From the NCBI GenBank assembly GCA_023078555.1, contig CM041202.1, positions 1,546,022 to 1,610,021 on the forward strand: a DNA stretch of 64,000 nt, given 5' to 3'. This document shows positions 1-64,000 of this stretch, piece by piece. The translations under genes were made by a program, and so were the position numbers. How positions within the stretch are numbered: position 1 is the first letter of the stretch; each line of letters opens with the position of its first letter. The notes under the pieces were generated by a model that saw only the letters and a list, made by a program, of their open reading frames with translations, had not been told where the DNA came from and ran no database searches. The stretch comes from Ulva prolifera. Lineage: Eukaryota; Chlorophyta; Ulvophyceae; Ulvales; Ulvaceae.

Positions 1-14
1 TGCAGCAGCGGCAT
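1..14 (-). CDS. 5' end of a second WD40-repeat gene (partial, cut by window edge)
   Basis: The first 14 bases, read on the minus strand, give ATG and then codons for P-L-L and the start of Q. This is the same start as the complete WD40 gene that ends at 11,130. The DNA to the right of both start codons is also homologous over about 4 kb. The gene body lies to the left of the window, so nothing can be said about its repeats or integrity. It is called by homology of the flank, not by its own coding content. Confidence 0.5.
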
Positions 15-1355
15 ACATCATACTCTCAAGGACACCTTGAATGCGAGGCAGGTGGCCCCACAGACATCACACAACGCTACAGCGCAACAAACGAACATGA
101 TGTGTAGTACAGTCCCGAGCGACGTGTTATGTTTACAAAAGAGTGAACGGAAGAAGGCAATCACCTAAACGTGGTATGCCAGACAGCATGCATATGAGTG
201 AACCTCCTCGGCAATTACAAGACTAGGATCTAGCTCAAGCAGCGACATGTGCTGACTGGATATACAGGGGGGCGGCTGGCAGCATCTCTGGGCACACCCG
301 CAGTCGGTGGGGCAGGCAGTGCTCGAGACGATCGCGCCTTGCGCAACGCTTTTGGAGTCACATTCAGCACCAGCGTATGCGTTCAGAGGGTATCGGTAGC
401 TGCAGCGGTGCCTCAGAAGGGTTCACCATGATCTATTTTATCTTTTTATTTTTTTAAATCAAGAATTTTCATCTTCCATGTAGCTGTCGCGTGCATGATA
501 GTCTGAACACTCTCTAAGCGCACAAGCCAGCGCGAAACCTCTACACGATCGCGACTGCAATTGCAACGCGGCACCGTCATCTGAACTGGAAGACGCCGCT
601 CCAGAATTGCGACACATAGCTCAACAGTATTGTCTGCTGTCTTGTAGTGCAGGTTTTGGGACCAACCGTTGACGCACGCGTAGTCCCCAGACAAGGCTCT
701 GCCACTACGGGCCGGACTCACACCTGCACGTCTGAACTCCGAAACCGCGCAGCAGCGTCGATCGATGGTTGAATGAGATATTCTTCGGGAGCTCCTTTGC
801 TGGTCAACACGCTCAGTCGGCTCCAGAGCAGGTGCGCCAAGAGGAGGTCCGGTTGCTGTAAGGCCCCACCTGGCAGCAATGTAGGCGCATATGTGGTCAA
901 GGCGTGCTTATGCCGACAACTGCGGCTGTATACATCATGACGACGTAGGCTAAAGCGCACATATGCACTCACGTACGCGTGGCTTCTGGCCAGGTGCGGT
1001 GGTGTGAGCCGCTGTTGGAGGCTCGGTGTGAAGTGGAGACCACGTGGACCCACTCACCCATATCCCAAACGCGCCTCAACGAAAAAGATTCACAACTATC
1101 GAAGGGGCTAGCTACCAGGGACGTCCCTTCAGAAAACGCAACTCACAGCCCCTCGATGATCAGAACAGCCTCGAGGCCTCGAGATCTCAGAACTTCCTGA
1201 AGCGTTTGAATACTATTGAGGACCAAGTGGCTGAGGCAGGAGCATGTTGATGCATGCACGTATGCGTTGTGACCCTCAGAAGGGGGAGGGAAACATGTGG
1301 AGTCGCGCGGGGCCGGACTGGACCACGGACTATAGCCTCATCAGCTGACCTGTTA

Positions 1356-1619
1356 TGGTAAAGCAAAGTAAATCTAAACTACTGAGCCGTATCCTATTGG
1401 ACATTGACAACTCCGAGATAACGGGACCACATATGCCGAAGGAGTAAACCACCTGGAAACCCCCCTCAGACGGCCATACGCAACTCACAGGGCCTCCTCC
1501 TGTGCTAAGAGATGGTCGCGTACGGCCGTTTCGATTCCCCAAAGCGCATGCAGAATCGAACCCACGACCTCCTGAAACGGAGGGGGTAGCTTTAAATCCG
1601 TCCTCAACCCATTGGACCC
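1356..1619 (-). mobile_element. tRNA-derived SINE, copy 1
   Basis: Read on the minus strand, the element begins GGTCCAATGGGTTGAGGAC, which resembles a tRNA D-arm and A box. It then has GGTTCGATTC, a near-perfect B box, 40-50 bases further on. A conserved non-tRNA body follows, and it ends in an A/T-rich tail with TTTAC-like units. The whole unit is nearly identical to 6140-6404. A pol III promoter head, a conserved body and a simple tail are the layout of a SINE. No target-site duplication is clear. It is absent from the matching place in duplication copy B (near 12,600), so it inserted after the duplication or was lost from B. Confidence 0.75.
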
Positions 1620-3289
1620 ATTTATGTTAGTACAGACATCGACAGATCTGTGCTACAGTACAACAGTACTAGACAGCCTCTCCCTTGATCAAGCCAAGTC
1701 AGCACTTGCCCGCAGGCCATGTAGTCATCAGCGGCAGAGCCATCATGGCGGACATGCATGCGCATGCAGGCACCTAGCATTACGAAAGTCACCACTGTCT
1801 CCTGCGCACTATTGTGTACACAGTGTGCGCCCGTTGCTCAAGGAGTACAGCTGACGCCCCAGTGCAGTGTCTAGCGCCCGTTGCGGGCCGGGGGCTCGGG
1901 CTGGTGGGGCCAAGTGGTACAAGGTTAAGGCGGAGTGTAAGGAGTACAAGGCAGCAAGGCAGCTTCCCTTCAGGCAGCGAGGCGGGAGGCACCGGTGCTT
2001 GCTAGGTTCGTGTATCAAGATCAGCAAGCAGCGCAGGAACAGACCCAGCAACGCGTTCCGCCGCCCCCATGCCGCAGTCCTAGCTATAGCACGCGCAACC
2101 CACCACGGCGCGGGGCCAAGTGCATCGCCACTGCAAAGGCGGGACGTGTTGGTACCGTTAATAGCCGCAGTCCGTCTCATTTACCACCAGTCTCAGTCTT
2201 GAAGGTATGGCCAAGCTCAGTCTCTCCATGGGCAGGACCAGTCTGGCAAATGGATAACCTCAATTGCCATCATGATGATCATCTAGAGGCACGTAGCATT
2301 GCAGAAAACGCCGGTATCACCAAAACAGCCACTTTGCAGGGCCACCGCTCCGCCTCGCCGGCGCTGCCGCCCTCACCGGCCCCAACCGCCTCGCCGTCCC
2401 ACCTCGCCGGCCCCGCCTGCCTCGCCACCTTCATCCTTGCAACATGTGCACACAGCAGCGCGACACCAGGGCATCGCAGCTAGCAATGATGAGGCAAAGC
2501 ATGCCACAGCTCGGCCACCTGCGCCGGGCGAGCCCCGGCGCCATGCAGATGTATGACCTGAGCACTTCATTGTCGGAAAAGTGTATGGTGGACATGTGCA
2601 TGCACCCCTGCGTGGCTGCAGCTGCATACATGTCAGTTTTTTTTTTTAACCCCTGTAGCCTGTCCAATCACATGGCAGCGTTTTCACAGTTGCCTATCTA
2701 GACTCGGTCGTCTAGAGTCGGTTCATGTGATAGGGTCCAATCACCCGATGCCGGTGCGGCTGCAGTGCTGCATTTTTTGCTTTCTGGCGGAGGCTCTGGC
2801 ACATATGGCTGTTGGGATGTGTATATGCCCAGGGGGCCGAATCATGCGTGCGGCAGCTGTGCCTGGTGACGGATCTACTAAGATCCGTGATGGGCATGAC
2901 AGCGCTGCGGTGTGCTGCGCGTGCTGGGCACCCTGTGGCGGCCGGGAACGCTCCCAACATAACACCGAGCAGTGCCCGAAGACATGAGTTCAAAATTGGC
3001 CTAGGAGTGTTTGCTACAGTCAACATGACATACCAGAGCCGACGTCTTCACTGAAATTGCTTTTTTTTAGTGTTAAGGTGTGTCTGTGCTGCAGAACAGT
3101 GTTAGATGCCAGAAGACAGTGACAGATGTCAGAGACAGAGTCACATGGCACCGTGATTCATATTCTTTCTATTCTGTGGTTAATCTTCAGAGAGCATGTT
3201 ACACCACCATGCTTGTCAGCACCGATCATCGTCATCATCCCGTGCCTGAAACTCCTAGAGCTCCTCATGAGCTCCTCATCAAAGTCCCT

Positions 3290-4140
3290 ACAGCAACATC
3301 AACGACGGCCTGCCCTCGCGCGCGCCACAGCTCGGCATCGGCGTCGCTGGCGCCGACGCCAGCGCCAGTGGCACGGCTGCCACCGCAGCGGCGGAGACGC
3401 CGCGTGTGGTGGCGCCAACGAGGCGGCGCCGCAGCGCGCGGCTTACCGCGGTCGCGGCGGCCGCTGCCTCGGCCAGTGCCAAGGCGGAGCGCATGGAGCC
3501 CTCAGTCGCAGCAGTGTCTGCGGTAGACGAAGCGGAGGCCGACGCTCCCACCGCAGTCAGTAGCCACCCGCTTTCTACTCCACCCACAGATGCCGACATA
3601 CTACTGCCTACGGAAGAGGCGGCCGTCTCACCTGTGTCCCCCAGAGCCACTACTCGCCACCAACGCCACCATGCTTGCACCGTTACCGATGCAGGACGAG
3701 TCGTCCGCGTACCTGAATGCGGAGGACATCGACAATTACACCGCGGGCTCAACGACCGAAGGCAGCCCCTCTATCACGAAAGGCTCTGTCGCGATCCCGG
3801 AGACTGGCCCCGCCGCACTCGCGCGCCCCGGCGACGCAGATGCAGGCGTGGCGCCGCACGCCGCACGCGCGGTAGAGCAGGAGCCACACGCTCCGCCTGT
3901 TGTTCTCGTGAGCTGCTGCTCCCACCCCCCGCCTGCGCAGTACCGTCGTGGCCGATGCCAGCGACTGCGCCAAACCCCCACAACCCGAGGTGATGCAGTC
4001 CCTGGAGCTCATTGCATTCCCTAGAACTCGTGCAAGCGTGCGGGGAGAGGCCGTGCCTATCTCGGCAACTACATATCGGCACATCCCCTGCCGTGTCCAG
4101 CGGGGCACATCCAATAGCAGCCTCGCGCAACCGTGGCAGC
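3290..4140 (+). other. GC-rich, coding-like island found only in copy A
   Basis: About 850 bp rich in Ala, Arg, Pro and Ser codons, present in copy A and missing from copy B. Two overlapping plus-strand frames look protein-like in turn: one rich in A, S, P and T up to about 3640, then another from about 3670 with an acidic Ser/Thr/Asp-rich stretch to about 3850. That would need a frameshift or an intron. I recognise no domain. It could be a decayed exon or simply GC-rich filler. Confidence 0.25.
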
Positions 4141-4199
4141 AGTCAACAGAACCCCCGCCTCAGCGGAGGCGGCAACCCTGTTGAGCTCAAGAATCCTAC

Positions 4200-4262
4200 T
4201 CAAGGGAGGAGGACCGCGTCGATGCCGTGAACGACGGAGGAGCAGACGGCGATGTCCGCATA
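4200..4262 (-). pseudogene. FAS1 C-terminal remnant
   Basis: Minus-strand codons give ADIAVCSSVVHGIDAVLLP and then TGA. This matches the last 20 residues of the FAS1 gene at 14,670-16,019, where the same motif ends in TAA. Upstream of 4262 the similarity stops at once, at the edge of the segmental duplication. Only this tail of the last exon was copied, so it cannot encode a working fasciclin domain. Confidence 0.75.
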
Positions 4263-4712
4263 GCGGGCCCCAACACCACGCCTGACGCCTGTTGCACAAC
4301 CTGGCCTTGGCAACGAGCTACTTCACAAGTGAAGTGCACAAGTTCTGGCTTGCCCCACACGCTGCGCAGCATCCCGTCCGAACTTTACAACTGCCGGAAC
4401 TTCTCCACCCGGGACCCTGCCTACCCTGTCAGCCTGATGGCCAATCCTCATATAAACACCCTGAGCTTTGCTAGAGCTGCATGGAGATAGCTGCGCCCCA
4501 GTGGCATGTGTGGTGGACCCTCTGGCGCCGGCAACGCGGCCCTGCCACCTCCAGAGCTCCAGAGCTCCACAGTCAGAGCTGATTCCGCCACAGTCTACAC
4601 AGCTCACAGGATTCATCATGCTGAAAGGACGCATGTACTGGGGCACTGGCAGCCATGCATCGCCCTGGTCCCTGGATGCTAGATAGTACACTGTCTACGT
4701 ATATGCGCAGAC
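4263..4712. other. Spacer with no recognisable gene
   Basis: About 450 bp between the edge of the duplicated block and the 3' end of the next FAS1 gene. I see no conserved frame, RNA gene or repeat in it. Confidence 0.5.
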
Positions 4713-5704
4713 TTAAAGCAGCAGCGTGTCCACGACGTGCAGCGCCGAGGCGCAGGCGATGAAGTCCGCCTGCAATACCTTTGCGACTGCTCCACCGGTG
4801 GAGGTGAAGGTGATGCCGTCATCAGAGACGCCGACGGTGGCCACGACCATGCCGTCCGTGAGCTCCGTGGAGAGCAGGCCGCCGAGGAAGAGGTGCAGCT
4901 GCAGGATCTGCATCAGCACGGGCCGCTGTCAGTCTTTCAGTCTGTCGCTTTCCTACAGAGACGCAGGGGAGCTGCTGTAAGACCCTTGCGGCCATATAGG
5001 CTGCGCCTGCGTACCGGCACTAGCGGCTGCAGCACTGAATGCAGCCCGCGACACGGCATCGGAGTCGGTCGAAATCCTACAGAGATGCAGAGAAGCTGCC
5101 GACGCTGACAATGCACGAGCTGCCGTAAGGGCGTTGAAGTGCGCGGCCGGATACTGATGCACATGCAGCGTTGTGGCAAGACAGGAATATGACTGATGTA
5201 CCACAGGATTGCCACATGATCTAGAGCTCAATTGAGCTCTTACATTGAGCTCAGTTGGTGTAATGCAGCGCTGCCTGAGCATCTGGCGTGCGGAGTGTCC
5301 TGGTACCTCCCAGTGCGGCTGTGGCCACGCACGCGCAGATGCCAGTGTTGGGTCATCGGGCCCGATCACATAGAACAATTCCGATTATCCAGGTCTATTT
5401 TTTGGGTGGCATCGCTGAAAATGCAGCAAAGCGACCAACTGGGAGATACTACTGCGGAGTTGGACTGGGGCAGGGGCAGTTATCATACTACTGGAGAGAG
5501 GCTGTGGAGCGCCTGGCTGAGGCAGCATACCGCGAGCGTGCTGAGCTCCGGGATGGCCAAGCCGACCTCCAGAATGGTCGTGTTACACCCAGTGTTGGTG
5601 CCCATGTCCATCTCGCCGTACATGCCGCCGCCGCCCGTGCCGGAGCCGTCAGCGGCGAGGGCCGGGGCGGCAAGGAGCATGCAGGCAAAGACTGAAGCAA
5701 TCAT
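4713..5704 (-). pseudogene. FAS1-domain secreted protein gene lacking its middle exon
   Basis: The first exon (5704 down to 5531) starts MIASVFACMLLAAPALAA, a clear signal peptide. It continues through a Gly/Met-rich linker to the FAS1 start CNTTILEVGLAIPELSTLA and ends at a GTATGC donor in phase 0. The last exon (4907 down to 4713) begins after TGCAG with ILQLHLFLGG and holds the end of a fasciclin domain, TFTSTGGAVAKVLQADFIA, finishing ASALHVVDTLLL. In the intact paralogue at 14,670-16,019 a 45-codon middle exon supplies the strand-and-helix segment with the TVLAPANSAF motif. I cannot find its counterpart between 4908 and 5530. A direct splice stays in frame but gives about 122 residues with the core of the domain gone. 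It may be a pseudogene, or the middle exon may have diverged beyond recognition. FAS1 proteins are secreted or wall-associated adhesion proteins. Confidence 0.6.
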
Positions 5705-6139
5705 CGTGTTTGGAGAGGGAGCAGGGGGTCTTGCCTGCAACGGCCGCGGGGTTACTGTATCAGGTCTTTCCCAGGGCGACGCCAGAGTGATCACGAGCGG
5801 GTGTAAGCTGTCGGAAGGTCTTGGCTTGGAGGAGGACTGTGTAGACCTCGATGTATAGAAACAATGCACAAAATCTAGACCTGGCGCGAATTGCAACAAA
5901 ACACAGTTGGCTCGGATTTGTGCATGCTTGCTGTGGAGGTGCTATTTTACTGTCGAGCACCATGCTTATCGCAAAACGCCTCGAGTTTGGTCTGCGCATA
6001 ATCAGCGATCATGCACCGGCAAGGCTGTCCGCAGGATGCTGCAATGATTTGGATTTTCCTTAAACTAGATCGCATCATCGGCAACACGTGAGGTGTTGCG
6101 TTAGTGCTTGACAACCCGCAGCCAACTCCGGCCTTCCGT

Positions 6140-6404
6140 GTAAAGTAAAGTAAATCTAAATTTACTGAGCCGTATCCTATTGGACATTGACAACTCCGAA
6201 TGAACGGGACCACATATGCCGAAGGGGTAAACCACCTGGAAACCCCCCTCAGACGACCGTACGCAACTCACAGGGCCTCCTCCTGTGCTAAGCGAGGTGG
6301 TCACGTACGGCCGTTTCGATTCCCCAAAGCGCACGCAGAATCGAACCCACGACCTCCTGAAACGGAGGGGGTAGCGTTTAATCCGTCCTCAACCCATTGG
6401 ACCC
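6140..6404 (-). mobile_element. tRNA-derived SINE, copy 2
   Basis: Nearly identical to 1356-1619. It has the same A-box-like and B-box (GGTTCGATTC) head on the minus strand, the same body, and a tail ending in repeated TTTAC units (seen on plus as gtaaagtaaagtaaatc). The two copies differ by a few substitutions and small indels. They sit in unrelated flanks, which argues for mobility rather than segmental duplication. Confidence 0.75.
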
Positions 6405-7418
6405 GTGTTGTGAGGCAGCCGCGGCGGAAACATGTACGCCGCATCCGTGACTCAAGACTAACATGAGGCAGTAGCAGCCAAGTAGTGCTACCCTTCTGTG
6501 GTCACAGCCCTACGGTCGCCATCGCCGAGCTCGAGGTGTTACACGCACAAACATGGCAGGTGCGCGCATGTGCGGTCGCCACTTCGTTGCTGCGACTGCA
6601 GCATTCGTATGCAAGTTTGCATTGTACAAATAGTTATGCTCCACCGATGAGTAAATACAGTGTATACACATATGCGGGTACTAGTGCTCGAGCGCACGAT
6701 GTACACATTCAGCGAACGTGCTGGCTTGCAGAGGGCACACGAAGCCCCCACGCACAATGAATTCAGTCGAAAGCTTTCCGCAAGCTGTCTGCATATGCTA
6801 GAGGCCGTGCCAGATACTTGCCATGCTCAAGGCCAGCACGGTTTGCGCAGTACATATGCATGTTGGCACCCGCTGGTTGTGATTGGCTGCTTCGTACACG
6901 GCGGAGGTCAACGCTGGCGAATCGCGAGCGTTGTTGCGGCTTCGAAAGGTTTCTGACAGTTTTCAGCACTCAAGAAAGCCTACTATACCGCATAACAGGT
7001 GTCACCTTCAACCAAGGACTGAGGTGAGCATGCAGCTGCAGCGAGCGATCGATCATCGTAACACAGCACAATCTGAAGTGAAACTCTTGCGATGTAGACT
7101 TTGAAAAAAGTAGGTGGTCATTGCAGCATCTTCTGCGAATACGAACGATGCAGCTATGAGGCTGCACTAGAACAAGTCCTGCCGCTGGTCATGAGCCCAC
7201 CACGAGCATGCACAGGCTTGAGACCCACCTCCACAGAGACATCGATGCATACTGTGTCAACGCGACAACCTCTCGCGAGTGGCAGGGGTGTGCACGACCT
7301 GCAGCATGCAAGGAAGCGGCCAGAAGCGAGCGCGCGCACGAAGCTAGCGTCATTGGGAAGGGCACCTAGCGGGACAGCATATGGTGATGCTGTTGTGCAC
7401 GCTGTTGTGCATAATGTG

Positions 7419-7460
7419 TGTTACAAGGACAAAGCAAGCGAGGCAGGTAGCACCGCAAGG
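7419..7460 (+). repeat. Short dispersed repeat (copy also at 32,812)
   Basis: The string gtgtgttacaaggacaaagc followed by a gaggcaggtagcacc block recurs at 32,812-32,853 with few mismatches. A weaker version (caaggacacc...gcgaggcaggtgg) lies just upstream of both WD40 start codons (28-58 and 11,141-11,173). Function unknown. Confidence 0.55.
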
Positions 7461-7547
7461 AAGAACCAGGGGAACCGCACACCACGCAGCAAGCCACACG
7501 AAGCTCACACCAAAACACCCACGCAACGGCAGCACCCGCGCCGGACA

Positions 7548-7616
7548 CAGCCACACAGCCACACAGCCACACAGCCACACAGCCACACACACGCCCACAC
7601 CCACACGCCCACCCCC
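7548..7616. repeat. CACAC/CACAGC microsatellite
   Basis: Four to five tandem cacacagc units followed by cacaca and cacgcccaca variants, then a long C-rich tract. Simple sequence, no coding evidence. Confidence 0.8.
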
Positions 7617-8719
7617 ACCCGAACCCCGCCCACCAGCCAGGAGCACGAGACCCGGAAGCACACGCAGCCAAGGCCGCCCAGCAAACAAACAGCGAGACCG
7701 CAACAAAAACCCCCAACCCGGGGAGGCCCCCGCCTCCCCAGCACTCCTCCCTAAGCCCAGCCCTCACACACCAACCCGCCCGCCCGCAAAGCCACACCCG
7801 TAACCCCCAAAGTCCAGCCCAGCCCGCCCAAACTACCCGGCCGCGTCCCAACGGCGGGCCACAAGCAGGCGCACGGGGAAGACACCAGAGAAACGCGGCA
7901 TGCCTAAGCCGCCATCACAAGGCGGACGAGGCTGCGAGCGCGCACGCAGCGGCGGCCGCCCACCACGCAGCCCGGGCGGGCGCGCAGCGCCGCTCAGGCC
8001 GGGTGGCCCGTGAGGTCATCGGACGGGACTGCCAGCCCCGTCACAACAGCCTTGCCCGCATGTGCATAATGTGTACTGCAACGACAGACGTGGATCCGCA
8101 GGTAGCAATGCAGGAACATCCCACTGCCGAGCAACCGCAGAACAGATCCAGCAAACATCATGACATGAGTTCATTATCTGTTGGGCTGCAGCTAACGATG
8201 CAAGACCTTCGGGCAGCACCAGATCGAGTACAGCATGCCTTGCTACATTGATGATAATTGGAAACCTGGGCGGGATGCCTGCTTTCTTCACCGCTGCGGT
8301 GGCTCATAATGCCTGTCACCAAACATAACGTTCAGCATACCCATGGACCAGTACATGGAGTCAGTGACTGAATCACCCCACATGAGCGCACGCTGCGACG
8401 CAGACCGTTTGAAGACCACCACAGCCTCTCCACCTGGCACCCTCCCTAAGCTGCCCCGTCAGGCTCACGAACAATCACCACACAAAATCTGGGCAGTTGC
8501 ATGAGCTGTATATACACAGCAGATCCTCTGCACCATGCAGGGCTGAGCCGAGGCAGCTCCGCAGCGCCACTCACATTGCAATCATCACAAGCCGAGAGTG
8601 TAATCATGCTTCAAGGACTTCCAATCTTCCTGATTTAGACGTGCTAACCACTTCCAAGGCTGCCATGCGGGCCGTGCGTGTGTTCAGCAGGAGGGCATCC
8701 CAGCAGGAGGGCATTGACG

Positions 8720-8830
8720 GCGTGCACCATGGAGCGCCGAGGCGCAGGCGATGAAGGCAGCCTCCTGCACAACCGTTGTGACGATGCCGCTGGCGGAGGT
8801 GAAGGTGGTGCCCTCTTCCGAGCACGGAGT
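8720..8830 (-). pseudogene. FAS1 remnant, third locus
   Basis: The minus strand reads TTFTSASGIVTTVVQEAAFI then ACASALHG, closely like the last-exon sequence of the FAS1 gene at 4713-5704. The frame then runs into unrelated residues instead of the final VVDTLLL-stop. Upstream FAS1 exons are not found. It is a decayed fragment of the FAS1-A type. Confidence 0.65.
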
Positions 8831-9462
8831 CCCCCACGTGCGGGGTAGCGTGTGGCAATCCAGTGGTTTGACCGCTATACCACGTGCTCGAGATGATGTA
8901 TGATAGCAGTGCATACGCAGAGCACCACAGGCACAGCCTGAGGGGCGGACTGTCTGTTGATAGGCCGATGCCATTGGGCGCGCCCGTTCAGATCCGGTCG
9001 TCCAGATCCGGCGTTGACAATGCCCGGTACGACAGAGTAGATCCATATTCACTTTGTCATCATCATGAACACCACGCACTTTGGAATATGTAGTGGGGTT
9101 GCTAAGGCTCGTCAACAATGCATGGCAACAACGGACCGACCGCGGGCTTGTTGAATACTTAACATCAACGGGTTGCATATTGTCACCCTAGGACAGTCAG
9201 CGACCCCTAGCAGGGGGCTTCACTTTGACATCATGTGAAGTACAATCATCCTCACTTGTGAACAAGGATCACATATCAAAGTGTGGGGGTCCACACGCAG
9301 CTTGCGTGCGTGTGGTGGTGGACATTGCATCATCCAGATGTGAACACGTCTCACCGGCAGGATCCACCACCGCTGGTTCACACAGTATGAGTCATACTAT
9401 AGCTACGTTCTCCTCCCCGCCATCGCAACACCTCACTGACGCCCTCCCCGCTTGCAAGGGGG
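8831..9462. other. Spacer 3' of the WD40 gene
   Basis: About 630 bp between the FAS1 remnant and the stop codon of the WD40 gene. It should include the WD40 3' UTR. No other gene, RNA or clear repeat is seen. Confidence 0.5.
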
Positions 9463-11130
9463 TCAATCGCGGCGACCGGCAAGGCTGTAGATGCGCACAG
9501 TGCCATCGTTGGATGCCGTGAGGGCTGAGTTCCCGTCAGGGCTCCATGCTACCGAGTTGACAAAATATCTGTGCCCCCGCAGCTCATGCATGCGTGTGCC
9601 AGTGGCTGCGTCCCACACTGCAGCAGTACCGTCAACTGACCCCGTGGCCACCCTGGACCCGTCAGGGCTCCATGCTACTGAGTTGACCCAATTGCTGAAC
9701 CCCCGCAGCTCATGCACGCGTGTGCCAGTGGCCGCGTCCCACACCGCAGCAGTGTTGTCACCTGACCCCGTGGCCACCCTGGACCCGTCAGGGCTCCATG
9801 CTACTGAGTTGACCCAATTGCTGAACCCCCGCAGCTCATGCACGCGTGTGCCAGTGGCCGCGTCCCACACTGCAGCAGTGTTGTCACCTGACCCCGTGGC
9901 CACCCTGGACCCGTCGGGGCTCCATGCTACTGAGGTGACCCGACTGCTGTGCCCCCGCAGCTCATGCACGCGTGTGCCAGTGGCCGCGTCCCACACTGCA
10001 GCAGTGTTGTCACCTGACCCCGTGGCCACCCTGGACCCGTCGGGGCTCCATGCTACTGAGTAGATACAAAGGCTGTGCCCCCGCAGCTCATGCATGCGTG
10101 TGCCAGTGGCCGCGTCCCACACTGCAGCAGTGTTGTCATGCGACCCCGTGGCCACCCTGGACCCGTCGGGGCTCCATGCTACTGAGTTGACACAACGGCT
10201 GTGCCCCCGCAGCTCATGCATGCGTGTGCCAGTGGCCGCGTCCCACACTGCAGCAGTGTCGTCATTCGACCCCGTGGCCACCCTGGACCCGTCGGGGCTC
10301 CATGCTACTGAGTAGACACAACGGCTGTGCCCCCGCAGCTCATGCATGCGTGTGCCAGTGGCCGCATCCCACACCGCGGCAGTGTTGTCATTTGACGCTG
10401 TCACGAAAGTGCCCCCCGAGGGAGACACGGCTACGTCCATGACCGCTTCTTTTGAAACCTTGATGCTCTGCCCCTTGACAGACTCCCGCGCCAGCATGGC
10501 CTTTGCCACAGCCTTCACCCTCGCCGGGTCAGCGGTGCGGACGTCCTCTAGCTCCCGCACCTGCAGCTGCCGCTGCAGCTCCCTAACTGCCGCAGCTGTG
10601 TGCTGTGCTTGCTCTTCGCTCTGCTGGCTGCGAAGCAGCGTCGCAAGACTCATGTAGGGGTTCACATCGTCGAAGCGGTTCCTCAGCTGCCATCGCTTCT
10701 CATTCATCAGCTTCTCAACACTCGCCGCCTGCCGCAGCCTGGTGATCGTGCTACACTGCAAGTACGTGTACATCGCGATGCGGGCCTCGTGCAGGGAACC
10801 GCAGACCAATTTGAAGCACAGCAGCAGCGCCTGGTTGAGATCGGCAGCCCCTTCAGCCTCCGGGAAGAGCTGCCCGAGGCGGAGGAGCTCGCACACCACG
10901 GGCAGGCGGGTGATGGTAGTCCGCTGGATGTCCTTGCAGATGTCTTCGCACATGCCGGCGGCGATGGTGGCCTCCTGGAGGGACTGGGCGGCCTTCAGCA
11001 CCTGCCCCGCAACTTCCATCGGGCTGATGCTGCACGAGACAGTGACGAGGGCAGTGCCGACGGCGAGGTCCACCTGGCCCGCCGCAACACCCACTTCCAG
11101 CGCCATGACTGGGATCTGCAGCAGCGGCAT
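9463..11130 (-). CDS. Intronless WD40-propeller protein with MLKL/HeLo-like helical N-terminus
   Basis: A single open frame of 555 residues. Residues 1-165 are helical and Cys/Leu-rich. They contain EDICKDIQRTTITRLPVVCE, then LNQALLLCFKLVCGSLHEA, then RFDDVNPYMSLATLL. This spacing resembles the four-helix bundle at the start of MLKL and HeLo-type effectors, but I judge it by pattern only. A charged coiled-coil-like linker (about 165-224) follows. Residues 225-555 form eight WD40 blades: a half unit, seven units of exactly 42 residues sharing TAAVWDAATGTR.HELRG and SVAWSPDGSRVATGS, and a degenerate end. The units differ almost only in three or four residues after the HELRG step (SRC, SRC, SLC, SSR, SNW, SNW, RYF) and in the residue after ATGS. 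The DNA of the units is also nearly identical. There are no introns, unlike the genes from 20 kb on. Partner and pathway are unknown. By analogy with fungal NWD receptors it could be a recognition protein (inference). Confidence 0.85.
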   Translation of the reverse strand: MPLLQIPVMALEVGVAAGQVDLAVGTALVTVSCSISPMEVAGQVLKAAQSLQEATIAAGMCEDICKDIQRTTITRLPVVCELLRLGQLFPEAEGAADLNQALLLCFKLVCGSLHEARIAMYTYLQCSTITRLRQAASVEKLMNEKRWQLRNRFDDVNPYMSLATLLRSQQSEEQAQHTAAAVRELQRQLQVRELEDVRTADPARVKAVAKAMLARESVKGQSIKVSKEAVMDVAVSPSGGTFVTASNDNTAAVWDAATGTRMHELRGHSRCVYSVAWSPDGSRVATGSNDDTAAVWDAATGTRMHELRGHSRCVNSVAWSPDGSRVATGSHDNTAAVWDAATGTRMHELRGHSLCIYSVAWSPDGSRVATGSGDNTAAVWDAATGTRVHELRGHSSRVTSVAWSPDGSRVATGSGDNTAAVWDAATGTRVHELRGFSNWVNSVAWSPDGSRVATGSGDNTAAVWDAATGTRVHELRGFSNWVNSVAWSPDGSRVATGSVDGTAAVWDAATGTRMHELRGHRYFVNSVAWSPDGNSALTASNDGTVRIYSLAGRRD

Positions 11131-14100
11131 ACACCATGCTCACAAGGACACCTTGAATGCGAGGCAGGTGGACCCACAAACATCACACAACGCTACAGCG
11201 CAACAAACGAACATGATTACTGTTGATGTGTAGTACAGTCCCGAGCGACGTGTTATGTTTACAAAAGAGTGAACGGAAGAAGGCAATCATCAAAACGTGG
11301 TATGCCAGACAGCATAAGGGAACCTCCTCGGCAATTAGAAGACTAGGATCTAGCTGAAGCAGCGACATGTGCTGACTGGATATACAGGGGGGCGGCTGGC
11401 AGCGTCGCTGGGCACACCCGCAGCCGGTGGGCCCTGCCAGGCAGTGCTCGAGACGATCGCGCCTGGCGCAACGCTTTTGGAGTCACATTCAGCAACCACG
11501 TATGCATTTAGAGGGTATCGGTAGCTGCATCGGTGCCTCAGACGGCTTCAATATGATCAATTTTATCTTTTCATTTTTTCAAATCAAGAACTTTCATCTT
11601 CCATGTAGCTGTCGCGTGCATGATTGGCTGAACACTCTCCGAGCGCAGTTGATTCGGATGCATCAATCGGATGCGATTCGAATCGGATGGGATTCGGTTT
11701 CAGTATTTGTTTTCTCCCGTTCACTCTTTTGTACTAACTCTCCGAGCGCACGAGCCGGCGCGAAACCTCTACACGATCGCGACTGCAATTGCAACGCGGC
11801 ACCGTTGTCTGAACTGGAAGACCCCGCTCCAGAATTGCCACACATAGATCAACATTTTTGTCTGCTGTCAGGGAGTACAGGTTTGGGACCAACCGTTGAC
11901 GTACGCGTAGTCCCCAGACAAGGCTGTGCCACTACGGGCCGGACTCACACCTGCACGTCTGGGCTCCGAAACCGCGCAGCAGGGTCGATCGATGGTTGAA
12001 TGAGATATTCTTCGGGAGCTCCTTCGCTGGTCAACACGCTGAGTCGGCCCCAGAGGAGGTGCGCCAAGAGGAGGTCCGATTAGGCGCTCACAGACCTGTC
12101 CGATGGTTGCTGGCAGCTATAAGGCCCCACCTGGCAGCAAATGTAGGCGCACATGTGATCAAGGCGTACTTATGCCGACAAGTACGGCTGTATCATGTAT
12201 GATACATCATGGCGATGTTGGATAAAGCAGCACATATGCATTCACGTACGCGTGGCTTCTGACCAGGTGCGGTGGTGTGAGCCGTTGTTGGAGGATCGGT
12301 GTGAGGTGGAGACCACTTGGACCCACGCACCCATATCCCGAACGCGCCTCAACAAGATTCGCAAAAACTTTCGAAGGGGCTAGCTACCAGGCACATCCCT
12401 TCAGAAAACGCAACTCACAGACCCTCGATGATCAGAACAGCCTCGAGGCCTTGAGATCTCAGAACTTCTTGAAGCGTTTGAATACTAGTGAGGACCAAGT
12501 GGCTGAGGCAGGAGCATGTTGATGCATGCACATACCCTCAGAAGGGAAAGGAAACATATGTGTATGCATGGTGAGTCGCGAGAGGCCGGTCTGGACATCG
12601 CGGAATATAGCATCATGTACTGCTGTCATCATGTACTGCTGTTACGGTAAGAGGTCTGCTGATGGTAGTACAGACATCGACAGATCTGTACTACAGTGCA
12701 ACAGTAGTAGGCAGCCTCTCCCTAGATCAATACAAGTCACCATGGTGGGCGCCACGTGGCCTGAAGGCTATATGTAGTCACCAGCTGCAGCGCCAGGGCC
12801 GTGGGGGCCCCGGGGTGGAGGCATCAGCCTCAGTGCACGGACATGCGCATGCAGGCATCATGAGACCGTGCACTGCCGAACAAACCCCGCGGCCAGCCAC
12901 CACTAACTCGTGCGTACTATTGTGTACACAGGGTACGGGTGGAGTGTACGGGTGGAGTATGCGGGGCTGGCGCCCCAGTGCAGTGTCTAGCGCCCGTTGC
13001 GGGCCGGGGGCTCAGGCTGGTGGGGCCAAGTGTTACAAGGTTCAGGCAGAGTGCAAGGAGTACAAGGCAGCGAGGCGGGAGGCACCGGTGCTTGCTAGGT
13101 TCGCGTATCAAAATCAGCAAGCAGCGCAGGAACAGACCCAGCAACGCGGTCCGCCGCCCCCATGCTGCGGTCCTAGCAGCGCACACACAACCCACCACGG
13201 CGCGGGGCCAAGTGCATCGCCACTGCAAAGGTGGGACGTGTTGATACCGTTGATAGCCGCAGTCCGTCTCAATTTTTACCAGTCTCAGTCTTGAAAAGAA
13301 TCGACCAGTTCGGTCCCTCCATGGGCAGGCCTAGGACCAGTCTGGCAAATGGACAACTTCAACTGCCATGAACATCTAGAGGTACATAGCCTTGTAGGAA
13401 ACGCTGGTATCACAGAAATAGCCACTTTGCAGGGCCGCCGCTCCGCCTCGCCGGCGCTGCCGCCCTCACCGGCCCCAACCGCCTCGCCGTCCCACCTCGC
13501 CAGCCCCGCCCAGCTTGCCGTCCCCCCTCACCCGCCCTGCCTGCGTCACCACCTTCATCCTTGCAACATGTGCACACAGCAGGGCGACGCCAGGGCATCG
13601 CAGCTAGTAATGATGAGGCAAAGCATGCCACAGCTCGGCCACCTGCGCCGGGCAAGCCCCGGCGCCATGCAGATGTATGACCTGAGCACTTCATTGTCGG
13701 AAAAGTGTATGGTGGACATGTGCATACACCCCTGCGTGGCTGCAGCTGCATATACATGTATACATGCCAGTAGCCTGTTCAATCGCCTGGCAGCGTTTTC
13801 ACAGTTCCCTGCCTGACTAGGTTGTGGACACTCGGAGTTGTTCTATATATGTGATGGGTCCAATGACCCGATGCCGGTGTGGCTGTGGTGCTGCATTTTT
13901 GGCTTTCTGGCGGAGGCTCTGGCACATACTGCTGTTGGGATGTGTGTATACGCTCAGGGGGCCATGTCGTGCGTGCGGCAGTTGTACCTGGTGACGGACC
14001 TACTAAAATCCGTGACGGGTATGACAGCGCTGCGGCGTGCTGCGCGTGCTGGGTAACCTGTGGCGGCCCGGAACGCTCACAACATATCACCGAGCCGTGC

Positions 14101-14730
14101 CCGAAGACATGAGTTCAAAATTGGCCTAGGAGTGTTTGCTACAGTCAACATGACATACCAGAGCCAACGCTCAACACTCAAGAAAAGCCCTTCAAGGTGT
14201 GTCTGCTGCAGAACAGCATTAGATGCCAGAAGAAAGCGACAGATATCAGAGAGACAGAGTCGCGCAGGATGGCCCCGTGGAACATATATATTCTGTCTAT
14301 TCCATGGTCAGTCTTCAGAGAACATGTTACACCACCATGCTAGTCAACACGGATCATCATCATTCTGTGCCTGAAACGGCATCTCATACTATCATGATTC
14401 GAGAAAACACCTGTGTTCATACGCCCTGCGCGGCTGCAGGTCTACACCACGTGGTGCACATCCCTCCTACGTATACGCCCCCAGCACAACTCATGCAAGC
14501 GCCCGGGGGGTTGGCTGTGACTATCCCGCCATCCACACATCGCCACACGCCCGGTGAGTCCAGCGGGATGCATCCGACGTGCGAATGGTGCGACCGTGGG
14601 CAAAGGTCATCAACACCCCCGCGTCAGCGGAGGCGGCAGCCCTGTTGAGCCCAAGACCGGGTACCCTACTTAAGGCAGGAGGACTGCATCGATGACGTGT
14701 ACGACGGACGAGCAGACGGCGATGTCTGCG
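11117..14730. repeat. Segmental duplication, copy B
   Basis: Counterpart of 1-4260. It links the 5' end of the complete WD40 gene with the last exon of the intact FAS1 gene at 14,670. Together with copy A it shows that the unit WD40 - spacer - FAS1 was duplicated in tandem with the same orientation, the minus-strand FAS1 lying upstream of the minus-strand WD40. Copies are diverged by many point changes, so the event is not very recent. No conserved reading frame is seen in the spacer. Confidence 0.85.
11648..11736 (+). mobile_element. 89-bp insertion with 14-bp target-site duplication
   Basis: The insert starts gttgattcggatgc and ends in a block tttgttttctcccgttcact-cttttgta. It is flanked by direct repeats of actctccgagcgca (11,634-11,647 and 11,737-11,750). 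The matching place in duplication copy A (509-522) has the target once, with two changes, and no insert. That is an empty site. Related sequence recurs at 16,423-16,476 and 31,098-31,138. It has no room for a protein, so it must be non-autonomous. Confidence 0.75.
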
Positions 14731-16019
14731 GCGGCGACAGTCGCAACGACGCCGGAGGCGGAGGTGAAGGTGACGCCCTCGGCGGTGACGCCGACGGTGA
14801 GGTCGCCGCCGGAGAGGGTGGTGACAACCATGCCGTCGGTGAGGTCACCAGCGAAGACGGCGCCGTCGATGACGTGTAGGGTCAGGATCTGCAGCGGGGC
14901 AGGGGCCCAGTGAGTGACGGCGTCAACAACAGTTTGACACATTAAGTTGACAACCGATTCATGCAGCGAGGAAGTGTCGACGCTGTGACCGATACAGGCA
15001 TGATGTCGAGCTCATGCGAAATGTGGCGGGGGGGGGGGGGGGGGGGCGGCCCCGGGGGGGGGGGGGGGGCGTCGATTTGCGAGTCACAGGGCAGCAGATC
15101 CGGGTCAGCTGGAGCAAGACACCCTTGATGCCGAGGTCGACGCACGGATGTTCAGCAGATCTGTCTAGACAGATAGGAACTAAGGCAGTGCATACATCAG
15201 CAGAGTGCTGCAAGCTAGAGCCGCTCAGGCTGCAATGAGGTGGGACGGTAGCGGGGGGTGGGGGGCAGCAGCGCACCCCGGCGAGGACCTCGGGCTGCTC
15301 TAGGAGGGAGGCCAGGGTGTCGGGGTCGATGGCGGCGAAGGCGCTGTTGGCGGGGGCGAGCACGGTCAGTGTGGAGGTGGGGTCGCTGAGGGCCTCCTCA
15401 ATGCCGGCAGCCTGCACACCGCCCGTGACGTCACACCATGGCTCAAACCCCCACACAATGATTGCAGCTGGTCGCTGTCGGTGCATGCATATGGGTGCTG
15501 TTTGCATGTGGCAGCCCTCAGGCTGTCAAGTCGCAGCATCAAAGTCAACACGATTATCGCGATCCCAGCATCGCAGCCCCACGCAGCAGGGCGGGAAATG
15601 CGGCAACGATGGCTTCTCTCGGCGCACAGCAAATGCCATGCAGCTGGGGGAATGTCCGGGGGGCGTACAGCGACAGCGGCGCCGAGGGTGGAGAGGTCCG
15701 GGGTGGCGGCGACAGCGTCAAGGAGGGAGGTCTGGCATGCCATGTCGGGGTCCATGCCGCCGTATGCACCGGCCTCGTCGCCGTAAGCGCCGGCCTCGTC
15801 GCCGTAAGCGCCGGCCTCGTCGCCGTACATGCCGTCACGCATGCGTGGAGGGTCCACTGGGCGCTCGCGGCGGCCGCGGCGGTCACTGCGCTCCCGGACG
15901 GCATCCTCGGGGCGGTCGCCGCGGGGGCGGCGCATGCGGGAGCTCTCCGCTGCCGCGGGGGCAACGAGGAGGACGCACGCGAGGGCGAGGAGTGCCATGA
16001 AGCGGACGGGAGCAAACAT
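14670..16019 (-). CDS. Secreted FAS1 (fasciclin-domain) protein
   Basis: Three exons: 16,019-15,669, 15,411-15,277 and 14,888-14,670. Donors are GTACGC and GTGCGC, acceptors TGCAG, and both introns are phase 0. The product is about 234 residues. Residues 1-25 (MFAPVRFMALLALACVLLVAPAAA) are a signal peptide, so the protein enters the secretory route. A very basic Arg/Asp/Pro-rich linker follows, then three tandem copies of DEAGAYG. One FAS1 domain runs from CQTSLLDAVAATPDLSTL through TLTVLAPANSAFAAIDPD (the H1 motif) and ILTLHVIDGAVFAGDLTDG to VVHVIDAVLLP (the H2 motif) at the C-terminus. No GPI signal or membrane anchor follows. FAS1 proteins mediate adhesion at the cell surface or matrix; here the partner is unknown. 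The second intron carries two long C runs (G on plus). It lies upstream of, and on the same strand as, the WD40 gene. Confidence 0.8.
15028..15069 (+). repeat. Two long G runs (19 G and 16 G) in a FAS1 intron
   Basis: Uninterrupted G at 15,028-15,046 and 15,054-15,069, separated by cggcccc. They lie in the second intron of the minus-strand FAS1 gene, so they read as C runs in its transcript. They could form G-quadruplex DNA or be a place where assembly length is uncertain. Confidence 0.85.
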
Positions 16020-16422
16020 CTTGTTAGATTTGAAGATTTGCCTGCACAGTGGATTGGGGTGGGGGGTGGGGCCAAAAGCAGGCATACATACTATGTAGTA
16101 GTGTGCAGCTTATGCTTATGGATTGCAGCTTACGCTTCTCTGCAACACAGGGACGGAGCGGACTCGAGACGCATGCACAGGTAGCGCTGCGGGAATTTCA
16201 AGCGAACTGCACAGTAAGGCCTCACAGCCACAGCACTTGTGTACAAGAACAGAGGCCGAGGAGGTGCTGGAGCTCCTAGGGCTGTGTATACACAATTGTG
16301 TACTAAGGCGATGCATACACGCGACGACGTCGGCAGGTCCATGCATGTCGTCCGCAAGGACTGGGGCGACAGCTACATGTGCGGTTGTAGTGTTCGTGTG
16401 TGTGTGAGTGTATGTTGCATTT

Positions 16423-16476
16423 GATTCGGATGAGATTCGGTTTCAGTGTTTGTTTTCTCCCGTTCACTCTTTTGTA
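16423..16476 (+). mobile_element. Copy of the short insertion element
   Basis: gattcggatgagattcggtt followed by tcagtgtttgttttctcccg and the end block ttcactcttttgta match the right two thirds of the 89-bp insertion at 11,648-11,736. No clear target-site duplication is seen. Flanks are unrelated. Confidence 0.65.
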
Positions 16477-17039
16477 AATAGGAACATGTGCGAGCCCGCC
16501 GCTGCCACTGGCCTCTGATGGGGATGATGAAGTACTGCCGCTGGCAGCCGCACCACAACGTGAACGCACGAACAAGGGTTATGTCATGATCAGCGGATCG
16601 GAATTCGCTAACCATGCCTCGCGATGTGACCGGGTCTTGCCGATCACGCCTTATATGAAAGGCTTTCATCGATAAGACTGTGCATGCATGAGTACACCAC
16701 GGCTGCAGACGAGACCTCAAGAGTGCATTGAATATGTGCTTACAAAAGAGTGAACATGTACTGTATTCCAGCACACTCACGGTAAGGCAGAGGGTACCGT
16801 GACACCGTGCGGCCCGACTCGGAGCTCGTGACGCGATCGCGAAGGCTACACACGTATACGTATACACGTGCGCCGAAAATCGAGGAACCTCACTCACAGT
16901 CCGTTCAAAGGCAGTCTACACGAAGCCCAGATGCGCCTTCACAACAGCGCTGCTGCCCATGGCTGAGCCAGAGGTGCTTCAGTTGTTACGGAGCTCAAAG
17001 CTCTAGTAGAGCGGGGGTGAGCATGATCATTTGCCTCAC

Positions 17040-17191
17040 TCATGGCCGAATCGCTAGCATCGAGGCAACGACCAGAATGGCCACGACCAGCACAATATGA
17101 TGCAGCCCATTCTGCATCGCAGACGACTGCAAGCTGCCGTCCTGGACGGCCGCGAAAACACGCGATGGCGCAAGCACGGATGCGGAGGCAG
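17040..17191 (-). CDS. Possible last exon with a C-terminal membrane anchor
   Basis: After a TGCAG acceptor the minus strand reads an open frame ending LHHIVLVVAILVVASMLA then IRP and TGA. This is a hydrophobic segment at the very C-terminus, as in tail-anchored or SNARE-like proteins. I cannot find convincing upstream exons, and the preceding residues match no family I know. Low confidence; it may be chance. Confidence 0.25.
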
Positions 17192-19766
17192 CTGCAGCGA
17201 ATGTGGCTAGCTGGCACGATATGCGCAGCGGCCCGAAACCGCAGCCAGATTCTGACAGCAAGCACATACCTACGCAGAAATCTGTTCGAGAACAGCCTGT
17301 GTGGAAGGCACGCTGGACACGGACAGAGGCGTCAGAGCACACACCTGAGGAGAAGAGCTGTTAGGTAAGCCTTCGAGTCGCGAATCGAGCTGTTCCAGAG
17401 AGAAGCTTGAAATTAAATGTAAAGATGCTGCAGACTATCAGCTGGTATGCAAAGAGAATTGTGTGATACGACTGCGTGAATAAGCATATATATACGGAAT
17501 CCGGCAAATGTGCGTGATGACGAGCTGAGCATCAATGCGAACACATGGCCGGAGGCCTCAAGGAGGCTCGCGAGGCTCAATGCATGTATGAGGCCACGTG
17601 CATTGGTCCTGTGGCTGGCATCGCTCGTGTGATTGCGAGTAATACCATGGTTGACGTAACCGCAGCCAGGCGCATGCCGTGCCCAGCACCCGCTGGGTGA
17701 GAGCAAGTCGGAGAGACAGATAGCACCGCAGCAACTGCACAAGGACACATCTCAACAAGCGCCCACTCTGCACAGGGAGAGATCTTGCATAACGGCTGAT
17801 CGGACAAAAAATGATGCTAATGCGAGGCTGTAGAATATTCAGTGATAGTTTGATTACTAATGGACAAGTCGATAAAAAAAAACCTTTGCGCCGATCACGG
17901 AAGAACGTCAGGCTCGTAATCGCGATCACGCTGTGCTTGTTACGATAGCCACAGCACTTCCTGCTCGGAACAATAACGCGTGGGCCGTAACGCTGTGATG
18001 ATGGCGCTGACCGCCACAAGCGTAAAATGCATCAGGCATACTTCAGGTCTACGTGGGCTCAGTAGTGGTTCCAGAACCATCGGGGCTGAGCAGCGCACAA
18101 GCGCTCTCTGGAAGTAACCCTTGCCGACGTATTCGCCGTGCATTGGCCCCAACAGCTACCACTCGTTCGATTGCATCGTAGTGTCATGTGTGCAAAATAG
18201 TGGCCAGGCAGCATGCTGGCAATGCAGCGTGGAGATTGCAGTACTTGCTGTATGCCAAGGGACACATAGCTTCCCAGGGCCTGCAGAGACTGGAGCCACG
18301 TCCACCATACAAGCAATGTCTTGGGATGGCAAGCCAGAGCAGCTATGTGGTTGCAGGCAACATGATATCGACACGAGAGTTGCAGTTTAATATCTCCAAC
18401 ATCAGCCCATCCCCGCAGCTTCAGGCACAGTGACAGAGAACAGCGATGCCTTTGCAAACTCTAGACACACGCCAGCATGCAGATACATCCCAATGCGGGA
18501 CTGTTGGTCTGCTGTTCATGTGCACGAAATACTCCCGCATGGATATGTACTGAGAGCACTTACAGAAGAAAACTGGCATACACAATACATACATGCCATA
18601 CATACTTCACAAATACATATAGCCACATGATGTGTATGCCTGTACAGTGCAAGTTAATGAGTACAGGCGTATACTCTTCCGCACCAGCTTCCACACACAC
18701 AAATATACTGCACTGCGTTTTGCGACGACCTGCTAGCGCGGTGCTGCGCGAAGAGAGCATGCATCGGCTAAAACACATGTGCTAAAATCCGGTTGAGTCT
18801 CAAGGACAAAAATTAGCTCTTACACAGGGCTGATGCCTGACGCCTGTGGGGTGAGCGCGCATGGTGTGTCGTAGCACGTGTAGAGCATAAACGGCGCGGT
18901 GCTCTGGGCGTCCAGCCATCATTACACACCGCTGGGCACGTGAGATATGGCAAAGCGTTCCTTCAGCCAAAACTCTGCGTGCGCACGAGTGTGTAGGCTT
19001 CCCGCCGAGGCGTGTCGTGCTCGATGTAGTGTCCCACGTCAGGCGAATGAACACACAGGATCATCTGCCAGACTCACGAAAGTTTTAAAATGCTATACTG
19101 TGCTTCTGTACGCAATGCATGCACAATGTCCTGCCGCGGCTCTGCCAGCCGTGCGTGTGTGACGTCCTCAAACGTGACAGCGCGATTACCGAATCAGGGC
19201 CTGCTTACAAACACAAGTTTGGAATTTATACTTCAATATATCTGATCAGCACGTTGCATTGTAAGAAGGCGACGCTGTGATTGATCGACCGGACCATGCA
19301 CGAGACTGTGAGGCTCACGGTGGTATGTGGGCGTAGTATTGATCCAGTGGTCATGTGCCAATTAAAACGTTTTGCACGCATACACCTGTCTTGCGACCGA
19401 TTAAGGTAACATATTTTACTTGCAACAGTGCACTGCTGCATGCATTCAAGCTCCGGCCTGCTCCATCTCATAAGTTGCTTCACACACACTGTGAAGGTAC
19501 ATTGTCAGCACATGTACACCGCATGGCGTGGTGGCCAAGACGAGAATACTTGCAGCCAACTGATTTTACCTACAGCTGCTAGGCATGCCTGAAGGTTACA
19601 CAAATCTGATCAGTGCAACATGCAAATGCAGAACCAGCGATTGACGACATTCAGCGAAGAGCAAGCATGTCTACCCAATCGGGGGTCCACCACAATTAAC
19701 ACTAATGCTACGACTGCAACATGTGTCTGACCGTGTTGTGCATCATCAATCATCGTGCTGCCGCTG

Positions 19767-19816
19767 CCGCCTAATCGGAATACAGAAAGTTCCGCCTAAT
19801 CAGAATACAGAAAGTT
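19767..19816. repeat. 25-bp tandem duplication
   Basis: ccgcctaatcggaatacaga plus aagtt occurs twice in a row with one change (g to a). No coding or regulatory role is visible. Confidence 0.8.
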
Positions 19817-20360
19817 CTCGACACATCCACCCAAGGCCGGCAGATGCATCCCTGGAGAGTGCACATCGCGACTGTGCATCCAGACTCTCACACATGTCAG
19901 GTATAACCCTCTGGAGTCCGGTTGCGTGTCTCAGGGACCCATGCGCATTGTGGCAGGTACTATATGCATGATGCTCTGGGCCATAGCAGACGATTCCATC
20001 AAACAGTGGAGCATGCCATCCATACGAGTGATCACTCATTTTACATCACATCCGCATCACTCCCGCAATCCCAACCACCAGCCACGTTGCACAGGCCACA
20101 CCCCCCCAAAAGCACGAGCCTCTCCGCATCAGTCAGCAATGCCTCAGCAGTGGTGCTATTGGCACAACTGAGACACTGGCGTCGCGTGTGTGAACCGTAG
20201 TCTACTTGCTCCAAATGGTAGACATGTGTACACCTGCGGAGGTGCAACACACAACCAGCCGTGGCTGCACATCCTGTCCTGCCCATGGCCGCAAACACAA
20301 CATGGCGGCCGATGTAGCGTGGCAATGTGCGGGAGGCTGCACAGAGAGGCTTGATCAACG

Positions 20361-21024
20361 TCATGAGCCTGCTAGAGGCTGTGCAGCTAGCGGCAGCATG
20401 CTGTCTGCCGCATTTCGAGGTGGGCGAGGCGGTCTAAGCTCCCCTGGTCGATCAACAAACTCCACGAGCGCCATGGGTGCTGCATCTCCGAGTCTGTTGC
20501 GGGTCCTGATGACCCTCGTGTACCCTCCCGCCCGATCTTTGTACCTCTGACACAGGAGTGTGAACAGTTTGTGCTGGTCCTTTTCGGTTCGGACAATGCC
20601 TGAAGCTCGTATCCGGGATTGCTCAGTGCCCTGCATCAGTGGAAGCACATTCATTAGCACGGCATTACTTCAGTCTAGCCTTTTACGAGTGGAGCAAGAG
20701 CACCACGAATGACCAGAAGCCGATTGTGACATACCTTTTTTGCGAGTGTGATGCACGAGTCAGCATATCTTGACAGCTCCTTCGCTTTAGGAAGAGTTGT
20801 CTCTATTCTTTCGTGTTGAATCAGCTGAGTGACCATGGTCCTGCAAACTCCAGGTGCACAATTGTGCATCATAGACATACAAAACCCTTCTGTCTTGACA
20901 TAAACTCGATTGCGCAGATGTGATCAGGGACGAGCCAGTCCCGCATGCGGCAGGTGGATTCGCACTTCAACATAGCAACTCGGTGCTCCCATCCCCGCCC
21001 CAGGCGAGGCCGCCGCACAGTCAT
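20361..21024 (-). CDS. Organellar ribosomal protein bL17
   Basis: Three exons: 21,024-20,966, 20,840-20,735 and 20,630-20,361. Donors are GTGCGA and GTATGT, and acceptors end TTGCAG and ATGCAG. The spliced protein is 144 residues. It reads [15 protein letters not shown], then [36 protein letters not shown], and [14 protein letters not shown]...[12 protein letters not shown]. These are the conserved blocks of bL17, the large-subunit protein near the peptide exit tunnel in bacteria and organelles. A short basic C-tail follows. No obvious presequence precedes it; mitochondrial bL17 is often imported without one, so mitochondrion is somewhat more likely than plastid. An in-frame ATG at 21,072 would add 16 residues, but a TTTCAG acceptor lies just inside it, so 21,024 is preferred. 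It is head-to-head with the golgin gene, 389 bp apart. Confidence 0.88.
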
Positions 21025-21413
21025 GACAGCAACGACAGCCTTCCTGAAAGATACAGTGGGTGCGTTTAGCAATGTAAGCTGAGCGCGTGATCACCGTTGC
21101 AACAGCTTTAACAGCAGCCTGAGTAGCAGCTGGGGTCACACAGCAGGCATGACGTAAGACATGATCGATATCTTCCTCTCGGTGGCCTGTCAAATGTGTG
21201 TATCGAGCGTCGATTCTGCTCTAGACCCGTCAACTTACGCCTCTGCCAGGCGTGTCTACAAGTGCTCGTCCTTCTCCTTGCATCGTGTCGCGATGTCGTG
21301 CGCAATCCATATCATCTTCACATCAATCCCTCCATTGACAACAGTGTAAAGCATTCGGATGCCTGTCCTGCTTCGTAGGACTGCCTGCGGTGAGATGTGT
21401 TGCGGCAGAAGAC
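21025..21413. promoter_or_regulatory. Spacer between divergent bL17 and golgin genes
   Basis: 389 bp between the start codons of two genes that point away from each other. Both 5' UTRs and both promoters must fit here unless there are upstream non-coding exons. No TATA-like box or known motif stands out; the call rests on geometry alone. Confidence 0.4.
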
Positions 21414-24400
21414 ATGAAGGCATGGTTCCAACCGCTTGGCAACGCATCTGGTGGATACCAGAGCGTTGCATCATCCATTGGCCAGGCTGTCAATAGTGGA
21501 GCAGCAGCTGTTAAGGCGGCAGTGAAGGCGGAGAGGACTTCCCTCTCCACAGATCGCCAGCACGTCCGGCTCTCCGTGGAGTCAGCAAGGCGTTTGCGAT
21601 GGTTCGAGAATGGCGACTTGTCAGCGCTAGTGCGCAAGCACATAGACGAGAAGCAAGCTGTTATGGCGTGTGTGGGGGCCATGCGGAATTTTGTGGTACA
21701 GAAAGGCTTCGAAGTGCGCGCCTCACTCGTTGCCTGCACATAAGCGCTGCCTTGTCAGGCACATCACGACCAATTCAAAACCATGAGGTATCAAAGTAAC
21801 AAGAGTAGAGGCAATACAGAAAGATACTGTGCATGTCCAACGACCAGATGGCATGGCAGTCCCATGACACTCAGCTGCAGTCAACGCTCGAAAGCATAAC
21901 ATCCCAAGCACTCCCTCACCCATCCTCTCCGATACTCATGCGGTCCGCCGTCATCTGCAGGAGGCAGATGTGGATGCCGAGGTCCAGGCGCTGCTCGCAA
22001 ACGTTCAGCACATCAAAGACACAGACGATGGCGTCGCCTCAGTGCTCCTCATCTCAGCACAAGACGAAGTCGAACACCTCCGCAGGCAGCTCGCCCGCTC
22101 ACACAACGGAGGCCTCCACCACCCACACACTCCTCCCCACGCACACGACCACACGCTCCCATCTCCACACTCCCACCACCTCCTCGTCCACGTCCACCTC
22201 GACTGTACCACCTCAAACGACCCCACCCGCCCAGTCCAGCTCTCCATCACACCCTGCACACCCCGAACCTCCTCCAGTGCACCAGCAGCCTCCGTCCGCA
22301 CACACGCGGACCAACTCCAGTCTCTCGTAAATCGCCTCCAGACGATCTCCAACGACCTCATCTCTCTCAAGCCCTCGATCATGGCAGCGAAGCTGTCCAC
22401 CAGTGGCAGCATGTCCGCTGGGGCGGGCACCCCCAGCGCCGCAGCCAGCATCAGCACCTCTGCCGAGCAGCTCCACATCATCACCTCTCCCGGGTATTCA
22501 GCAGCGACCCCGGGAACCCCGTCCAGGGCGTCGCCGAAGGCCCGGACGCCGCGGCAGTCGATGGCAACGGCAAGCCCCCGCGTGTCCGGGGACTCCCCGG
22601 CCGCCGCGCCGCTGCCCCGCATCCGCACCGCACAGTCCGCGTCGGCGGCGGAGCTCGGCAGCGTCGGTAGCACGCGCGCGCCGTCGACCCCGGGTGGGCC
22701 GCCGTCTCGGGGGGGTGTGCGGCCGTGCGAGCCGCAGAACCTGCGGCCGATGGTGGTGCGTGCCCGGTCATGACATGCGCATGTGTTGCATGCATTTGTT
22801 CCATGCACACGTGGGCATTGGCTCGGGGATGCTGCTCGCTGCGCCCTGTGGTGCACTTTGAGAGTTGAAGCGGCCGTGGGTGACCACAGTGGACGGAGTG
22901 TACTTCGCAGCCGTGAGAGTGTACACGGGCGTCTGGAGAGGTGTCCAGGTGGACTGTCCCTCTGGCATGTGGTTTCGGTGATCCAGACTTGTCAAGTTCC
23001 ATTCAATTCATTGCCGAAGAAACGCCGAAGAAACGCGTATCACCGATCCCATTCTGATGTGCGACGTGTGGCATGAGCGGTCTGATAAGTTCACCGCTGA
23101 CCGTGCCTGAGACCATATGCACAGCCCACGACTGTGTGGTCATGCCCAGACACAGCCGGCCTCTGCCTGGGCCCTCACAAGTTACACATACCTGGCCATT
23201 GTATGGCAAAGCAAACGAACACATCAAGCCAAACCACTGACCAGCTCCCACACAAGCAACCACCCAAGCTCACCTCAGCCGGCCTCTGTCTGGGCGGGTG
23301 CCGGCATGGTGGGGGGAGCCTCGGCCACCGCTGTGCTCGGCTTCCCGGCGCCATCACTCCAGCGCGTGACCTGGTGCATGACAGTAGCTTGCGCCCGCAG
23401 CACTGGTGCGTCAGAGTCCCTCCCTGACTCGAAACGCGAAGTCGCAGATAACCCGGACCAAGCTTCTCGCGGCCTTCCCATGATGCTGATGGTTAGCTAG
23501 ACTCGGGCGACGCGGTGTGCACGTCCCGCCACGTGCCGGACGCAATGATCGTCCATGCAGTGCCCCTGGAGCCCCGGACGGGGCACCGCGTGCTCGTGCT
23601 GCACAAGGCCGGATGCTCATCCGTTGATCGGCACGACTGTGACCTTGCCGGAGTGGCATGCACAGCAAGCTGGTGCACGCTGTGCATGTCGTGTTGGAGG
23701 CTACGCGACTGAAATTCAAACAAAGAATCCAGTAATAATCAACTGGTTCGACGTATCTGATGCTGGAAGTACGCTGGCCTGGGGCTGCTGTCAGTGTACA
23801 TGTGGAGCGTGCAGGTGCAACTAGCGGAGCTCGAGTCACAGCGGCGGGTTTGTCTCGAGGCGATCACGGATGCGACCGCGGAGCTCCTGCAGGCCGCCGA
23901 TGCGGCCGACGGGCGTGGTTCGAAAGCCTCCCGGCGGGTGCGCGAGCTCGAGACGACCGTCGCGCAGCTGCGCAGCGAGCTGCATGCCGCGGGGGGCACT
24001 GCCGGGGCCGCCAGCCGGGCTGCGCCCGGCGCGAGCCCCGGGCACGGTGGGGGCGAGCAGCTGCATGCGCAGCTGAAGCTCGCACGGAACATGGTGCTGG
24101 AGGCGGAGGAGCGTGCATGTGTGGCCGAGGTATGCTTCAGCGGCACGTCAGGTGCTTGTGGTTGGTGTCGGATGTGTGGTCCCAGTGGGCGCCGTGCATG
24201 TGTGGGGGGGGTGTGTGAGGGAGGCGTTTGTGGGTGCAGAGGAGGGTGGAGATGCTGGAGGGCCGGTGTCAGAAGCTGCAGGCTGCTGCTGACGCCTGTG
24301 AGGACCGCATGCGTGCCGCGGAGGTCCGCGCCGCCGACGCGCAGGCCGCGATGCGCCGGCGCACCGCGCCGGCGGCCGCCGACGCCAGCGCGGCCGCCGC

Positions 24401-26326
24401 TGACCGCAACGCGGCAAGCGCCGCGCTGCGCGCGGCGCAGCGTGAGGCCGCGACGGCGGCGGCAGCCGCCGCCGCGGCGGAGGCGCGGGAGGCGGCGGCG
24501 CTGGCGCAGGTCGCGGCGATGGAGGAGGCGGCGGAGGAGCACGGGCGGCTCGTCGCGCAGGTGGCAGCGCTGCAGGGCCGCGCCGACGACTCTGCGGCGG
24601 AGCAGTCGCGCACAGCGCACTTCCAGAAGGTGCGCCGTGACTCCGAAATGGCGTGATGGATCCACACCTCGCAGCCCTGCCGCAACGCGTCCGGTGCGTG
24701 GGCTGCCAGCAGACAGTCCCGTGTGGCCGTTGCAGTGTCGTGAAGGGTATTTGACAATCTGACACTGCGACCACTTGAAGAGAGTTCAGCTTTCTGGTGG
24801 ACTGCACTGCCTGTGCTCACGCACACTACTGCGGGTGCAAGCGGGCCCAGCGTCGCCGCTTCCCGTCACTACCATCCAGCCTGCACCACTGCAGCCCTCG
24901 GGATCCCTTGAGGTGTAGCGCGATGGTGCGATCAGCCCTCGTCGTCGTGGAGGAGCCAGAGATTGAATTTTGATGCAAACGAATCGACGCTGCTGTGCAG
25001 GTGGCGGAGGAGTTAGAGGTGAAGGTCGAGCAGCTGAGTCACGAGGCCTCCAGGTCAGCACGCGCAATCGCCGACGCTGATGCCCGCGCCGCCTCCGCCC
25101 ACGCCACGATGATGCAGGCGCTACAGGAGCAGAAAACCGCTGAGGACAGGGCGGCGGCCGCGGAGGCGCGCGTGAACGACGCGGTCGCGCTGCGGCTGCG
25201 CTCAATGGGAGCGGACCGCACACAGTGGCCGGAGGTGGCGCGGAAGGGCGTCGAGGAGGCGGAGCACGCGGCGGCGGCGGCCGCGGCGCGCGCGCGGGAG
25301 GTTGAGGGGCAGCTGGATGCGGTTAAGCGTGAGGTGGAGGAGAACGCAGCGCAGCAGGCGCGGTGGAGGGTGCGGGGCCGCCTCTGCGGGTCGGGAATGC
25401 ATTTTGGCGATACGTCTTGCGGCCGCTCTCATAACTTCTAACTTCCAAGGAAGACTACATCCTTGTGTGTCCACGCGCCACGCAGGATCCATGGTGGACT
25501 ACATGCATGTCAACAGGTTCAGACTACCATCGGCCGTTGCGTCTTTGCCTCCACCCTCGTCATATGCACGAGTATATTCTTGAACGAAGCATTGTCAGAG
25601 ATGTGCCTCGCGCTCTGCGCCGCACTGCAGGATGAACTATGCTCGTGTGGCTCATGGACTCGCCCATTCTAGTTATCGAATCTCACTCTGCTTAAGGGGC
25701 TGTTGCTGTGTGTTTGTGTATGTGAACGTAGATTAGCAGGAGGCTCCCAATTTGTGTCAGCGCTGAACCTGCTTACTCTCCTGTCATTCTGGATTTCATG
25801 AGGGTGTATGCCTGGTGTGCAGGAGTGTGTGGCGGACCGCGACCGTGACGTCGAGGCCGCCCGCGCAGAGGCACGGCTCGTACAGGCCTCCCTAGAGCAG
25901 CAGCTGCGCCGCGTCGAGAGCGAGCTCACTGCGTGCCAGGACGCTCGGCGCCGCCTCGAGGTGGCGGCAGCCACCGCCGCGGCACCCGCGCCATCGCCGC
26001 GGCCGCTACCCAACGGCCACCGCCGCAACGGCGCCGGCGGCGCCGCCGCCGCCCCCGGCGTGCGGGAGAGCCTGAGCCTGGATGATCTGCACCGCGCGAG
26101 CGGCGCCGGGGAGTCGGGGGGTGGCGCAGGGGGAAAGGCAAACACGCCATACGTGAGGGGGGTGGTGATGAAGCTGCTCGGAGCGATCGCGGAGGGGCGC
26201 GCGAGTGACCGCGACGCGCTGCTGCCGGTCGTGGGGATGCTGCTGGGGGCGTCGCCACAAGATTGCGAGAAGCTGCAGCAGGCCTTCAACGGGAGCACAC
26301 TGTACGAGATGCTGGGGTATAAGTAG
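21414..26326 (+). CDS. Golgin with C-terminal GRIP domain
   Basis: Six exons by inspection: 21,414-21,713, 21,961-22,755, 23,815-24,129, 24,240-24,629, 25,001-25,369 and 25,823-26,326. All introns are phase 0, with donors mostly GTGCG, and the product is about 890 residues. The start MKAWFQPLGNASGGYQSVAS and following SIGQAVNSG is Ser/Gly-rich with spaced bulky residues, like the ALPS curvature-sensing motif of GMAP-210. The second exon has a His/Pro-rich stretch (22,115-22,310) that could be a linker or an unrecognised intron. Exons 3 to 6 are Ala/Glu/Arg-rich coiled coil. The C-terminus (about 833-877), YVRGVVMKLLGAIAEGRASD then RDALLPVVGMLLGASPQDCE, matches the GRIP domain, which binds Arl1-GTP on trans-Golgi membranes. 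The expected role is tethering vesicles at the Golgi. Inclusion of the first two exons rests on matching phase and strand. Confidence 0.75.
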
Positions 26327-27683
26327 CTGGAGCTGAGGTGCTGAGTATGCGGAGGGACGTATGCCTTCCGCCTGTGCTGCAGTGGGCCTTGACAGCAGAT
26401 TTTGAGATGTGTAGAGATGGGTTTCTGTCCCTTGTCTGTGGCAGCGGCCAGGCCTAGATTGTTGCCATGGTACGTCGTTTGGCTAGTGGGGCCTGTTTGT
26501 CATTCCCAAGGTGAATAGAGTGACGTACTGACAGCGTGAATGTCTTCATACAATAATAGTAGTGATAAGTAATAAGGCCTGTTTCGCGCAATGCTGTATG
26601 GTAGAAAACTAGCATGCGTAGCATGCGTCGATCCTGACTGTCGCAATAAATGGGACGCACCATCGACGTCCTTACAACATCTCAACGCTTGACTTTGATT
26701 TGAAGAGCACCTCCTTAACATACGCTTTTGGCAAACATCGAAGCACTGGTCCGTGATTCGCATAATTTGTGTGGTCATATCTCCAGAGTACTAGTTGATC
26801 CAAAGAATCCTAGGCAAACGGAACCAATGCATATTGAGCCGCCTGGCAATGCTTAACGATGCCCATGCTAAAAGAATGCTGAAGGCTCCAGCCTGCAGCC
26901 ACATTGCGGGTCTGATACGGAACTTGTGGACCCTGCATCAAATGCGGTGCTGCCATTGATGTGTTCTGGTGATATTCATAAACAAGTTGTGCAGGGACAC
27001 TGGCCTTTTCTGCAATCAGGCTCTGCTGTTCCACTCAAGCTCTGCCTCAGGACACGCCTGACAACGATGTAAAGTTTAATTTTACTTTAAAATGCAGTAT
27101 TTCTGATTGGCGGGCACACAGCGAATGCCTCGGTGGCCTCCGAACTGTTCAGCGCTGTGCACGCATGACCTCTGCCAGACCATGTCAAAGCAGTGCACCA
27201 TACAGTCAACATGGCTGACAACCACGAACATACAAGTGTGGCATTGCTGCAATGCTCAAGGATGCATCAGGCAGCACTGGTGTGCAGACACGAGCGCTCC
27301 CTGAGGAAACTCCTCAAATCAATACTGTAGTCGACATAACTATCAAGGCACTGACAAGTTTATCTCACCTGCACGATACAGAGATGCTGCTGTGCCCCAA
27401 ATCTGGCCATGGTATTCTTACAATGGCAACAAACTGTCCCCCAAGAGAGTGACACACTTTTGCTGCACAGGTCACCTGGCAGCGCACTGAGCCCCGGACG
27501 ACTCAGCAGTCTTAACAGCTCAGGCAGCAAGCTGAGTACACCTGCTCTCACAGAAGTGTAAGCTTCCACCTGTGACATCATGGAAATAGAGCTCCTGCTT
27601 TCGGAGCAGCTTGGTGCTGACACATCGATGAGCGTTCAAGCAAACAGCAGCTCAAGCAATTGTCAGCAGGACCAATCCGGCCA
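26327..27683. other. Convergent 3' spacer
   Basis: 1.36 kb between the 3' ends of the golgin (+) and the potassium-channel gene (-). It should hold both 3' UTRs. A minus-strand stretch at 27,375-27,620 reads as plausible Leu-rich protein but has no conserved match or clear splice partner. Confidence 0.45.
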
Positions 27684-30600
27684 TCACAACGCCGAATCCT
27701 CGTTGCTGTGCTGTGCCTTCCTGGGCCAGTCGATCGACGTGCCCAGCGTGCTGCGCCCCCGGGACTGGGAGCTCCCGCCACTCACTTGCCGCATAAAAGT
27801 CTGCAGCTCGTTCCGCAGCGGCCGCACGGCCCCGCCGCTCGACGCCGAGAGGCTCCCACTCATGGCCGGCGAGTTCGCCCACGGCGGCAACCGGCTCCCA
27901 CCCAGGCTCGGCAGCATGTGCCCGCCCGGTGCCGCCCGCCCCGCCATCTGCTGCTGCAGCTGCCCCGCAAGTTGCTGCACCCGCACGACCCCCGCCTCCA
28001 GAACCTCATCCATTTCCCGGCTGTCCGTCCTCGCCCCAGACTCCGTCCCACTTGCCACGGTGCTCGTCTGGCGCGGCCGCCGGTCCCGCTCTTGCAACAG
28101 TACGGTATCAGCCAGAGGGTAGACACCCTCTGGGAGCCCCTCAGGCTCCTGGGTCCCACCCGCACTTTGCGCGTGCTGCGCCGGTTTCAAGGCGGGAGAG
28201 CTCTCCTGTTCGCAGCCGGGACTCGGCACCCCCTCCTGCTCCGGGTCCGCCTCGACGGCAACGTCTAGTAGCCGCATGCGTTCCAGAAGCCCAGTCCGCG
28301 CCGCCGTGGCCGCCGTGGACGTCCGCCACGCCGCCCCCCCTACCCCCGACATCGACGTCGCTGCGTCCCCCGCCGTCTGCTGTGCGTCATCAGGCCTTGG
28401 ACTTGAGGACCCCCCACCGGCCTCTCCTCGCTCAAGGCCAGATGGCGCGGAGCGGGACCGCCGGCTCGCCACCCCCTTCTCCATGTCACAGCTCCTCCCC
28501 CGCCCCCGTGGCTCCTCCTGCGGTGCCATCTCCCCGGACGACTCCCGCGCCGCAGCCTGCATCAGCACCGACTCGACCGCGTCGGTCACGCTCCCGCGCC
28601 GGGTCGCCGCCTGCCCCCCCACCCCATGCCCCTCCGGCAGCCCCCACGGCAGCCCGTCCGCACCCGCCCCCGCGTTCGGCGTGCGGCCGATCAGCTCCTG
28701 CACGAGCGTGTGGTACCCCTCGACCTCCGTGGTCATGGAGAACTTGTACGCGGGGAACTCCGAGACGGTCGCGTCGAGGGCGTCCTTGCTGAGGGACATC
28801 GTCTCGGAGTACTGCACGGCGATGACCGTCGCGGTGCGGCGCACGCCGGTGAGGCAGGCGAGCTCCCCGAAGTACTCCCCAGTGTCGAGCGCGCGCACGA
28901 CGTCGTACCTCTGCAGCTCCTCCTCCGCCTGATCGTACCACAAGCCCGCCCGCGACGCGGTGCCGTGCGCCGGCGCCTGCATGCATGTGCGCGGTGCTGC
29001 ACGAGCGGCATCCTAGTCCAATGCATCTTGATGGAGCCGACGCTGAAGCACTCAAACACAGACCCGGATGTACACTTAAGGGGGCTACACGATAGAGCTG
29101 CGCTTTGTAGGCTGCCCTCTGTCGACATCCACCTGGAAACCTGTTGCGACCCATCAACACGACCGCTACACCACTAGAATCTTGAATTGCGCACAGTGCA
29201 AGATTTCGGTGGCATAGCAGACACATCTGTGGACCGGCATAAATTCTGTATGACGCGATGTCACCGCGCAGTTTCCTCTGGGCAGGGGAGGTGCACACCA
29301 CTTTGGAGCTGCGGAGGCTCCGCAGACCGGTGGCGACCCACGAGACCCAGCTGTCCGGGTCGTCCTCGTCTGTCTGACTCAGCGCGGGAGCCGCAAGGCG
29401 AGCGCCGCGCGCAGACTGCATCGTCGCAAGGGCAGCGAGGTAGCGCTGGAGGTTGTGCGCGACGCGAACCTCGAGCCGCCCGGTGCGCACAAAGAACATC
29501 GTGTACCCCAGCTGCCCCTGCAGCACAGCATTGTCGTCATCAATGGGTTCAGAACGTGTCTGCACGGCTGCGTTGCCGCCGGGGTGACAAAAGCTGTGGT
29601 CCTCGAGTTGGAGTGACCGTGGTCACCCCGAGTCATGCACAGGCCTAGGGGCATTGTCACCACCCCTGGCGGGCAGTTGCAAGCAGCTGTGCAATTTAAG
29701 GCACCACAGGCGCCACAGGTTGTACATGATCTCATACCCAGTCCGCAGGTGGCCCCGATCATTGCACCTCTGTTGCTGCCACTCAACATAAGCACATAGG
29801 CTCAACGTTTCGCTTTGAAACCTCAGGCCCCCGTTGCCAGCATTGAGGATCTGGCTGTGTAGATGAAGACAGTCCATAAAATATTATTGTTTACGGCGGT
29901 TCATTCGCTGATAAGCATCTTTGATTGCCAAGCCGGCCATCGTAGTTTTACAATACCCGACTGAATATACCCTGTGGCAATCCACTGGATTGCCACATAC
30001 CCTCAGCCAGGAACAGGCCGCAGGCGCACCTCGATCGTGACGTACTCGCCCGGCGGGAACACCTCCGCGTCGAGCTTCTGGATGAGCTCCGCGATGAAGT
30101 GCGTGCTCTTGTTCCTGAAGAACGGCACCTTGGCGACGAGGTCGGAGTAGAGGAACAGCAGCACGTCCTGGCGCAGCTGCGGCGAGAGGGAGGTCACCAC
30201 GTGGCTGTTGAGGTCGTGGACGCCGTTGCGCAGGAGGTAGTCGTAGTAGGTGCGTACGCGGTGGTGCATGCTGCGGGGCAGCTTGTGCATCTGGGCAAAC
30301 ATGTCGATCGTCTGCACATGCGCCCGAGTCAGTGCGACCCGAACACGTGCGGATGCATCCGCCGTTGCTTGGCAGCTGACTGGCCACGATGTTGCGTTGA
30401 CACCAGCACCAGCTCGTAGGACGCAACATGGGGCCCCAGCATTGTTGCGCCTGTGTGCTGCACTGGCCATCGTTCTGCGCTGACACTGTGCAATGCAGAT
30501 ATGCTGAGGCCTAATTGCTTGAGGCACTGCATCCTGCGGGGATGCCAGCTTCACGCCTTGTCCCGCAGCTATCTCGAAATATGCTGCTGTACCGTGCAAG

Positions 30601-33600
30601 ATCACCGAACAGATATCGGGAGCTTCTGTGTTAGCTCGAGGGCTCGGGGGTCAGGGGCTGTGGGGCACACCCGCCGCTGCTCCTTCGAGCGCATGCTCGC
30701 TGCGTTCATCATCTCCACGGCCTGCGAGACGGAGGAGATGAAGTACGAAAACACGGTGAGGCCGAGGAGCATCGCGGCCATGGAGTAGACACGCTCCGCA
30801 ATGTTCTTGGGGACGATGTCGCCGTAGCCGGTCGTGGAGATCGTGGTGAACGTCCAGTACAGAGAAGCGATGTACCTGCATCGGGAGGTGGCCAGCTGCT
30901 AGAAGTGCAATTGCTGCTGTACCAGAACTGTCATGCATATGCACGGGACACTGTGTCAAGTGCGTACGGGTTGAGTGGTTACTGTATATTTTTGTGGTTC
31001 TGGGGCTGTGGTCACCAACAAGGGGCCTGGCTGATGATGCAACGTCTGTATGATGAGGCCTGGCGGCCACGGTGGCCAATGCATTTACATGTTCAGTGGG
31101 TTTCAGTGTTTGTTTTCTCCCGTTCACTCTTTTGTAAATCTATAGTGTACAGCGGGTAATGACTGCCAGCCACTGCGCACTGGAGCGTAGCACAAACAGG
31201 CACGCAGAAGGCCAACACAGACCGCCAGTGCCGGTGCATCAGTGAGTGCACGATCAGGTCGCTGCATCAGCAAGCTGCGTAAGCAATGGACTCGTGCACC
31301 AGCTTCTGGTAGCGAGTACCCCACCTATGCAAGACCAGGGCGTCATCCAGGCCCTGAGTCTCGATCCATGAGTCTTGCGTGGGCAGCAGGAACGACATGA
31401 GGTGGAAGCCGCAGGCGGTGCCATGGAAGATCGCAATGAAGGTGAAGATGAGCCGGGCGACTGCGACCTGGGCGGAGCTGAAGAACACCTCCAGAGGAGC
31501 AGTCAGCTGTGCCAGCTTCGCGATCTTGAAGATTTTCAGTAGCCTACACAGGTATCCAACACATCAGCGACTCGCTGACGTGGCTGACAATTATCTTTCC
31601 ATGCAGCCCATGTGGCCTTGACGGTGAGGAGGTTGCTGTGTGAGACCGGGACCAGGTGGGAATGCTTCCAAGCTGCATGTGGCGAGTAGGCATCGACTGC
31701 CGCTAGTCCAGTCGCCGTTCCGCAGTGCAAAGCCACGACTGCCGCACACGGGCACACTCATGATACGAAACAACTGAAATATGCAGCTCCTCAACTTTGA
31801 TGAAATATGTGGCAACACTACTCTAGTTTCTCAAGCCAATGTTTATGTGCCAAGAGCGGCATGTCTCCTGTGGCCCGGCTGCAAAAGCAGCTCAGCAGTG
31901 TGAGAAGGTCGAAGTCACCATGTTACCAAGCGGGCGTGCCGGACCATATACGCATCTCCAGTGGTACCTAGTGGGGCTGACAAAACACTGTGCCGTAGGG
32001 GAGCTCCGGTGCTGTGCGGGTGCATCCACATAGCATCTTTGCAGACATGGTCCACTCCTCCACACCGGGACGAATTAATGAAGCGCATGCGATGCGGCAT
32101 GCAGCTGAAATGCATGGAGTCACCCAGGGAGGACAAGCGCTATTCTGTGCAAGTATGGCAGCAGCCCGCCACTGTGCATCATGGACCGTCCTTGATCCAT
32201 CTCAGAGACTCTGGGGCGACAGAATATGTGGCGTACGGGGCTGATGGCAATGCGCCTGGTGAAGAGGTGCGCACTGCAGGAGGGAGTAAACGTTCACCAC
32301 ATCCGACGTCTCTGCCGGATGCATGGAAACACCACTCCCGTGGCTGCCCAGCGCCCAGTGCGGCGCGAGCCGTGCCAGCGTGACTGGCAGCGCCGCGAGC
32401 ACATCAGTCATGAGATGGCTTCGGGCGTAGCGGCTCGCGATGAGGCGGCGGTTGAACACGAAGCTGCCCCGTGTGGCGGAGTAGTAACCTGTGCGGAAGT
32501 TGTTGTAGATGTCCATCAGAAAAACAATCTCCACCGCGGCCATCGTGCTGTGGATGAACGGGAGGGAGTTGTCCAGGAGAGTGTGGAAGGAGACGTCGAA
32601 GGGCACCGCTAGGGCTGTGGCCATGCAGATGAAGAGCAGCAGAGCCTGCATTGGCCGGCGAGCCTCTGTGCTCAACACCCGATTGGCCAGATGTGCACAA
32701 ATGTGAGGTCCTGGGCAGTGGCCTCTACGATGCACAGGCAGATGTGTTGAGCATCACAGCAATGGGGTGCAGGTACGAGCCACTGGGTGAGAGCGTGGGA
32801 TGGCATGCAGTGTGTTACAAGGACAAAGCCTGTGAGGCAGGTAGCACCTCAGGCCACAATGGCATGCGGTGTGTGCAGCAGGGCTTTTCAATGGGAGAGA
32901 CTGTTCGGATTGACACACCTTGAACAGAGTAATGTAGTGATGATCAGGAGGAAGGACGTCGAAGAACATCTTTCGAAAGGTCGTTTTATGCCTGGTCACA
33001 CCAAAGGATTTCCGTGGTGCATATGGAGTGTCGTTCATGATGTTTTCCTTGACAGCCCCAATGAAGCTTTTGCTGAACTGGTTCCGCACTGACAATTGCC
33101 CTGCACCTCTCTCATTTGGGCCTCCATCGCGCCCTTCTTCACCTCCTGTGATGCTGTCTCTTGCCGCATCGTTAGAAAGCCTGCCAGCGCTGGAGTTGCG
33201 GTGCAGCACTGGTTCTGCCTGGATTGATGCAGTGGGAAGACAGGCCGAGGCCCGCTGCTGGCGCTGCGTACTTCTACCTGGAATTACTGACCCAGTGATG
33301 GTGGATTTTGACGCAGCTACGTGATGAAGCCCCTCCCCCACGGGACCTTGGTGTTCCAGAAGTTCATCTGAAAACTCAGCTGGATGCAAAGTCCCCAGCG
33401 CCGAGCCCCCAGTAGAGTCCTTCGTTTTGATGTCGCGACATCTGTTCAGCTCAAAAGCGGCTGGAACATCACATGTAGAAGGTTGTGCTTGTGTACCATT
33501 TGCAAGTCCGTCAATGTGATGTGACAGGCAGCTGTAAGTGTAAATGCAGGCCTTCAAGTGCTCATCCATCATGTTCTGCAGTGCCCGTAAGGACGTGTCC

Positions 33601-33629
33601 CTGTTTCGCAAGTCGTCGTGCAACGCCAT
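27684..33629 (-). CDS. Six-transmembrane K+ channel with cyclic-nucleotide-binding domain
   Basis: Seven exons are recognisable on the minus strand: 33,629-32,919 (cytosolic N-terminus, Ser/Gln-rich, ending FDVLPPDHHYITLFK); about 32,690-32,220 (S1 to S3, with the hallmark FLMDIYNNFRTGYYSATRGS); 31,543 to about 31,270 (RLLKIFKIAKLAQ as S4, then S5 ARLIFTFIAIFHGTACGFH); 30,875-30,671 (pore and S6, SLYWTFTTISTTGYGDIVPK); 30,311-30,030 (C-linker and start of the binding domain); about 29,517-29,299; and 28,976-27,684. The TTGYGD filter predicts K+ selectivity, as in plant KAT/AKT and animal EAG/HCN channels. The nucleotide pocket is seen as GEYFGELACLTGVRRTATV with its Arg. A disordered tail of about 300 residues follows. 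The junctions around S4 and before the pore are not resolved, and a small exon may be missing. The start could also lie further upstream. Membrane and possibly flagellar location is inferred. Confidence 0.82.
31098..31138 (+). mobile_element. Short insertion element inside a channel-gene intron
   Basis: gggtttcagtgtttgttttc followed by tcccgttcactcttttgtaa matches the right end of the element at 11,648-11,736 and 16,423-16,476. It lies in the intron between the S5 and pore exons of the K+ channel, opposite to the gene's direction. The left part is not recognisable here. Confidence 0.6.
32812..32853 (+). repeat. Short dispersed repeat (copy also at 7419)
   Basis: gtgtgttacaaggacaaagc then ctgtgaggcaggtagcacct, matching 7419-7460 with few changes. 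It lies in the intron between the first two channel exons. Confidence 0.55.
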
Positions 33630-33641
33630 AGTCTCTGTCAC

Positions 33642-34226
33642 GCCTGCAGGCGTTTACTTCCTGATCATGAATACCTGCTCAGGCAACACAAGCAGCACCT
33701 GGGAGCATCTGTATACCTGATTACAAGTAGACCAATGATGAACACTTGCTACTGTCATCATGCTTGACAGCCGCAGGAGCGACGGGCAGCTCGCTCTTCG
33801 GGGTGGAAATAGAAGTCGTCACGCCATTCCCAGCCGATCTACAGTTACACGGAGCGACTTGTATGTCTGCGATCACTTTCACAGATCTTCAAACTGTAAT
33901 CATCGAACGCAAGATCGGTTACCTCTGCAATGCAGATCGGAACAATTGTTTACCAGGAAGCGATTCATGCAGGTGTAGCAACAAAACCTGAAACACCTAG
34001 ACGCGTGCCGACGTCAAGAGTCCAGCAGCGTCGATGTCTAGTGCACATGACAGCGGCCCCTTCAAACCAGCAAATTGCATCTTGCCGGATCGATGTTCAC
34101 ATGTGTCCCGCGTTACCACGTCACGCAGCCGAGCCTCTGTACCAAGTTGGCCATACACGTGAGACACGGCAGCGCAGATCATTGCACTGATCCATGACTG
34201 CTCCAAAACGTTGTTGTAAGTATATA
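33642..34226. other. Spacer between channel 5' end and Mini-RNase III 3' end
   Basis: About 580 bp. It should contain the promoter of the minus-strand channel gene and the 3' UTR of the minus-strand Mini-RNase III gene. No other feature is seen. A CCTGCAG just upstream of the channel start could be an acceptor, so part of this may be an intron. Confidence 0.4.
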
Positions 34227-35919
34227 TCACGATGCATGCACCGCCGTTTTCATTGCTTCCATGAGACCTTGCCTTTCAGAGTGGGACCCTTCCTTCCTGG
34301 ACGAAAAACCATACAGAAGCTGTTCTAGGTCTAACGCTTCGGAGCGTGAAGTGAGCGTACATGACACATACAACCTGATCGTCGCCCAGAGTTTTGAGAA
34401 CAGTACAGGGAGCGGTGGGGGAGGGCGGGGGGACACCAAAGCAATTAATGTCACTAGTGATGCACCATGTTCGGGGCTCCAGTGTTCACATACAATCTCA
34501 ACTGGCTGACTGCCAACCTCTACCGTGCAGCTCGTCTTCACTCAGAGTTCCCAAACATGATATATCTGGCTTCCCATACCCAAGACATTCCATCATCCCA
34601 TTTAGTCTAGATGGGTTGCTGAGGTGGAGGTCCCCCACCTGCATCGAGACAAGCTTCGTCACAGTTTCGTCCTTGGTGCATATCATGTCAGTAGATCGCC
34701 TAATGTATAGCGCGCGATGCCCGTTGAACAAATTTGCCCTGATCGTCACACATGTGCCCTCGCCAAACTCTTGATGCATACATAGCCTGAGGATTGCACG
34801 CAAAGGGCATGATGAATCCAGTTCAACTCTTTCAGAACGCACCAGGACCTCCAGTGCTGAGGCACGCTTATACACTAGCAGCGGAAGGCGCTTCTTCTGT
34901 GTTCTCAGTGGCTTGGACCACTTTGCATTCAACGCCCAGCGCACCAAGTCTTCCTCGGAGTCTGTGAGCCACTCTGACTCGAGCCTATCCAGGCAATCTG
35001 CCTGCAATCACACATGGTGAGGCACCACTGCAGGTGTTCCATGCCAACAGCCGTGGCTCGTCTTCTCTCTGTGTAACTGTCGATCAGCTCATTGTCCATG
35101 CTACTCATGTCGAGCGCCCACCAGCCGCAAAACCAAGATCCCGACTGCGCCATTCGTGGCCGGAGGCAAGGGGGTGCTAGTGGCTGTTCAAGGAGTATCA
35201 GAAATGAGTTCTCGCAGACAGCAAAACATAGTGCCTGACCGGCTCAACTGCACTTTCTTCCCCTCAGATAGCAGAGACCTCGAGATCTCATCACGATTGG
35301 TAGCAAACCTGGTTCTCTGCAGAGCTGAGCGACTCCATTCTCTCGCGTGCTCGAGCGATTCCGGCTGGAGGGAACAGGCAGTGGCGCCGGATGTAGTACT
35401 CCCACACCGCATCCCCCAGCAGCGCCAACTCTATCGCATTCCAGTATTTCTGGGGCCTTGGAATGAGCGGGAGAGCATCATCTAAATCTGCAGTCATGGT
35501 CCCAACATTGATTTGTGGCAAATGACACCACGGCATGTGCAACAGCTGCTTCATCCTGATCCACTGCGCCGTTACTTACGCAGCCATGATGTATTCAAGC
35601 AAAATCAAATGGTTTACTTTGCTGCGAGGCGCGCCCAGTACGATTGCTGGCGAGGCAGGATGCCCTCCTTTACATAGCCCTTGGTGGCTCGCTCAACAAC
35701 TAGCTGAATTCACTCATGGCCTCATGATGTGATCTGCTTCCACGCACCTGATCGTTCAGTGCTGAGCTCTCGATATCCAATGTTTCCGACCAGTGAATGA
35801 CTGGCGTTCAGCCGCAGCTGAAGGCGTTGAATGGCACCACGTGCAGGGCGACGAACAAATGCAGCCCTCACAGAATCACGTGCAGTATAGCTGATGTTGT
35901 TCTGGATTGATGTACTCAT
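34227..35919 (-). CDS. Mini-RNase III, organelle-targeted
   Basis: Three exons are clear: 35,919-35,748, 35,487-35,309 and 35,001-34,843. Donors are GTGCGT, GTTTGC and GTGCGT, and the phases agree. The first encodes a basic, Arg/Ser/Ala-rich presequence (MSTSIQNNISYTARDSVRAA...) of plastid or mitochondrial type. The second holds LPLIPRPQKYWNAIELALLG then DAVWEYYIRRHCLFPP. This is the conserved start of Mini-RNase III, including the catalytic Asp in GDAV. The third has LTDSEEDLVRWALNAK and the helix VYKRASALEVL with the catalytic Glu. Mini-RNase III is an RNase III catalytic domain without a dsRNA-binding domain. It matures 23S rRNA in bacteria and trims rRNA and intron RNA in plant plastids. 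A last exon is suspected at about 34,380-34,227 (LTSRSEALDLEQLLYGFSSR and onward to a stop), but its junction phase is unresolved. It is head-to-head with the Rtt106-like gene. Confidence 0.75.
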
Positions 35920-36403
35920 ACAGTGCAGCCGGCTTGTGGCCGATCCCGCCTTATTACAAACACCCGAGATGGCGACAGCTCTTCAAAGTGAATCGCTGCA
36001 AATTGGCAGCAGCGACTCTAAAACGAGCAATCACGATGCCTATGCAGAGCTCCGATATCTAGATCGGTTGATGTTTCTGATTCTGCCTTGCACTACTGTA
36101 CTCGAATCAAACGATGCCTTGGGGTTGCACTGGCAGGCAACAGTGCATGGCGTAGGTGCGTCCATCAGGCAGTTGTGCTCCTCTCCGCCATATCAGCATC
36201 AAAACTAGGATAGCCACGCTTCAAGCTGCAATTTATGCCATAGTCATATAATTTGACGCGCCTAAGCTTGGCGACGGCATTCTATTTGACTTGACAGCTT
36301 CTCGATCTCCCCGTGCTGGGTCTTCGTTTATCTTTTGAAACACATCGAAACGATGTATGTGGCAACGACAGAGCTTCCGTGAACATTTTGTTGACCGCTA
36401 CAG
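35920..36403. promoter_or_regulatory. Spacer between divergent Mini-RNase III and Rtt106-like genes
   Basis: 484 bp between two start codons pointing away from each other, so the promoters and 5' UTRs of both genes share it. A TACAG acceptor-like site sits directly before the ATG at 36,404, so a non-coding first exon is possible. No known motif is recognised. Confidence 0.4.
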
Positions 36404-39393
36404 ATGGCGGACTCTGCCGATGGTCTGCAGAAGAAACTTTCCACTCTTTCGAATGCCGATGTCGCAGGCCAAATATGCGCATGCCTTGGCGAGCTGCAGA
36501 CCGCAAATCCCAACTTACATGATCGCCTCACTTCATTACTACATCGGCTGTCAGAGGTCAAATCGGGTGTGATCAACTATAACCGCAGCGCTGCACATGT
36601 TTTGCTTCATCAGGCAGAGGACAAGGCGCAAGCAAACAATCGGACAGCACAAGTGTAGCATTGACAAGGACTCAAACTATGTAGGAGGAGCCAGTGAAGT
36701 CAAGCAAGAAGCATCAACGCCTGTGCTAGATCCCTCCTCTGTGCTCACAACGCTTCCAGGCATGAGCTGCGCCAGCCCCAGGTCAGGCTCGTATCACCAC
36801 GGGCCCAGCTCAAAGTGCCTCAAAACTGCAAATCATCTGCATCTGACTGCTTTGCAATGTCCCTGATAAGCAAGCTTCAGTGATTGCACTGACAACTTCA
36901 GCTTCCTGGAAAATCACGCGCTCATCATGCAGAGGGAAGTTCGACGTGATCTTCACGACTGATGGCCTGGCGCTTCGCAACAAGAAGAACCTGATCAATG
37001 TCCCGTATGGCTCCATTGCCTGTGTATACATTCTGGACCGCATGAAAGAGGAGCGTGCCAAGAAAGTCTACATGCTGCTGCAATTCGAAGACAACTTTTC
37101 CGTTGCACATGGCAAGAAAAGCGTGCAGAACATTACAATCGAGACCAAAGACTCGCTGGAGCTTGATGCGAAATTCCCGGAAACGCCGTCGAACGGCGAA
37201 CAGTCACGGGCGTTCAAGGTCAGCCCTCTGTGACAGTGCCCACTCAATTCTGCTGCGTATGCATAGCAATAGCAACAGCAAGCCAATAGCATGAGAGATT
37301 TCTGTGCTACCTGTGACCATGCATGGCGGTTGCCAGAGCGATACGATGCTGCTGCAAATCTGCTCCTACTGTTTCTCTTGTATGATTCAGTCGTGTATCA
37401 GCGGTCAACTTTCCCTGTGGACAAAGCTATGCAATCAGACACATGTACATACAAAAATACATTCATAGCTTAAACCTCTGCCAGTACTGGCACGCGACAG
37501 TGCCGTGAGCTTCACCAGGAAGCGCGGCTATCGTGTCTGCTGACAGCATTCCCGTGGGTAACAGCCAGGTGCAAGCTGCAGGGCCCGGCCGCGGTGGTGC
37601 TGTGCCAGCTGCTCGGTCAAATGAAGGTCACGAACTTCAAGGCGCCAGAGGACGCGGTGTTTTCCGGCCGTGGGCGAGCGCCCTGCATACCTGCCCTGCA
37701 CAAGTTCAACAAGGGCTGGCTCTTCCCGCTCAAGGGTGTCCTCGTCTTCATAGGTGCGACACTTTCCAGGCTCTTTATGAATGCCTGTGTCCCGTGTTTC
37801 GAGGCGCCCACACCCTAGGGCAAACAGCAGTCGCTTGCAAGCCGCCCAGCGCCAAGCCGTCAGCGCTACTGGTTTTAAGCGCGCTTGAAACCAGTAGCGC
37901 TGACGGCGCGGTGTGAAGACCGCCACGTTTGTGCACCAGTCATGGCCTCTTTGGGAAGCGCCCAATCAGACCGCCCGTAAGCGTTTGTAGAAGTTTAGTG
38001 CACCAAATCATGCATGTAGCCAATCGTATCAGGGATGTGGCCTTTGGAGCGACAATGGTGCATGCACGCATTGTACCCGGGACGGGCAGGCACACGCCAT
38101 GCACCGCCGGCTTGCCAGACCACCTCACAGCCTGTCACAGGCATAGGCATACATTTAGTTCCTGGACACGATCACAGGCATTGTGAAACTTCTCAACAGT
38201 TCTCTCAAACCTCTGGCAACCCGGACAGTGTGGCCTCGCCAGACAGTCTGCACGCTCAACCAAGCAGATGCAGAGAGTTCATACATGCCGAGCGCTCAAC
38301 AGCTTGGCAGTCCGCCACTGCGTGACGCAGGTCAGCCGTCTCAGTGCCTACGCTACTGGCCAAAACTGCGGAGCCTCATCATCGGCCAAAAGCGTGAGCG
38401 CCGGCGGCGCGAGGGCATGTGGGAGTGTGAAAGCCGTGCGCGTGCGGGAGTTGAGGTGTGGAAACTCAGAGACCGAGGCGTGCCCGTGCAGGAACCGCCT
38501 GCTTTGCGATCCCGCACAAGGACATCCTCGGGGTGGACATGCCGGGCGTCGGCGGCGACCGCCGCACGTTCGACCTCGTGTGCTACGGCCACGGCGGGGA
38601 CAAGCTGTGCGAGCTCGTGCAGCTGGAGACCGGCGACCTCCCCGCCTGGGGCGAGTACATGGTGCGCCTCCCACCTGCGCGGCCAGGCAGCACCCGGGGG
38701 CTGCCGCCGGGGTGACAGCGCCTCGTGCTGGCCCGAGCAAGTGTGCACATGACCCGTGCGGCGAGCGCTTTCCAGGGGCCCCTGTAGCCACATGTGACGC
38801 GGTCTTCAGCCTGATTCCGACCATGTTGGGAGGGCCGGAGCATCGCAAACACCAGCAGGATACATTGAGCCGGCTTGTTGGTGCAAGGCCCGCGCCGTGT
38901 TGGGGGGTGCACGCTGGGACGAGAGAGAGCGTGTGCGTGTGTGCAGAGGAAGGAGGGTCTGAAGCAGGTGGCGGGCACGCGCGAGGAGGGTTCGAGCGAT
39001 CCCGGCCCAGCGTCCGGCGGCGAAGAGGACGACGATGACGAGGATGCCGACGACGAGGACTTTGACGCCGGCGAGAGCGCTGGCGAGGGGAGTGGCGACG
39101 ACGCCACCGGCGATGGGGCCGCCGGCTTTGGCGTGTGTGGCGGCAGCGCCGCAGGCGCCGGCGCCTCCGGTGGCAGTGCCAGCGTGGCGGGGCCCAGCGG
39201 CGGCGGCGGCGGCAGCCGCGCCGCGGCGCGGCCACCGCCGCGCAAACGGTTGCGCTCGGCAGCGGGCGGTGGCTCGGCGGAGGTGTTGGAGCTGCCGGAG
39301 GGCGGGATGGATGAGGAGCTGCTGTCAGAGGGTGGCACGGACGAGGAGTCAGATGGAGGGGGCTCGGACGTAAGCTCTGGGGATGACGCGTGA
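36404..39393 (+). CDS. Rtt106/Pob3-type histone chaperone
   Basis: Six exons with consistent phases: 36,404-36,566, 36,685-36,781, 36,933-37,218, 37,582-37,753, 38,492-38,661 and 38,947-39,393. They encode 444 residues, close to yeast Rtt106 (about 455). The first PH-like domain reads LPGMSCASPRGKFDVIFTTD and on to IACVYILDRMKEERAKK. The second (about 183-300) reads VVLCQLLGQMKVTNF, CIPALHKFNKGWLFPLKGVL, then FAIPHKDILGVDMP and RTFDLVCYGHGG, which matches the tandem-PH Rttp106-like domain. After the KEGLK motif comes an acidic tail (EEDDDDEDADDEDFD, about 322-336), then a Gly/Ser/Ala-rich region with a basic patch PPPRKRLR and a second acidic end. Proteins of this fold bind H3-H4 and act in nucleosome assembly in the nucleus. 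There is no HMG box, so it is not SSRP1 itself. The first junction (GGGTGTGATC) is the least certain. Confidence 0.85.
37856..37907. repeat. 52-bp near-perfect palindrome in an intron
   Basis: The left arm gccgtcagcgctactggttt-taagcg is followed at once by its reverse complement. The arms match at 25 of 26 positions, and the one mismatch would be a U-G pair in RNA. It lies in the intron between exons 4 and 5 of the Rtt106-like gene. In RNA it would be a 26-bp hairpin with essentially no loop; in DNA it is cruciform-prone. No flanking direct repeat is evident. Confidence 0.9.
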
Positions 39394-40920
39394 GGGCCGT
39401 GATCGTGTCAGTGCTGCCACTCGTTTGTCTCGTCGCGTAGTGTGTTTTGGACTCATATGGAGTCGTCGTCGCGATCGGTATGTGTTTCGTGCCAGTGAGG
39501 TCCATGTGCCTGGGCATCTGGCACGCTTTGAGCATGAAGTGTGTGTCGACCTGTGCAGAGGCAGGTGTGGTGATGCTCCTGCTCTTGCTTTTGCCGACTA
39601 CCGGCATGTGTGATGTTCATGAAACAGCTGCGGTATGTTTGTTAGAACGGTTGCCAGTGAGGGGCGCCGATGGATGAGGCATGCGGACTGGTGGTGGCCT
39701 CCGTCACGGTATCAATGGAGCCGGTGAAAATGCTTGCTAGAATATTGCATGGAAGTTGCTGTCTAAATATGGTGATTGGCCCACACTGTGGGGCCCACAG
39801 CCTTCAATGGCGTGTCGTATATATATATATTGCGCCTTGGTGGTTTGGGGTGTATGCGGTGTACACGATTGGCACAGTTTGCATCATGGTCTTGACAGCT
39901 ACGGTGCAGCGCCACTCTTAACCGTCCTCAGGATGTATGCTTACATGGTGTGTTGCATCAGGATGCGCAGCACCGTCCAAAATTGATGCAGACAACTGTA
40001 CACATGCCCTTCTGAAACAGCAAACTTTGCCCTGTGGCAGCCTTGACTCTGATTTGCATCAGTGCATCTCCTACAACGTTGATAGAGCCTATGATTGAGC
40101 CACAGCCTCGCACCCTCTACATGAAACACTTGCTGGCCCTGTGATTGCAATCCGGCGGTCTGTTGCCGTTCATCACTGTTGCAGTCGTCACATCGTCCGC
40201 GTCAGCATCTCTCTGCGTGTCAAGCAGCTGTATCCTGGGGGCCCAGACACTCTCGATAGTTGCTGATGACCTGCACACACACCGTCTGCTGTGGGGCTCG
40301 GTGGTGCCATGTTCCTGTGTCTGCGATGCTTCCTGCCTCCCCAAAGTCATCCTTGTAAAGCACTCTGCCTTCTGCAGGGCAAACTGTGTGTGCTGGACAC
40401 AACGAGCCCAGCAGCTGCATTGTGGCAAACGGCCCAGTTGTCCCACATTGAGCCATGCGGAAGTGGCCGTGGGATCATGCGCACATGCATGTGTGCATGC
40501 TTGCCTGGGTGGTGAGCAACATTGGGGTCGTGGACTAGTCGCCCGCGTCCGCGAATGGAATGTTCTGCAGTTGAAGTGTTCCCTGGGCAGTACGGGTGGA
40601 CTGCGTGGCGTCCGACTGCTGCGGGAGCTGATCTTGCACTGCCAGAGGTGCCGTATGAGCAGCAAACATAGGACCGTATATGTATACGACATGCATATGC
40701 AACCATGCATGCAACCAGAAACGCACTCACGCTGCCAGCATCTTCACAGCCTCCATTCCTTGCACCACCATCGCAGTAGCTCTGATACCTGCCCCCCGGC
40801 CCCGTCTCTCGAACAGCTTACTTCAGTGTACCTTCACAGGTGCCAAACACATACGCTACAAGCACAGGCAAGGCAACTTCGCCTCTCAGCCGACATCTGC
40901 AGCGAGCCCACGCGCCGCGG
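39394..40920. other. Convergent 3' spacer
   Basis: 1.5 kb between the 3' ends of the Rtt106-like (+) and SETD9-like (-) genes. Frames of up to 280 codons exist on both strands at 40,117-40,984, but they are Cys/His-rich without conserved motifs and overlap the SETD9-like last exon in another frame. A short TA run (39,820-39,830) is the only repeat. Confidence 0.5.
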
Positions 40921-41894
40921 TCACGCCCAGCGGCGCTGCTCGGCCAAAAGGTCCACCGGCCGATACCACGGCGGCCGGGGGTGATTAGGGTTGAGCCGGT
41001 AGTCCATGAACAGCTCCTCGTCTTCCAGCCGCCGCCGCGCGACCAGCACGAGCCCCGCCACGCGGTCCCCCGCCACCGCCTCCACGGTGGACGCGCACGA
41101 GATGTAAGGCAGGAAGCGCCGCAGGTGCTTCTCGTCTGCATGCATGTGCGCGAGTCGGAACACGACAGCACCGGCCTGTGCACCCCGCACAGGCTCACAC
41201 CGTCGCATCTTGTGTGACCGGTGGTGACTGCAAGGCTCACGCCGAAGGTGGGTAGTTGTACCTGCGATACACGGCGGCAGAGACGCCGTACAGCAGCACT
41301 TCTGCAGTGAATATTTGCAGCCGTGATCGGCACAGTCAGCAAGCTGTTCCTTGCAGTGGAATCCCTGTGGGAACCCTGCGTATCGCTAGATCTCTTCTCT
41401 GCTTTTGGCAACATATGCTAGCGATTTTGTCACTGACCGCATGAGATTGCTTCCGCATCGCGACACAGCACGCACAGCACGCACAGCACGCGGCGCACCG
41501 TCGGCGAGGCGGAGGTCGAACGGCGCGAGCAGCACGTTGGGCTTGGCGCCGGGGGGCGGGTGGTTGACGTACGCGGCGGCCGCGAGAGGATGGCGGCCGT
41601 CGACGAGGTTGAGGCCGTGGTCGAGCGGCTGCCGCGCGGCGACCCACGCCGCGCCGGGCTGCGCCTGGCCGCGGCCCCAGGGTTTTGCGTCGATGAGGGT
41701 GTTATCGTAGCGCGCGAGGATGGCGTCGTTGCCGGTCGTGATGTTCGGGAAGCCCTTCATCTCGCTGCATGCGGTGGGGGTCATGGGAGGGGGTTACATG
41801 AGCGATGGCGGGACGTGTGCTGCGCATGGATTCAGTGGTGTTGCCTTTCTGCGTCGAAGTTGCCGATAATCCCGCAGCCAGCTTGTCACATTGT

Positions 41895-41928
<34 letters not shown>

Positions 41929-43054
41929 GGGCGTGGGTGCTTCTGGTCACCTGTGCTAATCGCCGCAATCGCTGTCATTCTACTGCCGTATTCTGATGGG
42001 ATCGGCACAAGTGAGACCCAGGTCGCCTGTGGTGTGCTGTCATGGAGACTGACCCAATGGTGGCTATGATGCACAAATGAGTTGGCTATGGCTGACAGCT
42101 CTCATTGAACAAGTAACAAGTGCGACGACCGCTCATCCTGTTGAAAAACCGCCCGCTAGACAAGGCTCATTGGCCCGTGAAAATAGAGTCAATACATAGT
42201 CGTAAATGACTGCTTTCCATAAAGCAAAGCAGTTATCAGCTCGGTAAGAAACAGTCACCACCGGAAATTCACCTCTCATGTTCTCTCTGACCGCCCAAAA
42301 ATCTGGAAAAAGACATCAGCAACGCAGCGACCAAACACCGCTGGTGGCAGCGCCCAGTTCAGCAAGAACGTACAATGTGCATGTGCGGGGATAACAAGCA
42401 AGAGGGGATAACAAGCAAGAGGGGTACACACGTGTGGTATGCTTGGCTGTACACAACACCAGGATGGATCGCGACGACCTCTCCGAGCTCAGCAGAGCCC
42501 CGCAGCCACACCCCATCGCCTGCAGCCTCATGCTCAATCCCCGACTTGCTCACCTCGAGCCTGAATCCTAGAGCCTCAGAGGCGGCCTGCCTCAGATCCT
42601 CTGCTGTGAGGCAATCCGCAACTACCAGAGGGGAGAGCTCCTGCAGCTCTGCGTCTCGGCGCTCCTTGTTGGTGAGCTTCTCACGGCCGGCGAGCCATCG
42701 GGGCGGCTCATATGGCGCTTCCTGTGGGTCTGCCTCGGCATCTGCAGCTCTGACGGCATCGGAGGCGGAGGAGTTCCTGTGTGACCTGCCTAGCTGAGGC
42801 TCCTCCGCAGCCGCAGACCTGCTTTCAATATCTTCGTCTCTACGAGTTGATGGCTGAGCATGTGCTGCATCTGTGCCTGGGCTATCTTCACGAGGCGGGG
42901 ATCCATTCGATGATGATGCAATGCTTGAAATGGGACCGCTGGCTAGCTGAGATGTATCGACAGCAGCGGGCTTGGCTTTGGCGCAGATATCATGGAAGAC
43001 TGTGGCGGTGTGCTTGAGGGCGGAGGATATTGAGGAGTTGATTGAAGCATACAT
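40921..43054 (-). CDS. SETD9-like SET-domain protein
   Basis: Three exons: 43,054-42,432, 41,764-41,499 and 41,135-40,921. Donors are GTGTGT and GTGCGC, acceptors ATGCAG and CTGCAG, and the phases agree. They give 367 residues. The N-terminal part is Ser/Glu-rich, then helical (LTAEDLRQAASEALGFRLEV). The SET domain starts GDGVWLRGSAELGEVVAIHP then GVVYSQAY. It continues ILARYDNTLIDAKPWG and HPLAAAAYVNHPPPGAKPNV, and ends HLRRFLPYISCAS and DEELFMDYRLNP. The order GVF-PGTVY-DG.LID-NPLA..YVN-PNV-EEL..Y is that of human SETD9 (299 residues), an uncharacterised SET protein. The NH..PNV and EEL..DY motifs expected for S-adenosylmethionine binding are present. The substrate is unknown. The 32-G run lies in the first intron. 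A further upstream exon is likely (see 43,097-43,297). Confidence 0.8.
41895..41926 (+). repeat. 32-base G homopolymer in an intron
   Basis: An unbroken run of 32 G in the first intron of the SETD9-like gene (C in the transcript). Its real length may be wrong in the assembly. Confidence 0.9.
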
Positions 43055-43096
43055 GGCCTACAGACCAGCATGGACACACTCACTGCTTGTGATTAC

Positions 43097-43297
43097 TTGA
43101 TCAGTTGTGACAGACAGCGGTGCAGTGAGGGTGCGCACCTCTGTCGTCATGCTGTCAGCCTTTCGTATTGCATGGTCTGCTACCTCGTCTGTCGAGTTGC
43201 CTAGCTCTGTGGCGCCTGCACAGGTGATGCATTCCTCAGCTACCTGGATGTTAGCTAATATCAAGGCTGATGCGGGGCGAAACATGAACAGCCCGAT
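43097..43297 (-). CDS. Probable upstream exon of the SETD9-like gene
   Basis: On the minus strand a CTCAGCAG acceptor is followed by 67 in-frame codons (FMFRPASALILANIQVAEEC and onward, helical and hydrophilic) and then a GTAATC donor. The next exon would begin after CTGTAG at 43,057 with GCC ATG, also phase 0. The frame therefore stays open into the SETD9-like coding sequence. If real, the protein is longer and starts further upstream. I recognise no family for this segment. Confidence 0.45.
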
Positions 43298-44101
43298 CTG
43301 CTGAGTGTGTTAAGCACTCATACAGTGGCGCCGTAGACTTGCCGCATAAAGCAAGACGAGGCCCATCGCACCATGCTTGATGTGCGCATGCACTGAGGTG
43401 ACCAGGTACAGATAGTGCAAGTCCTGCCTGAATTGCTCGTGCTTGAGATCATCTCCTTTAACTTGACGAATAGCTTGTCTCAACTACATGGAACACGTGC
43501 TTGGTGGTATGAGCTGTGTTGCACCGGCCTTGCGAAAGACTGTTTGACACAGGCACGGCAGGCACGGCAGATGGCGTCCGCTGCGAATCAAAGTTACCCA
43601 CGATCATAGACTCGGAACAGCACCGCTGACCAGAATGGGCGACTGCATCCTTCAGGAGTACGAAGAGCGGAGACCGCAGATTGATACAGGCGGTACTGCA
43701 TGGCGATATACGCTGACGGTTCCGCAACAGTTGACGCAACAGCTGCACAAGCTTGCAGCATTACGGCTATGCCCCATGGCTATATCCGGAACTGTGATAA
43801 TACATGTCTGCGTTTGCAGTCTCTGAGCGGCAAGCGCGTGTACGCAGTGCTACCGCCACCCCATGCATTGCCAGGATTCGCATCGCAGTGCACAGTCCAC
43901 AGGCCAATTGTCCGCCGCATCGAATTATTGCTACACCGGCTGTAATTAAGCAAAGAGTGGGCTGTCCTGTCGCAACAGGGGTCCGGGGCCCTGAGCTCCT
44001 TACCCCACACCGAGTTCCGCGGTGCTTATGCCGATGGCTGATAGCGCTGGATCCTTAATGCAGTAGGCAGGGAGAAAGGTCGACGCATACGCAGTTCAGC
44101 T
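43298..44101. promoter_or_regulatory. Spacer between divergent SETD9-like and EF-hand genes
   Basis: About 800 bp separating two genes that point away from each other. No conserved frame or motif is seen. It may also hold the true first exon of the SETD9-like gene. Confidence 0.35.
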
Positions 44102-47100
44102 ATGAGCTCTGGACAGACTCTCGACTCGGCCACCTCCGGGCTGGGCAGGTCAATAACAGCGCAACCCGTCCAAAGGCAGCTCACCCCAGTCAAGATTGCA
44201 CGACAGAGAATCGCCAAAGAACTCCGCACAGACGAACACAAAGACCGCCATATCGCGGACGAAAGGAAGGTTGACGCTCTTTGTTCGTGCTCACGCGCAA
44301 GTTGAGAGGATGAGCCTGGTGTATCTGGCAGGCCACTGCGGGCTGTTTGCAGAATGCCAACAAAGCCAAAGACACATACTACCAAACACGCCACTGGGCT
44401 CAGCAGCACAAGCTCTGCTTGCCGCAAGCCCCACTGCCGCAGCCGGTACTGGACGTGATTGAGGAGTGGTTCTTCCTGGTAGACGACGATGGCAGTGGTT
44501 CCCTCGATGCAGAAGAGCTCGAGGCAGCGTTCACAGTACGGCAGCATTCACCTATAGGTACTTGGGCGCTTGATCTAGAGAGTCAGGCTTCTACCGCAGC
44601 CCTGGTGCAGGATTTCTCTTTGCTATGATGTCCACAACTTAATTGCAGGCATGTGATGTGCCCTGCGACAAGGCGTCCATCCAAGCCATGGTCACAGCCA
44701 TCACTCATGATGGTCGCCATGGAGCAGAGATATTCTGGGAGGACTTCAAGGCCTTCATGACGGGCGAGTTCACGGCCGGCAAGAACATGCTGAAGGGCGA
44801 GTATGTGCTGCCGGGAGGGCAACACCTGCCTTTCGGCCTCATCATCAAGCGCCTCAAGCGCCATATGCTCCTCAGCCAGATCATGGCTGGAGGCGAAGAC
44901 CGAGACACTGTTGCCCGCCAGTACAAGCTGGCCATGCTGGACCTCCGTGCAGAGGTGCTGGGTCCATACCCATCACGACCACATCCTACCCCCCCCTTCA
45001 CCACGGATCTTGACAGTTGCAATCACGAGCGCAGCCATGTAGCATGGACACTAGTATGAAGCATGTCGCAAGCTCCAGAGGCATGCCACATAGCTGAAGC
45101 ATGCAACACAATGGATCAGAGAGAGTTGGCACGGGCTTTGCAAATGGCATTAGCACACTCTGAACGAACTGTTGCGCCATCGTCCCACCACGCTTTGGGT
45201 GAGGCAAGCAGGCCTGCTATGAGCCCCGGGAAGCGCTATGAACTGGCCGCCAGTTCCCCGCTGCTCAGGTGGTGCCTGCGCATGCAGAACGTGCTCACGA
45301 TGGTGTTCGCTCGCTCCCTTCATTTGTTGGTGCTGTCACCTCACAATTACAACCAGAATTTATCGCGTACTCTATGTGAAACAAAACAGCAGATCCACCG
45401 ATGCCTCACAATGCGCCAGCCCCTCACACATTCCTACTCCAGGCTGGCTCCTGCCCCCACCCCGGGGTGAATGCGTGCACGCTGACAGGCGGTCCTGGCT
45501 ATGCTCCAAGCACATCCCACGACCCAACGAAGCGCTGCAGGCGGATGCACGGGACACGGCGCCCCCGGGCTCGAAGCGCGCCCGCCTGCGCGACAAGAAG
45601 CGCCGGCAGATGTCGCTGGGCGCCGTCGTGGCGATGGAGCAGCACAAGTACACCGACGAGGGTGTCGACACGTTTGACTGCGCGATGGAGGAGTTCATGG
45701 AGCAGACCAACCTCGACGTGCGCCGCCCCCCGCCAACCCACCCCCCCGCGAACCCACCCCCCCGCGCTGTGCCGTTCGCTACGTTTTCAGACCTGCCGCC
45801 TGCATCTGGCCCGGCTGGTAGTTTGATTTGGTGTTGATCTGGTGCTTCCCTACGGTTTCAGACCTGCTGCCTGCATCTGCCCCGGCTGGTAGTTTGCTTT
45901 GGTGCTCTGCCATGCACCTGCCCAGGTCCTTGTGGACTGCCACTTGTATCTGCCCCACTGCCATCCTGTCGCTGCATGCGGGGGCACCTGCCGTGTCGTG
46001 ATTGTGTGGTCGCACGGGCTTGGCCGCAGTGGCATGGGCGCCGCTGGAGTGCGGGTTTGCTCGAGGCGTCTTGCAGGGTGTCAGCTGTCACTGGAGTACG
46101 CTGTACATGCACCTCACCCTCGCCCGGTGACACGATTGGCCCTCCGGATTTTGCGCATAGTAGGTCAACGCGAGGCATGCATGTGCGGTGCAGCAGCGGT
46201 ACGTGCACGGCGTGCTGCTGTGGAGTAGCTGCACTGGGTACCTGCACTGTGGCAGAACTCGCAGGAGTTATTATCATATGAACCTGCACTGTGACAGAAC
46301 TCGCAGGAGTTATCATTATGTTACATTAGTCGCAGGAGTTCTGTCACAATGCAGGTACTCAGTGCAGCTGTGGCTCCTGTGAGCTCTGTGACCTTCTGGC
46401 CGCCTGTGCTGACAGCCCGGAAGATTTGTGCCCAGGCGTTCTGGTTCATGTAAGCCCGCCCAGCCTTGATCCCTGCTGAGCACCGCCATGTCCACTTTTG
46501 TTGGAGCTAGCTGCTCCACCGGCGAGGTCGTAGGAGTGAACGTCCATGCAACCGATGTCAGACTTGCCGTTCAATCTCAGGCGACCACTCGATCTGTGCA
46601 CCTGCTGACGCGACAACGCGATGACTCAGCGGGGCATTGCCTGCGCAGGACGTCCTCGAGAAGGACCGCCGGCGCACGATGCTGATGAGCATGCGCAGCC
46701 GCACCATCACCGCGTCGCGCCGCGCCTCCTGCGGCCTCGCCGGCAGCACCAGCTTCGGCTCCGGGCCGTCGCGCCGCGGCTCGCTCGCCGGCGTGAGCCC
46801 CCGCAGCGGCGCGGCCGGTGAGGCCGCGGCGGACGCGGCAGCCGCGCCGTTCCCGGAGTTTGAGGCCGACGTGGAGCTGCAGATGCCGCCGCTGGCGGTG
46901 TCGCCGTCAGGGGAGATTTGCGTGCAGGAGCGCTCCGAGTCCCCCCACCATCACATGCATGCGCCACCCCCTGACATCACGCTCGGCCCTCCATCTTCAT
47001 GCCCTGCCCCCCCTCACTGCCTCCCATCGCGGCGGTGCATTCCAGGCCAGTCCGTGAATACACGATCGCGCTACTTTGCCGATGGGCTAGCGCGGGTTCG

Positions 47101-49966
47101 CGTTCACACCTGACGTGCAGTTCAATGCAAGCAGTGGCTCTTCTCTTTTGTGTCCCACCCCTCCCCCCTTCCCCCCCCCCTCCCGTCCATGATTCGACAG
47201 CAGTGCAACGTGTGGATGCGTGCTGTTGTGTCGATGACGTACATATGACACCTGTATGTGTCACTGCAGGCGTGCAGCCCGAAGCAGGTGATGCTGGACG
47301 TGGCCAACGCGGAGGGCCGCGGCACCCGCACCAACGCTGACACAGATCAGCCATGGCGGCACCTCCTGTCGCCCTGTGGCCCCGCCGCCCCCCCAGAGCC
47401 TGCCGCCGTGCGGCCCCCTGCAGCTCCCAGCACCCGCACTGGCGGAGGACCGGACGCAGGGGCGGGCGGAGGCGGAGGGGTGTCTGTGGAGAGACCGGGG
47501 CGGGCCCCCCGCAGGGCCGCGCATGAGCACGCGGTGAAGGTGCCACGGCGGCGGGAGCTGACGCCGCCGCGGCGGAGCGCGTCGGCGCAGCCGGTGCCGG
47601 AGCCGCTGCTTGACGTGGCCGTGGTGCACTCGGGTTTCGCCGCGACCATGCGGGCTGCCAATGGAGACGTTGGTGCGGGCGCGGCACGCGCAGCGCGCGC
47701 AGCACAGGCGGTGCGCACCTCCGCCACCTTCAGCACATGGGCGCTCGGCCTGCATGCTCAGGTCACGCCCGCACCGCAGCACAGCGCACGTCTTCTGCTT
47801 CTGTGTTTTTAATGTATTCGTTTAACGATGAGAATCACCGTATTTTGACTTACACTTCAAGCCATTACCAGATGACAGTGTACATCCAGTTCACGCCAGC
47901 GCAACAGGAAAGCGGCCGTCGGGTGCACGCCACCACCACAGCACAGCACAGCGCACGTCAGGTGCACGCCACCACCACAGCACAGCGCACGTCTTCTGCT
48001 TCTGTGTTTTTAATGTATTCGTTTAACGATGAGAATCACCGTATTTTGACTTACACTTCAAGCCATTGCCAGATGACAGTGTACATCCAGTTCACGCCAG
48101 CGCAACAGGAAAGCGGCCGTCGGGTGCACGCCACCACCACAGCACAGCACAGCGCACGTCAGGTGCACGCCACCACCACAGCACAGCGCACGTCTTCTGC
48201 TTCTGTGTTTTTAATGTATTCGTTTAACGATGAGAATCACCGTATTTTGACTTACACTTCAAGCCATTGCCAGATGACAGTGTACATCCAGTTCACGCCA
48301 GCGCAACAGGAAAGCGGCCGTCGGGTGCACGCCACCACCACAGCACAGCACAGCGCACGTCAGGTGCACGCCACCACCACAGCACAGCGCACGTCTTCTG
48401 CTTCTGTGTTTTTAATGTATTCGTTTAACGATGAGAATCACCGTATTTTGACTTACACTTCAAGCCATTGCCAGATGACAGTGTACATCCAGTTCACGCC
48501 AGCGCAACAGGAAAGCGGCCGTCGGGTGCACGCCACCACCACAGCACAGCACAGCGCACGTCAGGTGCACGCCACCACCACAGCACAGCGCACGTCAGGT
48601 GCACGCCACCACCACAGCACAGCGCACTTCAGGTGCACGCCACCACCACAGCACAGCACAGCACAGCGCACATGATGCTGACTACGCGCTGCTGCCCCTA
48701 GCGCCGCCTGGCGTACAGGGCTGTCCACCGGGGAAGAGGGTCGCCCTCCCGCCGCTGGACGTCCCGGCCGTGACGTGGTCGTGCGGCGCCGCGCCGGCTG
48801 CGGCCCTGCGCACTGTGCACACGCTGGCGCCTCTGCCGGGCGCGGGGGCCGGTGTCGCCTCGGCGGCGATCTCCAGCGTGACCCTGCAGAAGCTACTGAC
48901 CTCGCCGACGATGAAACCTGCCGGTGCGGCCACGCGTCGGCTGCCCGCCACACCCTCCCCCCATGGCAGCCTGAGGTGTTACACTACATACGGCACCAAA
49001 TTGTGTAGATATCTCAGGCAGGTTCTAGGCTCCTGCTCCCACCCTGGATCTGCACATCGCCCCTAGATGAGGGTGGGTCATCCCACCCACCCTAATCCCA
49101 CTCTAGGGGTTTCTACAGTGGGTTTCTAGTTTCCCACTCTAGAAACCCCTGAGCCCTATGACAGGCTCCTGCATGCGCATGGCCGTGTGCGTGAGGTGCC
49201 CGTGCTTACAGCAGCGCCTGGACAGCGGGCGCAGCGAGACGGTGCAGTCTTTGCATATTTCCAAGCCGCAGTGCCACGTGCACTGCCTTCACCGCCGGCT
49301 GCCCACCCTCCAGTGCCACGTGGCACAAGCTGGCCGTGGTGCCGTGGTGATGCGTGCGGGCATGCATAGAGCGCTCTCGCTTGGTGTCCCTTCCGGATCG
49401 AACCAATGGCTGTCGGATCGATCCATGACGTATGTTTGCATGTATGTACACATGATTGCATAGCCATGACCATGATGCAATTGACAAGTCTCGACTGTGC
49501 TGCAGGTGATGGCTCGCCCGACCCTGTTTCCCCCTGTTCCATCATGAAGCCCGCCCCCCGCGGCCGCAACCCGTCAGTTCTGTTCCAGGACGCCCTCTCT
49601 GACGACGAAGACGGCGACGGTTTTCCATGCATTCACACCGCGAACACTCCCGCCGCGGGGCCGCCGGCTGCGGCGAGCTGGGCCGCCGCGGACGGCGCCG
49701 GCGCGGCGTGGAGCGACGCGATGCGCGTCCGCCTCAAGGGCATCGACCCGGCGCCGATCGAGGAGAACCTGCCAAAGGCGACGGCGCGGCAGATGCACAT
49801 GCATGCGCTGGAGGGCGTGAGGCAGTCGGTGTTTGTCGCTTCTATGGCGGGGGTCAAGCGCGAGGCAGGGGGTCACCTGCAGGTGGAGGCTGAGGTCGAG
49901 AACCCGTGGGACGCAATTCCTTTGGACTTGACGCTGCCGGCGCTGGCGCAGGCGCACGCCTGCTGA
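44102..49966 (+). CDS. Large EF-hand protein of unknown family
   Basis: Exons read by inspection: 44,102-44,269, 44,353-44,535, 44,649-44,954, 45,541-45,717, 46,649-46,921, 47,270-47,761, about 48,719-48,980, possibly 49,208-49,340, and 49,506-49,966. The first six all join in phase 0; the last junctions are unresolved. The start MSSGQTLDSATSG is followed by a helical segment, then an EF-hand WFFLVDDDGSGSLDAEELEA whose loop has all expected calcium ligands (D1, D3, S5, S7, E12). A second, degenerate EF-hand-like helix pair follows (FWEDFKAFMTGEF), then the conserved-looking LPFGLIIKRLKRHMLLSQIM. Later exons encode basic coiled-coil (KRARLRDKKRRQMS; DVLEKDRRRTMLMSM) and long Ser/Pro/Ala-rich disordered regions. 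The C-terminus is acidic then helical (DALSDDEDGDG; GIDPAPIEENLPKATARQMH). It could be a calcium-regulated cytoskeletal or ciliary protein, but that is a guess. It might also be two genes, split near 45,000. Confidence 0.6.
45780..45921. repeat. 71-bp tandem duplication
   Basis: tacgttttcagacctgccgc and about 50 further bases repeat immediately as tacggtttcagacctgctgc, with few changes. It lies in the intron after the exon ending at 45,717. Each unit carries a TTTCAG that could act as a cryptic acceptor. Confidence 0.75.
46245..46362. repeat. Direct and inverted repeat cluster
   Basis: cctgcactgtggcagaactc gcaggagttat appears twice in tandem (about 40 bp apart, near 46,243 and 46,283). It is followed by its partial reverse complement, gagttctgtcacaatgcagg (about 46,337-46,358). 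The second and third arms could form a stem of about 20 bp. It lies in an intron of the EF-hand gene. Confidence 0.7.
47784..48600. repeat. Minisatellite: four 201-bp units in an intron
   Basis: The block starting cgtcttctgcttctgtgttt recurs at about 47,790, 47,991, 48,192 and 48,393, an exact period of 201 bp with almost no differences. Smaller units of about 33 bp (caggtgcacgccaccaccac then agcacagc) sit inside each unit and continue to about 48,670. Because 201 is divisible by 3, one frame stays open for 312 codons, but the array lies between two splice-site-bounded exons of the EF-hand gene and is best read as intron. Confidence 0.9.
49060..49152. repeat. Nested inverted repeats
   Basis: ctctaggggtttctacagtg (from 49,101) pairs with cactctagaaacccctgag (to 49,152) around a short loop, about 19 of 22 positions. 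Just before it, ccctagatgagggtgggt and its complement cccaccc...ctaggg form a second stem. Overlapping palindromes like these could be a small hairpin element. They lie in an intron of the EF-hand gene. Confidence 0.75.
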
Positions 49967-51059
49967 GTGATGTGGTGGGTCCTCTTGACTGCTGCTGGAG
50001 CTGTTTGGTTGGAACGGGGAAGAACACCAGCTGGAATGGATGCTATGGGAGTGCTGTCTATGGCTGAAGCCCGGGGAGATTTCCGTCGGCTGTTTGTGTC
50101 CTCGAGCACCTGCAGGCATCTTGGTGGCTCAATGGCAGTTCAATGCCACACACACATCGACCTGGAGATTCACAGGGCAACGGGCCACATGATGCGACTC
50201 GCATCTCACTGTGGGAAATGGGTCTGTTCAGAGACAGGTGCCACAGCGGGAGGCCTCTGCCCAGGGGAGGACACCGCCTGCTGCAGACTGTTCTTGGAGC
50301 TGTGAACTTGTAACATTCTAGACTGTGGGGAGCATCTCTTTTCGCTTCTGGCTGTCAAACGTAGCGCCGCTCGGTCACTTTCATGAACCAAACAGGAAGA
50401 CGACTCCACCTGCGGCCACTGCGATGAGGGCACTGTAGTCATCATGGATCGGAGGGTCTTGCAGCCAACTTTGCCTAGTCATGCCTGTGTGATCACATGA
50501 AAGTGCGTGGCGTGTGCTCCTCTATCATTGCTGAGGTGGATTGCAACCCTGGGTCTGCGTTTTTGCGAGCTGTGCTTTGGGGAGTTCAGGATCCTGACCT
50601 CGAGGGCCGAGTTCAGTGAAGCAGGGCGCAGAGGCAGTGTACACTTAACACCACAAAGATACAGCAGACAAGGATCAGACACCTCGAATGACATGTTCAG
50701 GTCTTTTATGCGCGAGGATTGCCTGGCCACCTCTGGGCAGCCCCCACATCCTCATACCGTGTGGACACTCCACTAGCCACACTGTAGACATGGGCTTGAC
50801 CGCACATTTTCGTCATGGCACGACCACGGCATGACCTACAGTGGCACTGTACGAGGTCACAGCCATGCAGTGTGGCGCTGCAACTGTACTGCGTTCTGTC
50901 CCGCGATGGCGCAGCTTACAAGCCAACATATTGGTGTGTGCACGAGTCGAGAGGTCCTGCTGTCAAGAGTCGACAGCATGGACGCTTTCGCAAGGATAAG
51001 ATGCCGCTGTTAGAAGCAGCTGATACTGTTTTCGTTGCGTGATCCATTCCACTGTCGTC
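49967..51059. other. Spacer between EF-hand and TFIIB-family genes
   Basis: 1.1 kb with no supported gene; it should hold the EF-hand 3' UTR and the promoter of the next gene. Short frames near 50,480-50,780 lack conserved features. Confidence 0.45.
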
Positions 51060-52768
51060 ATGTCGCAACAACACGTCGCAGTTTGTTCATGCGGCTCCAG
51101 TGAATGCTGTGAGTACGAATCTCAGCTAGTGTGCACAGAATGTGGAAGGACTGTTAGTGAAGTTCATCTGCAACATTTTACTGGTGATGCCGGCGGGAGT
51201 ATGGAAGAAGGGTGGAGCTTTGTCCCGTCGTCCGGGGATGGAAGCCAGCTCTGCGCCCCCGTGTCGCACAGGGGCCCCACCAGGCTGCCAGGATTGAAAG
51301 CTAAAGTTTCATACTTCTCGAATCTTCTTACCTTGCCGCAGTATGTCCTTGATGAAGCCACGGCAAGCCTTGACGCTCTGTGCTCCCGAACGTTTCATAA
51401 CGATTGCGACGGCGCGCGTTCCGCAGTTGCGCTCTTTGTCGCTTGCCGAGTACAAAGATATCCCATGACCCTTCGGAATCTTTGCCAATGGATGCGGGTG
51501 GGCGTGCCGGAAGCGTCAAGATGCTTGCAAAGATATAACAGACTGAAGAGTGTCCCATGCCCTCCCATCCAGGTGCGGATCCACCTCCACTGCCAAAGTT
51601 TAGCCCTCGAAATTCGGGCACCTGTATGTCGCTTGGAACTCGTGCTCTCTCCTGCATCAGTCAGCTGCTATCCGTGCCACTCAACAACATGAGGCGTCCA
51701 CATCTACATGCTAGTTGTGTCCTACGTGCTCACGCTGCGCCACCGTTGCCCCAGCCGGAGCATACCTGACCCCACTCGATGGCGGTGCTCTGTTTGCAGG
51801 CGGACGAGCTCCTCGTGCGATGCGTGCATCAGTATGCAGCAGCAAATAACCTGTCCAGTAGCGTGACCGCTGCAGTCCTCAAGCTCGCAACTCGCCTGCT
51901 GTCCTTCAGCAGCCGCCACATCGCTGAATCATCTTCACTGTGGCATGCCTCCGCCTGCATACTCCTCGCTCTCGCCCTCACCACGCACACGAAGCCCTCA
52001 GCCAGGGTCGTCTCCTCGCTCAACCTGGGCATTAACCAGAAGAATATCCTCCAGCGGCACCTGCCCGCCCTCATCTCCGCCCTCCGCGCTCACGCCGAAC
52101 ACAGCCCTGGCGTGAGCACCCCCTCCACACCTCCGCCCCTCGCCTCTTGTTCAGCAGCTCAAGCCGAGCGCGCAGCACCTCCCGCAGCAGCTCAACAGCC
52201 GCATACGACCACCGACAGCTGCCTTGCCTCCGAATCCGTTGAGCAGCCTCGCCACTCGCCCCCCACCGACCGTGCCCCACCGTCAATTGATTGCCGGCAG
52301 ATCGACCCGCCGCTGCAGGACCACACGCCCGGCGCGGCGGGAGGCCGTCCCTCAGCCACCCACCCCGCAGCCACCGACTCCGCCGCAGAGCTCGCCCTGC
52401 ACCCCAGTGTGCAGTTGCAGCACTCCACTGAGCCCCCGGCACACACCACGGCCACCTCAGGGGACGGTGGCGCCGCCACCTGTGTGATCGAGGGGGGGCC
52501 TTGTTCGGCAGCGGCCTCTCGAGGTGGCCTCAAGCGGCATGCGGGCGAGAACGCATGCCAGGTTGTTGGGGATGCTACACGGGCAAAGGTGCCGCGGAGA
52601 CCAGGGGCCGCGGGTGTGATTCGGGGAGTACTGGGGGACGTGTCGCGGGGGGGTGCGGAGGGGGAGGTGTCTGGGGGGGCGCAGGGGTGTGGCGACTTGG
52701 GCAAGCTGTCGCTGAGCGTGGTGCAGGGGGTCCTGGATGTGGATGAGTGCCTTGCGCTGTGCAGCTGA
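51060..52768 (+). CDS. TFIIB-family transcription factor (BRF-like)
   Basis: Two exons, 51,060-51,572 and 51,800-52,768, with a GTGCGG donor, TTTGCAG acceptor and phase 0, give about 493 residues. The N-terminus CSCGSSECCEYESQLVCTEC then GRTVSE is a zinc ribbon of TFIIB type, but its first pair is C-x-C rather than C-x2-C. Residues about 88-165 (LPQYVLDEATASLDALCSR through CRVQRYPMTLRNLCQWM) form a first cyclin-like repeat. ADELLVRCVHQYAAANNLSS through ASACILLALALTTH and LNLGINQKNILQRHLPAL (about 172-265) forms the second. The last 200 residues are Pro/Ala/His-rich and disordered, ending in a short helix (LSLSVVQGVLDVDECLALCS). TFIIB relatives recruit RNA polymerase to promoters. A long C-tail fits BRF1/BRF2 (pol III) better than TFIIB, but no diagnostic Brf homology block is recognised. 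Confidence 0.72.
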
Positions 52769-53791
52769 GTCAGGTCCAGTTTGCAGCTCGACCCAGAACA
52801 TGCCATTCATTAACATGCCACTTATTCATTTTGTGGTTGAGCAGACTTGACCTGCCACCAGCATCACCAACATCGCAGCTCAGTTATCTCCAGTGTGGTG
52901 GTGTGAGGCAGAGTCTTGGTGGACTGTCTTGGTGCGGTGATGGACAATTATCACCTCCTTGCGGAAGCAGCTTTAATGTCCGTCTGAGCTGCCGAGGTCT
53001 TTCCTGTTGCTTGCTAGAAAACGTTGTTGGGTAGAGTCTCTCAAGATATTGTTACCAAGGCCCATGATGCAGGCTGCCAGAATGTGATGTTGTGGCTGTT
53101 TAGTACAATTGTAAGTCTAGCCAATGTCCTGGCTGCCTTGTTTGTATCACTGGGTGTTCTGCCAGTGATCCGTGGCCAGGTATATGCACCATATGCATCC
53201 TCCTGACGAAGTGTTCAGGTGCTGAACTTGGGCCTCAGCAGAAAAAAGAAAGCAGCAGTGCAGATGAGTGGTGTATTTATGCATCTGCTCGATGCCGTTC
53301 AAGCTTCCCAACATAAGCTGTGCTTTGGGCATGATTTGTTGAATCTCGTTTCTGACTGTCGTTGCTGCATCAGATCGCAGCGACGCATCTTCATCAACAC
53401 ACTGTACATCAAAGGGCTGTGAGCGCGCATACGTTGTCTTTACCACCAGTGGCGATTGTTTCATGCCTGAGTAGTTTTTTGTGATGCTGCTCATGACGTG
53501 GTCAGTGGGGTCCCTGGCACACAGATGAAAACAGGATCCTGTCGAGGAGAAACCTCATATACCCTGGTGATCCATAGGATCTTATCCTGCCTGACCATTC
53601 TGGTGGAGGCGATCAGATGTTAGTGACTGTCCTGCAGAAGGGTCAGGCCTGTGCCCAGGCCTGGGTACTGTCAGTGGTTCAGAGCCCAGTGCACGGTCCA
53701 TAATCCTCCGCCGCTACCTGTGCTTATATATCGCACGTTCATGACTCGTTCCGGGCTGCACGTTGCTCTTGATACGTAGCGCTCTGCCTCG
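52769..53791. other. Spacer between TFIIB-family and SepSecS genes
   Basis: About 1 kb without a supported gene. It should hold the TFIIB-family 3' UTR and the SepSecS promoter. A local palindrome-like stretch lies at 53,640-53,665 (gtcaggcctgtgcccaggcctg). Confidence 0.45.
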
Positions 53792-56700
53792 ATGTTGGAG
53801 CAGAAAGGTGTTGATCAGCTCTGCAAGACGTTTGTCTCGGCGTCCTACGTCTCGCAAGGAGTGCAGGAGCTACAGTCATGCACAAAAGAGATGAAGGACG
53901 TGCTGTCACGGCGCTGCATGCCAAAGGAAGGGTGGACTGACGCCATGATTGAGCGCTTGCTGTCGGTGTGACACCCCTTTCAGCCTGGACGCATGATCAC
54001 ACCAGCACCGCACGTGAGTTTACGACGCAACTATGCACAGCATCAGTTGTGTCATGTTGGTCTCAAAGCAGACCTTGAGCGCAGGACCGCGGCGCTGTTG
54101 CGGCGCTGTTACAGTAATTGTGTGATTCAATCTGTCGTCCTCAGGTCCCCTCGCAAGCACGATGCACAGCCTCGACCACCGCAAACTGCTTCGAGTTGTA
54201 ATACATCGTGTTTATCTGCTCTGATCCGTTTGAATCGCGACCGTCTTCCACGCAAGCCTGGACACCTACGCCTCACAGCACTGTCCAGTAAAGTAAATCT
54301 GGACTTACTCAGCTGCACCCACTTTGTCCTCCGAGGCACTCAGAAGAATGCCGTGCCACAATGAGTAACTATAGCCGAGATCTGGACACACATCCGTTCA
54401 GTGATCTGCAGCTGGTGTTCTGTCCATGGTACAGTCATCGTACGCGACATTCATGCCAGTACAACAATGCTGCTTGAGCTCAATTGCAGCCGGCTACGTG
54501 CCAGGCCTGGCCAAGCTGTCAACACGCCCTCGCCTGCAGGCACTCCACCAGCACCGACAGCGCTACAGTTCCATGGTGCATTTGCACCTGTCCAAGTGTA
54601 TCAACCAGTATGCAACCGACCACGTGGTGGGGCCTCAGCTGAGATTGCAGCACAGCGAGTCTCAGCTGCGCAGCTACTTCTGCGGTACAGAGAGCCGCTA
54701 CACAATCTTCTTGCGTGTCTGTTCGCTTGTCAAGCCAAATTTCATGAAGTCGGCAATGCATGTGGTCCCGGCTTTCTGGAGTCGGCAACGGCCTCTTGAG
54801 CATACCGCTAAGGAAATCAATCTTGAATCTACTTTACTGCTTTATATGGGACCATACCCCAGCCCCCACGCAAATTGTTCAAGCACCGCCCACCAACGCT
54901 GCTGCGTGGAGCGGGCGCTGCTGTGTGCGACACAGTTTCGCTCGCATAGAGACCATGCATGCAGCCAATGCATTGAGCGCAGGGTCGCCGCCAACCACTG
55001 CATATCTGCAGGCTCCCCCGCAGGCACAGGGTGTGCCGCACACCACAGCCCATGCATGCATCCAATTCATCGAACGTCGGGTCGCAGCCGGCCACCACGC
55101 AGCTGCAGGCTGCCACGCAGGCACAACACAGACCCCAGACACAGACCGGGCAGCAGTGCCTGCTGTGCAGGACCTGGCGTTCATGGACAGCAACAACTTC
55201 CGAGGGAACGCAGGGGTCGGGGAGCGGGAGGGCCGCGTCGCGTCGGCGCTGGTCGCGCGGCGGCACTGGGGCCTCGCGCATGGCATCGGCCGCTCCGGCG
55301 ACATCGCCGCAGAGCAGCCCAAGGTGCGTGCGAACCCAGATTTTGTGGCCCTCCGGTGGTATAGCGGGCATATGCATACCCTATATATGATACGCCCGCT
55401 GTACCACTGGGGTGCCACAGTGCGCGATCGCTGCTGAGGGCATGTGTGCCTGATGCCGCGGCACATGCATGCCCGAGACTGCTGCAATGTTCTGTCTGCT
55501 CTGGAGTGTGCTGTACATGGAGGTTGATGTGGGCCTGTGTGAGCGGTACTCGACTCCCACATCTTTAGCTCTCAAGTTGCAGGCTAGCACTGCAGCAGCC
55601 CAAGGTGCGCTGCCGCTAGCTGCTCACGAAATGTGTGCCTGACGCCGCGGCATATTGCGCGCCCAAGCTTGCCGAGTTGTCACGTGATGTGTTGCAATGG
55701 ACAAGCTAGGGATCCCTGGAACTTCAAACGTATCAGAGCATTGCCACATGTCTATACGGCATGCTGCTTGTGCAGTGCAGGAGCTCTTTGTCCCACCCGT
55801 GTGCGTACGAGCCTCGTTCCAATCGACTGTCCACCCATTGCCTTCTGGAGCTGTGTGCCACATCTCTTCTGGTATAAACCTCGCGAGAGAGCCGTGGCGT
55901 GCAGGCAGCAGGGTCCTCCCTGATGACCCGCGTCACACACTGCCTGCTCCGCCACGCCCTCACCCTCGCCGGCCTCCGCGACATCACCGCCGTGCAGGTG
56001 TTCCCTGTAGCCACCGGCATGACGCTCACGCTCGCCTACCTGGCATGTGCCGCGCGCCGCCCGGACGCCAAGTGTGCCCCCGCCCCGCACCCTCCTCCCC
56101 GTTACATCGCCCCCCCTGCGGTTTGGACCGAGTCAAATATCTTCAATTGTAGACCTGTGTGCCAGCGGCAGAAGACGGTGAAGATGCGTCACGTTGCGTT
56201 GCTTTGTGGACCACACCTGCATCATGCATTACAGCAAAGCGTACCCTTGGCACCACAGGCCTGTGTTATGCGCTGCTTATCGAAGCTCAATACAGTACTG
56301 TGTTGGCGTGAAAAAGTCGAGCGGCGAACGGAGTGTGCACGGGTACAAGTGCGGCACGCCGCTGCGCCGCATGCAGGTCATCTGCACGATGCGAGGTACA
56401 GCGCTGTACCCTATGCAGACCATTGTGTCGCTGCAGGTACGTCATCTGGAGCCGGATCGATCAGAAGACCTGCCTCAAGGCCATCGCGGCCGCGAACCTG
56501 CAGCCGGTGGTGATTGAGCTGCGCCGGGGGGCCCCCGCTGACGCGGGGCAGGCAGGCGGCGATGAGCTCAGCACCGACGTCGCCGCGGTGGAGGAGGCGG
56601 TGCGGCGGCTTGGGGCGGCGGCGGTGGCGTGCGTGGCCACGACGACGAGCTGCTTCGCCCCTCGGGCCCCCGACGACGTGCGGACCCCTGAAATCCCCCC

Positions 56701-58307
56701 CCTCCCTGCCCGGGCTGCCTGCGCCAGCCGCAGGCCGCTGCCCGCTGCCATGGCATGCTGGGTGGATTTCGGTGCTGGTTAAGCCGGGACGGCAGAGAGC
56801 GAGCGACTATTCACATCCAGGATTGGAGATGCCACGGCGTAGGATGACAACGAGCTTTCTGCAGCGTAACGAACTCACGTCCACCCTGCGGCCAAAGTGG
56901 CCTCCACGGTCCGGGGGTTCCGCGCAGGCCCGGTGTTCGGCGCACGTCTCCAGCCTCCGGGGCAGCCGGGGGGGGATGTCTGGGGTGTACGTGAACTGTG
57001 CGTGCCTTCAGGTGGAGGCTGTCGCGCGGCTGTGCGCGGCGCACGGCATCCCGCACGTCGTGAACAACGCCTACGGCGTCCAGAGCGCCTCGATCTGCTC
57101 CCGCATCTGCCGCGCCTGCCGCGTCGGCCGCGTCGACGTCCTCGTGCAGTCTACAGACAAAAACTTCCTGGTGCCGGTCGGCGGCGCCGTTGCGGCGCTG
57201 CCGCGCGCGCCGCGGCCGGCCACGGCGGAAGGCGAACAGCCGCCGGAATACGAAGGGGTGGTGTTCCGGGACATGGCGGCGCGGTACCCCGGGCGCGCGG
57301 CCGCGGCGGCGCACATCGACCTGATGATCACCCTGCTGCACCTGGGGGAGCGCGGGTGGCTACAGGTGCTGTCGGAGCGAAAGCAGATGTTCAGGTACCT
57401 GCGGGTGCGTACAAATTTCCATGTCGCCTTGAGATCAGTGCAGGCCTCTACGCATGGCGGTAGAGCAGCCGGAGCGGAGCTCGAGTCTGCGCGCCTGTGC
57501 GCAACCCCGATGCAGGAGGAGGGCTCTTCGTCTCTGTGCAGCGTTGTGACCAGTGTTGTGACCTGTCACACCAACCGCATCGCGGCGGTCACTTCAGCAG
57601 TGCTGAGGGTGCTGCAGGAGCAGATGGCCGCCGCGGCCGCCGACCTCGGGGAGCGCGTGCTCGACACGCCGCAGAACCCTATCTCGATCGCGATGAGCGT
57701 CGACTCCCTGCGGCACAGGCTGCAACGGCGCCGGCAGTCGGCGGACAACGAAGTCGTCGGGGCCCCAGCCCCCGAGGCAGCGTCTGATGCACCTGTAGCC
57801 ACCGTTGCGGCGCCGGCTGGGCCAGACCTCAGCGCTGTGTATCTTCAAGCTACAGAGCCGAGCCTGGGTGATCGCAGTGAAGAACGGGGTATACATGATC
57901 ATGCTGAGCACGCTGTGCTAGCTGAGGAAGACTTAGGGGAACCAGCACGCGGCCACGCTGGTGTGGAAGCTGAAGACGCTGACACTAGCGCCGGTGCGGC
58001 CCCGCGTGATGGCGAGGGTGGGGCAAGGGGTGCTGCAAAGGGTGTGGCGCGACGGACCGGGAGTGGCGTGAGGGGCGACACCGCGACGGTCCTGGGCGCG
58101 CTGATGTGGCAGCGGCACGTGTCTGGGGTGCGGGTGGTGTGTCAGGGGAAGCGGCAGGTGGTTGGGGGTGTGGCGTTTGAGGGCTACGGCAGCAGCTGCG
58201 ATGCGTATGGGCATGATTACCTCACCGCCGCGGCGGCGCTCGGGGGGACGCATGAAGACGTCGACCGGTTCGTCGCGAAGCTGCGTAAGTGCTGGGCGCT
58301 GGTGTAG
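53792..58307 (+). CDS. SEPSECS: O-phosphoseryl-tRNA(Sec) selenium transferase (SepSecS)
   Basis: Six exons: 53,792-53,965, 55,171-55,323, 55,905-56,071, 56,437-56,677, 57,012-57,404 and 57,618-58,307. All phases agree, and donors are GTGTG or GTGCG. The product is 605 residues. It is a PLP enzyme that turns phosphoseryl-tRNA(Sec) into selenocysteinyl-tRNA(Sec) with selenophosphate. Conserved blocks in order: [109 protein letters not shown] and [13 protein letters not shown]. The last contains the PLP lysine, about residue 295. Further on come [17 protein letters not shown] and [13 protein letters not shown], then RHVSGVRVV. Between residues about 416 and 528 there is an Ala/Glu/Arg-rich insert of about 110 residues where the human enzyme (501) has only a short linker. 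It may be a disordered insertion or an unrecognised intron. The first exon is only 58 codons. It implies that this organism makes selenoproteins. Confidence 0.93.
54286..54320 (-). mobile_element. Truncated SINE tail
   Basis: The plus strand cagtaaagtaaatctggact followed by tactcagctgc matches the 3' tail (reverse-oriented) of the SINEs at 1356 and 6140. The tRNA-like head is missing. It lies in the first intron of SepSecS. Short, so moderate confidence. Confidence 0.5.
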
Positions 58308-59461
58308 CGTCTGTGCGTGCTGTGGGGCGCATGCTGCGTGCTGCGTGCGCTGGGGGTGCGGCAGATGTTCGGCGGCGGCGGTGCTGTGTCTAGGGATGAT
58401 GGCGTCTACGCATGCGGGGGGCACTGAAGAGTGCATGCATTGTGCAATGCTTTGAGGTCCTCTCTGATGATTTGCCATGCAACGGCTCGAGCTCTTGTGA
58501 ACTGTCCGCGGCGTGTGTGTAGGGATGTGCCGAAGCAGAGCTTGATGTTCGCGTGCATGCGCTCCAATTGAAATGAACTGTGAAGATTTTATGGTGCCAT
58601 CCTTAGCTGATATCCTTGTTCCATATGTGCCACATCATGATGAGCCCTGAGCCTTGAGAGAACGTTGTTATCAACACGTAGCAGCGCCGTGAATGTATGG
58701 ATGCTTCTTCAGAGGACGCCAGAGAGCCTAAGATGGCCAGCATGCCATGCTTACAACGGCATTGTGCACATGCTAATAGTTCACCTGCTGAAATGCAGTG
58801 GGCTCTGGGAACGACACACGTACCTCTAGAGATACTGGAGCTAGAGTGGGGCGTTCACCTGCAAATGGCATGCGCCCATCGGAGCCAACTGCGTAACAAG
58901 CTCTCACCGTTTTCAACGTGATTTCACCGCTACACGCCGAGGGAAATGGATCAAGACGCATGTTTAATGGCAGGTGACTGCTTCAATCGGATCGGACTTT
59001 GGTCATGGATCTGCAACGGGCGGTGGGTTCAGGAGGCACGCCGGAATGGAGACCGCAGCTCATGAAGGGTAGGCATGATTGACTGTATCATAGCTGTCAT
59101 AAGTTGAGCACGGTGACGACTCGTGCGTGCTGTGCCGGGCCACCTTCATTCGCCGGGACATTGGCTTATTGTTACGTGGCGAAGGGATCCACGCATTGAT
59201 CACGACGCTCGCGCATGGCATTCTTTCAATCTTCTCTGTTGCAACGCTAAAAGCCAACGGAACGAACATGATTTGCTGTGTTGACTACCCGGACTGCGAC
59301 ACTTCGCCATACACAAAACTGCCGATCGTTCTCTGTCAGTGTAGACGCGACAAGTGTTGCTGCTTTGGATTTGTTCGGAAGCGCGAGAGAATTCGTACTC
59401 GCATTCACATAGCCCGTTATAACATTGTTTCACTGCTCCTATTCCCGCAAGGCCTAGAATA
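58308..59461. other. Spacer between SepSecS and DUF2301 genes
   Basis: 1.15 kb, expected to contain the SepSecS 3' UTR and the promoter of the next gene. No gene, RNA or repeat is recognised. Confidence 0.5.
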
Positions 59462-61077
59462 ATGGCATGCGAGTGTGCTGTATCCAGCGCTTGTCAAACA
59501 TCTCGGCGTTCTTTCAGAATACGATTGCCTTCTCGCAGAAGTGCTAGGCTGGCCGGAAAATGTCGGGCTGCAAAGGATCAAGTGCTGCCAGCAGGGCTGT
59601 TTCGCGAGGGGTTGAAGACAGGTATGCACAGTTGTCATGGAACTTGGCACTGTATGCACACTGAAATGGACTCTTTGTGTGCGTCCCCTGCTCGAGGCAA
59701 TCACATTCCGTTCACACCAAGCATGTGAGAAACCTCTTGGGGCGTTACTGGTGTTTTGCCAAGATATTGGCCCTATCAGACTTGCTATGCAGAGGTCCAC
59801 GACGGCATTTATGGGGACTGGAGCGTAGATGATACCGACATTGCAGAGGTTCTCGGGTATAGAGCAGGCATTATCCTGTGCGCTGTATGCACGGCGGCTG
59901 TCTTTGCTACAGCTGGTGTCACTGACGAGCCACTGCTGCCGACGTTTGCATTGAACAGCCTGTGCCTCGTCGGGACAGCAGGCTTTGCCACATCTCTTGT
60001 CCTTATCCACATCTACGTGACTGAAATCAAACGAACTATTCAGGTGTGGTTGCTTTGCCTTGTTCCAACTTCTGCCCTGCAGCAGGTGCAACCCCTTTGT
60101 TTCCAGCTGGATGGGTAATAGAAAGATGTAACACGCACTCAGGCCCCAATTTATGCTTCAGGTAGTCAAATGTGAGTGTTTGCGGTGCAGGCCTTGTTTT
60201 TGTTCGGGGCTCTGGGGGAGGTGTGGCTCATGGCTACTCAAGATCAGGCAGCGGTCAACTTCGTTGCAGAACATCCCTGGGCAACGCTCTTGGTGGGCCC
60301 ATCATTTGCTGCCATCACAGGGGTGGCCATCAAAGAGGGCTTGTGCTATGGGAAGTTTGAAGCTGCAAGTCTCGCATTGGTGTGCTCTTGCCTGCAGTGC
60401 TCTGGTGTAGCAGAATGCTTAGCAAACGATTGCAATACCCATCAATTGATCGACAACATGTCGAAGACACCTTTTCTGAGTATGCTGATTGTATGCCCTG
60501 CATCTTACTTCAGTCTTGTTGTTAGGATGGCAGCTGCAGATACTGTGCAATGCCCATGGAGCTGGCCAGTCATTTGAGGTTCTCTTCGCAGACTGATGCC
60601 ATGCTGGTTGGTCGTCATGGCCCTTCAGGAGCTTGATGTCTATGCAGTTGACACCAGTCTGGCTGCTCGGGCACCTTTCGCACCTGCTACCTCCTGCAGC
60701 GGATCAGGTGTTTGCTGGCCTCTTTGTGGCCAACTTTGCATACTTTGCCAGCCAGAAGTTGACTCAAAATATCAAGGACGATATCGGGGACAAATCTGTG
60801 TTCTCGTACGTTCCTACTGACACAACCATCACTGCAGCCAAGCTGCTTTCCTGCTGTGCAACACGCTCTGCTGTAGCCATGCAAGTCAACATTTTGGCAG
60901 ATCACTCCATGTTCAAGGCGTGAAAGGATTTGATGGTGTTGGCGCCGAATGGCTCTTGAAGCCCTTGATGACGTTTTCCAGTGACATGCTCTGCCATCCA
61001 GGTTCCGAAAGCTGCCCGAGTCAGAGCAAGAGCAGCTGATCCAGACTCTTCAACAAGAAGGCAAGCTGGACATGTGA
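59462..61077 (+). CDS. Plastid-targeted DUF2301 integral membrane protein
   Basis: Five exons: 59,462-59,621, 59,793-60,043, 60,191-60,379, 60,648-60,805 and 61,002-61,077. All phases agree, giving 277 residues. The first 50 residues (MACECAVSSACQTSRRSFRI then RLPSRRSARLAGK) are Ser/Arg-rich without acidic residues at the start, typical of a plastid transit peptide. The mature part begins EVHDGIYGDWSVDDTDIAEV and crosses the membrane several times: YRAGIILCAVCTAAVFA, LCLVGTAGFATSLVLIHIYV, ALFLFGALGEVWLM, WATLLVGPSFAAITGVAIKE then GLCYGKFEA, and LTPVWLLGHLSHLLPPAADQ. It ends NIKDDIGDKSVF and a charged tail. These blocks match the DUF2301 family of cyanobacteria and plants, whose function is unknown. 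Presence in cyanobacteria and a transit peptide point to the thylakoid or envelope membrane. Confidence 0.82.
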
Positions 61078-61917
61078 ATGAGCTTCTGTCTTACAGAATG
61101 ATTTCCACCTGTTGTCATGTCACTGAATTCTTCAAACAACGCAACTCTCACCAAAGTCGTCCAGGGCTACATTCTTCCAGTGAAATAGTTCCATCGTGTA
61201 TTGAGTCATATCCGTGTAAGAAATGTCCATGGCTAGTCTATTCACTGCAATTTGTGGTCCTGATATGCATGCTGTGGATATATTGCTGTGATTATGCAGC
61301 TGCCACCGTGGCCACTGTGTTATTTGATGGGCATGATACCCATGTAGCATGGGTCTTAGGATTGATTGTCATACTCTTGTCAGCGGTGTCCCTTTTGAAG
61401 ACCCTTTTGTGAACAAACAGCTGCTTGTTCGTACGCTGCCGCAGGTCTGTATCCGGCATTGACTTCTCCATGTTGCATACACGAAGGGCGTGTGTGATCA
61501 CGTGGAACAGGGGCACCCACACCTAGTGAAAGGAGACAACACTGCAACTTGCACCAATCGAGGAGCCTGAATGACTGATGGCATCCTGGTCCCTGCGTCA
61601 TTTGAGCTCCATGCACCTGCAGTACACCCCATCTCGGCCCATTGATGTAGGAGCATGCATGATGCACACCTTTCCATTTCCAGCACAGTGCACCAGCGTC
61701 TAAAAGAGCAGCATTTTGGTTGACGAGATTTTTTACTGATGGCTGCAAGGACGGGCTACAGCCTTTGCTCTGTACCGCCTGCATCACCTGAGTACGTGAG
61801 AGGCTCGCTAATTAATGTAGCGCGGCAGCTGCTGGATTGGTGAGGACTTGGACAAGCTTCGTCCCGATCAACTGGCATCAAATCTAATCTTCTAGTTTCT
61901 AGCGCTGTTGAGTAGCC
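61078..61917. other. Spacer between DUF2301 and CFAP157-like genes
   Basis: 840 bp expected to hold one 3' UTR and one promoter. A plus-strand frame at 61,190-61,410 is rich in hydrophobic residues but has no start in context and no conserved match. Confidence 0.45.
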
Positions 61918-64000
61918 ATGCCTCCGAAGAAGGCAGGCGAGGAAGTCGAGCCGCTGGAGGAGGACAAGGATCTTCTCGAGAAGGAGTTGGTGATCAGTTA
62001 TTTGAAGTCGAAACTTGTAGCGTACGCTATCGACAGGACTATCTTGCGCAGATCGTGACCAAGAGCGGCGGTTTCAAGGCACCGTGCATCCCACGTCCAA
62101 CACAGGCAGACGGAAGTTGTTCTCTCACACAAACAACTGTTCGTAGGCACCAGGAGCAATCATCAGATCTTCAGGTCCAGAATTACAAGCTCACCGAGGA
62201 GCTTGAGGATCAGAAGTCCAAGCTTAAGGACATCAATGACTTCCTTGTCAATGAGCTCAAAGCCCGTGCTCTGTCATACGCGGCTTTACAAGCCGAACTT
62301 GCCGAGACCAAAAAGAAAATGGCAGAGGACAAAGCAGCCTTCACGGTACTTGTTTGACTCTGTTGCTGAAGCAGTGCCCTTACGTTGTATTGAGCGTTCC
62401 ATCTCACTGCCCCTGCTTTCAGGCAGAGATGAGGACCGCAAACGAGAGTTCGGAAAAGTACATAGCTGAACTGCTTGAGAAGATGGCAGATAGTAATCGT
62501 AAGGCTCGCTCTGCAGAGGAGTACCTTGGCATGCGCGAAGACTTGCTGAAGCAGCTGACAGAGCTTCAGGAGAAGATGCAGGAAAGCAAGAAGCAGTATG
62601 AACACCAGATCAGCGAGCTTGAGAGAGAACACGTGAAGGACCGGTGATGCTCTTGCATCTGTATGTGTTGATGCCTGCGCAGCTGGTGCACCCTGGCAGT
62701 CGGCTAGCTTCACTCCACCTTGGTCTGGTCATCAGCTGCCAACACTGCCAGTGATCTCCTCCAGTCCTTGGGCGCACATCTTCGCTGCGCTGCATCGGCA
62801 TGTATGCCACAATTGTTCTGGCCCTGCAGAGACAAATGGAAGAAGACGATGCACAAGCGTATCCAGGACACAAAGCAGTACATGATCCAGCTTACAGACA
62901 ACCAGCTCGAACTGACCACGAAGCGAACCATCATGGAGAATGAGCAGATGACTGCGGAGGTGGCCTACCAGAGCCACCAGACCAGCGCAGTGATAGCGCA
63001 GAACAAGGAGCTGGATGGCCGCATCGCAGAGCTCCGCCGGGCCCTCACCCTCAGCAGGGAGACCGAGGACGAGCTTGCCAAACGCAACATGGTGTACCAG
63101 AGCACCATCAAGCAGCTGGTGTGCATCTGCCCTTCGTTCCCCCCGGACACCGCTGTGTTTCTACGTTACTTGGAGAGAACCTGCTCAACCGGGAGCTCCC
63201 TGCGAATAGATATCCTACTACATGCTGTCTGCATACGAAGTCACGCATTACAGCAGATCTACCCCCTTTTCTGCTATATCTACAATCCCGCCGTGCCTCA
63301 GTATGGACTGGCGGTCGGTGCAGCTGCACATCGCACTGCCAAGGCCCTCGCTGATCCGTGGGGCACGTGTCGCCGGTGAGTTGTGTTGGTGATGTGCCCC
63401 TGTGGTCTACACTCATGGATCAACCTGAAATCACATGGATCGACCACAAACACCTGGAATATGGTCTGGGCAGTCTCGTGAGAGTGGACGTATTCGGCAG
63501 TGCTCCTTTTGAGCCCTTTGTTGTGGTTTCAGGGGCAGCAGCAGGAGCCATTGCTGCATGCTGCTGCACCCCAGCACCCCAATGTACTTCTGGTTGACAA
63601 CGCAGCCCAAGTGCACGGCGGCCGCAGCTTGATCGAGCACAGCCAGCCTGGGATGGACACATATGGCACTGATGCTGACAACAATTTTTGTCTAGCTCGT
63701 GTGGACTTCGGACATTGTGTTTGCGAGCGCAGTCGCGGCTGGGCTGAGCAGTTGCAGAGGACGGCAGCTCTGCAATATCGACTAATCTACAAGTGCATGT
63801 GGTTCATGCATGTAGTTGGAGCGGCTCCGGGACCAGGACGAGGCGGAGGAACAGCGCAGCAGCAGCCTGGCGGCGACGGAGGCGGCACAGGTGGATATGC
63901 AGCAGGAGCTCCGCATTCGAACGCTGGAGGCTGAGGCTGCAACAGAGGAGCTGGACGCTGCGCGTGCTGCGCTTGCGGAACATGCGGAGGCGCATGCAAA
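61918..64000 (+). CDS. CFAP157-like ciliary coiled-coil protein (3' end outside window)
   Basis: Five exons are visible: 61,918-62,021, 62,147-62,345, 62,423-62,643, 62,830-63,118 and 63,816 to the window edge. Their phases agree. The protein starts MPPKKAGEEVEPLEEDKDLL, with the basic MPPKK start common in axonemal proteins. It continues as almost unbroken coiled coil: QVQNYKLTEELEDQKSKLKD, FLVNELKARALSYAALQAEL, and KDRDKWKKTMHKRIQDTKQY. The block DNQLELTTKRTIMENEQMTA then EVAYQSHQT resembles the KDRLRKE..., TTKRAI.EN segment of CFAP157, a basal-body and axoneme protein. The later exon reads LERLRDQDEAEEQ. BBOF1/CCDC176 and other DUF4515 proteins have a similar build and are the main alternative. 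Nothing in it suggests an enzyme. It supports a flagellated organism. Confidence 0.7.

Follow-up and report, generated by a model that had tools for sequence, protein, structure and literature searches.

The window, by which we mean the whole stretch of 64,000 nucleotides analysed, carries on its minus strand an open reading frame of 555 codons plus stop (9463..11130), referred to as L001, in which an N-terminal domain is joined to a WD40 propeller of eight units. The frame has no internal stop, and the Pfam scan matched PF00400 (WD40) in eight stretches of it (E 1.9e-84), in agreement with the first-pass annotation, which had described a helical-looking half and then a propeller in one frame. 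The N-terminal domain (residues 9-216; 10483..11106) is helical in low-confidence models and conserved in 14 of 14 paralogs. It is followed by a degenerate first WD40 unit (residues 218-259; 10354..10479), six near-identical 42-residue blades (residues 260-511; 9598..10353), which vary mainly at positions 11, 12, 14, 30 and 32, and a last blade (residues 512-553; 9472..9597) whose first half resembles the others and whose second half is degenerate; all of these lie on the minus strand. A 126-bp tandem array with 6.8 copies and 94% matches occupies 9532-10390. The earlier description had counted seven near-identical units; their length of 42 residues stood, but only six are near-identical over their full length. 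The triplets that it listed after the HELRG step (SRC, SRC, SLC, SSR, SNW, SNW, RYF) are all present, and the residues after HELRG and after ATGS do vary, but so do positions 14 and 32, which it had not named. Overall, amino-acid variation among the six core blades falls at positions 3, 9, 11, 12, 13, 14, 30 and 32.

The propeller is confidently predicted in the AlphaFold2 model of L001 (pLDDT of at least 90 over 300 residues), and it compares with the eight-bladed designed protein Tako8 and with human ODA16 at a TM-score of 0.95 by target length; the models were built on alignments of four sequences. As predicted, L001 is a protein of about 216 helical residues, modelled at low confidence, followed in the same open frame by a WD40 propeller. 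Consistent with the claim that the frame holds no nucleotide-binding domain, none appeared in the Pfam scans: the N-terminus matched no NB-ARC, NACHT or HET model, residues 218-553 are blades, and the best 25 of 53 families in the scan of the whole protein were all propeller or WD40 models.

The start codon of L001 is uncertain. Between Met1 and Met9 stands a splice-acceptor-like sequence, CTGCTGCAG (11116..11124, minus strand), which has a like sequence in several paralogs. Met9 aligns with a methionine in 6 of the 13 other paralogs, and an intron or exon upstream of it is possible but unproven. In seven of the 14 genes (L004, L006, L007, L008, L010, L012 and L014), an ATG stands exactly 8 bases past a CAG at the start of the frame; this spacing is 9 bases in L001. 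Four genes (L002, L003, L009 and L011) have no ATG at the spot where other paralogs have it, and the L009 frame has no methionine ahead of the domain. The CAG/ATG spacing could be explained by a phase-1 upstream coding exon or by a fixed leader. An upstream exon shared by the family was rejected, as a blastn comparison of 1.5 kb of upstream sequence from each of the 14 genes gave no common exon. Apart from matches within the tandem trio L001-L003 and short start-adjacent stretches in two pairs, this search returned only short elements in two orientations, which are apparently mobile repeats. Short elements near CTTTGTCCTTGTAACA occur in both orientations upstream of L004, L014, L009, L006 and L013, with some 400 bp between the members of an inverted pair at L004; perhaps they represent a MITE family near these genes.

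The two-part layout is that of a real, expanded family, because 14 open copies and additional fragments occur in one genome. Searches of the 88.9-Mb assembly with the whole L001 protein and with its N-terminus found at least 14 places where the N-terminus and blades share one open frame. Seven are on contig C7 (L001, L002, L003, L004, L007, L008, L014), four on C1 (L005, L010, L012, L013), one on C2 (L006) and two on C4 (L009, L011). Fragments occur on C3 (L035) and at about 2.36 and 2.386 Mb of C7. The N-terminus alone gave 16 places, 14 of which continue into blades while two are fragments. L003, L002 and L001 stand in tandem at a spacing of 11-12 kb; the 5' end of L002 (G000:C7:1544506-1546035) reaches positions 1..14 of the window on the minus strand, most of the gene lying to the left of it. 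A TGA flagged in the L007 match is the frame's own stop just beyond the last blade. N-terminal identity of the paralogs to L001 ranges from 37 to 78%. Two of the 1536 coding bases distinguish L002 from L003, both changes being nonsynonymous and located in blades (positions 12 and 40). By analogy, 14 paralogs with fragments would fit the birth and death of genes in receptor families.

Protein database searches, in each of which about 8,000 best candidates were scored, returned three relatives. One (P0002) is the same gene as L005, with 328 of 330 aligned residues identical, and the others (P0003 and P0004) show 66% and 58% identity to their best-scoring places in their own genome. The divergent paralog L013 found no relative at E 1 in the protein database, and none of the 66 pattern matches in viral contigs or the 10 in prokaryotic contigs was confirmed as a relative. 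The genome also contains 38 matches to the chlorophyll a/b-binding family, the best of which finds its nearest PDB counterparts among chlorophyll a-b binding proteins; the source is therefore a photosynthetic, green-type genome, and this, the genome size and the first-pass annotation make it in all appearance a green alga.

Across 91 blades from 13 genes, the most variable within-gene positions of the 42 were, in descending order, 12, 30, 14, 32, 10 and 11, with positions 13 and 31 conserved and flanked by variable ones. When L001-L003 were left out, the top five were 12, 30, 14, 10 and 32. The available part of one study of Podospora WD40 repeats reports four codons (7, 9, 25 and 27) under strong positive selection, arranged as one pair in the d-a loop and one in the b-c turn, on either side of conserved residues (PMC1805685); an extract of another lists, in a different numbering, seven repeat positions: 10, 11, 12, 14, 30, 32 and 39 (PMC12222747). 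If the histidine of the GH step is set at position 9, the four Podospora codons become 12, 14, 30 and 32, flanking 13 and 31. In this inferred register, and as far as these extracts go, the four most variable of the 42 positions in the family are the four under positive selection in Podospora, as had been anticipated for fungal NWD receptors, and the top six all fall within the published seven. Position 39 ranks 18th of 42 and is not variable in L001. In the AlphaFold model, positions 10-12 lie between strand d and strand a of the next blade, position 14 barely enters that strand a, and 30 and 32 are in the stretch linking strand b to strand c; the variable residues would thereby occupy one propeller face, in or beside the d-a and b-c loops. 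The comparison was made within the family only, and variability at these positions is partly typical of any WD40 surface.

Blade homogenisation is, by sequence comparison, confined to L001-L003. With L002/L003 cross matches set aside, the nearest blade lay in the same gene for all six core blades of L001, three of five in L002 and three of five in L003; among the 54 core blades of the remaining 11 genes, this held for 2. At the seven published positions, the six core blades of L001 differ by 13 nonsynonymous and 2 synonymous steps, against 4 and 3 at the other 35; the five core blades of L002 give 13 and 3, against 3 and 4. After scaling by sites, the excess of nonsynonymous change at the seven positions over synonymous change elsewhere is 7.2-fold in L001 (p 0.0005) and 5.3-fold in L002 (p 0.0015); the corresponding figures for the four positions are 7.6-fold (p 0.0003) and 4.4-fold (p 0.005). 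At twelve tolerant control positions, which are variable in the other 11 genes and include 39, L001 and L002 together show 2 nonsynonymous steps versus 26 at six of the seven positions; the six-position tests omit 39, and those with all seven and with four positions are fairer and weaker in the Fisher contrast. The Fisher contrast of nonsynonymous to synonymous steps against the remaining positions was not significant for either gene, with seven positions (p 0.16 for L001 and 0.09 for L002; pooled 0.024) or with four (p 0.155 and 0.077; pooled 0.016); because the genes are related, their tests are not independent, nor are the steps within one blade array strictly so. The collinear pairs L006/L007 and L010/L012 have dN/dS values of 0.40 and 0.68 at the seven positions, compared with 0.12 and 0.32 over the rest, and of 0.39 and 0.59 at the four, below 1. 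Diversifying selection at the published positions is only partly supported by these figures, the rate being above neutral in L001 and L002 and below 1 in the older pairs. The N-terminus, by its substitution pattern, is under purifying selection: dN/dS was 0.16-0.63 in seven of eight compared pairs, those with differences, and the eighth, L002/L003, is identical there.

The same genome holds 33 NB-ARC places over the cut-off, at C4:7317808-7529585, C6:2309179-2605766, C1:4684767-4878233, C8:5232714-5276645 and a few single places. None overlaps a family gene, and none shares a frame with a WD40 place (78 of 164 candidates scored). Eleven lie within 212 kb of C4, and L011 and L009 are in their midst, the nearest NB-ARC place being 3.2 kb from L011 and 14.7 kb from L009; the chance of 2 of 14 family genes falling within this group is 0.0005, calculated post hoc. 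By eye, four of the frames (L042-L045) show an unassigned N-terminus, then NB-ARC motifs and then LRR-like repeats, very alike among themselves, and contain no WD40 units. In seven NB-ARC genes, a Pfam scan of the sequence before the P-loop gave nothing over the cut-off, one of the seven weakly resembling RPW8 (E 0.051), and the best hit of a PDB sequence search with NB-ARC N-termini was a chimera at E 0.14. A genome search for TIR found nothing at E 0.001 (a control matched in 1 of 14), and the NB-ARC repertoire of this apparent green alga would be of non-TIR type. Few chlorophyte NLRs are named in the available parts of the literature, namely those of TIR type in Chromochloris (PMC10952240) and a single putative NBS-LRR gene in Ulva (PMC8891106); an extract of a further source records NB-WD40 proteins in the red alga Chondrus and NB-LRR proteins in Chromochloris (PMC7145615). 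CC-like domains of a streptophyte alga kill Nicotiana cells, according to an extract of PMC11218826. Given the many NB-ARC genes, this genome is a possible system for studying early stages in the evolution of intracellular immunity of the plant type.

The best single reading, and on balance a probable one, is that the L001 family comprises multigene recognition receptors without a nucleotide switch of their own. The WD40 propeller would act as the sensor, with loop-residue variation among blades and genes setting the ligand, which we infer to be of pathogen or self/non-self origin. The constrained N-terminus would relay the signal, whether it kills the cell directly or acts through partners such as NB-ARC proteins. 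Since no nucleotide switch lies in the frame, a partner or ligand-driven clustering would have to bring about activation. The closest parallel is with the fungal NWD receptors HET-D and HET-E: both have near-identical 42-residue WD40 units that are homogenised inside single genes (L001-L003 in this family), the genes differ in blade number, and variability peaks at 12, 14, 30 and 32, then at 10 and 11, so far as the Podospora extracts allow comparison. However, the family has no NACHT or HET domain, L001 has eight units whereas functional het-d/het-e alleles usually have 11 in the accessible part of PMC12222747, near-identical blades are confined to three of the 14 genes, position 39 is invariant in L001, and selection above neutrality is only partly supported. 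The frame differs from NLRs, of which the fungal ones are treated generally in PMC4986451 (available in part), in having no NB-ARC or NACHT domain to link effector and sensor. If this is a recognition family, a green alga would have converged on the fungal hypervariable-propeller solution, at the same repeat positions, and would offer a natural test of whether a response can follow recognition when no NB-ARC or NACHT switch connects the two. Among the matches listed in a literature search of titles and abstract starts, with most subscription papers outside its scope, no such algal family was recognised, and the L001 family may represent a type of recognition protein not yet recorded from algae.

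A stronger form of the recognition-receptor reading, which does not exclude it, would make each protein both receptor and executioner, its N-terminus being an MLKL/HeLo/RPW8-type four-helix bundle with a brace that attacks membranes upon ligand binding; we consider this possible, if rather doubtful. The first half of L001 is mostly helical in both models, at a pLDDT of about 30-50 in the fuller one and of 45.5 in that of the N-terminus only. Residues 37-88 form one long helix in the fuller model, so that a four-helix reading requires splitting it. The structural search suggested in the first-pass annotation did not help: Foldseek with the N-terminal model gave no match at E 0.001, and this fold search is meaningless because model confidence is so low. 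A Pfam scan of the first 230 residues of L001 gave nothing over the cut-off, and the best sequence that the N-terminal profile found in the PDB had an E of 0.18. Two of the 14 members show an MLKL_N match, located in almost the same stretch of each (E 0.0028 and 0.092; 17.6 and 12.7 bits, against a cut-off of 27), but unrelated families score equally well for single members (ComFB, 0.0028). Across the genome, MLKL_N found three sub-cut-off places, the best being a family member (L013, E 0.087), and also matched 1 of 14 control genomes below the cut-off. HeLo, RPW8 and MCAfunc found nothing in the genome, with sub-cut-off control matches in 1, 2 and 0 of 14; this profile search is lossy and its first pass loose, as it missed the weak RPW8 match (E 0.051) of the NB-ARC N-terminus mentioned above, itself a point in favour of this stronger form (1 of 7). 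The profile of the family matches that of the NB-ARC N-termini at P 0.0024 and 0.0037, compared with P 0.13-0.88 in nine reversed or shuffled controls, but the hhalign probability is only 12% and 9%; the matching stretch holds the helices after residue 95. Of the MLKL/HeLo assignment first made, the mostly helical character stands at low confidence, while the N-terminus reaches no curated cut-off.

Compared with MLKL, RPW8 and HeLo proteins, the family shares a probably helical N-terminus and the weak MLKL_N match in two members. MLKL itself pairs with a pseudokinase, not with a propeller. Compared with the NB-ARC genes of the same alga, it shows weak profile similarity over part of the N-terminus, and two of its genes lie among them on C4, but it has neither NB-ARC nor LRR. 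Fungal NLRs carry MLKL-related HeLo and Goodbye domains (PMC9815663, seen in extract). The most elaborate version, a switchless MLKL/RPW8-type bundle joined directly to an eight-bladed hypervariable propeller, with blade recombination and selection on the propeller face as sources of its diversity, working beside a non-TIR NB-ARC-LRR repertoire, is to our mind unlikely. If such a switchless one-piece receptor were real, recognition could dispense with the nucleotide switch that defines NLRs.

Alternatively, the genes could form a family of scaffolds or adaptors, such as substrate receptors or ciliary or ribosome-assembly WD40 proteins, with recently duplicated blades and unconstrained surface positions. 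The top PDB fold matches of the L001 propeller, ODA16 and the Rsa4/Notchless propellers, point in that direction, as do the dN/dS values below 1 at the variable positions of the older pairs and the non-significant Fisher contrasts for single genes. We nevertheless judge a scaffold role improbable, given the expansion to 14 members plus fragments, and the finding that in L001 and L002 the tolerant positions are nearly invariant while the published ones vary above the synonymous rate.

A further comparison is offered by the chlorophyte APAF1_C/WD40 genes, among them Ulva UM033_0004, which, in the part of PMC8891106 available, is single-copy with 13-15 repeats; the same extract proposes NB-ARC loss for the APAF1_C/WD40 genes of Ulva and other chlorophytes, and reports that transcript levels in Ulva track its bacterial symbionts. 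These genes resemble the L001 family in being green-algal and in having a domain before the WD40 units and no NB-ARC, but the family is multigene and shows no APAF1_C match (control silent). Descent of the family from APAF1-like NB-ARC-WD40 receptors that lost the nucleotide switch would suit these proposed losses, the symbiont-following transcripts (PMC8891106, in extract) and the many NB-ARC genes of this alga, yet is very improbable, as a genome search with PF17908 (APAF1_C) found nothing, a weak point since no control matched, the 33 NB-ARC places are never in frame with WD40 among the 78 of 164 candidates scored, and four of the NB-ARC frames lead, by eye, into LRR-like repeats. Recognition by multigene receptors without a switch of their own remains the reading that we prefer.

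Elsewhere in the window, a minus-strand frame at 27684-28982 matches a cyclic-nucleotide-binding domain (E 7.4e-7). A 201-bp tandem array at 47758-48596 (4.2 copies, 99% matches) lies inside a 312-codon open reading frame (47737-48675). On the plus strand, a 597-codon frame at 56514-58307 matches SepSecS, the O-phosphoseryl-tRNA(Sec) selenium transferase (E 4.3e-44), which suggests selenocysteine synthesis.
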